From positions 186,001 through 250,000 of the forward strand of contig JAKQIY010000030.1 of assembly GCA_029561455.1 (NCBI GenBank): a stretch of 64,000 nt of DNA, given 5' to 3'. The DNA comes from a bacterium (lineage in GTDB: Bacteria; Zhuqueibacterota; Zhuqueibacteria; Residuimicrobiales; Krinioviventaceae). Below the pieces are notes generated by a model. The model saw nothing but the letters and a program-made list of their open reading frames with translations. It did not search any database and was not told where the DNA came from. Numbering within the stretch: position 1 is the stretch's first letter; the number at the start of each line of letters is the position of its first letter. This document shows positions 1 to 64,000 of this stretch, one piece after another. The position numbers and the translations under genes were made by a program.

Positions 1-1
1 T

Positions 2-847
2 TTGAATAATCGTTATATTAATAAAGTAATCACTTTTTACGAGCATGGTCGGGACTGGAATTTACAACGGCTGCGCACTCTGCTCAGCGAACTACGAGCC
101 GGGTATGACCTGACGGTTGTCCTGAATACCGTATCGCATTCTTTAACCAGCGATTTACTGGCCTGGCTTTCCGGGGCGCGGTATATTCTCGGTTCGGAAC
201 ATTTACGTTTCTCAGGTACCCGCCGCAATTTTTTTTATCATTTGACTGCGCCTTATTACGAGGGGGAATGCAACCAGAGCGAGCGTAATGTCGATATTGT
301 CCGCTACATCGGCGCCGATACGGATGATCTTTCGGAACACATCACCCTGACGCAAGCGGAATACGAGTGGGCGACCGGTCAGTTGCATGAACTTGGCTGG
401 GATGGCCGGCAAAAAATTCTGGCCATACACCCCGGCGCCGGTAAACTTGGCAACCGCTGGCCCGTGCACTATTTTGTTCAAGCCGCCAATATTCTGACGG
501 CAAAACATAATCTGCTGGCGGCATTAGCCTGGGGGCCGGCAGAAGCCGATTTGGGCAAAGAGTTATGCGCCGGGCTATCATGTCCATATATTATTATAAA
601 TAATAAGGATATAAGGAAATTAGCAGCCCTGCTTGCGCATTCGGGTTTGTTTTTATGTAACGATACCGGGGTATTACATGTTGCCGCAGCAGTCGGCGCC
701 CCGCTGGTTGCCGTATTTGGTCCTACAAATCCTGCGGAATGGAAACCGGTTGGGGAACAATTTGCTGCCGTGCGTGGTTCTACACATAATTGCAGTGATG
801 TGCAGCCGGAGCAGGTTATAGCCCGGGCAGAAAAATTATTATTTTAA
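2..847 (+). CDS. Glycosyltransferase family 9 (heptosyltransferase-like), 5'-truncated
   Basis: This is the C-terminal part of a GT-B fold GT9 enzyme that transfers ADP-heptose or a related sugar onto the LPS core at the inner membrane. The frame is open from base 2, and the usual N-terminal motif (ILIIRLxxIGDVVLxTP type) is missing, so the gene begins upstream of the window. Visible landmarks are AIHPGAGKLGNRWP at about residue 140, the phosphate-binding start of the second Rossmann domain, and CNDTGVLHVAAAVGAP at about 217, the diagnostic GT9 nucleotide-sugar motif followed by VFGPTNP. A second GT9 gene at 1963 and GT2 genes further down support an LPS-core locus. The acceptor is not predictable. 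Confidence 0.85.
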   Translation: MNNRYINKVITFYEHGRDWNLQRLRTLLSELRAGYDLTVVLNTVSHSLTSDLLAWLSGARYILGSEHLRFSGTRRNFFYHLTAPYYEGECNQSERNVDIVRYIGADTDDLSEHITLTQAEYEWATGQLHELGWDGRQKILAIHPGAGKLGNRWPVHYFVQAANILTAKHNLLAALAWGPAEADLGKELCAGLSCPYIIINNKDIRKLAALLAHSGLFLCNDTGVLHVAAAVGAPLVAVFGPTNPAEWKPVGEQFAAVRGSTHNCSDVQPEQVIARAEKLLF

Positions 848-1008
848 AGGATTGATTTTAAAATTATTTGTTTTAATGGTTTTATGAACAGGAAAATATT
901 TATTTTTCTGAAAAACATGAAAATAATGCTTGCATATTTAATAACCATTTGGTATTTTTCCGCCGCATAAAACGTGCTGAATGAATAACTGAAACTTGAG
1001 AGGAAAAT
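848..1008. other. Intergenic, AT-rich, no clear gene
   Basis: An AT-rich gap between the GT9 gene and the acidic protein. A 28-codon ORF (884-970) resembles a hydrophobic peptide but has no good ribosome-binding site. No convincing terminator is seen. Confidence 0.4.
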
Positions 1009-1314
1009 ATGGGAAATGATTCGAACATTATTGATGATTTTATTGAAGAATCCAATTCCGAACAGGAAAACGACGATGAAGAAACCCTCGATGAAGAAGA
1101 AATAGTCGATGAAGACTGGGAGGATGTCCCAGAAAAGGAAGAAGTCCTGGATGATTTGGAAGAAGTTGAAGATGAAGATGCCGAAGACTGGGATGAAGAA
1201 TACTGGGAAGATGAAGAGGACTGGGAAGATGAAGAAGATGACTGGGACGAAAATGACGACGAAGATTGGATCGATGGAGCGCCTTCCTGGGAGGGTGACA
1301 ATGAGTGGGAATGA
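1009..1314 (+). CDS. Extremely acidic, Trp-rich small protein of unknown function
   Basis: This 101-residue protein has 58 Asp/Glu residues, eight Trp, a single Lys and no Arg. A GAGAGGA ribosome-binding site sits just before the ATG, which supports it as a real gene rather than simple-sequence DNA. From about residue 60 it is built of imperfect repeats of the type EDWEDEEDDW. No signal peptide or membrane segment is visible and it is probably disordered. The coding strand is purine-rich (GAT/GAA), so the opposite strand shows a false Ser-rich frame. Polyanionic proteins of this kind can mimic nucleic acid or chelate cations, but I recognise no family and assign no function. It precedes the NUDIX gene by 45 bases and may be co-transcribed. 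Confidence 0.7.
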   Translation: MGNDSNIIDDFIEESNSEQENDDEETLDEEEIVDEDWEDVPEKEEVLDDLEEVEDEDAEDWDEEYWEDEEDWEDEEDDWDENDDEDWIDGAPSWEGDNEWE

Positions 1315-1359
1315 TTTCCCATTTTTCCCCGCTGAGTTGTCCGGTTTGAGTGATTTTCA

Positions 1360-1830
1360 ATGAGCGACCATTTCACGGCCGGTGATCGCCAGTATCCGGT
1401 TACGCCGCGCCTGGGCGTTGGCGTTGTCGTGTTTGACCGGGAAAAGTTTCTTCTCGTCAAACGCAATCAGGAACCTGCCCTGGGTTTATGGACAGTACCC
1501 GGCGGCCTGGTTGAACTTGGAGAAACCCTGGAGACTGCGGCAAAACGTGAAGTCGCTGAAGAATGCGGACTTGATGTAAAATTGATAGATTATATTGATT
1601 ATTTTGAATTTATAGAAGTTAATGATGCCAGTCGGATCAAATATCATTATGTTGTTATTGAATTTTTAGCATTGTATACCGGCGGTCAATTGCAGGCGGC
1701 ATCGGATGCCGGCCAGGCCAACTGGTTTTTACGCGATGAAGTGAGTTCCATTTCTACAACTGAAAAAACAATAGCTTTACTTGATAAGGCAATTGCCAGA
1801 TATGATTCCTTAAAATCCAGGCAGAATTGA
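1360..1830 (+). CDS. NUDIX hydrolase
   Basis: This 156-residue NUDIX (MutT-like) pyrophosphohydrolase probably acts in the cytoplasm on a nucleoside diphosphate-X substrate. The Nudix box GX5EX7REUXEEXGU is complete: GLVELGE, seven residues, then REVAEECGL, at roughly residues 48-70. These residues form the metal-binding helix. The N-terminus (TPRLGVGVVVFDREKFLLVKR) is typical of the ADP-ribose/NADH-type subgroup, but substrate cannot be read from sequence. The start is the first ATG in frame, with only a weak Shine-Dalgarno sequence. A strong terminator follows at 1858-1891. Confidence 0.88.
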   Translation: MSDHFTAGDRQYPVTPRLGVGVVVFDREKFLLVKRNQEPALGLWTVPGGLVELGETLETAAKREVAEECGLDVKLIDYIDYFEFIEVNDASRIKYHYVVIEFLALYTGGQLQAASDAGQANWFLRDEVSSISTTEKTIALLDKAIARYDSLKSRQN

Positions 1831-1857
1831 TCAATAAATTATATATGATATACTTTT

Positions 1858-1891
1858 AGCCCGGAATTGTAATAATTCTCCGGGCTTTTTT
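1858..1891 (+). terminator. Rho-independent terminator after the NUDIX gene
   Basis: AGCCCGG and CCGGGCT form a stem, extended by AATT pairing, around an AT-rich loop and followed directly by a run of six T. It ends the transcription unit of the acidic protein and NUDIX genes before the next glycosyltransferase. Confidence 0.8.
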
Positions 1892-1962
1892 ATAAACCAG
1901 AGTTTTTACCAGATAAATAACTGATAATTCCCTGTACCCAAATTAACCCGGTTACACTCATT

Positions 1963-3021
1963 GTGAATAGTATTAACAGAATTCTGATCATAAAATTACG
2001 GGCAATTGGCGATGTTGTATTATCGACAATTGTCATAAAAAACCTGCGTTCCGCATTTCCGAATGCCAGTATCGATTTTTTAACTGAAGATTTTTGCAAC
2101 CAGGTTGTTGATGGTAATCCTCATATTAATCAAGTACTGGTTTTATATCGGAAAAAGAATCGCTCATTACCCTGGTACCGGCGATGGCAAAACGATGTGC
2201 GATTTTTATTACATGTGAAACGTCAACATTATGATCTGGTTTTTGATTTTTTTGGCAATCCACGCAGCGCATTTTTAACCTTCATCAGCGGCGCCCGGCA
2301 GCGGGTAGGATACGATTACCGGATCCGGCAACTCGCCTATACAACTGTTGTTACCTCACGGGCCAAAGAGGTGCATGAAGCGCCCTGGCATCTGGACGCT
2401 CTGCAGGCAGTGGGCATTCCGGTCATTTCCCGCGAACTGGATGTTCATATTAATAATAACGATCAATTATTCGCCGCTCAATTTCTGGAACGCGAGCAAT
2501 TGACCGGGCAGCGACTGGCAGCAGTTAATTTTTCCGGCGGCTGGCCTGCTAAAAAATGGCCGCTTGGCAACTTTGCCATACTTGCAGAACGGATTACGGA
2601 ACAGTACCAGGCAAAAATTCTGGTATTGTGGGGACCGGGTGAAAAACCGGAAGCGGAAGAATTACAAAAAATGTGCCGCGTACCTTTGATATTGATACCG
2701 GAAACTAGCCTGAAACAACTGGGCGCAATTTTAACAAAAATTCAATTATTGGTAACTACCGACTCCGGCCCAATGCACCTGGCTGCTGCGGTTAGCACCC
2801 CTTGTGTGGCGTTGTTTGGCCCAACCAATTACCGGCTGCAAGGTCCTTTTGGCGCTTGCCATGAAGTTGTAGCCAAAACCGATCTTGACTGTCTTGGCTG
2901 CAACCGCCTCGATTGTGATCATAATAGCTGTATGCAAGCGCTCACAGTGGATATGGTCTTTTCCGCCGTAACCAGATGTGTTGCCAGGAATAATCTGTTT
3001 GAGTTTGGAAACCATGACTAA
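1963..3021 (+). CDS. Glycosyltransferase family 9 (heptosyltransferase, WaaF/WaaC/WaaQ-like)
   Basis: A full-length 352-residue GT9 enzyme of LPS-core assembly on the cytoplasmic face of the inner membrane. The N-terminal Rossmann domain opens with INRILIIKLRAIGDVVLST, the acceptor-side signature. NFSGGWPAKKWPLGNFA (about 188) and TTDSGPMHLAAAVSTP (about 263) followed by LFGPTN mark the donor-binding C-terminal domain. A Cys cluster, CLGCNRLDCDHNSC (about 310-325), matches the Cys-rich tail seen in many heptosyltransferases. The start is GTG, chosen because the motif follows within a few residues; no strong Shine-Dalgarno is visible. Its stop overlaps the next gene by eight bases, so it heads the run of coupled genes reaching 4892. 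Confidence 0.88.
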   Translation: MNSINRILIIKLRAIGDVVLSTIVIKNLRSAFPNASIDFLTEDFCNQVVDGNPHINQVLVLYRKKNRSLPWYRRWQNDVRFLLHVKRQHYDLVFDFFGNPRSAFLTFISGARQRVGYDYRIRQLAYTTVVTSRAKEVHEAPWHLDALQAVGIPVISRELDVHINNNDQLFAAQFLEREQLTGQRLAAVNFSGGWPAKKWPLGNFAILAERITEQYQAKILVLWGPGEKPEAEELQKMCRVPLILIPETSLKQLGAILTKIQLLVTTDSGPMHLAAAVSTPCVALFGPTNYRLQGPFGACHEVVAKTDLDCLGCNRLDCDHNSCMQALTVDMVFSAVTRCVARNNLFEFGNHD

Positions 3022-3784
3022 ATTATCTGTTGCCGTTATTACCTTAAATAATGAAAAAACAATCCAGGATTGTTTGGCCAGCGTTTCCTTTGCCGATGAA
3101 ATTATCATCATCGATGGAGAGAGCAGCGATCGGACAATAGTACTGTGCCATGCATTTACAGATAAAATATTGGTGCGGCCATTTACAGAATATGCCGCCC
3201 AGGTACAGTATGCCCTGCAAAACTGTCGGCATGAATGGGTGCTGTTATTATTTGCCGATGAACGGGTACGCCCTGAACTGGCGGCGGAGATCACCGATTT
3301 AATGTCTCGACCGGTTAATGAGGAAGGTTTTTTTATTGCCAGGCGCTTTTATTTTATGAATAAATGGATACGGTATTGCGGCCGGTATCCTGACTATCGT
3401 TTTCGCCTGGTAAACCGGAACAGTGTACAGGTTTATGGCAGCAAAGGCCAGGGGCTTTTACACTGCAGCGGCCGCACCGGTAAGCTGAGGTATGACATGG
3501 ATTATAACGCTTATCCCACGCTGTTTGACAGCCTGGCGGCGATGAATCGTAAAACCACGCAGGAAGCGCAAACAATGGTTTCTGCAATCAAGGCGCACTG
3601 GTATCATTTTATTTTTCCACCCTGCGGTACTTTTTTGATAAAGTACCTGTTACAGCAAGGCTTTCGGGCCGGCGGGCGTGGTTTTCTGCTATGCTGGTTT
3701 TTTTCTTTTTCCCAAATGGTGTTGTATATGAAGATTTGGCTGTTACAGCATCCGTTTTTGCCCGGAGCGGGAGGCAACCGGTGA
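3014..3784 (+). CDS. Glycosyltransferase family 2, first of two tandem paralogues, altered DXD
   Basis: A 256-residue GT2 (GT-A fold) protein resembling the LPS-core WaaE/KdtX group. It begins TKLSVAVITLNNEKTIQDCL, with IIIIDGESSDRT as the nucleotide-binding strand. The start is the ATG inside the end of the previous gene (overlap ATGACTAA), which places the motif at the N-terminus. It is clearly paralogous to the next gene: NKWIRYCGRYPDY here matches GKWIKHCGWYPGY there. At the metal-binding site, where the neighbour has WIDADERV, this protein has LLFADERV, so the first Asp of the DXD motif is lost. It may have changed activity or act together with its partner; this is inference. Confidence 0.82.
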   Translation: MTKLSVAVITLNNEKTIQDCLASVSFADEIIIIDGESSDRTIVLCHAFTDKILVRPFTEYAAQVQYALQNCRHEWVLLLFADERVRPELAAEITDLMSRPVNEEGFFIARRFYFMNKWIRYCGRYPDYRFRLVNRNSVQVYGSKGQGLLHCSGRTGKLRYDMDYNAYPTLFDSLAAMNRKTTQEAQTMVSAIKAHWYHFIFPPCGTFLIKYLLQQGFRAGGRGFLLCWFFSFSQMVLYMKIWLLQHPFLPGAGGNR

Positions 3785-4560
3785 GTAAAATATCCGTAAT
3801 CCTGATTACCCTGAATGAAGAACGTAATATTGCCGCCTGTTTGGCCAGCGTGCAATGGGCGGATGAATTAATCGTGGTAGATTCGCAAAGCAAGGATCAT
3901 ACGGCAGAGATCGCCCGCCGATTTACCGACAAGGTATTTGACAGGGAGTTTGCAGGGTTTTCTGAAAATAAAAATTTTGCCCTGCAACAGGTAACCAATG
4001 AGTGGGTGTTCTGGATTGATGCCGATGAACGTGTAACCCCCGAACTGGCTACCGAAATAAGACGGGTGATAGAAAAAGAACCGGCTGTTAATGGTTTTGA
4101 GTGCGGACGTCGCGCTTTTTTCCTCGGCAAATGGATAAAACATTGCGGCTGGTACCCCGGTTATGTATTGCGCCTCTTCCGCCACAATGCCGCACACTTT
4201 AGCGATAACAAAGTCCATGAAGGTCTGATTCTGGATGGAACCCGCAGTCGGTTGCAAAATGATTTACTGCATTTTACCGATGATTCGCTTGAACACTATT
4301 TGTGGAAATTCAACCGTTATACTACTTTTGCCGCTGAAGAGCTTGAAACCCGGGGAAAAAAGAGCAGATTTGTAAATATTTTATTTAGACCTTTGCATAC
4401 TTTTATAAAAATGTTTATATTAAAGGGTGGTTTTCTTGATGGCATTCATGGATTTATGTTGTGTTTGTTATCAGCCGGTTATGTTTTAATCAAATATGCC
4501 AAGCTATGGGAGAGAGCGCGGTGGCAACGAGTATCAGGCTATGGAGGTTTTAAAAAATGA
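3781..4560 (+). CDS. Glycosyltransferase family 2 (WaaE/KdtX-like LPS core)
   Basis: A 259-residue GT2 enzyme with a canonical active site: SVILITLNEERNIAACLAS at the N-terminus, ELIVVDSQSKDHT, and WIDADERVTPEL carrying the DXD metal site at about residue 80. The GKWIKHCGWYPGY and KVHEGL segments are typical of the WaaE-type glucosyltransferases that add Glc to the LPS inner core. The start is GTG, overlapping the previous stop as GTGA; starting upstream would add about 30 residues read in the previous gene's region. It overlaps the STAS gene by four bases (ATGA), so the three genes are probably translationally coupled. Confidence 0.87.
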   Translation: MSKISVILITLNEERNIAACLASVQWADELIVVDSQSKDHTAEIARRFTDKVFDREFAGFSENKNFALQQVTNEWVFWIDADERVTPELATEIRRVIEKEPAVNGFECGRRAFFLGKWIKHCGWYPGYVLRLFRHNAAHFSDNKVHEGLILDGTRSRLQNDLLHFTDDSLEHYLWKFNRYTTFAAEELETRGKKSRFVNILFRPLHTFIKMFILKGGFLDGIHGFMLCLLSAGYVLIKYAKLWERARWQRVSGYGGFKK

Positions 4561-4892
4561 ATTTTACTATTGAAGAAGTAGACAAGGTTAAAATCCTGCG
4601 GCTCCGCGAAGAAAGACTGGACACTAGAATCGCTCCGGATCTAAAGGCGCAATTACTGGTTCTGCTTAAAAATGCCAGCGACCGGCTGCTGATTGACCTG
4701 TCGGAAGTCAAATATGTCGATAGTTCCGGGTTGGGCGCTATCTTATTGGGATTACGCCAGGCGCGTGACTTGAATGCCAAATATGCCATGTTTGGCGCAC
4801 AAAAAAGAGTGCAGAGCCTCATCAATATTGCTCAACTGGGCAATGTGCTGGTGAATTATGCTGATGAAAAAGAAGCGTTAAAGAATTTGTAA
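4557..4892 (+). CDS. STAS-domain protein (anti-sigma factor antagonist-like)
   Basis: A 111-residue single STAS domain, like SpoIIAA/RsbV and BtrV-type partner-switch proteins. The phosphorylatable motif YVDSSGLGAIL is intact at about residues 54-64, the second Ser being the usual phosphoacceptor. The N-terminal FTIEEVDKVKILRLREERLD strands and the C-terminal LVNYADEKEAL helix fit the fold. It would bind a HATPase_c switch kinase and release a sigma factor or other target, but no such kinase is in the window. It starts inside the stop of the LPS glycosyltransferase (ATGA), so it is made in step with it. That location suggests a link to envelope control, which is inference. Confidence 0.85.
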   Translation: MNFTIEEVDKVKILRLREERLDTRIAPDLKAQLLVLLKNASDRLLIDLSEVKYVDSSGLGAILLGLRQARDLNAKYAMFGAQKRVQSLINIAQLGNVLVNYADEKEALKNL

Positions 4893-4930
4893 GGTTTTAA
4901 TGATTTTATTCGAGTGATGCATCCCTGTTA

Positions 4931-5164
4931 TTAATAGTCCAGCAGTTCGTAAGAAAAACCTGCATGGGCTATATAACGGGTGTAGTATTGGTCTTTCTGC
5001 GGGGACTGTAATAACCCCTCAAAAATATAACCCGGCACCCCAAAAAACTGGCGTGACTCGCCGTTTGTGAAATCCACATGCAATGTAAATGAATCGGGAT
5101 CATAAGAAACTGTTGTTATTTTATTGCTCTTTATTTTGATCTTATCCAGAAGGGAAAATTCCAT
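4931..5164 (-). CDS. KTSC-domain small protein
   Basis: A 77-residue protein matching the KTSC domain: ITTVSYDPDSFTLHVDFTNG, then FFGVPGYIFEGLL and YYTRYIAHAGFSY. The family is found as stand-alone small proteins in bacteria and fused to lysyl-tRNA synthetase or nucleases; its biochemical role is not established. It is convergent with the STAS gene and faces it across a gap of under 40 bases. The only start is an ATG with modest upstream purines. It sits alone, with a long AT-rich gap upstream. Confidence 0.65.
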   Translation of the reverse strand: MEFSLLDKIKIKSNKITTVSYDPDSFTLHVDFTNGESRQFFGVPGYIFEGLLQSPQKDQYYTRYIAHAGFSYELLDY

Positions 5165-5923
5165 GCTTTTCTCCGGGCAGACAAACCATTAATCGTCTTT
5201 TTAATAATTTATGTAATTTTTTACCTGTTTCTGTATATTTGGTTCCTGTTTAAAACATTTTTTTTTATAATAATATTGCAAAATTTTAAAATTGTAAAAT
5301 TCAATACCAGCTTGTAGTTTAAGGAGTTAGTTGTTGTTTTTATTAAAGTTGTGATTTTGCATTATTTGCATTTTCAAATAACAGATAAAAGAAAATCTTG
5401 TATATTTGTTGATTTTTATGCAATTTCCATGCCTGAAGTAACCCCAGCCGCCCGCATCAACATTATAATATAAAACATTTTATGGATTATTTCAAGAATT
5501 ATTTTTTTGAACATGATCTCGCATTCCCGTTACTCTTTGCCTGCAACATAAATAGGCAGAAAAAAGATGAAAGCAGAAATGAAAAAATTCCCTGGTATCA
5601 TTTAATTCTGATTGTATTAAAATATATCCTGAATTTCTAAATTGACAGAATAGAAATAGGATTTTGACTATTAAAAAAGATCGACAGTGCCCTACTTTTG
5701 TCGCTCGAGAACATGGAAATGTTTAATATCTAATTATACAATAATTTATCGCTATAGTGGGAAACTATAACAGGGTTTATGAAAAAAATCATTGTTAAAA
5801 ATAATCATTCCTTTTAGAAATTCAGGTATATTCATGTAATGGGTAATTTCGTATTACCGGTGTCAGTCATATCGGAATGCACTGCACCGGTAATCCGTAA
5901 TTCGAGTGTCCAGTCCCCTTTTT
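5165..5923. other. AT-rich intergenic region between the KTSC gene and trpA
   Basis: About 760 bases of AT-rich DNA without a credible gene. A 52-codon ORF on the plus strand (5482-5640) lacks a ribosome-binding site and any recognisable motif. Near the trpA end lie two inverted repeats, annotated separately. No tRNA or riboswitch is recognised. Confidence 0.5.
5842..5894. repeat. Nested inverted repeats downstream of trpA
   Basis: ATTACCGGTGTCAG (5853-5866) pairs with CTGCACCGGTAAT (5882-5894) with one bulged base. An alternative small hairpin GGTAAT/ATTACC (5842-5858) shares the left arm. No T-run follows on the minus strand, so it may be an mRNA 3'-end stabiliser for the trp transcript rather than a classical terminator. 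Confidence 0.5.
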
Positions 5924-6712
5924 TTATACCAGAGTCAGCGCTTCTTTGAGTGTTATGCAAAATCCTGCGGCCGCCAGCTTTTTGTCCTGGGCTTGTTCCA
6001 GTTCGCTGATTAACCAACTACCGATTATCACCCCGTCGGCTGATCGGGCCGCCTGTTGCGCTTGTTCCACCGATGATATGCCAAAACCGACCGCAATCGG
6101 CAGTGTGGTCATGCTTTTTAGTGAACGAACAATATTATCGAGTTGATTATTATCGGTATGTTGCCCGGTTATGCCATAATGCGATACGCAATAGACAAAA
6201 CCGCCGGTGGCGGCAAGAATGTTACGGGTACGCTCCGTACCAGGTTCCGGAGAAACCAGGTAGATAAGATTAATGGAATGTTCGCGGCACAGGCTTTCAA
6301 AGTGCTCGCCTTCTTCAAAAGGCAGGTCGGCAATGATCAGGCCGTCGCCGCCGGCCGCCCGGTATTCGTGGAGGAACGCCTCGGGGCCAAAATGAAGAAT
6401 GGTATTGAAATAACCCATCAACACCACCGGCGTTTGGTGAGTTTGCCGGAATGTTTTAACCAGCGACAGAATATCCCGCAGATTGATATTATTAAGCAAT
6501 GCCCGCGCCGATGCCCGTTGAATGACCGGTCCATCAGCCATGGGATCAGAAAACGGAATGCCCAGTTCTATGCAATCCACGCCGTTTTCCGCCAGGGCTT
6601 GCATAATGTTGAGGGTAGCAGCCATATCCGGGTCGCCCGCTGTTATATATAGGATTAATGCCTTTTCATGTCTTTTTTGCAGTTCGGTAAAATGTTTTTC
6701 CAGTCGGTTCAT
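5924..6712 (-). CDS. trpA: Tryptophan synthase alpha chain
   Basis: A 262-residue TIM-barrel subunit that cleaves indole-3-glycerol phosphate to indole and glyceraldehyde-3-phosphate, passing indole to TrpB. The active-site Glu and Asp are in CIELGIPFSDPMADGP (about residues 43-58), and GFGISS in the C-terminal half binds phosphate. I place the start at the ATG 6712, which has GAGGA six bases upstream and lies one base after the trpB stop; the longer frame would start inside trpB. It is the last gene of the trp operon. Confidence 0.95.
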   Translation of the reverse strand: MNRLEKHFTELQKRHEKALILYITAGDPDMAATLNIMQALAENGVDCIELGIPFSDPMADGPVIQRASARALLNNINLRDILSLVKTFRQTHQTPVVLMGYFNTILHFGPEAFLHEYRAAGGDGLIIADLPFEEGEHFESLCREHSINLIYLVSPEPGTERTRNILAATGGFVYCVSHYGITGQHTDNNQLDNIVRSLKSMTTLPIAVGFGISSVEQAQQAARSADGVIIGSWLISELEQAQDKKLAAAGFCITLKEALTLV

Positions 6713-6713
6713 A

Positions 6714-7889
6714 TTATTCCTCATTCCTGATAATATTCGAACTAATTATATCTTTATCGCCGCGCCCGGAGAGGCAGACGAGAATATTTTGTTTTTTATC
6801 CAGGTGCGGAGCCAGTTTCAAAGTATAAGCCAGCGCATGTGAGCTTTCCAGCGCCGGGATGATGCCTTCCAGGTGCGCCAGGGTTTTATATGCCTGCACG
6901 GCTTCATCATCCGTGATCGTTACGTATTCAGCGCGGCCGGTTTCCTTGTACCAGGCATGTTCCGGCCCAACTCCGGGATAATCGAGCCCTGCCGCCACGG
7001 AATGGGTGGGCGCTATTTGTCCGTACTCGTCCTGTAAAAAGTAACTTTTTTTACCATGAAAAACGCCCACCTGTCCCTTCCCCAGGGAACAGGAATTATC
7101 ACCAATGGCCGGGCCGCACCCGCCGGCTTCCACGCCGACCAGTTTCGCTGTTGTCGAGTAAAAAGGATGGAAAATACCCATCGAGTTGCTGCCGCCGCCG
7201 ACGCAGGCGATTATATAATCGGGAACCGACAAGCCGAATTCCGGCAATTGCTGCAGCGCTTCCCGGCCGATAATGGACTGAAAATTGCGAACCATCGTCG
7301 GGTAGGGGTGTGGTCCGACCACCGAGCCGAAAATGTAAAATGTATTTTTGACAGAAGCCACCCATTCGCGGATTGCTTCATTAATAGCGTCTTTCAGGGT
7401 TTGTGAACCGCTGTAAACCGGGATGACCTCTGCGCCCAGCAGTTTCATGCGAAATACATTCAGTTCCTGGCGGATGGTATCTTCATTGCCCATAAAGATA
7501 TGACATTCGAGACCCAACAGGGCGCAAACGGTTGCCGTCGCAACGCCATGCTGCCCGGCGCCGGTTTCGGCAATGACTCTTTTTTTGCCCATTTTTTTGG
7601 CAATCAGCGCCTGGCCAAGACAATTATTGAGTTTGTGCGAACCGGTATGGTTCAGGTCTTCTCTTTTTAAATAGATACCGGCGCCTCCGGCATGACGGGT
7701 CAGGTTTTCCGCATAATACAGCGGTGTAGGCCGGCCAGCATAGTGTTTGAATAAATGATCCAGTTCCTGTTTAAATGTTATATCATTGCTCAACTCATTA
7801 TACACCTGTTCCAGTTCCTTCAGCGCCGGCATGAGCAGTTCCGGCACATATTGTCCGCCATAATTTCCAAAATATCCGCGTTGTCGCAT
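6714..7889 (-). CDS. trpB: Tryptophan synthase beta chain
   Basis: A 391-residue PLP enzyme joining indole and serine to make tryptophan. The PLP-binding Lys is in [16 protein letters not shown] (about residue 80). The phosphate site [12 protein letters not shown], the catalytic Glu region [13 protein letters not shown] and the C-terminal CLSGRGDKD are all intact. This is the TrpB1 type, which normally works with TrpA. The start ATG 7889 is preceded by AGAGGTG and lies two bases after the trpF stop; a GTG two codons upstream overlaps that ribosome site and is less likely. Confidence 0.96.
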
Positions 7890-7891
7890 GT

Positions 7892-8488
7892 TCACCTCTT
7901 GATCGTTCTTATCAGGTTTGTCATTAAAGTTTTATTTTTAAATCCCGGTGCATCTTCAACTCCGGAACTGACATCCAGTCCGAAAGGTTTATACCGGGTC
8001 ATATAATCCGCAGCATTTCCAGGGGTTATGCCGCCGGCCAGAATAATGTTGGACAGATCGGCATTTTGCAGTATGGCGGCATCGATCTGCCGCCCGGTGC
8101 CGCCCGCCACACCGGGCACAAATGCGTCCACCAGGATTTTCCATACAGTGGTATATCCTAAAGTTTTTTGCCAATCAGCCGCGTTTTGCATTCGAAAGGC
8201 TTTGATGATTGCGCCGCCCAGTTCCCGACAATAGTCCGGCGATTCATTGCCATGCAGTTGTACAATATCCAGGCCGCATTGCCGGCGGATGGTTTGCACT
8301 GTTGCAAGCCCGGCGTCAACAAACACGCCAATTTTAGGAATGTGGATTTGTTTACCGATCTCCGCTACCGCAGTCGGTGTCATTTGCCGGGGACTGGCAG
8401 CGAAGACAAAACCGATGGCATCCGCTCCCAGCGCCTCGGCAAACAGGGCGTCTTCAAGACGGGTTATTCCGCAAATCTTTACCCACAT
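7892..8488 (-). CDS. trpF: Phosphoribosylanthranilate isomerase
   Basis: A 198-residue TIM barrel that isomerises N-(5-phosphoribosyl)anthranilate to CdRP. The catalytic Cys lies in the N-terminal VKICGIT and the catalytic Asp in the VDAF strand. [23 protein letters not shown] and GLDVSSGVE are the classic barrel-strand motifs. It is a separate gene rather than a TrpCF fusion. It begins three bases after trpC and ends just before trpB. Confidence 0.95.
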
Positions 8489-8491
8489 GGG

Positions 8492-9277
8492 TTATACCCC
8501 CCGCAATGCCCGCAGACCGGCGGTACGATCCGCCTGCTGCATAAGAAGTTCGCCAACCAGAACGGCATTGTAGCCTGCTTTTGTCAGGGTAAGCACATCG
8601 GCGCGGCTATGAATACCGCTTTCGCTGACCTTGATTTTATCCGCCGGAATGAGTTTAGCCAATTCCAGGCTGGTATTCAAACTGGTGTGAAATGTTGCCA
8701 GGTTGCGGTTGTTTACTCCAATAATAGCCGCATTTGCATTTAACGCTTTTTCCAGTTCTGCGGCATTGTGGACTTCAACCATGGCGTCGAGTTTTAAGGT
8801 ATATGCCAGGTCGAGAAATTCTTTGATCTGGATGGTGTCGAGCGCTGCGGCTATCAGCAGAATGGCGCTGGCCGAACAGGCCGCGGCCTCGTATACCTGG
8901 TAACTGTCGATAATGAAATCCTTACGCAGCAATGGCGGGGACGCAGTTTTTGCAATATCTGCCAGGTAAGATAATTTTCCGTCAAAGTATTTTTCTTCGG
9001 TGAGCACCGATATTGCCGCTGCCCCGCCGCGGGTATAATCGTAGGCAATTTGCAGGTGGTCAAAGTTCGGACAAATAACACCTTTGCTTGGCGAGGCTTT
9101 TTTAACCTCGGCGATTATGGCGATATGATCCGATTGCAATGCCCGGTTAAAACGCTGCGGCTGTTTGTTTTTACTCACGGTTTCCGCTTTTTCCCGGACT
9201 GCCGCCGGCGACAAACCGGCTTTTCGCTGCGCCAGGGTTTCCCTGGTATCAGCAATAATTTTATGTAAAATGTCCAT
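8492..9277 (-). CDS. trpC: Indole-3-glycerol-phosphate synthase
   Basis: A 261-residue TIM barrel catalysing ring closure and decarboxylation of CdRP. IIAEVKKASPSKG carries the catalytic Lys and phosphate-binding residues (about 52-64). LTEEKYFDG, LLRKDFIID with the second essential Lys, GVNNRNL and VSESGI follow in the expected order. An AGAGGA site lies eight bases before the ATG. The gap to trpD is 16 bases. Confidence 0.95.
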   Translation of the reverse strand: MDILHKIIADTRETLAQRKAGLSPAAVREKAETVSKNKQPQRFNRALQSDHIAIIAEVKKASPSKGVICPNFDHLQIAYDYTRGGAAAISVLTEEKYFDGKLSYLADIAKTASPPLLRKDFIIDSYQVYEAAACSASAILLIAAALDTIQIKEFLDLAYTLKLDAMVEVHNAAELEKALNANAAIIGVNNRNLATFHTSLNTSLELAKLIPADKIKVSESGIHSRADVLTLTKAGYNAVLVGELLMQQADRTAGLRALRGV

Positions 9278-9293
9278 TATCTTTATCCTCTGT

Positions 9294-10310
9294 TCAGTTT
9301 GCCGGCACGGATGAACTAAAATTGATCAAATCGGCAAGTTTACGTTTGGCTCTTCCTGAGAGTATGGTATCATAGGCGATTCTAACGCCTTCATGGATGG
9401 AAGCGGCATTACCGGAGGTATAAATAGCTGCCCCGGCGTTGAATGCTGTTATATCCATTTGCGGGCCTTTAACGCCGTTAAGCATATTCCTGATAATACC
9501 GGCATTGGTCTCCGCATCGCCGCCATTAATGGAGGACAGAACTTGTCTTTGTATACCCATATCTTCGGGGCGGAGTTTTTGCTGCCGTATTTCACCGTTT
9601 GCCAGTTCAAATACCTGCGTATCTGCGCTGATGGAAATTTCGTCCAGGCCGTCGTCGCTGTGAATGACCAGCACATGGTCGCTGCCGGTATTTTTCAGTA
9701 CCTGGATCATTTTTTCCGCAGTCGGCATGTTAAATACCCCCACGACCTGTTTTTTTACCCCCGCAGGATTCGACATGGGGCCAAGGATATTGAATACCGT
9801 ACGAATGCCCATCTCCCGGCGGGGAACCACCGCATGTTTCATTGATGGGTGGTATACCGGTGCAAATAAAAAAGCCAGACCTACTTCGTGCAGACAGCTT
9901 TGCGCATGTTCCGGCTGCATATCGATTTTAACGCCCAGTTGCTGAAACACATCGGCGCTGCCGCATTTACTGGAAACGGACTTGTTGCCGTGCTTGGCCA
10001 CCGGCACACCTGCTGCTGCCGTTACTATGGCCGCGGCTGTGGAGACATTGAATGTTGAAGCGCCATCGCCGCCGGTGCCGCAGGTATCCAGCATTCCGGC
10101 CGGGCCGTCGACTTTGCAGGCTTTATCGCGCATGGCGCGGACGAACCCGGATATTTCCGGAACCGTTTCGCCTTTCATGCGCAAACCCATTAAAAATCCT
10201 GCTATTTGTGCGGGTGTGTATTCACCGTTCATGATCGACATCATAGCGCTGTAGGCCTCCTGTTCGTCAAGGTTGACTTTTGAACTTAATTTTTCCAAAA
10301 TTTCTTTCAT
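9294..10310 (-). CDS. trpD: Anthranilate phosphoribosyltransferase
   Basis: A 338-residue enzyme transferring the phosphoribosyl group of PRPP to anthranilate. The PRPP-binding loop GTGGDGASTFNVST is at about residues 80-93, followed by KHGNKSVSSKCGSADV, both hallmarks of TrpD. The N-terminal helical domain (EQEAYSAMMSIMNGEYTPAQIAGFLMG) is complete. It is not fused to TrpG. It starts nine bases after trpG. Confidence 0.95.
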   Translation of the reverse strand: MKEILEKLSSKVNLDEQEAYSAMMSIMNGEYTPAQIAGFLMGLRMKGETVPEISGFVRAMRDKACKVDGPAGMLDTCGTGGDGASTFNVSTAAAIVTAAAGVPVAKHGNKSVSSKCGSADVFQQLGVKIDMQPEHAQSCLHEVGLAFLFAPVYHPSMKHAVVPRREMGIRTVFNILGPMSNPAGVKKQVVGVFNMPTAEKMIQVLKNTGSDHVLVIHSDDGLDEISISADTQVFELANGEIRQQKLRPEDMGIQRQVLSSINGGDAETNAGIIRNMLNGVKGPQMDITAFNAGAAIYTSGNAASIHEGVRIAYDTILSGRAKRKLADLINFSSSVPAN

Positions 10311-10319
10311 GGTTTGCCT

Positions 10320-10883
10320 CTACATGTTTATAAAGTTTGTTATTATTTTCATTCCTGCGCGGGTCAAAATTGACTCGGGGTGAAACTGCACGCCTTCGAC
10401 CGGGTATTCTTTGTGACGGATTCCCATGATCTGTTCATCGCCGGTTTGCGCAGTTATTTCCAGGCAATTGGGCAGAGATTCTTTTTCCACTACCAGCGAA
10501 TGGTAGCGACCGGCATCGAGCGGGTTTTCAACATCCGCAAACAGGTTTTTGTTATCGTGGTGGATCAGGCTGTTTTTGCCATGCACAAGCTCACGGGCAG
10601 AGACGATTTTTCCGTTAAAAGCATGGGCAATTGCCTGGTGCCCCAGGCAAACTCCGAGTATCGGGTACTGTGTATAAAAATGCCTGATAACATCCAGGGT
10701 AATTCCGGCTTCACGGGGATGACCGGGGCCGGGAGATATAACAATCCATTCCGGCTGCATCTGCTTGATCTCCTCAAGCGTGATTTTATCGTTTCGTTTT
10801 ACAACCAGGTCTTTACCCAGCATACCAAAGTATTGCACCAGGTTATAGGTAAACGAATCGTAATTATCAATGACCAGTATCAT
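10320..10883 (-). CDS. trpG: Anthranilate synthase component II (glutamine amidotransferase)
   Basis: A 187-residue class I glutaminase supplying ammonia to TrpE. The nucleophile Cys is in GVCLGHQAIAHAF (about residues 77-89), and the His/Glu pair in VQFHPESIL. I start it at the ATG giving MILVIDNYDSFTYNL, the usual N-terminus, with GGGAGG six bases upstream. This overlaps the end of trpE by 17 bases, implying coupling. The same protein can also serve as PabA in folate synthesis. Confidence 0.94.
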   Translation of the reverse strand: MILVIDNYDSFTYNLVQYFGMLGKDLVVKRNDKITLEEIKQMQPEWIVISPGPGHPREAGITLDVIRHFYTQYPILGVCLGHQAIAHAFNGKIVSARELVHGKNSLIHHDNKNLFADVENPLDAGRYHSLVVEKESLPNCLEITAQTGDEQIMGIRHKEYPVEGVQFHPESILTRAGMKIITNFINM

Positions 10884-12354
10884 ACAAACCTCCCTCGGCA
10901 AATTTTATAGCCTGTTCCAGGCCTTTGGCTTTATTACATGTTTCTTCATATTCTTTTTCGGGCACGGAATCGGCGACAATACCGGCGCCGGCCTGAAACC
11001 AGGCTTGATTATTCTTTACATAGATCGTTCTAATGGCGATGCACACATCCATATTGCCGTCAAAACTGAAATAACCGGCAGCGCCGGCATAGATACCGCG
11101 GCGGGTGGGTTCCAGTTCTTCGATTATTTCCATAGCGCGGACTTTGGGCGCACCCGAAACCGTACCGGCGGGAAAACAGGCCTTGTAAACATCAATCGCA
11201 TTCAGACCTTTTTTCAGAATGCCGCTGACCGTTGAAACAATGTGAATGACATGCGAGTATTTTTCAATCGTCATCAGTTCCTCAACCTTTACGCTGCCAT
11301 ATTCAGCAATTTTGCCAATATCGTTGCGGCCCAGGTCGACCAGCATGGTATGTTCGGCGCGTTCTTTGGGATCGGCCAGTAATTCGTTAACCAGTGCTTC
11401 ATCTTCTTTATCATTTGCCCCTCTTTTGCGGGTCCCGGCAATAGGTTTAACGTAAACTTTGTTATTTTCAATTTTTACCAGGGTTTCCGGCGATGAACCA
11501 AGCGCTGTCAGGTCATCCATTTGAAGGAAAAACATGTATGGCGAAGGATTGATGACGCGCAAAGCCCGGTAAATATTGAAAACCGGGGTGTTAATGCTAA
11601 GGCAGAAGCGTTGCGACAAGACTCCCTGAAAGATATCGCCCTTTTTTATATACTCCTGGGTTTTAGTAACGATATCTTTAAAATCGGTTTTATCCATATT
11701 GCTCTGCAAGGCGCCGTTACTTTTTCCGACGTGGTGGCCATTACCGGGTACGTGCGGGTTTTGCAGCAGGGTAATGGTTTGCCGGATTTTTCCCCTGGCG
11801 CTGTGATATTCTTGTTCCATTGCCCCATGCGGGGTAACAAATCGGGTTATGGTGATCTTGTTGAACAAGTTATCGAATACGATAATGTTTTGCGGGATGA
11901 ATAAAATCATGTCCGGTATATTCATATCATCAATTGACAGATCGGGCAGGGTTTCTATATAACGAATCGTATCATAACCCAGGTAACCATACAAACCACC
12001 GCAACTAAAGGGAGAGTCGTTACTGCCGGTCAATGAATAGTGTTGAATCAGGTTTTTGAGAACTGAAAACGGGTTTTCGGTATAATGTGTTATTTCACCG
12101 CTCAGTCTGTTTTCCAGCTTGGATTTACCATTTTTACAGGTGAAAACCGCCAGCGGGTCATCGCCGATAATTGAAAACCGACCGCGCTGTGCGCCGCCCT
12201 CGGCGCTTTCCAGTAAAAAGCGATAGGGGGGATGCGTGGCTTTTAAAAAGGTGGTAACCGGCGTATCCAGGTCACCCAGGATTTGGACGCTGACCGGCTG
12301 TAACCGGGCGGTGTTGTAGCTGTTTTTAAATTGATCCAGCGATGTAAATTTCAT
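10867..12354 (-). CDS. trpE: Anthranilate synthase component I
   Basis: A 495-residue chorismate-binding enzyme making anthranilate with ammonia from TrpG. The N-terminal FLLESAEGG (about 47) contains the LLES motif that binds feedback-inhibiting tryptophan. The catalytic half shows ALGSSPETLVKI, KPIAGTRKRG, LVDLGRNDIGKI and AGTVSGAPKVRAMEII in the normal order, so it is full length. AGGAG precedes the ATG. It is the first enzyme gene of trpEGDCFBA and lies just downstream of the attenuator terminator, so its transcription is set by tryptophan supply. Confidence 0.96.
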   Translation of the reverse strand: MKFTSLDQFKNSYNTARLQPVSVQILGDLDTPVTTFLKATHPPYRFLLESAEGGAQRGRFSIIGDDPLAVFTCKNGKSKLENRLSGEITHYTENPFSVLKNLIQHYSLTGSNDSPFSCGGLYGYLGYDTIRYIETLPDLSIDDMNIPDMILFIPQNIIVFDNLFNKITITRFVTPHGAMEQEYHSARGKIRQTITLLQNPHVPGNGHHVGKSNGALQSNMDKTDFKDIVTKTQEYIKKGDIFQGVLSQRFCLSINTPVFNIYRALRVINPSPYMFFLQMDDLTALGSSPETLVKIENNKVYVKPIAGTRKRGANDKEDEALVNELLADPKERAEHTMLVDLGRNDIGKIAEYGSVKVEELMTIEKYSHVIHIVSTVSGILKKGLNAIDVYKACFPAGTVSGAPKVRAMEIIEELEPTRRGIYAGAAGYFSFDGNMDVCIAIRTIYVKNNQAWFQAGAGIVADSVPEKEYEETCNKAKGLEQAIKFAEGGLYDTGH

Positions 12355-12373
12355 TTTGTTAACTCCTGTAAAT

Positions 12374-12411
12374 AAAAAAGGCGCTGTGTCTTTTCAGGGT
12401 TTCACAGCGCC
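12374..12411 (-). terminator. trp attenuator terminator hairpin
   Basis: On the minus strand GGCGCTGTG pairs perfectly with CACAGCGCC over a 14-base loop, followed by six T. It lies 20 bases before trpE and behind the Trp-rich leader peptide. Part of its left arm (CGCTGTGA) can instead pair with TCACGGCG of the preceding hairpin, giving the antiterminated state. Confidence 0.9.
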
Positions 12412-12422
12412 TTAAATGAAAA

Positions 12423-12452
12423 CGCCGTGAGTGCTTGGGTGCACTCACGGCG
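12423..12452 (-). promoter_or_regulatory. trp leader anti-antiterminator hairpin
   Basis: CGCCGTGAGTGC and GCACTCACGGCG form a perfect 12-bp stem with loop ACCCAA on the minus strand. Its left arm and loop (GTGCACC) can pair with GGTGTAC near the end of the leader peptide. Its right arm (TCACGGCG) can pair with the terminator's left arm. These competing pairings allow a ribosome stalled at Trp codons to prevent termination. Confidence 0.82.
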
Positions 12453-12482
12453 ATAATATTTGTTTATTTTATTATAATAATT

Positions 12483-12557
12483 TTATCGGTGGTACACCTC
12501 TGTTCGCCAGAGCCACCACCAAAATAAAAAGCAGGATTGTTTTTGTGTTAAAGACAT
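12483..12557 (-). CDS. trpL: trp operon leader peptide
   Basis: A 24-codon ORF on the minus strand between the promoter and the attenuator of the trp operon. It contains FLFWWWLWRTEV, that is, Trp codons at positions 13, 14, 15 and 17 (bases 12507-12521), far above chance for such a short peptide. The Trp codons lie in the left arm of a pause hairpin (GGTGGT with ACCACC, 12488-12520, and CTCTG with CAGAG inside). Translation of this peptide senses charged tRNA-Trp: stalling frees GGTGTAC to pair downstream and blocks the terminator. It is too short for usual gene calling. The ribosome-binding site is weak (GGA about ten bases upstream). Confidence 0.9.
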   Translation of the reverse strand: MSLTQKQSCFLFWWWLWRTEVYHR

Positions 12558-12587
12558 TTTGAATTCCATTCAATTTTTAATTTTAAA

Positions 12588-12616
12588 AAGATACAATTTT
12601 TTTTAATTATTGTCAA
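12588..12616 (-). promoter_or_regulatory. Promoter of the trp operon
   Basis: On the minus strand TTGACA (12616-12611) is separated by 17 bases from TATCTT (12593-12588). This would start transcription near 12580, about 23 bases before the leader-peptide ATG. The -35 element overlaps the stop codon of the upstream SDR gene. No operator-like palindrome is obvious, consistent with attenuation being the main control. Confidence 0.65.
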
Positions 12617-13470
12617 TCCTTTTTTACATAATTTGTATAATCGCAACTTTCGCACCAAAGTTTTTGTGCCAGGCCTTTATCATAAGACAAAGGGGACGAA
12701 TTGGCCGGCTTTTTATCGACCCAGTACTTGCCGGAAACACTTTTTACGCTGTCATCAGCCGCCAGGAAAATACCTGTTCCTGCACCCTGAGCCGGGTTGA
12801 CTGCACCTCTTTTGATTAAGCGCCGCGCCCAAAATCGTAACAGTCCGTTGTTTTTACCAAAATTGCTCCTCACAAATCCGGGATGAAAGACATTGGCGGT
12901 AACCGCCGTGTTTTGTAATTTTTCCGCCAGATGGTAGGTAAACAGGATATTGGCAAGTTTGGAACGCGCATAGGCTTTAAAACCGTCATAGTGTTGTTCA
13001 TAGAACAGGTCATTAAAATCGAGCGTACCCCTTTCATGCGCCTGGGAAGAAACGGTAATGATCCGTCCATCGTCGCTTTTGAGTAATGAATCCAGCAGCA
13101 AGTTGGTCAGTAAAAAATGCGCCAGGTGATTAACAGCCAGGGTCAACTCATAACCGTCAACGCTGTATAAATGGCGCATCGAATAAATGCCGGCGTTGTT
13201 AATGAGTACATCAAGGGTGGGAAAAGAATCGTGCACCTGCTGTACCAGACGGCGAACCTGCGCCAGGTCGGCCAGATCCGCGCTAAAATAATGAATGTGC
13301 GGGTTGCCGGATATCCGGCTGATCTCTTGCGCAGTTTGTCGGCATTTTTTTCCACTCTTGCCGCTCACTATTACCCGGAATTGTTGACCTGCCAGGGCTA
13401 ATGCCATTTCCCGGCCAATACCTGAAGTTGACCCGGTAACCAGGCACACACGAGATTTTGTATTGAACAT
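12613..13470 (-). CDS. Short-chain dehydrogenase/reductase (retinol dehydrogenase-like)
   Basis: A 285-residue classical SDR with a Rossmann fold using NAD(P)H. The cofactor motif TGSTSGIG (TGxxxGxG type) is at the N-terminus, NNAG marks the central strand, VSSQAHERG carries the catalytic Ser, and YARSKLAN the Tyr/Lys pair. The arrangement resembles eukaryotic retinol dehydrogenases and many uncharacterised bacterial homologues, so the substrate is unknown. I choose the ATG at 13470 because AAGGA precedes it; an ATG 39 bases upstream is possible. The stop overlaps the -35 element of the trp promoter. Functional linkage with trp is not implied. Confidence 0.85.
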   Translation of the reverse strand: MFNTKSRVCLVTGSTSGIGREMALALAGQQFRVIVSGKSGKKCRQTAQEISRISGNPHIHYFSADLADLAQVRRLVQQVHDSFPTLDVLINNAGIYSMRHLYSVDGYELTLAVNHLAHFLLTNLLLDSLLKSDDGRIITVSSQAHERGTLDFNDLFYEQHYDGFKAYARSKLANILFTYHLAEKLQNTAVTANVFHPGFVRSNFGKNNGLLRFWARRLIKRGAVNPAQGAGTGIFLAADDSVKSVSGKYWVDKKPANSSPLSYDKGLAQKLWCESCDYTNYVKKD

Positions 13471-13563
13471 TTCAATTTTTCCTTTTTTAAAACTAGTCAT
13501 TATTCTCAATTAATACCACTATTTTCCACAGTTACCGGTTTGAGATTAGAATACAAATATTCC
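13471..13563. other. Divergent intergenic region between SDR and rib genes
   Basis: Upstream DNA for both directions. AT-rich; only the rib promoter candidate beginning at 13564 stands out. Confidence 0.4.
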
Positions 13564-13592
13564 TTGACTTGCTATTTGAATATATTTATATT
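13564..13592 (+). promoter_or_regulatory. Candidate promoter of the rib operon
   Basis: TTGACT (13564-13569) and TATATT (13587-13592) are separated by 17 bases, a good housekeeping-type promoter. Transcription from about 13599 would give a leader of roughly 190 bases before ribD. Confidence 0.55.
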
Positions 13593-13649
13593 AAATCTAT
13601 TTTATAAATGTTTTTTTACTTTATCTTTACATAACCACATATAAATAAT

Positions 13650-13721
13650 TGTCTGGAACGGGTATCCCGGTCGGTTTCGGACAGGAAGATAAGGCGGGCC
13701 CTGAAAGAATACTTTTAGGGC
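13650..13721 (+). promoter_or_regulatory. Structured rib leader RNA: two hairpins, not a recognisable FMN riboswitch
   Basis: The first element has TGTCTG (13650-13655) pairing with CGGACA (13678-13683) around an inner CGGG-TAT-CCCG hairpin. The second is GCCCTGAAAG (13698-13707) pairing with CTTTTAGGGC (13712-13721) over a four-base loop, followed by a weak TATTTTAT tract. The second could be a terminator or ribosome-access hairpin. The conserved blocks of the RFN/FMN riboswitch are not seen. Confidence 0.45.
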
Positions 13722-13789
13722 TATTTTATGCTAATGTGTTAATAACAAGATTGATATGAAATTTATTCATTTATTGATAAAGGTGATAC

Positions 13790-14923
13790 TTGGCGACAAA
13801 AAATAACCTTCCGGCTTCTGAAACCGATATTGCTTATATGAAGCGGGCTCTGGCCCTTGCCGAGCGCGGTCGTGGTTTGGTTAGCCCCAACCCTTTGGTT
13901 GGTTGTGTTATTGTCAAGGATGACAAGGTCGTTGGCGAAGGTTATCATCAGCAATTTGGTGAAGCTCATGCCGAGATCAATGCCCTGCGCGAAGCCGGGG
14001 ATCATGCTATGGGTGCAACCCTTTACGTAACCCTTGAGCCTTGTTCGCACCAGGGCAAAACCGGGCCATGCACAATTAGTATTCTTGAAGCTGGTGTAGC
14101 CCGTGTAGTAGTTGGCATGACCGACCCAAATCCTCAAGTGAATGGCGCAGGTTTGAATTTTTTGCGTTCCAAGGGGATATCGGTAACCGATAATGTGCTG
14201 CAGGACAAGTGCCTGGAAATGAATGAGGGGTATGTAAAATACATCACTACCGGAAAACCTTTAATAACTTTAAAAATTGCCCAAACTCTTGACGGCAGGA
14301 TTGCTACCAGTTCCGGCCATTCCAAATGGATTACCAGCGAACAGGCGCGAAGTATGGCGCATAAACTTCGTTCTCTTAATGATGCCCTGCTGATTGGCAT
14401 TGGTACGATTTTAATGGACGATCCGCAATTGACTCTGCATTCGGTCAAAGGAGTGCAGCCACGGCGAATCATTCTGGATAGTAAATTGCGGGTTCCTCTG
14501 GATGCAAATATCCTGAATGACAAATTACCGGGCCGTACCATTATTCTGGCAACAGCAACAGCTTCACGGGAAAAAATCAGCCGCATTGAAGAAAAGGGCG
14601 GGCAGGTCATTCTTTTTGAGCCGGATAGCCGCGGTTGGGTTCCACAAGATAAAATATGGAATAAACTGGGCGAAATTGGCATTACATCAGTTGTCGTGGA
14701 AGGCGGCAGCACAGTTTTTACTGAAACCATTAAAAGCGGATTTGCAGACCGGTTTTGTTATTTTGTCGCTCCCAAAATCCTCGGCAGCGGCATCGATGCC
14801 ATTGGTGATCTTAATATCCGCAATATCAATTCCGCTATACCGCTTGCCGATGTGGTTGTCAAACGACTGGACACTGATTTTGTAATTACCGGCAGGTTTG
14901 AGCATTTAAAGACCATCAGTTAA
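13790..14923 (+). CDS. ribD: Bifunctional riboflavin deaminase/reductase RibD
   Basis: A 377-residue protein performing deamination then side-chain reduction of the pyrimidine intermediate in riboflavin synthesis. The N-terminal deaminase domain (1-145) has the zinc motif HAEINAL (about 64) and PCSHQGKTGPC (about 88). The C-terminal RibD_C reductase (about 150-370) begins PLITLKIAQTLDGRIAT and contains VVVEGGSTV. The start is TTG at 13790, supported by AAAGGTGA six bases upstream; no ATG is in a better place. It is the first gene of ribD-ribE-ribBA-ribH. Confidence 0.95.
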   Translation: MATKNNLPASETDIAYMKRALALAERGRGLVSPNPLVGCVIVKDDKVVGEGYHQQFGEAHAEINALREAGDHAMGATLYVTLEPCSHQGKTGPCTISILEAGVARVVVGMTDPNPQVNGAGLNFLRSKGISVTDNVLQDKCLEMNEGYVKYITTGKPLITLKIAQTLDGRIATSSGHSKWITSEQARSMAHKLRSLNDALLIGIGTILMDDPQLTLHSVKGVQPRRIILDSKLRVPLDANILNDKLPGRTIILATATASREKISRIEEKGGQVILFEPDSRGWVPQDKIWNKLGEIGITSVVVEGGSTVFTETIKSGFADRFCYFVAPKILGSGIDAIGDLNIRNINSAIPLADVVVKRLDTDFVITGRFEHLKTIS

Positions 14924-14925
14924 TT

Positions 14926-15567
14926 ATGTTTACCGGGCTAGTTGAAGAAATCGGTTTTATTCATTCATTGCAACGCCAGGGAGATGGATACCTTGTCGGT
15001 ATTCAGGCTAGCCTGGTGGTAAATGATTTACATACCGGTGATAGTGTGGCGGTGAATGGCGTATGTTTAACTGTTACCGCTTGTAATGAAAAATCCTTTA
15101 TCGTGCAAGCTGTGGGGGAAACGGTGCTGCGTTCCACAATGTCAGGGTGGACAGTGAATATGCCGGTCAACCTGGAACGGGCATTACCGGCGCAGGGTCG
15201 GTTGGGCGGCCATTTTGTGCAGGGCCATGTCGATGGAGTAGCCGAGGTCGTTTCATTTACAAATACTGCCGCCGGATTTTGGCTTTTATTGCACATGCCT
15301 GATGAATTGAACAAGTTTTTGGTTTCCAAAGGTTCACTGGCTGTAAACGGCGTCAGCCTGACTATAGCCGAAATAAAAAATAATAAAGTTGCTATCGCCG
15401 TTATCCCTCATACAGCCGCGCAAACAACCCTCAAGCAGCTAAAATCCGGGGACATGGTAAATATTGAAACAGATATTATTGGCAAATATATTTATAAATT
15501 AATGCAACCTTATTCAGCACAGGATAATCTAACCATGGATAAGCTGGGCGGATATGGTTTTGAGTGA
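14926..15567 (+). CDS. ribE: Riboflavin synthase alpha subunit
   Basis: A 213-residue riboflavin synthase that dismutates two lumazine molecules to riboflavin. [10 protein letters not shown] is the invariant N-terminus. The two lumazine-binding repeats are visible as [14 protein letters not shown] (about 41) with [11 protein letters not shown], and [14 protein letters not shown] (about 136). It starts two bases after ribD and its stop overlaps the next gene as GTGA. The gene is called ribC in some bacteria. Confidence 0.95.
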
Positions 15568-16814
15568 GTGATATTCAGGAAAAAAGAGCAGTGAAAAAAG
15601 AAAGATTTAATACTATTTTAGAGGCTGTTGAAGCCTTGCAGCAGGGTAAAATCATTATAGTGGTAGATGATGAGGATCGCGAGAACGAGGGTGATTTTAT
15701 CATGCTGGCTGAAAAGGTAACACCCGAACATGTCAATTTTATGGCAAAATATGGCCGCGGTTTAATTTGCGTGCCCATGACCAACCAGCGGCTGGAGGAA
15801 CTGGATATTCCCCCAATGGTTGGGCGCAATACCGCCTTGTTGGGTACTGCGTTTACGGTTTCAGTCGATTTGAAATATGGTATTTCCACCGGCATTTCCG
15901 CCTCGGACCGGGCAAAGACGATCCAGGCTTTGATTGACCCGAACAGTAAATCCTCGGATTTTGCCAAACCCGGGCATATATTCCCCCTGACCGCGGAACC
16001 GGGCGGTGTGTTAAAACGCGCCGGCCATACCGAAGCGGTTGTGGACCTGGCGCGGCTGGCCAATTGCACCCCAGCCGGGGTTTTATGTGAAATAATGAAG
16101 GACAACGGTGAAATGGCCCGCGTTCCCGATTTATTAAAAATGGCCGTAGAATTTGATATGTGCATTATTACAGTTCGCGATCTGATCAAATACCGGCACA
16201 GAAATGAAGTATTGGTTGATAATATTGCCTCTGCCGATTTCCCGACCAAATTCGGGCATTTTACATTGTATGCCTTTAAAAGCGAACTGGATAATGAAGA
16301 GCACCTGGCAATAGTTAAAGGAAATATTAACACCCAGGAACCTGTCCTCGTGCGCGTGCATTCGCAATGCTTAACCGGCGATATACTGGGCTCCATGCGC
16401 TGCGATTGTGGTGATCAATTACACAAAGCATTAGCGGCAATTGAAAAGGAGGGCCGGGGCGTTGTATTGTACATGCGCCAGGAAGGCCGGGGTATCGGCC
16501 TGGGCAACAAGATCAAAGCCTACCATTTGCAGGATAACGGCAAAGATACCGTTGAAGCAAATGAAGCCCTGGGTTTTAAAGCCGACTTGCGTGATTACGG
16601 CATTGGCGCGCAAATTCTGTTCGAATTGGGTGTGCGTAATATTCGCTTGCTTACCAATAATCCTAAAAAGATTGTTGGTCTGGAAGGGTATGGATTAACA
16701 GTGGTCGAACGTGTTCCTATTGAAATTATTCCCAATGAAGTCAATGCCGGTTACCTGGAAACCAAACGGGATAAACTGGGTCATTTAATACTCGGTGAAA
16801 AAACCGATAATTAA
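15564..16814 (+). CDS. ribBA: Bifunctional DHBP synthase / GTP cyclohydrolase II RibBA
   Basis: A 416-residue fusion providing both precursors of riboflavin. The N-terminal RibB domain (about 10-215) contains [28 protein letters not shown] and [13 protein letters not shown]. The C-terminal RibA domain (about 220-416) contains [20 protein letters not shown] with the zinc Cys residues, and [14 protein letters not shown]. Both catalytic halves look intact. The GTG start overlaps the ribE stop; the following Shine-Dalgarno context is poor, as expected for coupled translation. Confidence 0.95.
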
Positions 16815-16839
16815 CAAAATTGTGTTGAAATAAAAGTGG

Positions 16840-17319
16840 ATGGTTAATATGCCAAGAATATTGGAAGGTCAGTACTCGGCAAAAGGAAAAAAGTTTGCCA
16901 TTGTTGTCAGCCGGTTTAATGAACTGATCAGCAAAAAGCTGCTTGAAGGCGCGCTGGATTGTCTTGCCCGTCATGGCGGCAATACAGATGATGTGGATAT
17001 TGCCTGGGTGCCCGGCGCTTTTGAAATTCCTGTAGCCACAAAACGCTTTGCAGCAACTAAAAAATACGATGCCATTATTTGTCTTGGCGCAGTCATTCGC
17101 GGCGCCACTCCTCATTTCGAATACATTGCTGCCGAAGTAACCAAAGGCATTGCCCAGGTGAGCCTGGAATTCGGTTTGCCTGTTTCCTACGGGGTTATCA
17201 CTCCCGATACCCTGGAGCAAGCCCTGGAACGCGCCGGCACCAAAGCTGGTAACAAAGGCTGGGATGCGGGTATGAGCGCCATCGAAATGGCCGATCTGTT
17301 CGGCAGAATGGGCGCCTGA
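16840..17319 (+). CDS. ribH: 6,7-dimethyl-8-ribityllumazine synthase
   Basis: A 159-residue (156 if the ATG at 16849 is used) lumazine synthase condensing the RibD product with [50 protein letters not shown] (catalytic His region) and [16 protein letters not shown] are all canonical. Members assemble into pentamers or 60-mers. The second ATG is preceded by GGATGG and gives the more usual N-terminus, so the start is uncertain by three codons. It closes the rib operon. Confidence 0.95.
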
Positions 17320-17384
17320 CCGGTATCAAGTTATCTCCTGCACCTGTGTAATGCCAGTGAATTTGAATTCTTCCGGAAGGGATA

Positions 17385-18212
17385 ATGACACCATTACAAA
17401 GTTATGTCAATAATATCAGGGCTGTTTTGCATTCCTGGAATAATCCGTTAAAAAGAATCGAGAATGCAACTGCAAAGGATCAACAGGAAAAAGAATTTTA
17501 TGACATGGAGGCGCAGCCTTACCTGGATGATTTCAAACTGGATCTGTTTTTATATGATGAAAATGAACAGTTCCCGGCATCACATCGTTATTTTTATACA
17601 CAGTTAGCCGACATCAAGGGTAAAAAAATTCTGGATTGTTGTTGCGGCTATGGATTTTCGAGTGTGAAATGTGCAAAATATGGCGCGCAAGTAACCGGTA
17701 TCGATATATCCACCAAAATGCTGGAATTGGCGCAGCGTAATGCTGAATTGAACCAGGTTACCGGTTTGGCAGAATTCAAACTCATGTCGGCGCAAAAAAT
17801 GGAATTCACCGACAATAGTTTTGATTATGTAATTGGTCAGGGCGCTTTGCATCATTTAAACCTGGAACTGGCGGGAAAAGAAATTTCGCGGGTATTAAAA
17901 CCAGGCGGCAAAGCCCTGTTTATTGAACCGCGCATCCCGTTTAAATGGCTTATATTCATCCGCAGTTTGATCCCGACCAAATGCCTGGAATCGCCGGGCG
18001 GCGCTCAGTTGAGCGACCGGGAAATAGAGTATTTTTCCCGTTTCTTTTCTTCTACGCATGTTGAATATTTTATGTTTTTAACCAAACTGATCAGATTCCC
18101 ATTGTTTAAAAAAATATCGTCCGGACTGGAACATGCTGATTCCCGTCTAAGTAAAAGAATAAAGTTCTTGCGTAAATTGTACTGGGCTTTTGTCCTTGAA
18201 TTTACCAAATGA
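17385..18212 (+). CDS. Class I SAM-dependent methyltransferase (Methyltransf_11 type)
   Basis: A 275-residue protein with a Rossmann methyltransferase core: motif I KILDCCCGYGFSSVKCA (about 86), acidic motif II TGIDIS, and DYVIGQGALHHL followed by RVLKPGGKALF. The LHHL plus LKPGG pattern is common in small-molecule or lipid methyltransferases. The substrate cannot be inferred. AAGGGA stands before the ATG. It follows ribH by 65 bases and may be read with it, but there is no functional evidence for that. Confidence 0.83.
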   Translation: MTPLQSYVNNIRAVLHSWNNPLKRIENATAKDQQEKEFYDMEAQPYLDDFKLDLFLYDENEQFPASHRYFYTQLADIKGKKILDCCCGYGFSSVKCAKYGAQVTGIDISTKMLELAQRNAELNQVTGLAEFKLMSAQKMEFTDNSFDYVIGQGALHHLNLELAGKEISRVLKPGGKALFIEPRIPFKWLIFIRSLIPTKCLESPGGAQLSDREIEYFSRFFSSTHVEYFMFLTKLIRFPLFKKISSGLEHADSRLSKRIKFLRKLYWAFVLEFTK

Positions 18213-18242
18213 TGTTGTTCAATATTAACCAGGATACATGTT

Positions 18243-20450
18243 ATGATAAAGAACCGGACAAGTTTATTACTTGTACTTTTGATTGTAAATAGTGTAACCG
18301 TATTTGCAGAAATTGGCGACTGGGCAACATTTACAGATACCAAAGATATAATGAGTTTTTCGATTATTGATAATACCTTCTGGTGCGCCACCAATGGTGG
18401 GTTATTGCAATTCGACAGGGCAGAAAAGACGTTCATTAAATATACAAATGCAGACGGACTCGACAATAACCAGCTAGTTGCCATTGATACGGATCAGTAT
18501 GGCAATGTTTGGGTGGCGCTTGGCAACGGCATTGTACAGCGTTTTGATCCGCAAAGCAACGCCTGGGATACCATATCCGACTATAGCGGCCTGGTCATTT
18601 CCGATATTAAAACTTTTGGCGATTCGGTATTTATTGCCATGTCTATCGGTATCAGTTTATTCGATGCCCGGCGCTGGGAAGTGAAAGAAACCTATAAAAT
18701 TGGTTATGTCAACCAGATCAGCATCAAAGACCGGATGATCTGGGCGGCTACCAATACAGGTCTTAAAAGTGCTAGCCTGGATTTCCCAAACCTTATGGCT
18801 CCTTCGGCATGGACGGTTTATACCAAAACACAGGGTTTACCCGATAATCTGGTCTTATCTGTACACCTTTATGGAGATAAAATAGCTGTTGGTACCGCCG
18901 GAGGAGCAAGTGTTTACAGTAATGGGATGTGGAGCGCCGCTGTGTATACAGAAAATTCAGTCACAGCGCTGGCTGATAAAAACGGCAGGTTACTGGCTGT
19001 TTGTAAAGTAATTTCCGGTAGTTACACTTCCAGTATTGTTGTGCAACAAAAACCCGATGGCAACTGGCAAGCTTTGTATTCAGTCAATTCAAATTACAAG
19101 AATGTAACCGATATCGGGGTAGATGCAGATAATCAAATATGGATCGGTTTTAAAGGGTATGGGCTGGCCGTGTTTAATGAAACGACAGCCCAATGGACAA
19201 GCCACCTTCCCAATAGCCCCGGCGACAATAATTTTTCAGCATTACTTTTTGACCGGGATAATAACCTGTGGGTTACTTCAACCCATGCCGGGGTATCGCG
19301 TTTTGATGGGGAAAAATGGCTCAATTTTTCCGCAATGAACAAAAGAACACACTCCAATGATTACCGCTGCTTGCTGCTGGACTGGGAAGGCAGGGTATGG
19401 GCCGGAAGCTGGGGAGGAGGAATAGCAGTGTTTACACCGGTTGGACCGGATTCCTTTAATATAACCGAAATTACGACCGATCACCTGGCGGGAACTGATA
19501 CTGATCCTGATTATGTTGTTATAACAGACATGAAAAAAGATTTGGCCGGCAACATCTGGATTATAAATTACTATGCGCGTAATAATAATGTGTTGGCGGT
19601 TGTCGATTCAACCGGGGATTGGGAGTATTTTTCCCGGCAAGATGGCATAACCACACGCTATACCTGGTGCCTGGAAATAGATAATTTAGGCCGTAATTGG
19701 GTAGGCACCAGCGATAACGGCATATATGTCCTGAACGATTATGATACCCCATTTGATAAACGTGATGATGAATTGAGCGGTACTTTGAATTCGAGCGATG
19801 GCTTGTCCAGTATGGTCATTCAGGATATGGCGATGGATATGGACGGTGTGATGTATATAGGTACGCCGGAAGGTTTGAATACCTGGTATGATAATAAAGT
19901 GAGTGAATACCTGGATAGCCGTGTTATTAATAATGATATCAATACAATTCTTGTCGATGGCGTTAATAATAAATGGGTCGGCACCAGCGGCGGGTTGAGT
20001 ATGCTGCATGCCGATGGTTTTGATTCCACACATTATACCGTGGCAACTTCAAAACTGGTTGCCGATAATATTCTTTCCCTGGCTTTTAACGAGCAAACCG
20101 GTGATCTGTATATCGGCACGACCAATGGTTTATCGCGGTTAAGCACTCCATATACCCGTCCGGCCGCTACTATGGATTTTGTTGAGGGATATCCCAATCC
20201 CTTTATCCTGAATTCACAGGCAGATCTTTTCCGGGTTGTCAATCTTGCCGCCAAATCCAGTATTCGTATTTTTACAGCGGAGGGTACCCTGGTGCGGTAC
20301 ATACCCGATAGCGAAGTGTTAGGCTCGCAAGCCCTGTGGGATGGTAGAAACGACCAGGGTGAGTTTGTAAGCAGCGGAATATATCTCTTCCAGGCTACCA
20401 GCGAGGATGGTTTAACTTTTGTGGGTAAGGTCGCGGTAATCAAGCCCTAA
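18243..20450 (+). CDS. Secreted two-component-regulator-propeller protein with FlgD-like C-terminal domain
   Basis: A 735-residue exported protein. A signal peptide (LLLVLLIVNSVTVFA, cut near residue 22) is followed by many beta-propeller blades of the Reg_prop type, with repeated elements such as IWAATNTGL, VWVALGNGI, LWVTSTHAGVSRFDG and KWVGTSGGLSML. The last 80 residues (GYPNPFILNS ... WDGRNDQGEFVSSGIYLFQA) form a FlgD-like/T9SS-type sorting domain. The layout of propellers plus C-terminal domain recalls PorZ, a surface component of T9SS, but the similarity is general. Alternatively it is a sensor-like surface protein. No kinase domain is attached. Confidence 0.78.
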   Translation: MIKNRTSLLLVLLIVNSVTVFAEIGDWATFTDTKDIMSFSIIDNTFWCATNGGLLQFDRAEKTFIKYTNADGLDNNQLVAIDTDQYGNVWVALGNGIVQRFDPQSNAWDTISDYSGLVISDIKTFGDSVFIAMSIGISLFDARRWEVKETYKIGYVNQISIKDRMIWAATNTGLKSASLDFPNLMAPSAWTVYTKTQGLPDNLVLSVHLYGDKIAVGTAGGASVYSNGMWSAAVYTENSVTALADKNGRLLAVCKVISGSYTSSIVVQQKPDGNWQALYSVNSNYKNVTDIGVDADNQIWIGFKGYGLAVFNETTAQWTSHLPNSPGDNNFSALLFDRDNNLWVTSTHAGVSRFDGEKWLNFSAMNKRTHSNDYRCLLLDWEGRVWAGSWGGGIAVFTPVGPDSFNITEITTDHLAGTDTDPDYVVITDMKKDLAGNIWIINYYARNNNVLAVVDSTGDWEYFSRQDGITTRYTWCLEIDNLGRNWVGTSDNGIYVLNDYDTPFDKRDDELSGTLNSSDGLSSMVIQDMAMDMDGVMYIGTPEGLNTWYDNKVSEYLDSRVINNDINTILVDGVNNKWVGTSGGLSMLHADGFDSTHYTVATSKLVADNILSLAFNEQTGDLYIGTTNGLSRLSTPYTRPAATMDFVEGYPNPFILNSQADLFRVVNLAAKSSIRIFTAEGTLVRYIPDSEVLGSQALWDGRNDQGEFVSSGIYLFQATSEDGLTFVGKVAVIKP

Positions 20451-21236
20451 CATAATGCCGGAATGAGTTGTATCTAATTGTCAACACCTGGCACGCTGGT
20501 AGATTGTATCCATTAAAACTAATCATTTATACTTTGGATTAGTGTCTTGAAGAATTTTTTATTCTAACTCAATCGGATGATAAGGTTTTACCACGGAGTG
20601 AAAAAAAAGGGGTAATTGCTAGTATTATATATTTCCATTCAGCCTGCCACGTCATGACGGTAATGAATTGACTAGTTATGAAAAATATTTTGGTTCTATA
20701 TTGTTTGTAGTAGGTAATTGTCCCACTATTTTAAGAATAAGAATACAGTCATATCAGTTATTAAGACTTGGTTAATACAACTTTTCAGTGAATAACAATG
20801 AAAACATTATATTTGTGTTTAAAGAAAAATATAACCCGCCACCCATAAAATTAATTTTATAAACTAAACTTTATCAAGAATATACTGCTATTAATAAACG
20901 TCACAATAACAATTGGTTGAATGCTTTTCCCCGCGCTCTCGGCTACCTCTACGGTAAAATAATAAAGAATGAAACCGCAGCGGTCACGGAGGACGCAGAA
21001 GGGAAAAAGAATAAAAACCTTTCCCCGTCTTAATATTTAAAAGAACTTGATACATTGTGTTCATATTGAGCCTTTTATACTTTTAACAATGGTTCAATCG
21101 GCAAAAATTACCCACACAAAAGCATATAAAACCAATATTTTTTTATTGCCAGGGAAAAAACTGCAATATATAATAAAATTTGTATTTTAGAATATCAAAT
21201 ATTTTACTAAATTCCCATGACAATACTCTAGGAACT
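20451..21236. other. Long intergenic region with a degenerate repeat-like segment
   Basis: Nearly 800 AT-rich bases with no credible gene on either strand. At 20970-21010 a short GC-richer stretch, ACCGCAGCGGTCACGGAGG followed by ACGCAGAAGGG, resembles the cacggagg/cgcagaa low-complexity elements scattered in many environmental genomes. The rest shows nothing recognisable. Confidence 0.45.
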
Positions 21237-22955
21237 ATGTTAAAAACACTCTATATAAAAGATTATGCTCTGGTCGATGAATTACGGGTTGAATTCAAAA
21301 CCGGTTTGAATATAATAACCGGCGAGACCGGCGCCGGGAAATCGATCATTGTTGGCGCAATGGGTGTTATTCTGGGCGGCAGGTACGATAAAGATATTAT
21401 CCGTGGCAATGCTTCTAAAGCAATTTTAGAAGGCGAATTTCAAATTACCGGTTTGCCGGAACTGGAGCAGTTTTTTTTAGATAACGATCTGGAGAACGAC
21501 GGCTCTGTTATATTGATAAGGCGGGAAATAAACGATACGGGCAGAAGCCGTAATTTTATCAACGATTCGCCGGTGTCTTTGCCGATCCTTGAGCAACTGG
21601 GCAATTTGCTGGTCGATTTACATGGCCAGCATGAACATCAGTTATTATTGCAGGCGTCGCGGCATATCGATTATCTGGATGATTTTGCCGGTTTAGGTGA
21701 GCAGGTGCGGCAGGTTCGCACTTTGTACCAGAATTATATTGATACTGCCCGGCAATTAAAAGAGCTGTTGGCGCGCAAACAGGAAGCCGTTCAGCAAACC
21801 GAGATTTACGAGTTCCAACTCAACGAGATAAGCAAGGTTAATCCCCAGCCCAATGAGGATGAAGAGTTAAAAAAAGAGGAACTGATCGCCCGCAACGCTG
21901 AAATCTTGTTCGAAAGCACACAATTGTTATTCGATCAGTTATATGAAAGCGACGGCTCGGTTTCCGAAATAATCAAAAAAGCAATAAGCAAGCTGCAAGA
22001 CCTGGAAAAAATTGATGACAAGTTTACCGAGATAAGGAACGAATGTGAAAATGCCGCCATCCTGATTGATGAAGCCGCCGCATCGGTAAGCGATTATAAC
22101 CATAAAATAAATTTTGATTCGGACCGGTTGGAAGAAATCCGCAACCGCCTGGCGCAATTAACCGGTCTTTTAAAAAAATACGGCGGGTCAATTCATACAC
22201 TATTGCAGCACAAACAGGATTTACAGGCAAAACTTTTACACATTGAAAATATCGACGAAGACATTAACGCGTTACAAAACCAGTTGCAAACCCGGCTTGA
22301 AACTTTGAAACAACAATCGCTTGCTTTATCCGGGCAGCGTGTGCAAGCCGCAGAGCAATTGGCGAAAAGTGTCATGCAGGAACTGGCCGGCCTGGGAATG
22401 GCAAATGCCAGGTTCCATGTTGCTGTAGAACGTAGGGAAATTACCGAAGGCAATTTTCTACACATCGAGGGTAAACGCATTCAGGTTACACCAAAAGGGA
22501 TTGATAATATTGAATTTTTGATTTCCGCCAACCCCGGTGAAGAATTAAAACCTTTAGTCACTGTTGCCTCCGGTGGAGAAATTTCCCGGATTATGCTGGC
22601 ATTGAAATCATTGTTGGCCAAAGCCGACCGGGTGCCGGTGCTCATTTTTGATGAAATTGATATTGGAATTTCCGGCAGGATCGCCCTGGTGGTTGGTAAA
22701 AGTTTGCAAAAGCTGGCTGCAAGCCGCCAGATCATTTGTATTACCCATTTACCGCAAATTGCCAGTTCGGGGCACTATCAATACCTGGTAGAAAAAGTCA
22801 GTAATAATAACACTACGTTAACTACGATCCGTGAGCTTGCGATGCAGGAGCGAATCGAGCAGATAGCCCGGTTGATCGGCGGTGAAGCGATTACCGATAC
22901 CCATCTCATGAGCGCCGCTGAATTGATCAAAGAGGTAAGCGCCTCCGCTAATTAA
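21237..22955 (+). CDS. recN: DNA repair protein RecN
   Basis: A 572-residue SMC-like ATPase acting early in double-strand break repair by tethering DNA ends. The N-terminal ATPase half has LYIKDYALVDELRVEF and Walker A TGETGAGKSIIVGA (about 33). A long coiled coil spans roughly 155-360, and the C-terminal half has VASGGEISRIMLALK (signature) and Walker B LIFDEIDIGISGR (about 475). I start it at the ATG 21237, which gives the canonical N-terminus and has TAGGA upstream; a longer frame adds 19 unlikely residues. Confidence 0.95.
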   Translation: MLKTLYIKDYALVDELRVEFKTGLNIITGETGAGKSIIVGAMGVILGGRYDKDIIRGNASKAILEGEFQITGLPELEQFFLDNDLENDGSVILIRREINDTGRSRNFINDSPVSLPILEQLGNLLVDLHGQHEHQLLLQASRHIDYLDDFAGLGEQVRQVRTLYQNYIDTARQLKELLARKQEAVQQTEIYEFQLNEISKVNPQPNEDEELKKEELIARNAEILFESTQLLFDQLYESDGSVSEIIKKAISKLQDLEKIDDKFTEIRNECENAAILIDEAAASVSDYNHKINFDSDRLEEIRNRLAQLTGLLKKYGGSIHTLLQHKQDLQAKLLHIENIDEDINALQNQLQTRLETLKQQSLALSGQRVQAAEQLAKSVMQELAGLGMANARFHVAVERREITEGNFLHIEGKRIQVTPKGIDNIEFLISANPGEELKPLVTVASGGEISRIMLALKSLLAKADRVPVLIFDEIDIGISGRIALVVGKSLQKLAASRQIICITHLPQIASSGHYQYLVEKVSNNNTTLTTIRELAMQERIEQIARLIGGEAITDTHLMSAAELIKEVSASAN

Positions 22956-23138
22956 TTAAATGAGCCGGAAAAGAGTGCAAAATAATTCAGGCAGGGAATA
23001 TTAAATTAAAGAATATTGTATCTCATAATAAAAAAATGCTATATAATTGTTTAAAAATTATTATATTTAAATAGCAGATTCTAATATATAACAAGAATGA
23101 CAAAACATGACACTTTTATTAAAGGTGAGAGGAGTGTA

Positions 23139-24110
23139 ATGAGCAAACGTGAATTAAAGTATTCCCGGCTTTTTGGGGTGCTTACACTTGTTATCATGAC
23201 TTTGTTTTTTGCCTGCGCACAACAACAGGCAACCTTGCTGGATGAAGAATATTCCGGAGGGGATGATGATTTTCAGAATGAACTGCTGGGTATGTTAAAT
23301 CTCTCTGAGGATGAACTGGGACAGGATTCCGATTTTTTAAATAAACTGGATCAGGATACTAACACAATGTCTGCACAGGCTGCCGGTTCAAGTTCAGCCC
23401 AGGATGACGAGAGCCTCGATGATGTGTTGTCTTTATTACTGGAAGACGATACCCCGGCATTTGAGGAGTTTGAAGACCAGGATGTACAGACGCCGATGTT
23501 TCAGGCAGATGAACCTTCCAGCAATGCCGATAACCGGTTAAAGACCGATGTGCAACAGCTTGAAAATGTATATGAAAAAAAACGGATGCAGGCCGATAGT
23601 TTACGCCGTAAATTGGAAGAAAAAAATGCCCGTATCCGGCTGCTGGAATCCCAGGAGAAAAGCGCAGCGTCGGCTGTTTCCGGTTCCGCAAAATCTCTGG
23701 CCAGAACTTCAGGACAAGAGCTGACCGATGTGCCGGGTAATTCTCCCTATAATATCGCCTATCGTGACGGCCGGCAGCAGTTTGAAAAAGCGGATTATAA
23801 TGGCGCTATTAAAGCATTCCAGAATTTATTGGCCAATACACCGAACCACAGCCTGTCGGATAACTGCCAGTACTGGATCGGCGAGAGTTATTTTGGCTTG
23901 AAGCAATACCAGCAAGCTATTATCGAATTCCAAAAAGTATTTGCCTATAACCAAACTGATAAGCATGATGACGCCCAGTTGATGGTCGCGATTTCTTATG
24001 TAAAAAGCGGGCAAAATGATAAGGCCCGCAGTGAATTTCAAAAATTCACCGGCAATTACCCAAACAGTGAATATATGCGTGTAGCGCAGCGTTATTTAAG
24101 CAAGCTATAA
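23139..24110 (+). CDS. TPR lipoprotein, CpoB/YbgF-like
   Basis: A 323-residue envelope protein. After a Lys/Arg-rich start comes a hydrophobic segment ending in FFACAQQQ, a plausible but not ideal lipobox with Cys near residue 28. Next is an acidic, low-complexity region rich in D and E (about 35-130), a short coiled coil (about 135-180), and three TPR-like units in the last 120 residues (RDGRQQFEKADYNGAIKAF, IGESYFGLKQYQQAIIEF, SYVKSGQNDKARSEF). This matches CpoB/YbgF of the Tol-Pal and cell-division systems in its C-terminal part. No tol or pal gene is nearby. GAGAGGAGTG before the ATG fixes the start. Confidence 0.75.
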   Translation: MSKRELKYSRLFGVLTLVIMTLFFACAQQQATLLDEEYSGGDDDFQNELLGMLNLSEDELGQDSDFLNKLDQDTNTMSAQAAGSSSAQDDESLDDVLSLLLEDDTPAFEEFEDQDVQTPMFQADEPSSNADNRLKTDVQQLENVYEKKRMQADSLRRKLEEKNARIRLLESQEKSAASAVSGSAKSLARTSGQELTDVPGNSPYNIAYRDGRQQFEKADYNGAIKAFQNLLANTPNHSLSDNCQYWIGESYFGLKQYQQAIIEFQKVFAYNQTDKHDDAQLMVAISYVKSGQNDKARSEFQKFTGNYPNSEYMRVAQRYLSKL

Positions 24111-24135
24111 GCGGTGTTGCAAAGAAAATACAAGT

Positions 24136-24181
24136 ATATTATTTTACCGGTTATTTAATAACCGGTAAAATAATATTTTTG
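24136..24181 (+). terminator. Perfect 19-bp hairpin terminator
   Basis: The arms 24136-24154 and 24158-24176 are perfectly complementary (core ACCGGTTAT/ATAACCGGT) with loop TTA, followed by TTTTT. It follows the CpoB-like gene. As the stem is flanked by A on the left side it may work in both directions. Confidence 0.85.
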
Positions 24182-24349
24182 TATCCAGCGCTATTAGATG
24201 GGTAGTATTAAAGCGTGTTTTTGGGCAATAAAGTATATAAAATCAGGGGGTATTGGGGAAATGATTTATTCATTAGGCCTGTTATAAATAAAAGACCTTT
24301 TTATGAGTATTTCAGCGTTTGAATATTATATGAATCAGTGAGGTTGTTT

Positions 24350-27300
24350 GTGCCAGATTTTGTTCACCTTCATAATCATTCACATTATAGCTTGTTAGAT
24401 GGCGCATGCCGGATTGAAGATTTGGTTGAAACGGCAGTACAGTTTAATATGCCGGCAATCGCCCTTACCGATCATGGGTGTTTGTTTGGTGCAGTAGAGT
24501 TTTACCAGAAATGCGTTGCCAAAAAAATCAAACCTTTGATAGGGTGCGAGGTTTATATTGCATCGCAAAGCCGATTGGATAAAAAGTCTGTAACCGGCGC
24601 TTCCGGCGCCTCATTTCACCTGGTGTTGCTTTGCAAGAATGATATTGGTTATAAAAATTTGATGAAACTGGTATCGGCCGGGTATCTGGAGGGCTTTTAC
24701 TATAAACCGCGCATCGACAAGGAATTGCTTAAACAATACTCCGAAGGACTGGTAGCTTTAAGCGCTTGCTTAAAGGGCGAAGTCCCCTATACCATTCTGA
24801 ATAAAGGGTACGACAAGGGCAAAGAGATCGTTGCGGAATATAAAAGTATTTTTGGCGATGATTTTTATCTTGAAGTGCAAAATCATGGTATACCGGAAGA
24901 GGATCAGGCCCGCGAAGCAATTTTTAAACTGGCGGCGGAAGAGAATATCCCGGTGGTTGCTACCAATGATATCCATTATCTGAAAAAAGAGCACCATGAT
25001 GCTCATGATGTTTTACTATGCCTGCAAACCGGCAAGGACCTGGACGATCCCAACCGTATGCGTTATTCCACCCGTGAATTGTATTTTAAAAATCAGCATG
25101 AAATGGCCCGCCTCTTCCCTAAAAATCCGGAAGTTCTGGAGAATACTCTGCTGGTGGCCGAGAAATGTAACCTGGAAATGAAGTTCAGGAATTATTTTAT
25201 TCCCGAATTTGCACTTCCGGCCGGGGAAGAAAGTAAAACGCTGGGTGATTATTTGAGTAAAATTTCCTATGAGGGATTGAAGCAGCGTTATGAGCACATC
25301 ACCCCTGAACTTGAGCAGCGGCTGGAAAGGGAATTGGGGGTTATAAACAAAATGGGTTATGCCGGTTACTTTTTAATTACCTGGGATTTTATTCGTTATG
25401 CGCGGGAAAATAACATCCCCGTAGGACCTGGACGCGGTTCTGCCGCCGGCAGTCTGGTTGCTTATTGTTTAAAAATTACCAATCTTGACCCTATCAGGTA
25501 TAATTTGATCTTTGAGCGGTTTTTAAATCCGGAACGGGTCAGCATGCCCGATATCGATATTGATTTTTGTTATGAACGCCGTGAAGAAGTAATCAATTAT
25601 GTTAAAAACAAGTATGGCATTAACAATGTGTGCCAGATCATTACCTTTGGTACTATGGCTGCGCGTGGCGTGATCCGCGATGTCGGCCGGGTATTGAATA
25701 TGAGTTATGGCGAAGTTGATCGCATTGCCAAACTGGTGCCGGCGCAATTGAATATCAAGCTGGAAGAGGCGATCAACACCGTTAAAGAACTTAAAGAACT
25801 GGAAAACAAAGACGAACAGCACCGCAAATTGTTTACCTACTCACGGGTATTGGAAGGCTTGGCGCGTCATGCTTCCACCCACGCCGCCGGTGTGGTTATT
25901 ACCCCTCAGGAATTGACCAATTATGTGCCGCTATATAAAACCAAAGATGGCGATATTACCACTCAGTATGAAATGCGGGTATTGGATGATGTCGGCCTGC
26001 TGAAAATGGATTTTTTGGGGTTACGCACTCTTACCGTTATTCAAAAAGCGGTCGATTCCCTGAAAAAGAAAAATATTGAGGTGGATATCGAGCATTTGCC
26101 CCTGGATGATAAAAAAGTGTATGACTTGTTTTCCCGCGGTGAAACTATCGGCATTTTCCAGTTTGAAAGTTCCGGAATGCAGGAATACCTGAAAAAGCTG
26201 CATCCCGAATCGTTGGAAGATCTGATCGCTATGAACTCGCTGTATCGCCCCGGCCCTATGGATATGATCGATGATTTCATCAATCGAAAAAAAGGCAAAG
26301 TGCCAATTAAATATGAAACCCCACTGCTGGAGCCGATCCTTAAAGAGAGTTATGGGGTTGCAGTTTACCAGGAACAAGTCATGAAACTCGCCAGCGATAT
26401 TGGCGGGTTTACAATGGGGGGCGCCGATAATTTACGTCGCGCCATGAGTAAAAAGAAAGTGGAAACCATGCAGGCCAACCGTGTCGAGTTTGTCCGCGGC
26501 GCACTGGAACGGAAAGTTTCGGAAAAAGCGGCCAATGAAATATTCGACATGATGGAAAAATTTGCCGGCTATGGTTTTAATAAATCTCATGCCGCCTGCT
26601 ATTCACTGGTAGCTTATCAAACAGCGTATTTAAAGACTTATTATCCGGCCGATTTTATGGCGGCTACCATCAGCAGTGAAATGGGCAGTTCCGATCGAGT
26701 TACGATATTACTGGAAGAATGCCGGCGCATGAATGTTAAAGTGCTGCCTCCGGATGTGAATGAAAGTTACGCCGATTTTGTGGTGATTGGCGGCGCGATC
26801 CGTTTCGGGCTGGGTGCGGTAAAAAATGTTGGTTTGGGAGCTATTAAAAATATTGTTGCCGCCCGCAATGAAGATGGCAAGTTCAAATCCCTGTTTGAGT
26901 TGTGCAGTAGAGTAGACAAAGCAGCTGTGAACCGTAAAGCGTTGGAAAGCCTGGTGCTGGCCGGGGCAATGGATTCCCTGCCGGGCACCCGCGCGCAAAA
27001 GTTTGCCGCTATCGACAGCGCAGTAGAATTTGCGCAGCGTACCCATAAAGATACCGATTCGGCGCAAACTTCAATGTTTGATGAGCAAGAGGAGGTAATG
27101 GCAATTGCCGAGCCGGCCCTGCCTAATGTGGAAGAATGGTCAAAAACCGATATTTTAAAAAAGGAACGAGAGATTCTGGGCTTCTTTTTGTCCGGTCATC
27201 CCCTTGATAAATACCGTGAAGAGGTATACACTTTTTCCACAGTAACTATAGATTCCGTGCATGAGTTAAAAGACGGCCAGCCGGTCCGGTTATGCGGCAT

Positions 27301-27778
27301 TATCTCGGAATTGAAAAAACATTTGGATCGCAAAAACCGCACTATGGCTTTTTTAAAAATTGAAGATTTTACCGGCAATTTGGAAGGGATTATTTTCTCC
27401 GATCCCTATGATAAATTCAAACAGTATATCTACCAGGATTCCCTGGTGATGGTTATTGGAAAAATTAACACCCGTGAATCAGAAGCGCCAAAAATCCTTA
27501 TCGAGGAAATCATCACTCTGGAAGAAGCCCGGAAACGTTATACCCGTAATTTATGTGTGGCAATGGATATGACCCGGATCGACCAGGTAATGATCAATGA
27601 TATTAAAGCTATTATGGACAAGTATCGTGGCGAAATACCGGTCTATTTCAATGTCAAAACACATGACAAGGGCGATTTTGTGTTGCGGGCTAAATCGGTG
27701 CAGGTATCTCCCACTTTGGACCTGGTAGAAAAATTGCGTGATAAAGTAGGCCGTGAAAATGTGTGGATCGGCGCCTGA
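24350..27778 (+). CDS. dnaE: DNA polymerase III alpha subunit
   Basis: The 1142-residue replicative polymerase of the DnaE1 class. The PHP domain opens with [16 protein letters not shown], the palm has [16 protein letters not shown] and the catalytic triad region [13 protein letters not shown] (about 400), with HAAGVVI further on. The C-terminus carries a helix-hairpin-helix segment ([16 protein letters not shown] onward) and an OB fold. I prefer the GTG at 24350, with GAGG seven bases upstream; a GTG four codons earlier is possible. The PHP motif HLHNHS keeps metal-binding His residues, so proofreading-like PHP activity cannot be excluded. Confidence 0.96.
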
Positions 27779-27994
27779 TTCCTGGTTATTGATTATATAG
27801 AAAAATTTTTGTACATTATGTTGCTTTTTTTGGCATATTGTACCGGTTGTTTTTTGTTATTATCTGTGTACAGATTGATGAACTTTTTTACTGTTTAATT
27901 ATCAAAAACTGTATAGTTCTTGTTTTTTACAAGCCAGGCAACATTATTATTAAAATATAAAGGTTAATACATATCTATCCTTCAGGAGGGATAC

Positions 27995-28540
27995 ATGGAT
28001 CAATTTGTTGAACGGATTAAAAATATATTATTATTTCCGGAAAAGACCTGGGAAACAATTAAAGAAGAAAATTTGAAACGTTATGATATTGTCCAGCAAT
28101 ATTTAATGTATCTTGTCGCTGTTACAACAATAGCATTCTTTATTGGTTTGGTGATAGTTGGGCAATATGGGCAAAACACAAATTTCTTTGCCGGAATAGT
28201 CAAAGCCGTGTTGTTTTATATTTTTAATATATTGTCTGTTTTCGTCGGCGCATTTATCATTAATCAACTCGCCCCGTCTTTCGGCTGCGAAAAAAATGAA
28301 AATGCTGCATTTCAACTTGCCGCTTATAGCCTGACTGCATATTTTGTCAGTGGTATTTTATATTTTATACCAGTTCTCAAACCGTTCATTATATTAGGTT
28401 TTTTCAGTATATATCTGTTGTATAAAGGATTACCTGTTATAATGGGCTGCCCTGAAGAAAAGACTGTGAATTTTACTATTGTTGTCAGTCTGATCTTGTT
28501 TGCCCTGGTAACCATCAGTTACAACCTGGCAAATTTTTAA
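27995..28540 (+). CDS. Yip1-family integral membrane protein
   Basis: A 181-residue protein with the YIP1 domain layout: a short cytoplasmic N-terminus (ERIKNILLFPEKTWETIKEE, the typical FxxPxxxWxxI signature) and four to five membrane segments (about 34-54, 68-95, 108-150, 158-178). Bacterial Yip1 proteins are widespread, with no established function. An ideal TCAGGAGGG ribosome site precedes the ATG. The next small membrane protein follows by 30 bases, so the two may form an operon. Confidence 0.8.
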   Translation: MDQFVERIKNILLFPEKTWETIKEENLKRYDIVQQYLMYLVAVTTIAFFIGLVIVGQYGQNTNFFAGIVKAVLFYIFNILSVFVGAFIINQLAPSFGCEKNENAAFQLAAYSLTAYFVSGILYFIPVLKPFIILGFFSIYLLYKGLPVIMGCPEEKTVNFTIVVSLILFALVTISYNLANF

Positions 28541-28570
28541 TTCAACGAACAGACTGAAAATGTAACCCTG

Positions 28571-28897
28571 GTGAGCGCCGGCGTTGAAATAATACTTTTG
28601 GTGTCTGGTTTCTTGTTAATAACAGTTGTTTCCCAACTGCTGGCTGCCAGAGTCCGTAAATTTTTTTCTAAAAAAATAGCGGCCGGTACTTTTCTGTTAA
28701 TTGGGCTTGTGGGGGTTTATTATCTTGTTGATTGTTATTTTTTTAGCTTGAACAACCGGTTGCATTTATACTGTCTTTTCTGGCTTTTAGTTATTATTGT
28801 GCAGTTCTGGTTTTTTTACCGGACAATTCGTAAACACATCATTGCAAACTCCGATCTGGAGCATGGTAAAAGTAAAACAGGAATTACGTCTGTTTGA
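28571..28897 (+). CDS. Small membrane protein of unknown function
   Basis: A predicted 108-residue protein with three hydrophobic segments (about 5-26, 39-60 and 64-83) and a basic C-terminal tail. I recognise no family. The start is a GTG with no clear Shine-Dalgarno, so the N-terminus is uncertain. It lies in the same orientation just after the Yip1 gene, and its hydrophobic pattern is coherent enough to be real. Confidence 0.5.
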   Translation: MSAGVEIILLVSGFLLITVVSQLLAARVRKFFSKKIAAGTFLLIGLVGVYYLVDCYFFSLNNRLHLYCLFWLLVIIVQFWFFYRTIRKHIIANSDLEHGKSKTGITSV

Positions 28898-29163
28898 TTT
28901 AAAACCTGTTACCCTTGCATCTCTCGGATTATTATTGAAGCTGTAATGTCTGGTTATCATTTCGAAACTAGATATATAGTGGTTTTTGTAAAGGGGGTAC
29001 AATAGTGGTAATTGATATGAATATTATAATTCCTTCAATACTGCGATCCGGACGCCGGATAAATGTCAATAGCGCTGATCAATAACTGTATCATTATTAA
29101 CGTTAATCATTGGTTTTTAATAAGAGAATAAACTGTAATTATAAATTACCGGATTGAAATATT

Positions 29164-29703
29164 ATGAATAAAGATTTGGAAATTTTACGCAAACTGCGAA
29201 CCCTTACTACTGCCGAACAACTCGCAGTGGATAAGGTGGACCTGGAACACTTTTTTGACCGGATCGACAAATTCCTGCATGGTCAAAAAGCCGAGTGCGA
29301 AAAGAAACTGATCGTTTATACCGACGCTGCGGCGCGCGGCAATCCCGGCCCCGCCGGGATCGGCATCGTTATTCAAAATGAAGATGATAAAGTGGTCAAA
29401 GAGCACTATGAGTTTATTGGCGAACAAACCAATAACACTGCGGAATATATGGCATTTATTAAAGGTTTGGAACTGGCCAGAGACATGAAAGCCGATTCCA
29501 TCCTGGTGCAGACGGACAGCGAATTATTGGCTAATCAAATAAACGGTGTATATAAAGTTAAACATAAAGCGTTAATTGATTTATATATAAACGCCAAAAA
29601 GTTGTTGAATAATTTTACCAAAGTAGAAATTAATCATATCGACAGGGGGAAAAATAAAGATGCAGATCGGCTGGCGAATTTAGCTATCGATTCGAAAATA
29701 TAA
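29164..29703 (+). CDS. RNase HI-like protein
   Basis: A 179-residue protein with an N-terminal helical extension of about 45 residues followed by a complete RNase H fold. The catalytic acidic residues are visible: Asp in YTDAAARGNPGPAGIG (about 52), Glu in NNTAEYMAF (about 92), Asp in VQTDSELL (about 119) and Asp in NKDADRLAN (about 168). It matches the archaeal/Rv2228c-like RNase HI group that degrades RNA in RNA-DNA hybrids. It ends 15 bases before the nucleotidylyltransferase gene and is probably co-transcribed. Confidence 0.88.
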   Translation: MNKDLEILRKLRTLTTAEQLAVDKVDLEHFFDRIDKFLHGQKAECEKKLIVYTDAAARGNPGPAGIGIVIQNEDDKVVKEHYEFIGEQTNNTAEYMAFIKGLELARDMKADSILVQTDSELLANQINGVYKVKHKALIDLYINAKKLLNNFTKVEINHIDRGKNKDADRLANLAIDSKI

Positions 29704-29718
29704 ATCCGGGAGTATTTC

Positions 29719-30783
29719 ATGAAAGCATTGATCACCGCTGGCGGTAAAGGCACCCGCCTGCGCCCCTTAACCCATACCCAGAATAAACATTTAATCCCCA
29801 TTGCCAACAAACCTATTCTCCATTATGCCCTGGAAAAAGTTGCCGCCGCCGGCATTACCGAGGTTGGCATTACCACTCACCAGGCCGGTAACGAGGTTAA
29901 AGAAGCTCTTGGCGCCGGCGAGCGCTGGGGGCTGAATATTACCTACATTCCCCAGGAAGAACCCCTGGGACTTGCTCATGTGGTTAAAATTTCCCGTAAT
30001 TTCATTGGCGATGAGCCGTTCATTTTTTACCTGGGCGACAACATGGTGGTAGGCGGCCTGGAAAAGTTTATTGCCGCTTTTTATGAAGCGAAAAGCAATT
30101 GCCATCTTACCCTGTCGCGCGTTAAAGACCCGGAACGGTTTGGCGTACCGGAACTGAAAGATAACCGGATAATTGCCATTGAAGAAAAACCGGCCCATCC
30201 CAAAAGCGCTTTTGCAGTTTCCGGTATTTATATTTATGATAGTTCAATTTTTCAGGCAGTGAATAATATTAAGCCCAGCGCCCGCGGCGAACTGGAAATT
30301 TCCGATGCCCATCAGTACCTGCTCGATCACAACTATTCCATCAGTTATTCGGAAATAACCGGCTGGTGGAAAGATACCGGCAAACCGGAAGACATTCTTG
30401 AAGCAAATCGCTTGATCCTGGAACATACGCAAAGCCGGGTCGCCGGGAGTGTGGACAAGCTGTCTTTGGTGACAGGCGAAGTAGTCATTGAAGAGGGCGC
30501 ACAGATCATCAACAGTGTACTACGGGGCCCAATTGTTATTGGTAAAAATACCATTGTTGATAATTCTTTTATCGGCCCTTTTACATCCATAGGTGATAAC
30601 TGTACGATTAAAAAGAGCGAAGTGGAATTCAGCATTGTGCTGAATCAATGCGAGATTACCGATGTCGGGGTACGTATTGAAAGCAGCCTGCTGGGCGCCG
30701 GCGCGAGGGTGGTCAAAGCAACCGTCCGTCCCAAGACGCACCGTTTTATGGTGGGCGATCAAAGCCTGATTGAAATTCGTTAA
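29719..30783 (+). CDS. Glucose-1-phosphate thymidylyltransferase, long form with left-handed beta-helix
   Basis: A 354-residue sugar-1-phosphate nucleotidylyltransferase. The N-terminal GT-A-like domain has the pyrophosphorylase signature LITAGGKGTRLRPLTHTQNK and PLGLAHVVKIS, with LGDNMVVGG as the metal strand. After about residue 240 come hexapeptide repeats (VVIEEGAQIINS, IVIGKNTIVDNSFIGPFTSIGDNC) forming a left-handed beta-helix. This is the long RmlA type seen in archaea and many FCB bacteria. The product would be dTDP-glucose for surface polysaccharides, but UDP or other nucleotides are possible. Confidence 0.87.
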   Translation: MKALITAGGKGTRLRPLTHTQNKHLIPIANKPILHYALEKVAAAGITEVGITTHQAGNEVKEALGAGERWGLNITYIPQEEPLGLAHVVKISRNFIGDEPFIFYLGDNMVVGGLEKFIAAFYEAKSNCHLTLSRVKDPERFGVPELKDNRIIAIEEKPAHPKSAFAVSGIYIYDSSIFQAVNNIKPSARGELEISDAHQYLLDHNYSISYSEITGWWKDTGKPEDILEANRLILEHTQSRVAGSVDKLSLVTGEVVIEEGAQIINSVLRGPIVIGKNTIVDNSFIGPFTSIGDNCTIKKSEVEFSIVLNQCEITDVGVRIESSLLGAGARVVKATVRPKTHRFMVGDQSLIEIR

Positions 30784-30892
30784 GGCTGATATACCAGCAG
30801 CTTTTTTATATATTTGCAGCTTGCGAATCTGGTAAAAAAGTTGTATCTTATATACACTATAACGGTTCTTTATATGAAGAACTGGATAAAAT

Positions 30893-30936
30893 AACCCCGA
30901 TACCCTGTTAGCAGAAAACAGCCTATTGGGGTTTTT
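30893..30936 (+). terminator. Terminator after the nucleotidylyltransferase
   Basis: AACCCCGATA pairs with TATTGGGGTT (one G-T pair), enclosing a second small stem CTGTT/AACAG, and five T follow. Confidence 0.8.
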
Positions 30937-31078
30937 AGCAACATCAAGTTATTTTTTTTTCTGCTCTTCAGGTAACTAAAACTGCAAGAGTCAGGTATCA
31001 GCATATCTTTTATTCAATCCGGACAACCCCGTCTCGCCCGGCTGCCCGTTTATACCCTGGTAATAAAGGAAATCTAGT

Positions 31079-32152
31079 ATGGATAGAAAAAAAATCAAAG
31101 CGCGCCTGGAACTGGAAGACGGCTCGGTTTTTCATGGCTATTCCTTTGGCGCACAAAAATCCGTCGCCGGTGAAGTAGTTTTCAACACCAGCATGATGGG
31201 TTACCCTGAAAGTTTGACCGATCCTTCTTATTATGGCCAAATTTTGGTGCTTACCTATCCCCTGGTGGGTAATTATGGGATACCCGAATCCAAACTGGTC
31301 GATGGCCTGGATGAATGGTTCGAATCGGACGGCATCAAGATTACCGGCTTGATCGTTTCGGAATATTCCTTTGATTACAGCCATTGGAGCGCCTGCAAAA
31401 GTTTAGGCGACTGGCTGGTTGAACATAATGTCCCGGCCCTTTACGGCATCGATACGCGCATGTTGACCAAACGCCTCCGCGATGAGGGAACCATGCTTGG
31501 CCGTATGCTGTTTTTTACGGATGAACTGGATTTCTATGATCCCAACAAGATCAACCTGGTCGAACAGGTAAGCATTAAAGAACCTGTGGAATACGGCAGC
31601 GGCGACCGCAAGGTTGTGCTGATTGACTGCGGCTGCAAGGATAACATCATCCGCAGCTTGATACAACGCGATATTAAAGTGAAACGGGTACCCTGGAATT
31701 ATGATTTCTCGGCTGAAGAGTATGACGGTCTCTTCATCACCAATGGTCCCGGCGACCCCAAAATGTGCCACGAGACCATTAATAATGTTAAAAAGGCCCT
31801 GGAAGGACGTAAACCGATTTTCGGCATTTGCCTGGGCAACCAGTTATTATCACTGGCCGCCGGCGCCGATACTTATAAATTAAAATTTGGTCATCGCAGC
31901 CAGAACCAGCCCTGTGTTGAAGTAGGCACTAAACGCTGCTATATTACTTCGCAAAACCACGGTTTTGCCGTAGACGGCCGCACTTTGCCGGAAGGTTGGG
32001 AGCCCTGGTTTGTCAACGCCAACGACGGCACCAACGAGGGCATCCGCCATGTAACCAAACCATTTATGAGTGTGCAATTTCACCCTGAAGCCGCGCCGGG
32101 CCCTGTCGATACCGGTATACTTTTTGACGATTTTAAAAGGATGCTGCTATGA
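31079..32152 (+). CDS. carA: Carbamoyl-phosphate synthase small subunit
   Basis: A 357-residue glutaminase subunit that feeds ammonia to CarB for pyrimidine and arginine synthesis. The N-terminal half has [18 protein letters not shown]. The class I amidotransferase half has the nucleophile in [15 protein letters not shown] (about 246) and the His/Glu pair in [18 protein letters not shown] precedes the ATG. Its stop overlaps the carB start by four bases. No PyrR site or uridine-sensitive attenuator is recognised upstream. Confidence 0.95.
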
Positions 32153-35100
32153 TCAATAAACCGAAAAAAGTCATTATTCTGGGGAGTTCGGCGCTCAAAA
32201 TCGGCGAGGCCGGTGAATTCGATTATTCCGGCAGCCAGGCCATCAAGGCGTTAAAGGAAGAAGGCGTTTATACTATTCTGATGAATCCGAATATCGCCAC
32301 GATCCAAACTTCGGATTACCTGGCCGACCAGGTGTACTTTTTACCGGTAACGCCCTATTTTGTCGAACAGGTGATCCAGAAAGAAAAACCGGACGGGATT
32401 ATGCTGGGGTTCGGCGGACAAACTGCTCTCAACTGCGGCATAGCCCTGGATAAAAGCGGTGTCTTGCGTCGCTATGGTGTAAATGTACTGGGCACCTCGG
32501 TTGAAACTATATTAAATACCGAAGACCGGGAGTTATTCGTTACCAAACTGAAACAGATCGATGTCAAAGTGCCGAAAAGCTTTGCAGTTAATACCCTGGA
32601 GGATGCATTGCATAAAGCCGCTGAGATCGGTTACCCGGTGATGATCCGCATTGCTTTTGCGCTCGGTGGTCTGGGGTCCGGGCTGTGCCGTAATGAGGAA
32701 GAGGTGAAAGAACTGGCGCAAAAGGCCCTTACTTATGCCAGCCAGATCCTTGTTGAAGAGTACCTGCTGGGCTGGAAAGAGATCGAGTATGAGATTGTCC
32801 GCGATCAGTATGATAACTGTATTGCGGTTTGTAATATGGAGAATTTCGACCCGATGGGCATCCATACCGGCGAGAGTATTGTTGTGGCCCCCAGTCAAAC
32901 CCTGACCAACCACGAATACCATAAATTACGGGAAATCGCCATCCGCACGGTACGGCACCTGGGCGTGGTGGGGGAGTGTAATATCCAATATGCGTTCAAC
33001 CCGCATTCCGATGATTACCGGGTCATCGAGATCAACGCCAGGCTGTCGCGTAGTTCGGCGCTAGCCTCCAAGGCGACCGGTTACCCGCTGGCCGCTGTTG
33101 CCGCCAAGCTGGCCCTGGGTTACAGTTTAACGGAATTGCCGAATTCGATTACCAAAATTACCAAAGCCAGTTTTGAACCCGCGCTCGATTATATTGTTGT
33201 CAAGATTCCGCGCTGGGACTTGAAAAAATTCCGGCTGGTTTCGAAAAAGCTGGGTTCGGGCATGAAATCAGTGGGCGAGGTAATGGCTGTCGGCCGTAAG
33301 TTTGAAGAAGCCCTGCAAAAGGGCCTGCGGATGCTGGAAATCGGCGCCAATGGCATGGTGCAGAACAAGAGTTTTTTAAGCAATGATATTGAACAGGAAT
33401 TGAGCGAGCCGACCGACCTGCGGGTTTTTGCCATCCCGGAAGCTCTGAAAAAGGGCATGAGTGTCGATGAAATCCACAAACTGACCTTTATTGATAAATG
33501 GTTTTTATATAAAATTAAAAATATTGTTGCTATCGAACAATCGCTTTTGCAGGTGGGTGAGCAACGCTGCCCGCGCGACTTGCTGCTGGAAGCAAAGCAG
33601 TCCGGTTTTTCGGATAAGCAGATCGGCATGGCGCTGGGCAAGGATGAATTGGAAATCCGCCAGTTGCGCCATAATTACGGCGTTACCCCCTGCGTCAAGC
33701 AGATCGATACCCTGGCCGCCGAATACCCGGCACAGACCAATTACCTGTACCTGACTTATAACGGCTCTGAAGACGACCTGTCCTACCTGCAGCGCAATTC
33801 GGTAATAGTGCTGGGCAGCGGCGCGTACCGCATCGGCAGTTCGGTAGAGTTTGACTGGTGCTGCGTCAATTCGGTTAAAACCCTGAAAAAGCTCAATTAC
33901 CAGACCATTATGGTGAATTACAATCCGGAGACCGTGAGCACGGATTATGATGAATGCGACAAGCTCTATTTCGACGAGATCAGCTTTGAAACGGTGCGGG
34001 ATATTTATGAAAAAGAACATGCCATCGGCGTCATCGTTTCCATGGGCGGACAAATACCCAATAACCTGGCGTTAAGGCTTGATAAAGCAGGAGTACGAGT
34101 GCTGGGAACCTCAGCTAAAAGCATCGATAGCGCCGAAGACCGGCACAAATTTTCGCAATTACTGGATGAACTGGGTATCGACCAGCCGCAGTGGAAAGAA
34201 CTGACCTCGATGGATGAAGCTAAAAAATTTGCCGCCGAGGTGGGTTTTCCGGTGCTGATCCGTCCCTCGTATGTATTGAGCGGCGCAGCTATGAGCGTGG
34301 CGTCAAGCGATAAAGAACTGGAAAAGTACCTGCTCAAAGCCTCGGATATTTCTTCCGATCACCCGGTGGTCATCAGCAAATTCATAGAGCGCGCCAAAGA
34401 GATTGAGATCGACGCGGTGGGGCAGGACGGCGAACTGCTGGTGTACGCCATTTCCGAGCATGTGGAAAACGCCGGGGTACATTCCGGCGACGCCACCCTG
34501 GTGTTGCCGCCGCAGCGCACTTATTTGGAAACCACCCGCCGTATTAAAAAGATCGCCCGCAAGTTGGTCGGCGCGCTGAAAATAAACGGCCCGTTCAATA
34601 TGCAGTTTGTCGCCAAAGGCAACGATGTAAAAGTTATTGAATGCAACCTGCGGGCGTCGCGCAGTTTCCCGTTCGTTTCCAAGATTTTTAAAGTGAATTT
34701 CATCGATATCGCCACGCGGGTCATCATGGGGCATCATGTGCCGAAAATGGACAAGTCCGCTTTTGAACTGGATTATGTGGGCGTCAAGGCGCCGCAGTTC
34801 TCCTTTACCCGGCTTATCGGCGCGGATCCGACCCTGGGCGTGGAGATGGCTTCCACCGGCGAAGTGGGCTGCATCGGCGCGGATTTTGAAGAGGCGTTCC
34901 TCAAATCCCTGCTGTCGGTTGGTTATAAAATGCCGGTTAAAAATATATTACTGTCCACCGGGCCGATCGAGACTAAAGCCGAGTTCCTCGCCAGCACCCA
35001 TATTCTGGCAGATATGGGTATGAATTTTTACGCCACCGGCGGCACCGCCAGGTTCATGGAAGAGAATGGATTTACCGTGACCAAGCTGCACTGGCCGCTT

Positions 35101-35340
35101 TCGGGCAAGCAGCCGAATGTGCTGGATTATTTAACGGACAAAAAAATCGACCTGGTGATCAACATCCCCAAGAATTACCAGGAAGAGGAACTGACCAACG
35201 ATTATATCATCCGGCGCAAGGCGGTGGACTTTGCCATTCCGTTGTTCACCAATGTGCAACTGGCGCGCCGTTTTGTCGAAGCCATTTCGCGCAAGAGCGT
35301 CAAGAGCCTGGAGATCAAAAGCTGGAGCGAGTACGAATAA
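32149..35340 (+). CDS. carB: Carbamoyl-phosphate synthase large subunit
   Basis: A 1063-residue enzyme containing two homologous ATP-grasp halves: [19 protein letters not shown] at the N-terminus and [19 protein letters not shown] at about 556 are the paired starts. Each half has its ATP-grasp motif ([36 protein letters not shown]). The last 130 residues form the MGS-like allosteric domain. Length and order match the family, so the gene is complete. The terminator at 35348 follows directly. Confidence 0.96.
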
Positions 35341-35347
35341 AATGCAG

Positions 35348-35373
35348 GGTGGGATTCTATCCCACCATTTTTT
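35348..35373 (+). terminator. carB terminator, also the first hairpin of the repeat array
   Basis: GGTGGGAT (35348-35355) and ATCCCACC (35359-35366) form a perfect stem with loop TCT, followed by ATTTTTT. The same hairpin recurs three more times downstream, interleaved with REP-like units. Confidence 0.75.
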
Positions 35374-35681
35374 ATTTGTGTTTTATAGAATGGTCATCTC
35401 GATACGTCCCGAAAGGTGAAGCAACGGGACTACTCGATGACCGGATTTTTAGTAGGGTGGGTTTCTATCCCACTTTTTTTACTTTTTTGGAATGGTCATC
35501 TCGATACGTCCCGAAAGGTGAAGCAGCGGGACTACTCGATGACCGGGTTTTAGTAGGTTGGGATTTTCTCCCACCTTCTTTATTTGTATTTTATAGAAAT
35601 GCCATCTCGATACGTCCCGAAAGGTGAATCAATGGGACTACTCGATGACCGGGTTTTGATAGGGTGGGATTCTATCCCACC
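35348..35681. repeat. REP/BIME-like array: three palindromic units alternating with GTGGGAT hairpins
   Basis: Three copies of an imperfect palindrome of about 51 bases (35392-35442, 35494-35544, 35601-35650) share ends GGTCATCTCGATACGTCCC and GGGACTACTCGATGACC and a loop with GAAAGGTGAA. They alternate with four hairpins of the GGTGGGAT/ATCCCACC type (35348, about 35456, 35556, 35663). Unit spacing is about 102-107 bases, and the third copy has decayed at its left end. The design resembles REP/BIME elements mobilised by RAYT (IS200-like) transposases; no RAYT gene is in the window. A reading frame crosses the array but is an artefact. Confidence 0.85.
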
Positions 35682-35704
35682 TTTTATTAGCGGATGAATT
35701 GGAA

Positions 35705-35772
35705 CAAGGGGTTGTAACCCCTTGCGCTGTAACTGTATTGTTATATCAAAACAAGGGGCAAAAGCCCCTTGT
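35705..35772. repeat. Two CAAGGGG hairpins
   Basis: CAAGGGGTT/AACCCCTTG (35705-35724) and ACAAGGGGC-AAAA-GCCCCTTGT (35751-35772) are both perfect stems. The second is the fullest copy of a small dispersed hairpin that recurs at 36582 and 36695. It ends just at the 3' end of the HEAT-repeat gene and could serve as its terminator. Confidence 0.75.
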
Positions 35773-35776
35773 TCTG

Positions 35777-36409
35777 CTAGGCTATTTCTGCCATTCTCTT
35801 CACCACTCTGCGCACCCTGGTCAACTGCGCCGGGGAGAATTCAGCCATACGGGCGTTGATAACGGCGAGCACGGCGTCTTTGTTGCCTGCATCCACTGCT
35901 GGCAGAATACTTTCGGCGTGGACGGGCACATCGCGCGGAATGCAGCCTTGCATTTGCTTGAGCAAAAACGGCATCAATCCGGCGCAGTACTCTGCGTTAG
36001 CCGCCGCTGCCCCGGCCAGGACTTTGACGCCATTCACCACCGTGATCACCGAACCGTTGTCGATGACGCGCATGATCTCTGCTTTATGTTCCCAAACAGC
36101 ATCAGCTCTTAACCCGGCAACAGTGGAGAGGCCGATCATAGCGCCCCATACCATGCGGTTGTTTTTGCTGGACAATAATTTGATAAAATCTTCCGCATAC
36201 GCAGCGATCAGCTCCGGGCGCAGGTAACCGATTTCGTATAACACTTTGAGGCAATCGCTGTGTACGTTTTTGTTCTTGTTCCACAGGTTGTCGGCAATTT
36301 CCTGAATACCGGCCGTGTCGCCGGTCATCGCCAGTTCGCGGGCCAGTTCCTGGTTGGGAACCTCGTCGCGGCGGTTTTGGTAAAAGGCAATTTTTTGTAA
36401 TACGGACAT
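35777..36409 (-). CDS. HEAT/ARM-repeat protein of unknown function
   Basis: A 210-residue all-helical protein built of paired helices spaced by about 37-40 residues (GIQEIADNLWNKNKNVHSDCLKVLYEIG, LSSKNNRMVWGAMIGLSTVAG, DNGSVITVVNGVKVLAGAA). This is the pattern of HEAT or PBS-lyase-like repeats used as protein-binding scaffolds. There is no signal peptide or catalytic motif. An AGGGG ribosome site precedes the ATG. It stands alone inside an island of palindromic repeats, which may mark a recombination-prone spot. A partner cannot be inferred. Confidence 0.7.
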   Translation of the reverse strand: MSVLQKIAFYQNRRDEVPNQELARELAMTGDTAGIQEIADNLWNKNKNVHSDCLKVLYEIGYLRPELIAAYAEDFIKLLSSKNNRMVWGAMIGLSTVAGLRADAVWEHKAEIMRVIDNGSVITVVNGVKVLAGAAAANAEYCAGLMPFLLKQMQGCIPRDVPVHAESILPAVDAGNKDAVLAVINARMAEFSPAQLTRVRRVVKRMAEIA

Positions 36410-36442
36410 GTGAGCCCCTTTCCAATTTTAGTTATATTTATC

Positions 36443-36480
36443 CGCAGATGAACGCAGATGAACGCAGATGACGCAGATGC
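36443..36480. repeat. Short tandem repeat GCAGATGAAC
   Basis: Three to four copies of a GCAGATGAAC unit, the last one shortened, lie upstream of the HEAT-repeat gene. The same sort of cgcagatgaacgcagatg tract is known as a dispersed low-complexity element in many environmental bacterial genomes. Confidence 0.7.
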
Positions 36481-36493
36481 AAACTCTATAATC

Positions 36494-36567
36494 CAGGACA
36501 ACATGTCCTGTTTTATTGTGCGACCTGGGGAACATCTCCTCCAGAGGCGGATCTTCGACCCAGGTCG
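36494..36567. repeat. Two further inverted repeats
   Basis: CAGGACA-ACA-TGTCCTG (36494-36510) is a perfect small hairpin. CGACCTGGG (36521-36529) pairs with CCCAGGTCG (36559-36567) across 29 bases. A looser pair, GACGG (36626) with CCGTC (36644), follows. There is no open reading frame of note between them. Confidence 0.6.
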
Positions 36568-36581
36568 AGCTTAAAAAGATG

Positions 36582-36601
36582 CAAGGGGCAAAAGCCCCGT
36601 G
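36582..36601. repeat. CAAGGGG hairpin, third copy
   Basis: CAAGGGGC-AAAA-GCCCCGTG, the same element as 35751-35772 with the outer pairs altered. Confidence 0.6.
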
Positions 36602-36694
36602 TTCCAAGATATTAAATTGAGCTTGGACGGAAGGGAACCTCGTCCGTCTAGTCCATGCCGTCCACACCACTTGAAGATTTTTTGCTATACCAAT

Positions 36695-36716
36695 ACAAGA
36701 GGCAACAGCCCCTTGT
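36695..36716. repeat. CAAGGGG hairpin, fourth copy, 3' of the beta-galactosidase gene
   Basis: ACAAGAGGC-AACA-GCCCCTTGT, a diverged copy lying about 25 bases after the stop of the minus-strand GH2 gene, where it could act as its transcript-end hairpin. Confidence 0.6.
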
Positions 36717-36740
36717 GCAAATTCATGATAACAACAGCTT

Positions 36741-40120
<3,380 letters not shown>

Positions 40121-40160
40121 AACCAGCATACCACAGGGATTTAACTGCGATATGCTGGTT
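40121..40160 (-). terminator. Terminator after the TPR gene
   Basis: On the minus strand AACCAGCATA and TATGCTGGTT form a perfect 10-bp stem over a 20-base loop, followed by TTTTC. It lies just after the stop of the TPR gene. Confidence 0.65.
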
Positions 40161-40168
40161 AAAGATAA

Positions 40169-41638
40169 TTACATTTCTGATAACATTCTTTGTGCTTTGA
40201 AGCGAATGAACGAATAATTCAAATTATTCACCGCGTTAAAATTTGCCGCTTTTTTCAGGGTTTCGCGGGCTTTTTCCTGGTCGCCCTGGCCCTTGTAAGC
40301 CATTGCCAGCCGGTACAGGTTGTAGGGATTCTGCAGGTTTGCTTGCTGATATTCGTTGACTGCGTTGGTATAATCTTTTTCCAGAAAGGCCAGTTGCCCG
40401 GCAAGCTGGTGGGCCTGGCGCAGCAGGTTGGGGTTATTCATGGTCTCTACCTGTTGCCGATATTCGCTCATTTTTACTCTAGCCGCTTTTATGTTGCCCT
40501 CGGCCAGATCGGTATAGGCCATGTTGAACAGGCCGCCGCGCACTGCGTTATCTTTAATATCCTGCGCCAGGTTAGAGTTCAATATCAACTGCTCTGCTTG
40601 ATTGAATTCTTCCCGAGCTTGTTTGTATTTCCCCATTTCCACCATGATAAAGCCCATAGTATTCAGGTTACCAGCCATAGCCGCGACATCATTGATGTTG
40701 GCATTTTCAGTAACCATTTTTTTAATTTCTTCCAACGCCGCATCCAGCCGACCCTCATCTACAAAGGAAATTGCTGTGGTAAAATGCGCGGTATTGCGTT
40801 CACCTTCATTACGGGCCAATTCCAGCAGTTTTTGCATGTGTTGGCGCGCTTCAGCATGTTTCAAGTTAAAGTTCAGGTTGTTTGCTATGCCAACATGTGA
40901 GGCCACAAAATTGGGATTTAAATCCAAAGCTTTCTGATAAGAAACAATAGATTCATCAAACCGTCCGGCTTTGAGCAGTAATTCGGCATAAGAGTCATAC
41001 GGATTGGGATCATTGGGGATCAATTCAATATATTTTTTAAAAGCTTGTTCCGCTTTATCATATTGTTCCAGAAAACGGTAGGCATAGCCTAACTGGTTAT
41101 ACGGCTGAGAAAATTTCGGATTGATCTGGATCGCCTGCAAATACAGATCCGCGGCCGCCTGCCATTCCTGCAAACCGAAATAATTACCCGCCAGCAGGTT
41201 AAGCGCCCGTTCGTCTTGCGGATAAGCTGCTACCAGCTTTTTGTATAATTCCTGTTGTACTAACGGTTTACCGTTTACACCGGCTTGTACACCCTGTATC
41301 CATAAGCGTTCTCCCTCGGACACGTTATCGGCCAGGGATACAGCTTTATTCAGGTTGACAAAGAAATCCTTTACATTAGGTACTACAAACGCCAGGTTCA
41401 GGTAAGCGAGCGCAAAGTTGGAATCGGCAGCCACGGCTTTTTGAAAGTACTGAATCGATTCCTGGGTCTGTAACCTGTCGGCAAGGTCCAGGCCCTGTAG
41501 ATATAGCTTGTGCGCTTCATGTGATGACGTGGTGATTGGAATTTTACCGTCATCAACTTTAGTACAGGTCAAAGAGAAAAATAACCCCGTGATCACAAAA
41601 ATCCCCATTATGAAAACGGCCGGTTTTAGCAGCTTCAT
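40169..41638 (-). CDS. TPR-repeat envelope protein
   Basis: A 489-residue protein with an N-terminal hydrophobic export segment (VFIMGIFVITGLFFSLTC) that may be a weak lipobox with Cys at about 25. About ten TPR units follow, for example LADRLQTQESIQYFQKAV, AYRFLEQYDKAEQAFKKYI, YAELLLKAGRFDESIVSYQ and AMAYKGQGDQEKARETL. Such proteins are scaffolds; no enzymatic domain is present. TAAGGAGA precedes the ATG. It follows the polysaccharide operon in the same direction after 150 bases and might be a peripheral member of it. Confidence 0.8.
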   Translation of the reverse strand: MKLLKPAVFIMGIFVITGLFFSLTCTKVDDGKIPITTSSHEAHKLYLQGLDLADRLQTQESIQYFQKAVAADSNFALAYLNLAFVVPNVKDFFVNLNKAVSLADNVSEGERLWIQGVQAGVNGKPLVQQELYKKLVAAYPQDERALNLLAGNYFGLQEWQAAADLYLQAIQINPKFSQPYNQLGYAYRFLEQYDKAEQAFKKYIELIPNDPNPYDSYAELLLKAGRFDESIVSYQKALDLNPNFVASHVGIANNLNFNLKHAEARQHMQKLLELARNEGERNTAHFTTAISFVDEGRLDAALEEIKKMVTENANINDVAAMAGNLNTMGFIMVEMGKYKQAREEFNQAEQLILNSNLAQDIKDNAVRGGLFNMAYTDLAEGNIKAARVKMSEYRQQVETMNNPNLLRQAHQLAGQLAFLEKDYTNAVNEYQQANLQNPYNLYRLAMAYKGQGDQEKARETLKKAANFNAVNNLNYSFIRFKAQRMLSEM

Positions 41639-41788
41639 CTTTTTCTCCTTATTTAAAAATTATCGATTGGAATTATAATATTATTAAACAAATAATTCCG
41701 GCGGATAATTCTGCCTGTTAAGTGTTTTTTATTGAGATATGATAAGAGGCTGTTTTCTGTAATGATGGCAATATGTACAGGCAGGAAT

Positions 41789-42478
41789 TTATTTAATACC
41801 CACAATGTAAAGTGAGGGAAGCATTATTTTATGGAGAGATAATTTAAAAACTCCGGTCAATAGTGGTTTGAGCAGGGGATGCTTGTCACTGTAATAAAGA
41901 TGAGTAACCGGGTAAATACGGGTATAGTATTTTTTCATTAACCTGTCTAATTCGGCTTGTGTAAACCCGGCATGAGCGCCAAACTCGTTGTGAAATTTAC
42001 CCTGCAAACGCGCCTGCCAGTCCTTAATGTTTTGCCGTAATTTTGATTTAAAGGATTTATCCCTAACCCCAAAATAAGCCAACATACGGCTACGATTGGG
42101 GACGCCTATGTATGCCGGCGCTCCCGGCTTTAAAACCCGACTGATTTCTGCCAACAGCAGGGCAGGGTCGCAGGCATGTTCCAGCACATGAAATGAATAA
42201 ACTGCATCGAAAACATTATTTTTAAAGGGCAGGGCAATTCCGTCATAATTTTGTAATTGCACAAACGAACGCATCCAGGTTTCGTACTGTTGATTCAAAT
42301 CCACACCAAAGACTCGGCAGCCCAGCAATTCCTGCATGATTACTGCCTCATAGCCCGGACCGCAGCCTACCACTAGAATTCTTTGGATGTCCGGATTGGC
42401 AATGAATTGACGGATAATATGTATAAATGCCTTGATTTGCGGAGTGTAACGATCTCTGGCAAGTTCGGGTATTTGCAT
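41789..42478 (-). CDS. Class I SAM-dependent methyltransferase
   Basis: A 229-residue methyltransferase with motif I ILVVGCGPGYEAVIMQ (about 34), GVDLNQ as the ribose-binding acidic strand, and YSFHVLEHACDPALLLAEISRVLKPG. The SFHVLEH plus VLKPG pattern is typical of Methyltransf_11 enzymes in polysaccharide clusters, which cap or decorate sugars or act on lipid carriers. It is the last gene of the exopolysaccharide run, one base after the GT4 gene. The acceptor is unknown. Confidence 0.83.
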   Translation of the reverse strand: MQIPELARDRYTPQIKAFIHIIRQFIANPDIQRILVVGCGPGYEAVIMQELLGCRVFGVDLNQQYETWMRSFVQLQNYDGIALPFKNNVFDAVYSFHVLEHACDPALLLAEISRVLKPGAPAYIGVPNRSRMLAYFGVRDKSFKSKLRQNIKDWQARLQGKFHNEFGAHAGFTQAELDRLMKKYYTRIYPVTHLYYSDKHPLLKPLLTGVFKLSLHKIMLPSLYIVGIK

Positions 42479-42479
42479 T

Positions 42480-43736
42480 TTATCTTATTTTAATATTATT
42501 CAGAATTGAGAATAAAGATTCGCCCGGCAGTTCATGTTCCATACTTTTCACCGGTTCGTTATTGATAACATGAGTATAGAGGGAACGATATTTTTCCGCA
42601 ATTTTCCACAGATTATAGTTTTGCAGGGTTTCCACACGGGCGTATGTAGCCAGGCGTAGGCGCAAACTGTCATTATTGACCAAAACCCTGATGGCGGCAG
42701 CAAACTCTTTGTCATCTTCGCCATTGACAACATAACCGCATTTACCATTTTGCACCAGTTCATCGGTAATTCCATACAACAGGTTGGCAACGATCGGCAA
42801 ACCGCTGGCCATAGCTTCAATGATCGCGTTCGGTTGTCCTTCCTGGCGGCTGGGATGTATGTAAATATCCGCTGCCTGCATATACTCATCAACATTGGCG
42901 CGCACACCTTCGAAACGAATGGTTTTAAAGAGGGATTGCTCGCCGATCGTTTTGAGCAGATTCTGGCTAAAGGCATCGACTTCATGGTTACCCAGAGCAT
43001 AATTGCGGCACAATTTATTCGGCCCGACCACTAACACAATGAATTTACGCTTTACGGTTTTTTTCAACTCGGCAACGGCCCTCACCAGCATATCCATACC
43101 CTTGTTATAGTTGACCGAACCGACCGTCAACAGCGCCAGGTGATCGTCGGGTATCGCCAGCTTGCGGCGTAATTCCAGACGTTGCTGCCAGGCCACCGGT
43201 TTGAATTGCCGCGGGTTGATGCCATTTGGCAGGCGGGTAAAAGACTGCTTTTTGAGATGCTTTACTTCGCAGGTGCTTTCCAGCTTTTCCGAGGTCGGAA
43301 TAATGACGCGGGCGCGGCGATACAGCATCATCAACAAACGACCCCATTTTCTGTGCTTAACCGTTACCGGGTCATCAACATGCAGGTTGGTAATTTTTTG
43401 TACCAGCGGCGTTCTGGTGAGCAGCGCGGCCAGATTGACCGGCGCTATAAAACCATGTGAGTGTATGAGATCATATTTTTTGTGGTTTTTGAGTATATAG
43501 CGGAACATGTCCCAGCCAAAACGGGCATGTCTCAGGGGTGTTGACGTGTCGCGCAATACACGGGTTACTTTAATGCCGTCAACGCTGTCTTCGCCCAATA
43601 GTGAAGGATTAGCGGCGCCGGTCAACACCTCAACAGTCAAACCCAGTTTTACCAGTTCCAGGGACAAGCGGTGGCATTGCATTGCCGCGCCGGAGAATTC
43701 CGGTACATAGTACCAGTTTGTCATCAATACCCGCAT
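42480..43736 (-). CDS. Glycosyltransferase family 4 (GT-B)
   Basis: A 418-residue cytoplasmic GT4 enzyme extending a lipid-linked repeat unit. The N-terminal domain has NWYYVPEFSGAAMQCHRLSLEL and the acceptor loop SHGFIAPVN. The C-terminal Glycos_transf_1 domain (about 200-390) has LTVGSVNYNKGMDMLVRA and the EX7E motif region HPSRQEGQPNAIIEAMASGLP. The start codon directly follows the stop of the upstream GT2 gene. The sugar is not predictable. Confidence 0.9.
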   Translation of the reverse strand: MRVLMTNWYYVPEFSGAAMQCHRLSLELVKLGLTVEVLTGAANPSLLGEDSVDGIKVTRVLRDTSTPLRHARFGWDMFRYILKNHKKYDLIHSHGFIAPVNLAALLTRTPLVQKITNLHVDDPVTVKHRKWGRLLMMLYRRARVIIPTSEKLESTCEVKHLKKQSFTRLPNGINPRQFKPVAWQQRLELRRKLAIPDDHLALLTVGSVNYNKGMDMLVRAVAELKKTVKRKFIVLVVGPNKLCRNYALGNHEVDAFSQNLLKTIGEQSLFKTIRFEGVRANVDEYMQAADIYIHPSRQEGQPNAIIEAMASGLPIVANLLYGITDELVQNGKCGYVVNGEDDKEFAAAIRVLVNNDSLRLRLATYARVETLQNYNLWKIAEKYRSLYTHVINNEPVKSMEHELPGESLFSILNNIKIR

Positions 43737-44717
43737 TTATACCTCAAAAGACATTTTATTAAATTCTTCTCCTTTTAAAAAAGAGTTGAATGCCTGCCGG
43801 GTGAAAAACTGAAAGGCGCTTTTATATAAAATTTCCGAACCCAAAAACCATACATGCCGCAGTCCCTGTGCTCCCCGAATGAGCGCCGGGATAGTATAAC
43901 GGTTTATGAACAGTGAACGCACCAGGTAATTACATCGTTTAATGACTGGCAATTCCGGCGCAAATACTCCATAACGAAGAACCAGTTGTTTACGCAATTC
44001 CGGATTTATTTTATACCAGCAGGCAACGGCTTTACCATAGAGTGCTCCTTTTTCCAGATAACCGTTAAGGTTCATGGGATGATAATGGGTAGCGCTGATC
44101 TCGCCGGCGTAATAAAAAGTAACGCCAATTTTTGCCAGGCGGCAGGCCAGTTCTTTATCTTCAGCAGCGACCAGGGCGTCGTTAAAACCGCCGACAGCAT
44201 TCACGGCGACTTTTAATATTGAGGTATTGGCAGTACGGTACTTCCACCAGTCCACTTGCTGGCATTTTTCATCGTTCAGTTTCAGTCTGGTTTCCCACAA
44301 CCGCGCCTGATCGGGGGTATCCAGTTCGCCGGCCATTTTTACTTCGCCCATTATGCACACCGGGGCGTCATAGTGATATTGCATGAGCAAATGTTTTTCC
44401 ACCACATCGGGCTCCGGAATCGTATCGGCATCCATAAATAACAAAATATCGCCGGTTGATTTGGCAATGCCGCGGTTGCGGGCGTCGCCTGCCGATTTAC
44501 CGCTGCCGCGTACATATTCCAGTTTAATTTTACCTTGCGCGCTGTATTGTTTTACTATCTCTGCTGTAGTATCCGTCGATTGGTCATCTACGACGATAAC
44601 TTCATATAAATCCGCAGGACAATCCTGGTTTTCCAGGGCTGTCAAGGTTTTTTCCAACACTTCACCCCGGTTTTTACACGGAATGATCACTGAAATTTCA
44701 GGAAATGTTTGTATCAT
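43737..44717 (-). CDS. Glycosyltransferase family 2
   Basis: A 326-residue GT-A enzyme. SVIIPCKNRGEVLEKTLTAL opens the domain, VIVVDDQSTDTT binds nucleotide, and LFMDADTIPEPDVV carries the metal DXD (about 95). GGFNDALVAAEDKELACRL is the catalytic ED motif region. A C-terminal helical tail without clear membrane spans follows. It sits between the flippase and GT4 genes and should add one sugar of the polymer repeat. Confidence 0.88.
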   Translation of the reverse strand: MIQTFPEISVIIPCKNRGEVLEKTLTALENQDCPADLYEVIVVDDQSTDTTAEIVKQYSAQGKIKLEYVRGSGKSAGDARNRGIAKSTGDILLFMDADTIPEPDVVEKHLLMQYHYDAPVCIMGEVKMAGELDTPDQARLWETRLKLNDEKCQQVDWWKYRTANTSILKVAVNAVGGFNDALVAAEDKELACRLAKIGVTFYYAGEISATHYHPMNLNGYLEKGALYGKAVACWYKINPELRKQLVLRYGVFAPELPVIKRCNYLVRSLFINRYTIPALIRGAQGLRHVWFLGSEILYKSAFQFFTRQAFNSFLKGEEFNKMSFEV

Positions 44718-44744
44718 ACCTTTATCTGCTTTCTTTTCTAATTA

Positions 44745-46172
44745 TTATCGGACAGAACCAGGCTGTCTTAAGGAATTTATTTCCATTATTGTCAGGGTTT
44801 TACTGATCCACAGATAAAAAACATACAATGCCAAACCGCTTATTACCGGTACAAATATGAGCGTATCTTTTAACAAAAAGACAATACCGGACATGAAAAC
44901 ACCGCCGAATACCGGTTTAAGCGTATGCAGGGAAATATCCAGCCGGTACAGACGTTTACTAACCCAGTAATATTCAACGGCAAAGAAAACCACTCCGGCG
45001 CTAGTCATAGCCAAGGCTGCGCCTGTTGCACCTGACTGCGGTATAAGGATGACATTTAAAACTGTCAGTAGTACGGCGCCGGCAATATTGGCCGACAGAT
45101 CAAGTTTTTGCAGGTTACGGCTGATAAGTGAAAAAGCCAATACCGGAATGATCCCGAATGGGATTACCAGCCATATAGAAATACGCAATACCGGAACAGC
45201 CTGCGCCATGGTTTGACCGTACAGAAGTCCAATAACCTGCGGCGCCATAACATCGACGAGAGCGACAATTGCTATGGTTACCAGGCTGATATATTTAATG
45301 GATTTTTTGCTGATAGTAACAAAAGCCGCCAGGTCGTGATGGGCAATGCGGGAGACGACCGGGAAAAACGCCTGTCCATAAGCCCCGGCCAGGGCAATAC
45401 AGAGTTCGACCAGCTTGAAAGCGGCGCTGAAAATTCCCGCTTCGGCTTCACCCTGTAATTTGGTGAGGATGATGACGGTCAAAGACCAGAACAAACTATT
45501 GAAAACAGTGATCAGCGAGAAGGAGGGCGCCTGCGTAACTAGTTTTTGGGTTATGACCGAGTCGTGCCGCCATACCGGAGCGGCTACTTTATCAGCAGCG
45601 TATTTAAAGCATATCGCAAATGACAAAACTTTACTGATGACAAAAACCAGGATCATTTCCCTGATGCCGGCGCCAGCAAATAACAATGCAATGCCTGCGC
45701 CAACCTTGAAGACATTTTCCACCAGCCGGGCAATGGCTATATAACCCATTTTTTCATCCGCGCTAAGGATTGATTTACTCCAGTAAAATCCGGATGCAGG
45801 GATAATGGCAAACGCCATAACAATTGCCGCAAACGCGCTATCGGGTTTGGGCGACAACAGCAGGGTAACAATGATCATCAGGGCGGTAAAGAACAACGCT
45901 ACCGGCAAACCAGCTTTTAAAACCTGGCCATAGTATAAACCGGCTTGACTGCGATCCTGGGCTACATCGCGAACAACCACGGAACCCAGGCCAAGCGTGG
46001 AAATATTTGAAAACAGGGAAAATAACGCAATAGCAAAAGCCAAAGCGCCGAGACCCTCGGCGCCCAGTTGGCGGGCAATCAGAATCCAGAATATTGCAGA
46101 GCCGAAACGGTTCATGATCTCTGTGCATGAGCGCGCTAAAGTATTGGTTATGATCGATTTAAAAGCGTTCAT
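44745..46172 (-). CDS. Wzx-type polysaccharide flippase
   Basis: A 475-residue multi-pass membrane protein of the MOP/Polysacc_synt group that flips undecaprenyl-linked repeat units across the inner membrane. FWILIARQLGAEGLGALAFAIA, after the first amphipathic segment, is the typical N-terminal signature, and about 12-14 hydrophobic spans follow. I start it at ATG 46172 with AGGAA upstream, because the longer frame runs back into the previous gene. With the Wzy/WaaL and Wzz genes it implies a Wzx/Wzy-dependent pathway. Confidence 0.88.
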   Translation of the reverse strand: MNAFKSIITNTLARSCTEIMNRFGSAIFWILIARQLGAEGLGALAFAIALFSLFSNISTLGLGSVVVRDVAQDRSQAGLYYGQVLKAGLPVALFFTALMIIVTLLLSPKPDSAFAAIVMAFAIIPASGFYWSKSILSADEKMGYIAIARLVENVFKVGAGIALLFAGAGIREMILVFVISKVLSFAICFKYAADKVAAPVWRHDSVITQKLVTQAPSFSLITVFNSLFWSLTVIILTKLQGEAEAGIFSAAFKLVELCIALAGAYGQAFFPVVSRIAHHDLAAFVTISKKSIKYISLVTIAIVALVDVMAPQVIGLLYGQTMAQAVPVLRISIWLVIPFGIIPVLAFSLISRNLQKLDLSANIAGAVLLTVLNVILIPQSGATGAALAMTSAGVVFFAVEYYWVSKRLYRLDISLHTLKPVFGGVFMSGIVFLLKDTLIFVPVISGLALYVFYLWISKTLTIMEINSLRQPGSVR

Positions 46173-46186
46173 TGTTCCTGTCCGGT

Positions 46187-46987
46187 TTATTTCTGCGCTA
46201 TAACTAACAATCCGTTGCCGTTTATATTGGTTGACCTGTAATCGATCCACATCAGCAGTAACACAAACGGGTGAACCAGGAGCAGATAAAATGGAAATAT
46301 CACTTTAAATAATCTGCTGTATTGTACCGACGTTACTATATCATAAGATAACCTGCCAAAAAAGCCGCAGGCAATAATAATGTTCATAATTTTAAAACCG
46401 GCATTGGTTAATTTGCCTGTTAATTCATTTACAGAGTAATAACGGACATGCCCGTGCGGCAGACCGGTCGATGATGCCTGCGCCATTTTATTGATTTTAC
46501 GTCCAAGACAGCGCAACACCCGCTGTTCGGAAACCGGCACATAGATGACCAGGTAACCGTTTTTATGCAAGGCGGTCTGAAAAGAATGCAGGATTTTTTC
46601 ATCTTCGGCAATATGTTCGAGGACGCTGGCGCACAAAATGACATCAAACTGTTGCGAAGCGGTTAACGCTGACAGGTCGGCCTGTTTAAATACCAGGTTA
46701 TCGATATTGGATTTAACCGCATAGCGCATATTGCTTTTTATCAAAGCGGCGTCGGCTTCCACGCCGAGCACATCGGCGTGGGGAAACCGTTTGGCAACGT
46801 AAACGGCATGCTGCCCCAGGCCGGTCCCGGCATCCAGAAAACTGAATATTTTTTTACCATGTAACAGTGTTTTTAACGTTCTGCGAATATACCATTCCCG
46901 CAAGGTTGTCAGGTGTATGACCCGGTAGGCCAGGGTACGAAGCCAGGTTTTATCGCCAATCAATTCGGCGATCTGTTTAAAAGTCAT
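46187..46987 (-). CDS. Class I SAM-dependent methyltransferase with hydrophobic C-terminus
   Basis: A 266-residue protein with motif I FLDAGTGLGQHAVYVA (about 50), GVEADAALI and DVILCASVLEHIAEDEKIL. After the catalytic core (to about 190) comes a hydrophobic stretch (LFKVIFPFYLLLVHPFVLLLMW) that may anchor it to the membrane, where lipid-linked glycans are handled. It overlaps the Wzy/WaaL gene by four bases. The substrate is unknown; a sugar or lipid methyltransfer is suggested by position only. Confidence 0.82.
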   Translation of the reverse strand: MTFKQIAELIGDKTWLRTLAYRVIHLTTLREWYIRRTLKTLLHGKKIFSFLDAGTGLGQHAVYVAKRFPHADVLGVEADAALIKSNMRYAVKSNIDNLVFKQADLSALTASQQFDVILCASVLEHIAEDEKILHSFQTALHKNGYLVIYVPVSEQRVLRCLGRKINKMAQASSTGLPHGHVRYYSVNELTGKLTNAGFKIMNIIIACGFFGRLSYDIVTSVQYSRLFKVIFPFYLLLVHPFVLLLMWIDYRSTNINGNGLLVIAQK

Positions 46988-48486
46988 GCCTGATGCCTGT
47001 TAATAATATATTCAAGAGAATTTTGCCCGATCTGTTTATTCAAATGATTGATACCTTCAACGACAGCGGCAAGAGTAAAAAATATTAAAATTAAGGTAAA
47101 ATTTTCTTTGTAGCTTTTATCAGCAAACGCTGAAAAAAAGTAACCTGCCAGGCTGCCCATAATTCCTATCGCCACCGCAGAATAATATCCGAAACGGCTG
47201 CGCATGGCTTTTTTAGTGCGGAAAAAGAAAACGATCAATAACACCATATAAACAATAAAACCGGGTATGCCTATTTCTGCCATATAAAGCAGATAAGTAT
47301 TGTGAACTGCGGCTTTGCGGGTAAAAGCATCTTCGCCATCCCAATATTCTTCCAACAGGGTGCCATAGTTATTAATGCCGGCGCCGATAAGCGGATGATC
47401 CTGGATAATATTCCATGCTACTTGAGCGGTTGTGATCCTGGTGCGGGCCGAACCTAAATCGTAGGTGGTCAATCGGCCGCGAATCACATCGCTGAACGCC
47501 AAAAGAATAAGGATGAATACGATAGCGGCTAGCATGAATTTTCCCAAAACGCGAAAACTGATCAGCCGCCAGCGGAACATGAACGGGATCATAAACATGA
47601 CTGAAATCAACAGACCCAGCCAGGAACTGCGGGTAAGCGTATAAATGAGCGCTACCAGGCCGGCTGCCGTTACCAGGGCGGCAAACCAGCGCATAGCGCG
47701 GGCTCTTTCAGTCATGGCGATAATTATTGATACCGGCAGAATAAAACCGATATAGCGGGCCAGGTGATTGCAATGACCTACCGTGCCGCCGGGACGGGCA
47801 ACATTGGCGGTTTCCATTTCAAAAGCCAAAACTTTGTTTGATTCGCCTAAACCTAACATGCTGAGACTGGTTGTGCCCAGCGCCGCTTGCAGGCCGACGA
47901 TGACCGCCTGAAATAATAAACCCAGGAACAATGCTGTTAAAATTAAAGAGATATCTTCTTTGCTGTTAATATTATTGGCAACAACCAGGAAAAAGACAAT
48001 CGCTTTAACCAGGTTGAAAATATCAAAAGAACTCCATAACAGGTCTGTGGCATTGAGCATGGATAAACAATAGAACATAAACAGCGCCAGCGCCGGCCAG
48101 GTTATGGCGGGGAAAAAATTAAATATTTTTTGTTTGCGTTCCACAACTGCCCGAAACAGGGTGAGCCCCAGCAGGGCCAGTAACAGGATTTCGCTCAGCC
48201 CGATGGTGTATGCATCGGCGCCGCCGGGACTGGGATGATATAAAATATTGTAATCAGCGTTCAACGGAATGCTAAAGATCAGCAATCCCATAATAAAGCG
48301 GCGAATGTTTTTTACAATGACCAGGGTAAAGGGGAACAATAATCCGAGAATGATAAAAAGCGCCCATTTTAAATCCATTGCCCATACCGTCCATATAGCT
48401 GCAATAACGCAACTGATTGTTACCAGCGCAATAATAAACAATGGAAGTAAACGATGGCGATGGGTGATGGAGGGGCAAGAATGCAT
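46984..48486 (-). CDS. O-antigen polymerase/ligase family protein (Wzy/WaaL)
   Basis: A 500-residue inner-membrane protein with around 12 hydrophobic segments and the Wzy_C/O-antigen-ligase signature near the C-terminus: HPLIGAGINNYGTLL, a large periplasmic loop, then VHNTYLLYMAEIGIPGFIVY (about 375-425). Either polymerase or ligase activity is possible; within a Wzx/Wzz/Wza locus the polymerase role is more likely. It begins 11 bases after the kinase-like gene. Confidence 0.85.
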   Translation of the reverse strand: MHSCPSITHRHRLLPLFIIALVTISCVIAAIWTVWAMDLKWALFIILGLLFPFTLVIVKNIRRFIMGLLIFSIPLNADYNILYHPSPGGADAYTIGLSEILLLALLGLTLFRAVVERKQKIFNFFPAITWPALALFMFYCLSMLNATDLLWSSFDIFNLVKAIVFFLVVANNINSKEDISLILTALFLGLLFQAVIVGLQAALGTTSLSMLGLGESNKVLAFEMETANVARPGGTVGHCNHLARYIGFILPVSIIIAMTERARAMRWFAALVTAAGLVALIYTLTRSSWLGLLISVMFMIPFMFRWRLISFRVLGKFMLAAIVFILILLAFSDVIRGRLTTYDLGSARTRITTAQVAWNIIQDHPLIGAGINNYGTLLEEYWDGEDAFTRKAAVHNTYLLYMAEIGIPGFIVYMVLLIVFFFRTKKAMRSRFGYYSAVAIGIMGSLAGYFFSAFADKSYKENFTLILIFFTLAAVVEGINHLNKQIGQNSLEYIINRHQA

Positions 48487-48497
48487 TGAATTTCCCT

Positions 48498-49415
48498 TTA
48501 TGCGACCAGACGCCGGTAAAGGCCGTCCGGAATATCCATTTTACGACGGTTGAGAGCAACTCCGAGCAGGTTAATACCGGACGCCTGTAATTTGCGTTTG
48601 GCATTCTGGGCGCTATCCCAGCGGGTTTGCCCGGCGCAGACGATCAATACAACGCCATCGGTAACCGAAGCGACGCTCAAAGATTCAACTGAGGTCAGCA
48701 CCGGCGGGGTATCGATGATGACATATTTAAATTGATTGCGCCATTGTCTGACCAGGGTGCGGAATCGTTCCGAGCTTAATAATTCCACCGGTTTTGATTC
48801 ACTTTTACCGGCGGTGATGATCTTGAGGGCGCTGCCCTGCACGGGTATAAGACAATTACGCCAGTCGGCATTCTGTTCAATAACCTCGCCCAGTCCTTGA
48901 TTGGATTCAATACCAAAATAGCGGTGCAAGGTGGGTTGATTGAAATTGGTATCGACCAGTAAAATATCGTTACGACCGGAGATAACCGGATTTGAAACGG
49001 TGGTGTCTGTTTGACCGGACAGAGCATTCATGGGCACTACATTGGGGGCATTGTTGTTTTTAACTATTGCACGCAAGTCTTCGGTGAACAGGGAATCGGG
49101 TTCGGGAACCAGGGCGCGGGGATCGGCTTTTTTACCCATGCCGCCGGCCATTAAAAAAGACAAATAAGTAGCAATGGTGGATGAACCTTCACCGTTCATT
49201 GAACTGGTTATGGACAGAACACGAATATTACCACTTTTATTGGCAATGCGAATATATTCTTTCATACCGTAAAAATCATTTAAAATTTCACCGGGAAGGT
49301 CAAATACAAATAATCCCTGGTTTTGGGCGGCAGATTTGCCGGTCGGGGCCGACATATTAAAATATAAATTTTCTTTTTCTTCCACCCGGCTTAATAATTG
49401 ATGCACCACACTCAT
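48498..49415 (-). CDS. BY-kinase/CpsD-like P-loop protein with altered Walker A
   Basis: A 305-residue protein homologous to the cytoplasmic part of bacterial tyrosine kinases that regulate Wzz-dependent polymer length. Walker A' ILLVDTNFNQPTLHRYFGI (151-169) and Walker B KYVIIDTPPVL (229-239) are clear. At Walker A, however, the sequence is SMNGEGSST (72-80): the lysine of GEGKST is replaced by Ser. About 55 extra residues (91-150) separate A and A'. The C-terminus has no Tyr cluster. ATP binding or kinase activity is therefore doubtful. The ATG 49415 has GAGGTG five bases upstream, inside a GT-rich tract. Confidence 0.82.
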   Translation of the reverse strand: MSVVHQLLSRVEEKENLYFNMSAPTGKSAAQNQGLFVFDLPGEILNDFYGMKEYIRIANKSGNIRVLSITSSMNGEGSSTIATYLSFLMAGGMGKKADPRALVPEPDSLFTEDLRAIVKNNNAPNVVPMNALSGQTDTTVSNPVISGRNDILLVDTNFNQPTLHRYFGIESNQGLGEVIEQNADWRNCLIPVQGSALKIITAGKSESKPVELLSSERFRTLVRQWRNQFKYVIIDTPPVLTSVESLSVASVTDGVVLIVCAGQTRWDSAQNAKRKLQASGINLLGVALNRRKMDIPDGLYRRLVA

Positions 49416-49420
49416 CACAA

Positions 49421-49454
49421 CACCTCACACTCACACTCACACACACGCACACAC
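49421..49454. repeat. Imperfect GT/CA dinucleotide tract at the ribosome site of the kinase-like gene
   Basis: About 34 bases of CA-rich simple sequence (plus strand CACACACGCACACAC and CACTCACACTCACACAC blocks) fill most of the gap between the ATPase and kinase-like genes. On the coding (minus) strand this is GTGTGTGCGTGTGTGTGAG and continues into the GAGGTG Shine-Dalgarno. Slipped-strand changes here would alter the spacing or strength of the ribosome site. Confidence 0.75.
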
Positions 49455-49469
49455 TTTAACTATTTGATA

Positions 49470-50486
49470 CTAATTTATTGACAACCTGTGTAAATCAATT
49501 CCACCAAACTCGCCGGAAATCGTTTCCACTATTTTAGTTAATTTTGGTTTGGCAACAACAGGGGGATTTTGCTGAGCGGCGATACCGGTATTTCCCTGCG
49601 CGCCGTGATTATTTTCACTCATTACTCTTTCTTTCATAGCCGTATAATTTGCCCTGGAGACAGAGGGAGCGGGCCCGGCAGCCATTATTAAACCACGTTC
49701 AAACAGTTCGGTTATTAAACCGGCATCGATCTGCTGCAGATTTCTTCTTGCTGCTGTCATCATGGCATTATCACAAATCTGGTTGATGAGTCTCGGCACA
49801 CCGTCCGAAATCCGTTTCACCAGTTTTAACGACGAATCTGTAAACAGATTGTTATTTTTATTTCCTGCTACCTGTAACCGGTGACGGACATATTTCATGG
49901 TATCATCCAGATCCAGTCGGGTGATTACGGCTTTCAGGCAAATACGTTGTTTTAATTGCTGCATGTCCGGTTGATCCAGGTTGACATCGAGCTGCGGTTG
50001 ACCGGAAAGGATAATTTGTAACAGCTTGCTTTGCATGGTTTCCAGGTTCGAGAGTTGACGAATCTCTTCCAGCACATGCGGTTTTAAATTTTGCGCTTCA
50101 TCGATGATGAGCAGGGGGGTATTACCGCGTTCATATTCTTTAACCAGAAACGCATACAATTCCATCAGAATATCGCTCATCTCAGCGCCTTTCGGCTTGA
50201 AACCGAAATCGCGGCAAATGAATTTAACCAGGTCTTTGGATTCCAGGCTGGTATTGAATACCCAGGCGAAATTGACCTTTTTGCTTAATCCGTTTAACAA
50301 AGTACGGATGAGCGTGCTTTTTCCCAAGCCTGGCTCGGCTACTATGGCATTGATCCCGCGTTTACTGGCAATGCCGGTCATCAGGCGTTCCAGGGCTTCC
50401 TGGTGTATCTCGCTCCGGTACAGGAACCTGGGGTCCGGCGTTGTGGAAAACGGTTCTTCTTTTAATTTAAAGTATTTAACGTACAT
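49470..50486 (-). CDS. ExeA-like AAA ATPase, XrtA/PEP-CTERM-locus type
   Basis: A 338-residue cytoplasmic ATPase. It begins MYVKYFKLKEEPFSTTPDPRF, the hallmark N-terminus of the ExeA/GspA-like family. Walker A is VAEPGLGKSTLI (about 48), Walker B LLIIDEAQNLKP (about 125), sensor IILSGQPQL (about 158). The last 70 residues, after the AAA domain, are low in complexity. The closest well-known group is the putative secretion ATPase found in PEP-CTERM/exosortase exopolysaccharide loci, where it lies between chain-length and kinase genes, as here. Its precise role there is not established. Confidence 0.87.
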   Translation of the reverse strand: MYVKYFKLKEEPFSTTPDPRFLYRSEIHQEALERLMTGIASKRGINAIVAEPGLGKSTLIRTLLNGLSKKVNFAWVFNTSLESKDLVKFICRDFGFKPKGAEMSDILMELYAFLVKEYERGNTPLLIIDEAQNLKPHVLEEIRQLSNLETMQSKLLQIILSGQPQLDVNLDQPDMQQLKQRICLKAVITRLDLDDTMKYVRHRLQVAGNKNNNLFTDSSLKLVKRISDGVPRLINQICDNAMMTAARRNLQQIDAGLITELFERGLIMAAGPAPSVSRANYTAMKERVMSENNHGAQGNTGIAAQQNPPVVAKPKLTKIVETISGEFGGIDLHRLSIN

Positions 50487-50526
50487 TGTCGTATCCCGCG
50501 CTCATATCATCCACATCAGGTCCCGA

Positions 50527-50739
50527 TTACGCCATTGCAGCGGTATTGATATTCTCGTGAAAAATTTCTTCAATGTGAACATTAAAAATATCGGCAACTT
50601 TGCGTTTAAAGTCCGAGGTTGCTTCCAAACGGTTATTTTCTACCATAGACAAATAAGTAGAACTACAGCCCAGCAGAAACGCAAGTTCATATTGTTTCAG
50701 CCCGGCTTCCCATCTTTTAATCTTTAATTGATTTCTCAT
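50527..50739 (-). CDS. XRE-family HTH regulator
   Basis: A 70-residue DNA-binding protein consisting of one HTH_3 (Cro/CI-like) domain: LKIKRWEAGLKQYELAFLLG, then STYLSMVENNRLEATSD as the recognition helix region, then VADIFNVHIEEIF. AAGGAGATGT precedes the ATG 50739 (a GTG one codon upstream is possible). It lies inside the exopolysaccharide run between the Wzz and ATPase genes, so it may tune the locus. Its operator is not identified. Confidence 0.85.
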   Translation of the reverse strand: MRNQLKIKRWEAGLKQYELAFLLGCSSTYLSMVENNRLEATSDFKRKVADIFNVHIEEIFHENINTAAMA

Positions 50740-50786
50740 CACACATCTCCTTAGTTCTGCTTTTTAAAAATTTTATTACTTATACT

Positions 50787-52307
50787 TTATTCGGCTGCAA
50801 CGGCTTTGGTGAATACAAATTTTTCTTCCAGTCGTGGCACCAGCCGGTGTTTATTGTTTATTTGTTCAAAATCGGGGATGGCAGCCAATATCGGTAAACC
50901 GAGACAGTGCTGCACATCTTCGACAGTATTTACAGAAGGATCAAACATTTCAATGAATAAGGCGCTGCCTATAGAGATAATTACGCCAAGTACCAGGGCA
51001 ATGCCAATAAACAATACTTTATTGGGTTTTACCGGTTTGTAGGCAACACTCGGCGGTTCCAGCAATCGAACCTGCACCAGGTATTCTTTTTTGCTGGCGG
51101 TGATTCTGGCTTCTTCACGCTGTTTGATAAGCATGGAGTAAACTTCGCGCAGGTCGTCAATGCCTATGGTCAGTTTACCGAGTTCGTATTCCTGTCGTGA
51201 AAGTTCCGCTACAGAGTTTACTACCTGGTTCATACGTCCGCCCAGCGCCTGTTCGGCAGCTTGTAATGCTTTTACACTGGTTTCTTCGGCGCGGATAATT
51301 TCGTTCACTTCGGAACGAATCTTTTGCCGGGTTGCATCAATATCACGGACTACCAGCAATACTTCCGGGTGTTTTTCAGTATATTTCTGCTGCAACGAGC
51401 TTTTCTTCATTTCCAGTTCCAACTGGGTCTTTTTCAGTTCGTTCAGATAATCTAACCGGCCCACTTTTTCGCTGGATTCGGTATTCGGGAATGCAATGTC
51501 GTCGCCATTGGCCAGTTGCTCGCGGATCACTTTCAGCCGGGCTTCTTTGGCTATTCTTTCGGCGCGAACTTTGGTCAGTTCTTTGTCAAAATCGGCTACG
51601 GAAGAGAACAGGATCTGGGTTTGCTGATCGGGCTGCAGCACTTTTTCCTGGCTTTTATAGCTCATACCCTTTTTTTCCAGGTCCGCTATTTGTCTTTCAA
51701 TTTCCTGAATTTGGGTTTCAAAAAATTCAAAGGCTCTGGTATCTTTATCAATTGCCGGACGCTGTTTTATGTATTCTTCTACGACTTTATCAACAACCTG
51801 GGCGGCAAAAACCGGGTCGCGGTCATCAAAGCTGACGTTGAGTATGTTAGTATCTTTTTCACGTTCAATGGTCAGCTTTTTGGCCAGGCCGGCAATAACT
51901 TCATTTTGGATCAACCGGGTAGCCTGTTCCGTTAATTCGCCGTTTTTCTGCATATCTGCAAAGTGTTTATTTTCCTGCAATAACTTTTTATCCAGGCCAA
52001 ATTCTACCATCACAGGTTCAAGGATACTACGCATTTTCATGATCACCAGTTCGGCGCCAATTTTATCAAAGCGCTGTTGGCCATCGGTCTGGTTGACGCC
52101 TAATAAATAGGCTTTTTCATTTTCACTCTGGTAATTGACCAGCACTTTGGCGGATGAACGGTAAACCGGGGGCAGTATAAACGCGGCGCCAACAAAGCTG
52201 GCAACGATCAGTACGAAAGAAATGACCATTACTTTACGTCGTTTGAGCAATATATTCATAAAGCTAAAAGTCGAAATCGGGCTATCATATTTATTATAAT
52301 CTAACAT
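50787..52307 (-). CDS. Chain-length determinant protein (Wzz/GNVR, PCP family)
   Basis: A 506-residue inner-membrane polysaccharide co-polymerase. A first membrane helix (VMVISFVLIVASFVGAAFIL, about 26-45) is followed by the Wzz domain with VYRSSAKVLV. A long periplasmic coiled coil (about 180-400) contains the Lys/Glu-rich KKSSLQQKYTEKHPEV and GNVR-like segments. A second helix (FIGIALVLGVIISIGSALF, about 430-450) leads to a cytoplasmic tail. The tail lacks a kinase domain; the separate gene at 48498 is the counterpart. It controls polymer length and export through the Wza-like protein encoded just upstream. Confidence 0.9.
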   Translation of the reverse strand: MLDYNKYDSPISTFSFMNILLKRRKVMVISFVLIVASFVGAAFILPPVYRSSAKVLVNYQSENEKAYLLGVNQTDGQQRFDKIGAELVIMKMRSILEPVMVEFGLDKKLLQENKHFADMQKNGELTEQATRLIQNEVIAGLAKKLTIEREKDTNILNVSFDDRDPVFAAQVVDKVVEEYIKQRPAIDKDTRAFEFFETQIQEIERQIADLEKKGMSYKSQEKVLQPDQQTQILFSSVADFDKELTKVRAERIAKEARLKVIREQLANGDDIAFPNTESSEKVGRLDYLNELKKTQLELEMKKSSLQQKYTEKHPEVLLVVRDIDATRQKIRSEVNEIIRAEETSVKALQAAEQALGGRMNQVVNSVAELSRQEYELGKLTIGIDDLREVYSMLIKQREEARITASKKEYLVQVRLLEPPSVAYKPVKPNKVLFIGIALVLGVIISIGSALFIEMFDPSVNTVEDVQHCLGLPILAAIPDFEQINNKHRLVPRLEEKFVFTKAVAAE

Positions 52308-52321
52308 GGCGCTTTCCTTAG

Positions 52322-53074
52322 CTATTGCTGCCGGTTATACCAATACGTGTAACGTGACCAAACATCAAAGGGCGGCAGGGCAAGATCATATACCTGGGTA
52401 ATGAACGAATTAACATCGGCAATAAATGTTCTTGGCACATAAACCATATCATAAGCCTGAACGGGTAAATCATTATTCATATTTCTTTGCAATGTGCTCA
52501 TATCCAGGTTAATGCGCAGGACTTCACCGCGCTGGTGTCCGTCATTACGCAGCAAAAGAACGCTTTTCAACTGGGCTGCGTTTTTGGGACCACCGGCAGC
52601 TGCAATAGCGCGCATCAGGGTCATTCCTTTAGTCACTTTATAAACACCGGGATTTTCAACTTCGCCCATGACGTAAACATCCTGGCCGCCAAAATCCCGC
52701 ACGATTACCGTTACATCCGGATCAATTAAAATTTCACTGTATTTATTGGTAATAATTTCGTCCAGTTCTGCCGGGGTCATATTAACGACAAAAATATCGC
52801 CAATACGCTGCAGGGAAATTCTGCCGTCCGGCCGAACTGTAACTGTTTCATTATATTCTACATTATTAAAAAATTTGATTTCAATGCTATCGCCAAAGCC
52901 AAAACGGTAGACTTTGGATTCCATAATATTATTCTGTGGATTCTTCAATCTGAACACAGCCCGGTTACGGCTGGCTTTGGACGGCTGCTGCGCCGGCGGG
53001 TTAACCGCGCAAGAAGCAGTTATGAACAGGCTTGCCAGAGAGAGGACAGTTAATATTTTGGTTTTTGGTTTCAT
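52322..53074 (-). CDS. Polysaccharide export outer-membrane lipoprotein (Wza-like)
   Basis: A 250-residue lipoprotein with a good lipobox (LASLFITASC, Cys at about 22). The Poly_export domain (YRFGFGDSIEIKFFNNVEYN, RPDGRISLQRIGDIFV, about 56-130) is followed by an SLBB-type segment (VYVMGEVENPGVYKVTKGMTLMRAIAAAGG, read in two parts, about 142-172). It is shorter than E. coli Wza and lacks its C-terminal helix barrel, as is common in the PEP-CTERM and Bacteroidetes types. It would form the periplasmic/outer-membrane exit channel for the polymer. Confidence 0.9.
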   Translation of the reverse strand: MKPKTKILTVLSLASLFITASCAVNPPAQQPSKASRNRAVFRLKNPQNNIMESKVYRFGFGDSIEIKFFNNVEYNETVTVRPDGRISLQRIGDIFVVNMTPAELDEIITNKYSEILIDPDVTVIVRDFGGQDVYVMGEVENPGVYKVTKGMTLMRAIAAAGGPKNAAQLKSVLLLRNDGHQRGEVLRINLDMSTLQRNMNNDLPVQAYDMVYVPRTFIADVNSFITQVYDLALPPFDVWSRYTYWYNRQQ

Positions 53075-53148
53075 TGTTGTTCTTAATAATAAATTATTTA
53101 GTAAAAATTTTTAGTAAGTTGCCAACACCTGGTTGCTCAACTTATCCT

Positions 53149-54219
53149 TTACTTGGTGAATGACATTTTTTTGGTTACTTTGAATTCGTTAACTTGAATA
53201 GTATAGAAATAAATACCTGAAGGAAGTACAGTACCATTATTATCCTGGCCGTTCCATACCTGGGTATATTCACCGGCCGTCTGCCGGGTATCGACCAGGG
53301 TTCTGACCAGTTGTCCGCAAATATTATGAATCATCAGTTTTACATTACCGTCTTCCTTGAGTGCATATTTGATATTGGTAGACGGATTGAACGGATTCGG
53401 GAAATTCTGTGCTAAGGAATAAGCTTCCGGTTTGGCTATACCGATAGCTTTGGACGCTTCGGAGAACTGGATCACGCCATCGGTAGATACATCGGCCAGC
53501 CAGTAATAATATACCTGGTTCCCGGTTACCTGGTTATCGATCCATTCATATTCTTTGCGTGACTGGGAGTTGATAGCGCCATCGATCATTTTATCGGTAA
53601 CGCGAACTTTATCACCATCAATCGCTTCACAGCGATAAATATAAAAACCAAGGTTTTCAGTTTCTGATTGGGTTATCCATTTAATTACAACTTTGCCTGG
53701 TTCTGCCGAGGCGGCAAAATTAGTCAGTTCTACTGGTGTGCTTTGTCTTTCAATACACTGAACCTGACCGAAATCATGATGATCTATTTCACTGGTTATT
53801 GTATACAGTGGGGAATCGCCATAAGCATCCTGTAAACCGTTCACAATCGGCGAGTTCCATGTCCTGATGTATACTTTACGGCCAATAACCAAAGCATCGC
53901 TTGAGAAAACCTTGCTGAATCTTCCATTTGCCGATACACCGCTAATGGTGCCAAAACCGATATAAGTTGAGCCCAGCAGAATATCATCGCCGGTAACATT
54001 ACCTAGTTCATCGGCCGGATTGATAGCGTTATCAACGCCGGTCCAAATCACCTGTACCAGATCGCCGGTTGTCGTATTACCATTCAGATAAGAACCATCA
54101 ATATCGATACATCCCTGGTTGGAAAATGTTTCCAGGGTGGCAGCCATAGTCCATGATATAGATAATATATTTATCAATATTACGATGATGATTGTTTTTA
54201 TTTGCACTTGCATTTTCAT
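53149..54219 (-). CDS. Secreted protein with T9SS type A sorting domain
   Basis: A 356-residue exported protein. The signal peptide (IIIVILINILSISWTMAA) is followed by a beta-rich N-terminal domain with Gly/Asp-rich turns and an FnIII-like domain (VELTNFAASAEPGKVVIKW, about 160-255). The last 85 residues, from LAQNFPNPFNPSTNIKYAL to GIYFYTIQVNEFKVTKKM, form a textbook T9SS C-terminal domain. Such proteins are exported across the outer membrane and anchored or released. AGAGGAG sets the start at ATG 54219. Its place within the polymer export operon suggests a matrix or surface-anchoring role, by inference. Confidence 0.88.
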   Translation of the reverse strand: MKMQVQIKTIIIVILINILSISWTMAATLETFSNQGCIDIDGSYLNGNTTTGDLVQVIWTGVDNAINPADELGNVTGDDILLGSTYIGFGTISGVSANGRFSKVFSSDALVIGRKVYIRTWNSPIVNGLQDAYGDSPLYTITSEIDHHDFGQVQCIERQSTPVELTNFAASAEPGKVVIKWITQSETENLGFYIYRCEAIDGDKVRVTDKMIDGAINSQSRKEYEWIDNQVTGNQVYYYWLADVSTDGVIQFSEASKAIGIAKPEAYSLAQNFPNPFNPSTNIKYALKEDGNVKLMIHNICGQLVRTLVDTRQTAGEYTQVWNGQDNNGTVLPSGIYFYTIQVNEFKVTKKMSFTK

Positions 54220-54257
54220 TGCATTCACTCCTCTAAAATCTCAACTTCCCGGTTTAA

Positions 54258-55562
54258 TTAATAGGGTTTGGGAAATTGCCAGGTTTTATTCGGATTATCA
54301 TTCTTGACAATAATTATATATCCGTGGCCTGCCTTGAAGGCCATGTCCGACAGCGCGTCACCACGCTCATTCACCCACTCACCATCCCAACTCGTGCCGG
54401 AGCCACTTACAAGCCAGGCCACTTCATAATTATTGGTACCTTTCCAGTGCATAACTTTATCTGCGCCTGAGCTAAAGGTGCTGCCAATGACAGCACCGCT
54501 TTGTCCAAGAGAACTGTTCTTCAGAGTCACAGTTGCCGGGAAGCAGGAACCGACAAAGTTTGTACCGGGGTTAAGAGTCAGGGTTTTGAAAGCATCTTTG
54601 CTTACTTTGCCCGTTACTGTTATTATTGAATCTGTTGCTGAAAGAGTGTTAACCACTTCAATCCAGAAAGATTGATTGGGGTTTAATTTTATAGTCGAAA
54701 CCTGGTCGCCGGTCTTGCGCAGCCATTTGCCTTCATAAATACTTGAAGTGCCTTCAACCAGCCATGCCATTGTATAATCTGTGCCGTTCCATACATGAAC
54801 TTTATCTGCTTTGCTAGAGATATTGCTGCCGCGTAACTGGGTACCCAAAACGCCGGCAAGAGTTGAATCGGCGGGTACCAGGGGTAACGATACCAGGTTC
54901 TTACCGGTTTTCAATTTAAGGTTAAAAGCGCCGACTGTTTGAAAGGTGAAAATTTCACTGGCGCCTGATTTTGCTTTGACAATATAATAACGACCATATT
55001 CGGCGGTTCTGGGAAAAGTGCTGTCTACATATTGAGCTGTGGTTACATTGGCAACCGGGGTTTGCGGAGTAAAGTTCGGCGTTGTACTGGAATAAACATC
55101 ATAAGAAGAAGCGCCGTTGACTGCATCCCACTGTATGGTAACGCCTGTTGCGGTGCTGGTAAATAATGCTCTCGCCTGCCGACTGGTGGCAACCGCGCTT
55201 TGTTCTGTAGAAGCGGCGCTTTCATTGCCGGCCCAGTCATAAGCGGTAACAACTACATAATAAGTTTGGCCAAGGACCAGATTTGTGATAACATATTGAG
55301 TTGTATCGCCAACATCAGTAACAGTCCAACCACTGCGATTACCGGAAGTAGTGCCATAGTATAATTTATATCCTGCCAAATCTTCTTCCTGGTTTGCATT
55401 CCATGTCGCTACCAGTGAACCGGTTTCGGCAGATACAATATTTATTAAGGTAAACAGAATGAATGCGATTGATATACAGGCGATTCTAATGAAGTATGAT
55501 TCGCGCCCTGACAATCCATCAAGAGTGCATCCTCTTTTACTTGTGCGCAAATTGTAAATCAT
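54258..55562 (-). CDS. Secreted FnIII protein with an internally duplicated domain
   Basis: A 434-residue exported protein, the first gene of the exopolysaccharide run. A signal-anchor-like segment lies at about 26-45. Two FnIII-like domains (GSLVATWNANQEEDLAGYKL, about 48-130; GVTIQWDAVNGASSYDVY, about 140-215) precede two copies of an about 95-residue domain. Copy 1 has KTGKNLVSLPLVPADSTLAG, ADKVHVWNGTDYTMAWLVEG and NPNQSFWIEV; copy 2 has NPGTNFVGSCFPATVTL, ADKVMHWKGTNNYEVAWLVSG and KAGHGYIIIV. No T9SS tail is present. AAGGAG precedes the ATG. I know no function; an extracellular matrix or adhesin role fits position and domains. Confidence 0.75.
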   Translation of the reverse strand: MIYNLRTSKRGCTLDGLSGRESYFIRIACISIAFILFTLINIVSAETGSLVATWNANQEEDLAGYKLYYGTTSGNRSGWTVTDVGDTTQYVITNLVLGQTYYVVVTAYDWAGNESAASTEQSAVATSRQARALFTSTATGVTIQWDAVNGASSYDVYSSTTPNFTPQTPVANVTTAQYVDSTFPRTAEYGRYYIVKAKSGASEIFTFQTVGAFNLKLKTGKNLVSLPLVPADSTLAGVLGTQLRGSNISSKADKVHVWNGTDYTMAWLVEGTSSIYEGKWLRKTGDQVSTIKLNPNQSFWIEVVNTLSATDSIITVTGKVSKDAFKTLTLNPGTNFVGSCFPATVTLKNSSLGQSGAVIGSTFSSGADKVMHWKGTNNYEVAWLVSGSGTSWDGEWVNERGDALSDMAFKAGHGYIIIVKNDNPNKTWQFPKPY

Positions 55563-56197
55563 TATAATACTCCTTTTTGTTACATGACAATTACCGTCTA
55601 TAACCGGTATAAATTATATTCTTCTTACCACCCTTTAAGCACAGTCTGTGCCAAAAAATTGATTTAATAGGGGAAATAACTGTAAAAATTTTGAATAATA
55701 TAAATTGTTGATTATTAGATATTTAAATAACGGTTGCTTTTGTGGGATTATTGTGAAAATTATTAATTAGCCGGTTTGTTCTAATAATTCTTTTACTAAA
55801 TGGTTATTGCAAGGGACAGATATGAAATATTGTAGACCTGATGTCCCATTTTTTAGGAAATCGTTAGACAATGTTTTATCGGTATTATTAAAATTGTGAC
55901 TGGACAAATAAAGTCGCCGGAATTTGTTGCCTGTAATACCCAGAAAATGAAAATTCCCGCTGCAAGAAAAAAAATAAACTAATCGTCAGCAGTTATGCCG
56001 GGTTTTAATAAGAGCATTATTATCATTACAAGCCGGGATATGTTAAACAAAGAGAACTTGATAGATAAAGGGGATTATATTGTGTGTAGTAATTATAACA
56101 AAGCCGGAAGCATCGTAACATAACTCTATGAACACTGGTTCCGTCAAGTAATAGATTGGCAATTCAATAGTCAGGATTATTTGAGTGGAAAAAATAA
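55563..56197. other. Upstream regulatory region of the exopolysaccharide operon
   Basis: Over 600 AT-rich bases without a gene. It carries the sigma-54 promoter at 55637-55654 and an inverted GGGACA (55813) / TGTCCC (55842) pair about 170-200 bases upstream of it. That distance is usual for binding sites of an NtrC-type activator, but binding is not shown. Confidence 0.5.
55637..55654 (-). promoter_or_regulatory. Near-consensus sigma-54 promoter of the exopolysaccharide operon
   Basis: On the minus strand the sequence is TTGGCACAGACTGTGCTT. It matches the RpoN consensus TTGGCAC-N5-TTGCW at all but one defined position, with the required GG-N10-GC spacing of the -24/-12 elements. It lies 75 bases before the FnIII gene. 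The activator needed by sigma-54 is encoded at 57108-58550. The core is also a palindrome (GCACAG-A-CTGTGC), so an operator is an alternative reading. Confidence 0.72.
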
Positions 56198-56242
56198 AAA
56201 TGCCGGTATATCAAAATGGAGGGGAAAAATATACCGGCATTT
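56198..56242 (-). terminator. Terminator after the receiver-like gene
   Basis: AAATGCCGGTATA (56198-56210) and TATACCGGCATTT (56230-56242) form a perfect 13-bp stem. On the minus strand it is followed by TTATTTTTT. It separates the receiver-like gene from the exopolysaccharide operon, which therefore needs its own promoter. Confidence 0.85.
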
Positions 56243-56263
56243 GTGCGACGAAAAGTATAATTA

Positions 56264-56680
56264 TCATATTACCATAGCGTTAACCGCATTCTTTTCAACA
56301 ATCTTTTCTGTAGCGGTTATAATTGCTTCGGTTTCATTTTGCGACATTGGTTTATACGCCTGGTATGTAATTCCCAATTCGGCGGCTATCTTTCTGATAC
56401 GATGGGTAAAATCATCTGTGATGAGAATAACGGGCAAGCGGGGCCGCAGACGGCGAATAACAGGCAGAATCTCTACACCCATAACACCGGCCAGTTCCAG
56501 ATCGAGTATCAGTAAATCTACATCATTATCCAGTATCTCCACCAGAACACTGATACCCTTTTGTATAAAGCGCACTTCATAGTCTGCACCGTTTAACCGT
56601 TGTTTCAATCCTTCGACGACACCAAAATCTATGGTACCAACAACGATCAGTTTCTTCTTTGCAAGTTTCATGTTCATCAT
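56264..56680 (-). CDS. Stand-alone receiver-domain protein with degenerate acidic pocket
   Basis: A 138-residue CheY-like single domain. The phosphoacceptor Asp is present in DLLILDLELAG (Asp60), as are the switch Thr in VILITDD (Thr88) and the conserved Lys in YQAYKPM (Lys110). However, the pair of acidic residues after strand 1 (IVDDD in normal receivers) is replaced: the protein reads LIVVGTIDFG (11-20). Magnesium binding and phosphorylation may therefore be impaired. It lies between the NtrC-type regulator and the exopolysaccharide operon, with its own terminator. No output domain is attached. Confidence 0.8.
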   Translation of the reverse strand: MMNMKLAKKKLIVVGTIDFGVVEGLKQRLNGADYEVRFIQKGISVLVEILDNDVDLLILDLELAGVMGVEILPVIRRLRPRLPVILITDDFTHRIRKIAAELGITYQAYKPMSQNETEAIITATEKIVEKNAVNAMVI

Positions 56681-57079
56681 CCCAACATCACCCTTTTAAT
56701 CTATGTTTATTAGAATTATTTTCTGTTTCACTAACCAATGGTACAACATTCATGCCATTTGTAATGACCCTCTTGCATTTGCGTTAACTACATAATTAAT
56801 AATAATTTGTGTAATTGCGACGGCAAAGGTTTTAAATGCGTGGAATTGGGTATTGTTGCCGGAAAGCCACTATTTAATTGATTGTTTGTTTATAAAATGT
56901 TGAAAAAAATAGATTTATGTTGTTTTCTTTATAGAGAAATCAGTTGTCCCCCGCAGTGGGCACTGTTACAAACTTTTACAAGCCAGGTGGTTGATATGGA
57001 AAATGAATAAAACTGTCAATACCAAGTCCGAAAAAACAAATTGTGTGTTGGTATATGGTTATGCTATTTTAATGACCTG
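56681..57079. other. Intergenic region between the receiver-like gene and the NtrC-type regulator
   Basis: AT-rich, with no gene. It contains TGTCCC (56945) next to GTGGGCA and nothing else recognised. Confidence 0.4.
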
Positions 57080-57102
57080 CTGCGCCAGGTGTTCTGGTGC
57101 AG
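57080..57102 (-). other. Hairpin just downstream of the sigma-54 regulator gene
   Basis: CTGCGCCAG (57080-57088) pairs with CTGGTGCAG (57094-57102) with one G-T pair and a five-base loop, six bases after the stop codon. No T-run follows, so it is a possible but weak terminator. Confidence 0.4.
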
Positions 57103-57107
57103 TATCT

Positions 57108-58550
57108 CTATTCGTCTTCATCTTCATCAAATTCTTCACGAACGCCGCGGAATTTTATGTCCCGTGAATCAATCAGCCGGTAAATGGTTTTACGGTTAAG
57201 GCCGGCAGCTTCGGCGACTTTGGTGATATTGTTATTATATTTTTCTAACAAGTTTTCGATATACTGTTTCTCAAATGCCTCAGTAATGCGAGCTTTTGAG
57301 GTTTTAAAATCCAGTTCTTCAGTGGTGTCGACGTACACCCGTTTAGTGGTGGGGCGGATTTTCTCCGGTAAATCTTCGGGGCGAATTTCCGGTCTGGTTG
57401 CCAGGGCCATCATTTGTTCCACCGCGCCCTGTAACTGGCGGACATTACCGGGCCAGTCATATTCCTTTAATATCATTAGCGCTTCGCTGGATATTTTTTC
57501 CACTTCAATTACACCGATGTTGTGGTATTTTTTCATAAAATGATATAACAGAATCGGTACATCTTCCTTGCGTTCCCGCAGGGGGGGGATATGAATGTGT
57601 ATAACATTAAGCCGGTAATAGAGATCTTCGCGCAGTTTGTTGTTTTTAACCAGTTCTTCCGGATTTTGGTTAGTGGCGCTGACTATGCGGACGTCGATTT
57701 CGCGTTCTTTAACGCTGCCCAGCCGCCGCACTTTGCGTTCCTGGATAACCCGTAATAATTTGTGCTGCATTTCAATGCTCACTTCGCCAATTTCATCCAG
57801 GAAAATTGTGCCCTTGTCCGCCGCTTCAAACAGCCCGGGTTTATCGGTAGTAGCGCCGGTAAACGCACCGCGCACATTGCCGAATAATTCACCTTCCAGC
57901 AAATTATCGGGCAGGGAACCAACCGCTACAGGTACAAAGGATTCATTGCGGCGCGGACTGTGATAATGCAGTCCCCGCGCGATCACTTCCTTGCCGGTGC
58001 CGGTTTCGCCGGTGATCAGCACCGTGGCATTGGTCATAGCCACCCGTTTACAGGTTTCAAACACGTTACGGATCGCCTGGCTGGAACCAACCGCGCCGAA
58101 AAAGCTGCCGTCATCGGTTAAATCGACCCTGCTGCGCAGATAGGTATTTTCGCGTTGTATTTTAGCAAATTTAAAAGCCCGGTCTATCGGCACAATGATA
58201 TCATGGTGGGTTTGCACTTTTTGAATAAAATCAAAAGCGCCCTTTTTAATAGCGTCGACCACCTGCGGAACGTTGCCATAAGCGGTATAAACAATTACCA
58301 CCAGATCGGGGTCAATTTTTTTTGCTTCTTCCAGCAATTCAATGCCCGATGTGTCGCTTTCCATTTTCAAATCGGTCAGCACAACCAGGGGCTGCTCGGT
58401 TTTTATTATATTGATTCCGGCGGCGGTGGACAGGGCTGTCAGGCATTTATATTTGGAGTTTTTTAACAGTGAAACAATAGAATCCAGCACTGTCTTGTCA
58501 TCATCAATGATCAGTATTTTATTGGAATCGATGTGACTGAAATCGTTCAT
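57108..58550 (-). CDS. NtrC-family sigma-54-dependent response regulator (PrsR-like position)
   Basis: A 480-residue activator. The receiver domain (10-125) has IDDD at strand 1, Asp60 in VVLTDLKM, Thr in VYTAYG and Lys111. The AAA+ domain (about 155-390) has Walker A TGETGTGKE (180-188), the sigma-54-contacting loop GAFTGA (228-233) and Walker B GTIFLDEIGE. A Fis-type HTH (KVAEAAGLNRKTIYRLI) is at the C-terminus, followed by an acidic tail EEFDEDEDE. All key residues for activating RpoN-holoenzyme are intact. Its genes for partner kinases lie immediately upstream, and a sigma-54 promoter stands before the exopolysaccharide operon. Confidence 0.93.
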   Translation of the reverse strand: MNDFSHIDSNKILIIDDDKTVLDSIVSLLKNSKYKCLTALSTAAGINIIKTEQPLVVLTDLKMESDTSGIELLEEAKKIDPDLVVIVYTAYGNVPQVVDAIKKGAFDFIQKVQTHHDIIVPIDRAFKFAKIQRENTYLRSRVDLTDDGSFFGAVGSSQAIRNVFETCKRVAMTNATVLITGETGTGKEVIARGLHYHSPRRNESFVPVAVGSLPDNLLEGELFGNVRGAFTGATTDKPGLFEAADKGTIFLDEIGEVSIEMQHKLLRVIQERKVRRLGSVKEREIDVRIVSATNQNPEELVKNNKLREDLYYRLNVIHIHIPPLRERKEDVPILLYHFMKKYHNIGVIEVEKISSEALMILKEYDWPGNVRQLQGAVEQMMALATRPEIRPEDLPEKIRPTTKRVYVDTTEELDFKTSKARITEAFEKQYIENLLEKYNNNITKVAEAAGLNRKTIYRLIDSRDIKFRGVREEFDEDEDE

Positions 58551-58577
58551 ATTAACTACCTCGTGGCAGAATTTTAA

Positions 58578-59645
58578 TTAATGAGCAATTGGCAATAGAA
58601 TAACTACAGTTGTCCCTTTACCGGGTTTGCTGATTATGTCAATGCTCCCTTTATGATTGGCGATAATACCATAACTGATAGATAAACCAAGCCCGGAATG
58701 ACTTTCATCCTTGGTTTTATAAAACGGGTCAAAAACAAATTCAAGCTGTTCTTCCGGGATGCCGATACCGGTATCGTGAAAGATTATGGAAATATAGTCG
58801 TCGGAGAGTTTATCATAACCGGTTGAAACTGTGAAAACTCCGCTGTTCGGCATGGCTTCCAGCGCATTGCGGATAATATTGATAATACATTGTTCAAGAG
58901 TTACTTCGCTGCCGCGAATCACAGGCAGGTTAGGCTCCAGATGGACTTTATATTGTATATTACTTTGGATTTGCAATAATTTGGAGAGTTCAATGGATTT
59001 TTCTACAATATCATTAATATCGAGTAAATAATAGGTCGATTCCGATTCTTTGCTGAATGACACCAGCGCATTGGTGATGACCGACATGGAATAGATTTGT
59101 TCCTGAATTAATTCCAATTCGTTTTTGATGCGTGTGATATTGCCTGATTCAATTTCGTTAACCAGCACGCTGCCGACGCGGTTCAATACTGCAGCCAGGG
59201 GATTGTTCAGTTTGTGGGCTACCTGGGCGGCCAGCAGGGCAATGCTCAACATTTTTTCGTGTAATACTTTGTGGCGTTCCTGCCGTTTTTTCAGTGTAAT
59301 ATCCGAAACGATCAAGCGGGCGCCGGTTATAGTGCGTTCGGCAATTTCCGGCTCTGCAACCAGGGAATACCAGTAAATGATATCATCATTAGGCAGGGAT
59401 ATTTCAATTTCACTGGTTTTGCCATGCTCGATAGCGGCAAGGCATATTTTATCAAGATCATCATTACGGAACAGATTAAATTTTTCATTAAGCGATTTTT
59501 TAACAAATGATTTTTCCCCTGTAATTTTTAAACTGTCAAGGCTGCCGTTTATTTCTACAACGGCCAGTTTTGGGTCCAGCCGGATAACCATTTTCCGGTT
59601 AGCGATCATTTTTTTTACTTTCTGTTCTTGAGGAGTTATGAGCAT
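58578..59645 (-). CDS. Soluble PAS histidine kinase with unusual H-box
   Basis: A 355-residue cytoplasmic sensor kinase. A PAS-like domain (about 15-120) is followed by a HisKA-type helix with H144 in QVAHKLNNPLAAVLN, then N-box CIINIIRNALEAM, G1 DTGIGIPEEQLEFVFDPFY and G2 GLGLSISYG. No membrane segment is visible. The residue after the phosphoacceptor His is Lys, where nearly all HisKA kinases have Glu or Asp; that acidic residue takes part in phosphotransfer and phosphatase chemistry. Activity may therefore be biased. It lies 27 bases upstream of the response regulator and 58 after the second kinase. Confidence 0.87.
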   Translation of the reverse strand: MLITPQEQKVKKMIANRKMVIRLDPKLAVVEINGSLDSLKITGEKSFVKKSLNEKFNLFRNDDLDKICLAAIEHGKTSEIEISLPNDDIIYWYSLVAEPEIAERTITGARLIVSDITLKKRQERHKVLHEKMLSIALLAAQVAHKLNNPLAAVLNRVGSVLVNEIESGNITRIKNELELIQEQIYSMSVITNALVSFSKESESTYYLLDINDIVEKSIELSKLLQIQSNIQYKVHLEPNLPVIRGSEVTLEQCIINIIRNALEAMPNSGVFTVSTGYDKLSDDYISIIFHDTGIGIPEEQLEFVFDPFYKTKDESHSGLGLSISYGIIANHKGSIDIISKPGKGTTVVILLPIAH

Positions 59646-59703
59646 TAAACAACTATCTCTTCTTTTATCGGGTTAGGGGTACGAGTTCCGGATGGCGCCT
59701 GTT

Positions 59704-60837
59704 TCAGGGTATTGATCTTGGTATGAGCAAGGTTACTACAGTACCCTCGCCAACCTGACTTTCAACATGAATTTTTCCCTGATGACTCAGTGCCGCTGCG
59801 TAAGCAATGGTCAGGCCCAGACCGGCGCCTTTTATTCCTTCTTTGGTTGTGAAAAACGGATCAAAGACCCGTCCCAGGTTTTCCCTGGCGATACCGGGAC
59901 CGTTATCCTGAACTTTAAATATATAACAGCCGTTTTTTTGAGGATCATATTCCAGTTTAATTGTTACCATCCCATGCTCACCGGCGGCTTCAAAGGCGTT
60001 TTTGACGATTTCACCAATAGCCCGTTCCAGGCGAATTTCAATACACCGGGTAGGCGGCAGGTTCTCGGCAAACTCTTTTTCTGCATGCACTGTTTTATGA
60101 GGGCGCTGAAATTCTGCAACCATAACCGCCCTGGAAACGATTTCCGTCATATCAACTGTAGCCGGCTCTTCTTTGGTGTGGATTTGCAGGGCGCTAATCT
60201 TTTCAATGATCCCGTAAATTCGGGCAGCCTGTTTTTGCAGCAGGGTTACTTCTTCTTTAATATCTATAACTCCGTCCTCAATTTCTTCGAGCAGGTTCTG
60301 GTGTTGCAGGAAATCGGTGCGGGTTATTATTACTGAAAGAGGATTATTAATATCATGCGCCACTTTGCCGGAAAAAGAGCTGAGGCTGATAAATTTATCG
60401 ACCAGCATTGCATCCATGCCCAGGTTTTCAGTATCTGAAAGGATTTTGGAAACAATGAGCGTTGCATTGATGCCGGCATTGGCACTTAGCCTAACCGCAT
60501 CGTACTGTATCCAGTCGCTGTTTTGTGCATTATTTTTAATTTTTTGGGTTTTGCGGGACCCCGGAGCGCTCTGGATTGCGGATTGAATGAATTGATGCAT
60601 GTCCGGATGGTCGTATACCGGTATGGTGGAAAATATATTCAATCCTACCGGGCTTTCCTGCAGCAGATCCTTAACCACACTGTTGCAACTGATAATATTA
60701 TAATCATCATCGATAACAATTAAAAAGTAGGGGAGGGCATTAATGATTTCAGATTGCAGTTTATTAAGAGCCTGTAATTCGCCAATTTGCTGCTTCAGGT
60801 CATTTATTTTATCATCCGGTTTTTCATGCATACGCAT
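59704..60837 (-). CDS. Soluble PAS histidine kinase
   Basis: A 377-residue cytoplasmic kinase with an N-terminal coiled coil (about 8-34), a PAS domain (about 35-140, LIVIDDDYNIISCNSVVKDLL), and a HisKA segment with a standard H-box KVAHDINNPLSVI (H161). The ATPase domain has IGEIVKNAFEAAG, DNGPGIARENLGRVFDPFF and GAGLGLTIAYA. No membrane helix is seen, so the signal is cytoplasmic or comes via a partner. It is the first gene of the kinase-kinase-regulator unit. PEP-CTERM loci use a comparable kinase, PrsK, but that one is membrane-bound, so orthology is not claimed. Confidence 0.9.
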   Translation of the reverse strand: MRMHEKPDDKINDLKQQIGELQALNKLQSEIINALPYFLIVIDDDYNIISCNSVVKDLLQESPVGLNIFSTIPVYDHPDMHQFIQSAIQSAPGSRKTQKIKNNAQNSDWIQYDAVRLSANAGINATLIVSKILSDTENLGMDAMLVDKFISLSSFSGKVAHDINNPLSVIITRTDFLQHQNLLEEIEDGVIDIKEEVTLLQKQAARIYGIIEKISALQIHTKEEPATVDMTEIVSRAVMVAEFQRPHKTVHAEKEFAENLPPTRCIEIRLERAIGEIVKNAFEAAGEHGMVTIKLEYDPQKNGCYIFKVQDNGPGIARENLGRVFDPFFTTKEGIKGAGLGLTIAYAAALSHQGKIHVESQVGEGTVVTLLIPRSIP

Positions 60838-61014
60838 TATACCAGTTATGTTCCTGCTATATTATATATAATCTCTTTATTATTAATAATATAATAAGTT
60901 TGTCCAGTGAAAGCAACACTTTTTTTAAGAATATACCCAATTGATTTTTTTTGAGGCATTTGTGTCTCATTTTTTGAATTGCCCCGATTTGTTTGTCACA
61001 ACCCCGCCATTTTT
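60838..61014. other. Leader and upstream region of the two-component operon
   Basis: AT-rich sequence between the kinase start and a candidate sigma-54 promoter; no gene is recognised. Confidence 0.4.
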
Positions 61015-61032
61015 TGCGTAGCGGCTGCCACA
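61015..61032 (-). promoter_or_regulatory. Possible second sigma-54 promoter, upstream of the histidine kinases
   Basis: On the minus strand TGTGGCAGCCGCTACGCA contains TGGCA and the GG-N10-GC spacing, but the -12 box is ACGCA rather than TTGCA. It lies about 180 bases before the kinase gene. If real, the regulator would control its own operon. Confidence 0.3.
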
Positions 61033-61213
61033 CCTGGGCATTATTTTTCCATTCCCGGCCACACACGGTTTAGTGAAGGAAAATCGTTTTATTACCAGGC
61101 AGTGAATATTGATAATTATTCCCTTGCTTAATAGGACTCATTCCTGTAAATTAAAACGGTTTGATTTTTTACAATAGAATGAAAAATGCCAATGATTAAG
61201 CTATAGTGTATTG

Positions 61214-61522
61214 ATGAATGAACCGGCAGAAAAGATTAAACCGGCATATCCGGTTCGTACTTGTATTGGTTGCTATGCTAAAAAGAGCAAGTATGAATTG
61301 GTGCGAATTGTTTTACATGCTGATGGCCGTGTTTTGCCGGATTCTGACGGTAAGACCGGCGGCCGGGGCGCTTATGTGTGTCCTAACGAGGACTGCCTGG
61401 AGCAGGCGATAAAGAAAAAGCGCTTTGATCGCGCTTTTCGCTGTTCCATAGACAAAAAAAGTATGGTCAATTTAAAAAACGGATTTACTGAATGTCTGAA
61501 GACCAGATCAGAACATTATTAA
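61214..61522 (+). CDS. ylxR: YlxR-family RNA-binding protein
   Basis: A 102-residue YlxR (DUF448) protein. The signature RTCIGCYAKKSKYELVRIV (about 15-33) and GRGAYVC are present, along with a basic C-terminal half. Family members bind RNA and are thought to act in transcription/translation or RNase P modulation. An in-frame TTG lies one codon upstream; the ATG at 61214 is chosen. It overlaps the L7Ae-like gene by 31 bases. In most bacteria the pair lies between nusA and infB, neither of which is here. Confidence 0.88.
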   Translation: MNEPAEKIKPAYPVRTCIGCYAKKSKYELVRIVLHADGRVLPDSDGKTGGRGAYVCPNEDCLEQAIKKKRFDRAFRCSIDKKSMVNLKNGFTECLKTRSEHY

Positions 61523-61812
61523 GCTTTGCCCGCAAAGCCGGCAAACTGGCCGCCGGCCGCTCGGCAGTGAGCAGGGAACTGGAAAAAAGGCAAGTCCATC
61601 TGTTGTTGATTGCCGGTGATGCTTCCGATAAAGTGGATAAATTATTCCACCCAGGTAAAGGCATTAAAATTTTTAAATTCCTCGACAAGCGTACTATGGC
61701 TGAAATGCTGGGTCGTGATGAACATGTCGCCATTATTGCCGTTTGCGATGTACAGTTTGCCCAAGCCCTCGAACAGCTCTTGCCGCCTGAGAACCGTATT
61801 ACAGATCTTTAA
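61492..61812 (+). CDS. L7Ae-like ribosomal-type protein (YlxQ-like)
   Basis: A 106-residue protein of the L7Ae/L30e/S12e/Gadd45 fold: LSFARKAGKLAAGRSAVSREL, then VHLLLIAGDASDKVDKLF and the hydrophobic strand HVAIIAVCDVQFAQAL. Homologues bind kink-turn RNA. It starts within the end of ylxR, so the two are coupled. Its 3' end overlaps the convergent QueT-like gene by 14 bases. Confidence 0.85.
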   Translation: MSEDQIRTLLSFARKAGKLAAGRSAVSRELEKRQVHLLLIAGDASDKVDKLFHPGKGIKIFKFLDKRTMAEMLGRDEHVAIIAVCDVQFAQALEQLLPPENRITDL

Positions 61813-62269
61813 AACGATTTTTAAGAGTATAGAGCAGCACCAGACCCAGCACATAGCAGGCTGCAAATTGCCCTGCGGCAATATAAGCTACAGTGAGCCA
61901 GTAAGGTACGTGGATAAGATATGATAAATATAAACTGACGCCCAGGGCATTGAATACTACTGGTGGCAGAGGCGCCAGCCAGGGCCTGTTAAAGCGCCGC
62001 AGCCAGAACGTGCATAATGCAGCAAGCAGAGTGATGAGGCTGCCGCCAAAAATATCAATCGGGCCGTTACCGCCGAAAATATTGGCGACCATGCAGCCGA
62101 TGAATAAACCCGGTATAGCTTGCGGGAAGAACCAGGGCAACACCGTCAGCGCTTCGGCGACTCGCACCTGGATTTGTCCGTAGCTGATAGGCGCTAAAAT
62201 TATAGTCAACGCGGCATACAATGCGCCAATGATAGCCGCAGTGGTAATGTAATTTGTACTTTTTTTCAT
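61799..62269 (-). CDS. QueT-family transporter (queuosine-precursor ECF S component)
   Basis: A 156-residue membrane protein with about five spans. ALYAALTIILAPISYGQIQVRVAEALTVLP, read in two parts (about 12-42), contains the QIQVRVAEAL element that is strongly conserved in QueT. GLFIGCMVANIFGGNGPIDIFGG and the C-terminal LLYTLKNR also fit. QueT proteins are substrate-binding subunits of energy-coupling-factor transporters for preQ0/preQ1. The start is ATG 62269; it lies only seven bases from the divergent nth start, leaving no room for a preQ1 riboswitch. No ECF ATPase or T component is in the window. Confidence 0.85.
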   Translation of the reverse strand: MKKSTNYITTAAIIGALYAALTIILAPISYGQIQVRVAEALTVLPWFFPQAIPGLFIGCMVANIFGGNGPIDIFGGSLITLLAALCTFWLRRFNRPWLAPLPPVVFNALGVSLYLSYLIHVPYWLTVAYIAAGQFAACYVLGLVLLYTLKNRFKDL

Positions 62270-62275
62270 AAAGCC

Positions 62276-62932
62276 ATGCACTCCAATCTGGTCCAACAAA
62301 TAACCACACAATTAGAGACTGCTTTCGGCATTCCCCGCCGGCAGGAACCGGGCAAACCGCTCGACAGTCTGATTTTAACGATACTTTCGCAAAGCACCAA
62401 CGACCGCAATCGCGATGCGGCTTACCGGCAGCTTGTAGAGCAATTTCCGGACTGGGAAACGTTGATGAATGCGCCGGTAGAGCAAGTCGCCCGTGCCATT
62501 CGTACCGCCGGTTTGAGCAACCAGAAAAGCGCCCGTATTCAGGAAGCGCTGCGCTGGATTTATTCGACTTACCACACTTTTGACCTGGCTTTTTTGTGCG
62601 ATATGGAGCCGCAGCAGGTAATCGATACATTTATGCAATTAAAAGGCGTCGGTATTAAAACCATCAGCGTAGTGCTGATGGTAACCTGCGGCGTCGATAT
62701 TTTTCCGGTAGATACGCATGTGCACCGCATCTGCAAGAGACTGGGACTGGTTCCTGAAAAAGCCGGCGCGGAAAAGACTCACCATCTTATGCAACCGCTG
62801 GTACCAAAAGGAAAAGCTTATTCGCTGCACATGAATTTTTTGAAACTGGGCCGCACGATCTGTAAAGCGCAAAAGCCTGCCTGCCGGCTGTGTCCAATCA
62901 GCAATTTATGTCCATCGGCCAAAATGGAATGA
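62276..62932 (+). CDS. nth: Endonuclease III
   Basis: A 218-residue DNA glycosylase/AP lyase for oxidised pyrimidines. The helix-hairpin-helix LKGVGIKTISVVL holds the catalytic Lys (about 125), and the catalytic Asp is in FPVDTHVHRICKRLGL (about 144). The C-terminal 4Fe-4S motif C-X6-C-X2-C-X5-C is complete (CKAQKPACRLCPISNLC). The HhH loop differs slightly from the standard LPGVGRKTA. It is divergent from QueT, and its stop abuts the convergent ATL gene. Confidence 0.9.
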   Translation: MHSNLVQQITTQLETAFGIPRRQEPGKPLDSLILTILSQSTNDRNRDAAYRQLVEQFPDWETLMNAPVEQVARAIRTAGLSNQKSARIQEALRWIYSTYHTFDLAFLCDMEPQQVIDTFMQLKGVGIKTISVVLMVTCGVDIFPVDTHVHRICKRLGLVPEKAGAEKTHHLMQPLVPKGKAYSLHMNFLKLGRTICKAQKPACRLCPISNLCPSAKME

Positions 62933-63268
62933 TCAAGGTAGAACCACTTTATCCGGCAACGGCTGCCAACCATATTTTTGCATATCGATTACACCATTAT
63001 AGCCAATCTGAACACCTTCCGCTTCCAGCAATTGTTGTTGCAGGTCGCCGCCAGCGTAATCCGCATCCAAACTGATCTTGCCTTTACTGTTGATCACCCG
63101 GTGCCAGGGCAGATCGAGTTCTGCGGGACAACTGTGCATAGCCCAGCCTACGGTTCGCGCTGCACGCGGGTTTCCCAGCAGCGCCGCAATTTGTCCATAC
63201 GATGCCACCCGTCCTTTAGGTATTTGGCCGACGAGACGCCACACCTGTTGAAAAAATCCGCTTGCCAT
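62933..63268 (-). CDS. Alkyltransferase-like protein (ATL)
   Basis: A 111-residue MGMT-fold DNA-binding protein. It has IPKGRVASYGQIAALLG (the winged helix) and, at the active site, LPWHRVIN: the reactive Cys of PCHRV is replaced by Trp. This marks the ATL subfamily (Atl1/eAtl), which binds O6-alkylguanine without removing the alkyl group and hands lesions to nucleotide excision repair. Its neighbour nth is another DNA-repair gene. Confidence 0.9.
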   Translation of the reverse strand: MASGFFQQVWRLVGQIPKGRVASYGQIAALLGNPRAARTVGWAMHSCPAELDLPWHRVINSKGKISLDADYAGGDLQQQLLEAEGVQIGYNGVIDMQKYGWQPLPDKVVLP

Positions 63269-63439
63269 ACGCTCTCTTTTTATTCCTGTTAATTTATGAA
63301 ATATTAATCTTTAATTCAAGTTATGCGCACGGATTAATAGCGGTATGCGATTATAAATATTCGGTGATTTACCTTTGAAATGACCGGTAAAATAAGTATT
63401 TTTATGTATTCAATTATTACTAACCGGAAGCGGATTATT

Positions 63440-64000
63440 ATGGCTGCGGAGCAGCGCGCAAAAATTCTTGTTACCTGCGCCAAAGGCATCTCTCCATATC
63501 TTAAAGAGGAGATCGCCGGACTTGGCTTTCCAGTCGAGGCTGAAAAGACCCTGGGAGTTTTTACCAGTGGAACGTTGCAGGATACCATTCGTTTGAACAT
63601 GCAATTACGCACCGGATTGCGGGTTTTATACCAACTGGCTGAATTCCGGGCGCACACTCCGGAGCAGCTTTATAAATACCTGGTTAAACTCAACTGGGAA
63701 GATTATCTTGATGCAGAGGGCTATATCTGCGTTACCTCGGCTGTCAGCACCCCGGCAATTAACGATACCCGTTTTGCCAACCTGAAAACCAAAGACGCTA
63801 TTGTCGACCGCATGCAGCAGCAATGCGGGCGCCGCCCGGATTCCGGCCCGGAACGCAATAAAACGGTAATCTTTTTGTACTGGCGCGAGGATGAGTGCGC
63901 CATATTTCTCGACACCTCCGGGGAACCGTTAGCAAAGCGCGGGTACCGCCAAATTCCGCTCAATGCGCCCATGCAGGAGACCCTGGCCGCCGCAGTCATT
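63440..64000 (+). CDS. THUMP-domain RNA methyltransferase, RlmL-like, 3'-truncated by window end
   Basis: An open frame of 187 codons running off the window. KILVTCAKGISPYLKEEIAG opens the N-terminal ferredoxin-like region. A THUMP domain follows (to about 150), and LDTSGEPLAKRGYRQ with NAPMQETLAAAV marks the entry to the methyltransferase domain, exactly as in RlmL/YcbY-type enzymes that modify 23S rRNA guanine N2. In-frame ATGs at 63404 and 63380 are alternative starts; 63440 is preferred because GGAAG lies upstream and the conserved domain begins at once. Whether the full protein includes an RlmK half cannot be seen. Confidence 0.85.
   Translation, partial: MAAEQRAKILVTCAKGISPYLKEEIAGLGFPVEAEKTLGVFTSGTLQDTIRLNMQLRTGLRVLYQLAEFRAHTPEQLYKYLVKLNWEDYLDAEGYICVTSAVSTPAINDTRFANLKTKDAIVDRMQQQCGRRPDSGPERNKTVIFLYWREDECAIFLDTSGEPLAKRGYRQIPLNAPMQETLAAAVI

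Follow-up and report, generated by a model that had tools for sequence, protein, structure and literature searches.

In the model of the enterobacterial his attenuator, the hairpins AB, CD and EF of the leader RNA stand against the alternative pairings BC and DE (PMC10989985). Outside the Proteobacteria, attenuation through a leader peptide is known for trp in Actinobacteria (Corynebacterium, Streptomyces; PMC1262725), His leaders are found at hisS/hisZ in Firmicutes (PMC2965389), and ilvBNC of C. glutamicum has an anti-antiterminator, an antiterminator and a terminator together with a leader peptide (PMC11857589). Transcriptome data of Flavobacterium psychrophilum, an FCB organism, have also been interpreted as leader-peptide attenuation of amino-acid operons in an account whose main text, unlike the case described here, names no trp leader (PMC9723704).

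We have analyzed a window of 64,000 nucleotides (all positions below refer to this whole stretch) from a genome of 5.85 Mb in 85 contigs that belongs to a phylum of uncultured bacteria. Before trpE we have found a leader that we read, with a probability of about 0.85, as a six-arm transcription attenuator of trpEGDCFBA, mediated by the ribosome and with two consecutive terminators. Since leader-peptide attenuation outside the Proteobacteria had already been reported, the kind of attenuator is a known and ordinary one; the novelty is in the architecture for trp and in the lineage. An earlier interpretation, made from the letters of this DNA only (the sequence-only reading), had suggested that such a leader would widen the range of the mechanism. 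It does so for this phylum, but the kind as such was already known in Actinobacteria, Firmicutes and Flavobacterium.

Organization of the trp leader and operon

The leader is located on the minus strand, like all the features described in this section, between an SDR oxidoreductase gene and trpE. The SDR gene runs in the same direction, and its end at 12613 falls at the promoter. This promoter, TTGACA-17-TATCTT (12588..12616, with TTGACA at 12616-12611 and TATCTT at 12593-12588), is of sigma-70 type and was the top promoter-like site within 8.5 kb. The same TTGACA/TATAAT sigma-70 type applies to the leaders of L002-L036, and we take it to differ from the Bacteroidota promoter type. The leader peptide trpL (MSLTQKQSCFLFWWWLWRTEVYHR*, 24 codons, 12483..12557) has Trp at codons 13, 14, 15 and 17 (12521-12507); an in-frame ATG at 12569 is a possible start of a longer version of 28 codons, and the ribosome-binding site of the leader in this window is a weak one. 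In the complete 64-kb window trpL was the sole short ORF with at least four Trp within five codons, and none appeared in 40 shuffled windows. A His-rich ORF at +49398 turned out to be a CA repeat and not a leader.

The leader RNA folds 6.6 s.d. below its dinucleotide shuffles (z = -6.6) and can be described by six arms, with 1:2, 3:4 and 5:6 as the pairs of the terminated, stable state and 2:3 and 4:5 as the alternatives. Hairpin 1:2 (12488..12520, -16.6 kcal/mol), the putative pause or anti-antiterminator hairpin, holds the Trp codons in arm 1, and the trpL stop codon comes just past arm 2 (approximately 12502-12488). The next hairpin, Q (arms 3:4, 12423..12452, -24.1 kcal/mol), has a perfect stem of 12 bp and is followed in the window by TTTTCATTT, which makes it a candidate first terminator with a weak T-run; most relatives have 5–9 T at this point. 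The last hairpin, T (arms 5:6, 12374..12411), is the candidate second terminator, with the stem at 12411-12380 and TTTTTT at 12379-12374. The alternative pairings are the antiterminator 2:3 (12438..12502), formed by arm 2 (12502-12485) and arm 3 (12452-12438) with a GATAA/TTATC extension, and the relay pairing 4:5 (12401..12434), in which the 3' strand of Q (12434-12423) pairs with the 5' strand of T (12411-12401).

Promoter, leader ORF, the four Trp codons, the hairpin over them, the perfect hairpin and the terminator with six T were all where the sequence-only reading had placed them. The two competing complementarities that it had proposed, GGTGTAC (12498-12492) with GTGCACC (12444-12438) and TCACGGCG with CGCTGTGA of the terminator, were also right. 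The description as a four-arm switch had to be revised, since there are six arms and the pause hairpin is followed by another two. By the same token the 12-bp hairpin is more than a middle stem. Ten of the 13 leaders that we compared (see below) have five or more T after Q, which makes it a terminator in tandem with T; the window, L006 and L008 have TTTTC there. Hairpin T has its T-run in every one of the 13, and in the window it is the better terminator of the two because Q has there TTTTC only.

Downstream of the switch, NCBIfam assignments give the operon trpEGDCFBA. The gene trpE (anthranilate synthase component I, 10867..12354, TIGR00564, 564.9 bits), with its ribosome site AGGAG at 12367-12363, is followed by trpG (10320..10883, TIGR00566, 252 bits; the start was set at the homologous ATG, the ORF list having 10901), trpD (9294..10310, TIGR01245, 418 bits), trpC (8492..9277, NF001377, 316 bits), trpF (7892..8488, NF002298, 197 bits, which is below the cut-off of 215, with top matches that are all to this enzyme), trpB (6714..7895, TIGR00263, 604 bits) and, as the last gene, trpA (5924..6724, TIGR00262, 251 bits). 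No aro or other aromatic genes were found after trpA in the window.

Conservation in related genomes

A search for TrpE (E <= 1e-85) gave matches in 47 of the 82 genomes of the phylum. Leaders with WWW or WWWW directly before trpE were found in 13 genomes of seven families (f1, f3, f5, f8, f12, f13 and, from another class, f15), always with the same order of hairpins, i.e., one over the Trp codons, then Q, then T. The Trp-run leader and the three hairpins were present in 13 out of 13 genomes with this TrpE type and upstream sequence. Besides, a covariance model of Q and T searched over the 82 genomes found these 13 at 59–91 bits, with one match each, beside trpE, and no further matches above ~40 bits. 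Two matches of ~40 bits were inspected; both are found after groEL and resemble ordinary terminators. The genes upstream of the leader vary between genomes in identity, strand and distance, indicating that the element belongs to trpE. Conservation of the Trp codons and of the competing arms in relatives was critical for the sequence-only reading, and both are kept. The promoter is mostly kept as well, with 9 of the 13 leaders preceded by TTGACA or TTGACT, a spacer of 16–17 nt and TATNTT, TATACT or TATTAT.

In the TrpE tree the six-arm leaders fall in one clade (support 95/93), made up of the 13 leader genomes and one row whose contig begins inside trpE. The two f15 genomes (L035 and L036) have TrpE 59–60% identical to that of the window and the same six-arm leader, and they branch within the clade of the window's order. 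This position points to a joint transfer of operon and switch. No match to full-length trpE was found in G012, G014-G018, G020, G021 and others of the same order, several of them more than 90% complete, and the trp operon may be absent from these genomes. The TrpE matches of L009, L021 and L027-L029 contain one in-frame stop each (TGA or TAA) that may be the gene end.

Coevolution of the pairings

Whole-leader MAFFT alignment misaligned arms 1 and 2, and for this reason we exchanged arms between species instead of counting alignment columns. The duplex energy of arms from the same species was compared with that of exchanged arms over 20,000 permutations, a test that takes no account of relatedness among the 13 leaders. 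Own pairs for 2:3 had a mean of -15.8 kcal/mol vs. -12.5 when swapped, with none of the 20,000 permutations as good, and for 4:5 the values were -15.5 and -13.4 kcal/mol, with only one permutation as good. The pairs 1:2, 3:4 and 5:6 gave 0/20,000 each. As for the controls, own pairs of 2:5 were no better than swapped ones (19,469/20,000), and 3:6 was also low (339/20,000). The apical part of arm 3 varies with arm 2, which can be, for example, GCAGTG, GCAATG, GCGATG or GGGTAG, and the stems of Q and T show changes on both sides at 9 of 21 pairs, i.e., compensatory changes. A 4:5 pairing of at least 7 bp is found in 13/13 leaders and survives the change of the stem from CGCCGTG/CGCTGTG to GGCTGTG/GGCTGTG or CGTCGTG.

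When the sequence of the window alone was compared with shuffles, 2:3 was strong (6–9 of 2000 as good) and 4:5 weak (70–321 of 2000), so the case for the predicted 4:5 pairing is a comparative one. Part of the complementarity of 4:5 is built in, because the stems of Q and T are similar. Given this resemblance, and the relatedness that remains in the permutation test, 2:3 is the better supported of the two alternative pairings.

Folding of the nascent RNA

We have folded nascent RNAs with pairing barred between 18 nt upstream and 12 nt downstream of the A-site codon, a ribosome footprint that is an assumption taken from E. coli. In the window, with the ribosome on Trp13, 2:3 forms when arm 3 is out, the minimum is 2:3 plus 4:5 when arm 5 is out, and the terminators appear once arm 6 is out. 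With the first or second Trp codon occupied by the ribosome, 12 of the 13 leaders formed 2:3 once arm 3 had emerged, and in 10 of them the lowest-energy fold at the emergence of arm 5 combined 2:3 with 4:5. Without the ribosome this relay was found in only two. In L003, L006 and L008 the full relay was not seen at any folded stage. A ribosome placed at the stop codon covers arm 2, and the terminators win.

In the full-length RNA the terminated fold is more stable in 12 of the 13 leaders even with a stalled ribosome. The final equilibrium being the terminated fold, relief of termination must be kinetic, i.e., decided during transcription. In E. coli the switches of his and trp are also thought to be decided during transcription.

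Leaders of the his, aro and fused operons

The window's own genome has its his operon behind a leader, MIRYTVHHHHHAHITDNSL, and a terminator (L111, L149). There is also a separate aro operon with the genes of chorismate mutase, DAHP synthase, tyrA, aroA, aroE, aroC, aroK, aroB and aroQ, preceded by the Phe/Tyr leader MKFTYYIFNYFYYFTGRYGKD with a terminator (L138; L146:1059-8955). Leaders with F and Y and without Trp were found in related genomes (MKYNFYNYYYFYFYFGSSGRD, MFYFFYNYYFYFTCSGKG, MFCCYHNFYFYANYNGRS and MHFYSFYNFYFTRVSGMD), and His leaders similar to the one above are present in L108, L109, L112 and L113. At the ilvB and leuA loci a crude scan gave no leader.

A different arrangement is found in the sister families f9, f10 and part of f11, where trpEGDCFBA-chorismate mutase-DAHP synthase(-trpS)-tyrA-aroA-aroE-aroC-aroK-aroQ form one run, shorter where contigs or the fetched stretch end. 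These fused operons have up to ~15 genes (L084, L085, L086, L087, L099, L102 and L103, with upstream regions in L012, L017, L014, L026, L020, L022 and L016), and their leaders mix Phe, Trp and Tyr, as in YWFWYWYYY, FGFWFWYWYYYY and YNFYWSFIWYY. The mixed leaders have a four-arm switch with a single terminator, in which arm 1 (TTCCAC) precedes the aromatic codons, arm 2 (AGTGGGAAG) follows them and arm 3, AACCCACT, is in the terminator. Pairs 1:2 and 2:3 coevolve (0/20,000 each, with 3678 for the control 1:3). The leader core contains three or more Tyr codons in all seven genomes with a readable fused operon, compared with at most one in the six-arm trp leaders. Ahead of trpE, two loci of a further class, L038 and L040, have the leaders WWWYY and WWWY with a single terminator, and L088 (G063) has a trp operon without aro genes.

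We consider it fairly probable that throughout the phylum the codons of the leader follow the fusion and fission of the operons, with trp alone behind Trp-only six-arm leaders with a double terminator, separate aro behind leaders with Phe/Tyr only, and fused operons behind mixed four-arm leaders in which one ribosome would read all three amino acids. The groups are clades and operon content was read in part, so this match of codons to operons is to be taken as a strong pattern, not as a count of independent events. Our literature searches gave no description of mixed Phe/Trp/Tyr leaders. In our opinion this series in related loci is more interesting than the attenuator itself. The leaders W, F+Y, F+W+Y and H match the content of their operons and lead to the question of how the sensed amino acids change when operons split or merge, and the mixed leaders to that of whether there is a separate response to each aromatic amino acid.

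Proposed mechanism and alternative explanations

The locus has the general features of an attenuator: a short ORF that precedes the biosynthetic genes and contains a run of codons for their end product, intrinsic termination before the first structural gene (here two terminator-like hairpins) and a mutually exclusive antiterminator kept by coevolution. Translation of trpL probably decides whether transcription stops. With ample charged tRNA-Trp, the ribosome translating the leader transcript would run past the Trp codons to the stop codon and cover arm 2. Arms 3:4 would then form terminator 1 and arms 5:6 terminator 2, stopping transcription before trpE. With scarce charged tRNA-Trp, and tryptophan in this way as the presumed signal, the ribosome would stall on Trp 13–15 and cover arm 1. 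Arm 2 would be free to pair with arm 3 ahead of the synthesis of arm 4, and arm 4, left single, would pair with arm 5, so that no terminator would form and RNA polymerase would enter trpE.

Another way of explaining the two hairpins after the pause is that the ribosome controls only the choice between 2:3 and 3:4, as in a four-arm switch, with T as an unregulated or partly regulated additional stop and 4:5 as a by-product of T being nearly a copy of Q. The stems of Q and T are indeed alike in every lineage, Q has its own T-run in most relatives, and the weakness of 4:5 against shuffles of the window would fit as well. We find this unlikely, because a second terminator without regulation would keep the operon shut off during starvation too, and the by-product does not account well for a 4:5 pairing that all 13 leaders have, that is better in own than in swapped pairs and that persists through the stem changes. 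The TTTTC of Q in the window, which leaves T as the better terminator there, also argues against T as a simple addition.

The same comparative evidence bears on explanations that dispense with the stalled ribosome. The position of the SDR oxidoreductase gene, on the same strand and ending right at the promoter, would allow the hairpins to be its ordinary terminators and the Trp-rich ORF to be accidental. We give this hardly any credit, since the promoter sits between this gene and the hairpins, the chance of such a Trp run is negligible, and 13 genomes with differing upstream genes share the Trp run, its location in arm 1 and the pair of hairpins; for practical purposes conservation has already refuted it. 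Systems of TRAP-like and T-box-like type control trp in Firmicutes, and a protein or a tRNA could by analogy sense the leader RNA directly. This we regard as very improbable, given that no Rfam family, T-box included, reached its gathering score in the window, no T-box match was obtained over the leader even at E up to 10, and the conserved feature is the in-frame run of Trp codons, with other operons carrying runs of their own cognate codons. All the comparative evidence supports the ribosome-mediated trp attenuator that the sequence-only reading had recognized.

Comparison with known attenuators

Rfam gave only chance-level matches over the window, with no family at its gathering score. The trp leader described here is like trpL of E. 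coli (RF00513) in having a peptide with a Trp run, a pause hairpin and a terminator before trpE, with the same target and, presumably, the same signal. It is not a member of this family (Trp_leader RF00513, 13.4 bits against a gathering score of 41, E = 5.2), and differs by two extra arms and one extra hairpin in all 13 members, by three or four consecutive Trp codons instead of a pair, and also by the order of the operon genes. The trp attenuators of Actinobacteria, with gGCC-rGCy-GGCC triples, have one terminator and one antiterminator and lack the six-arm layout. In C. glutamicum ilvBNC the hairpins are alternative folds with a single terminator, whereas the three hairpins of the trp leader are present together in its terminated state. 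Vitreschak et al. 2004 reportedly list cases from Bacteroidetes/Chlorobi too. We found no description of attenuation in Calditrichota, a phylum of Pseudomonadati at NCBI, in the literature, in which Vitreschak 2004 and Lopatovskaya 2010 may list related cases, and the leader analyzed here documents classical attenuation, with evidence of covariation, in a phylum of uncultured bacteria.

The sequence-only reading had seen in this leader the logic of trp in E. coli, which has to be corrected, since it is the his attenuator of E. coli whose logic the leader follows (PMC10989985). Like hisL of E. coli and Salmonella, the trp leader has six arms and three successive hairpins, with 2:3 and 4:5 as the alternatives. 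As in the hisL model, a ribosome stalled on the cognate codons would cover the first arm (A), so that the equivalents of B:C and D:E pair in place of the terminator E:F. The codons and the target are different, Trp codons and trp genes here, no sequence similarity was found, and His_leader of Rfam gave no match at its gathering score or, within the leader, with E as high as 10, indicating that the likeness is in the way of working only and not by common descent. The six-arm relay would then not be peculiar to his. A further difference with hisL is that the middle hairpin, C:D, has here in most members a T-run of its own, which makes two terminators and suggests that one stalled ribosome can switch two of them in series.
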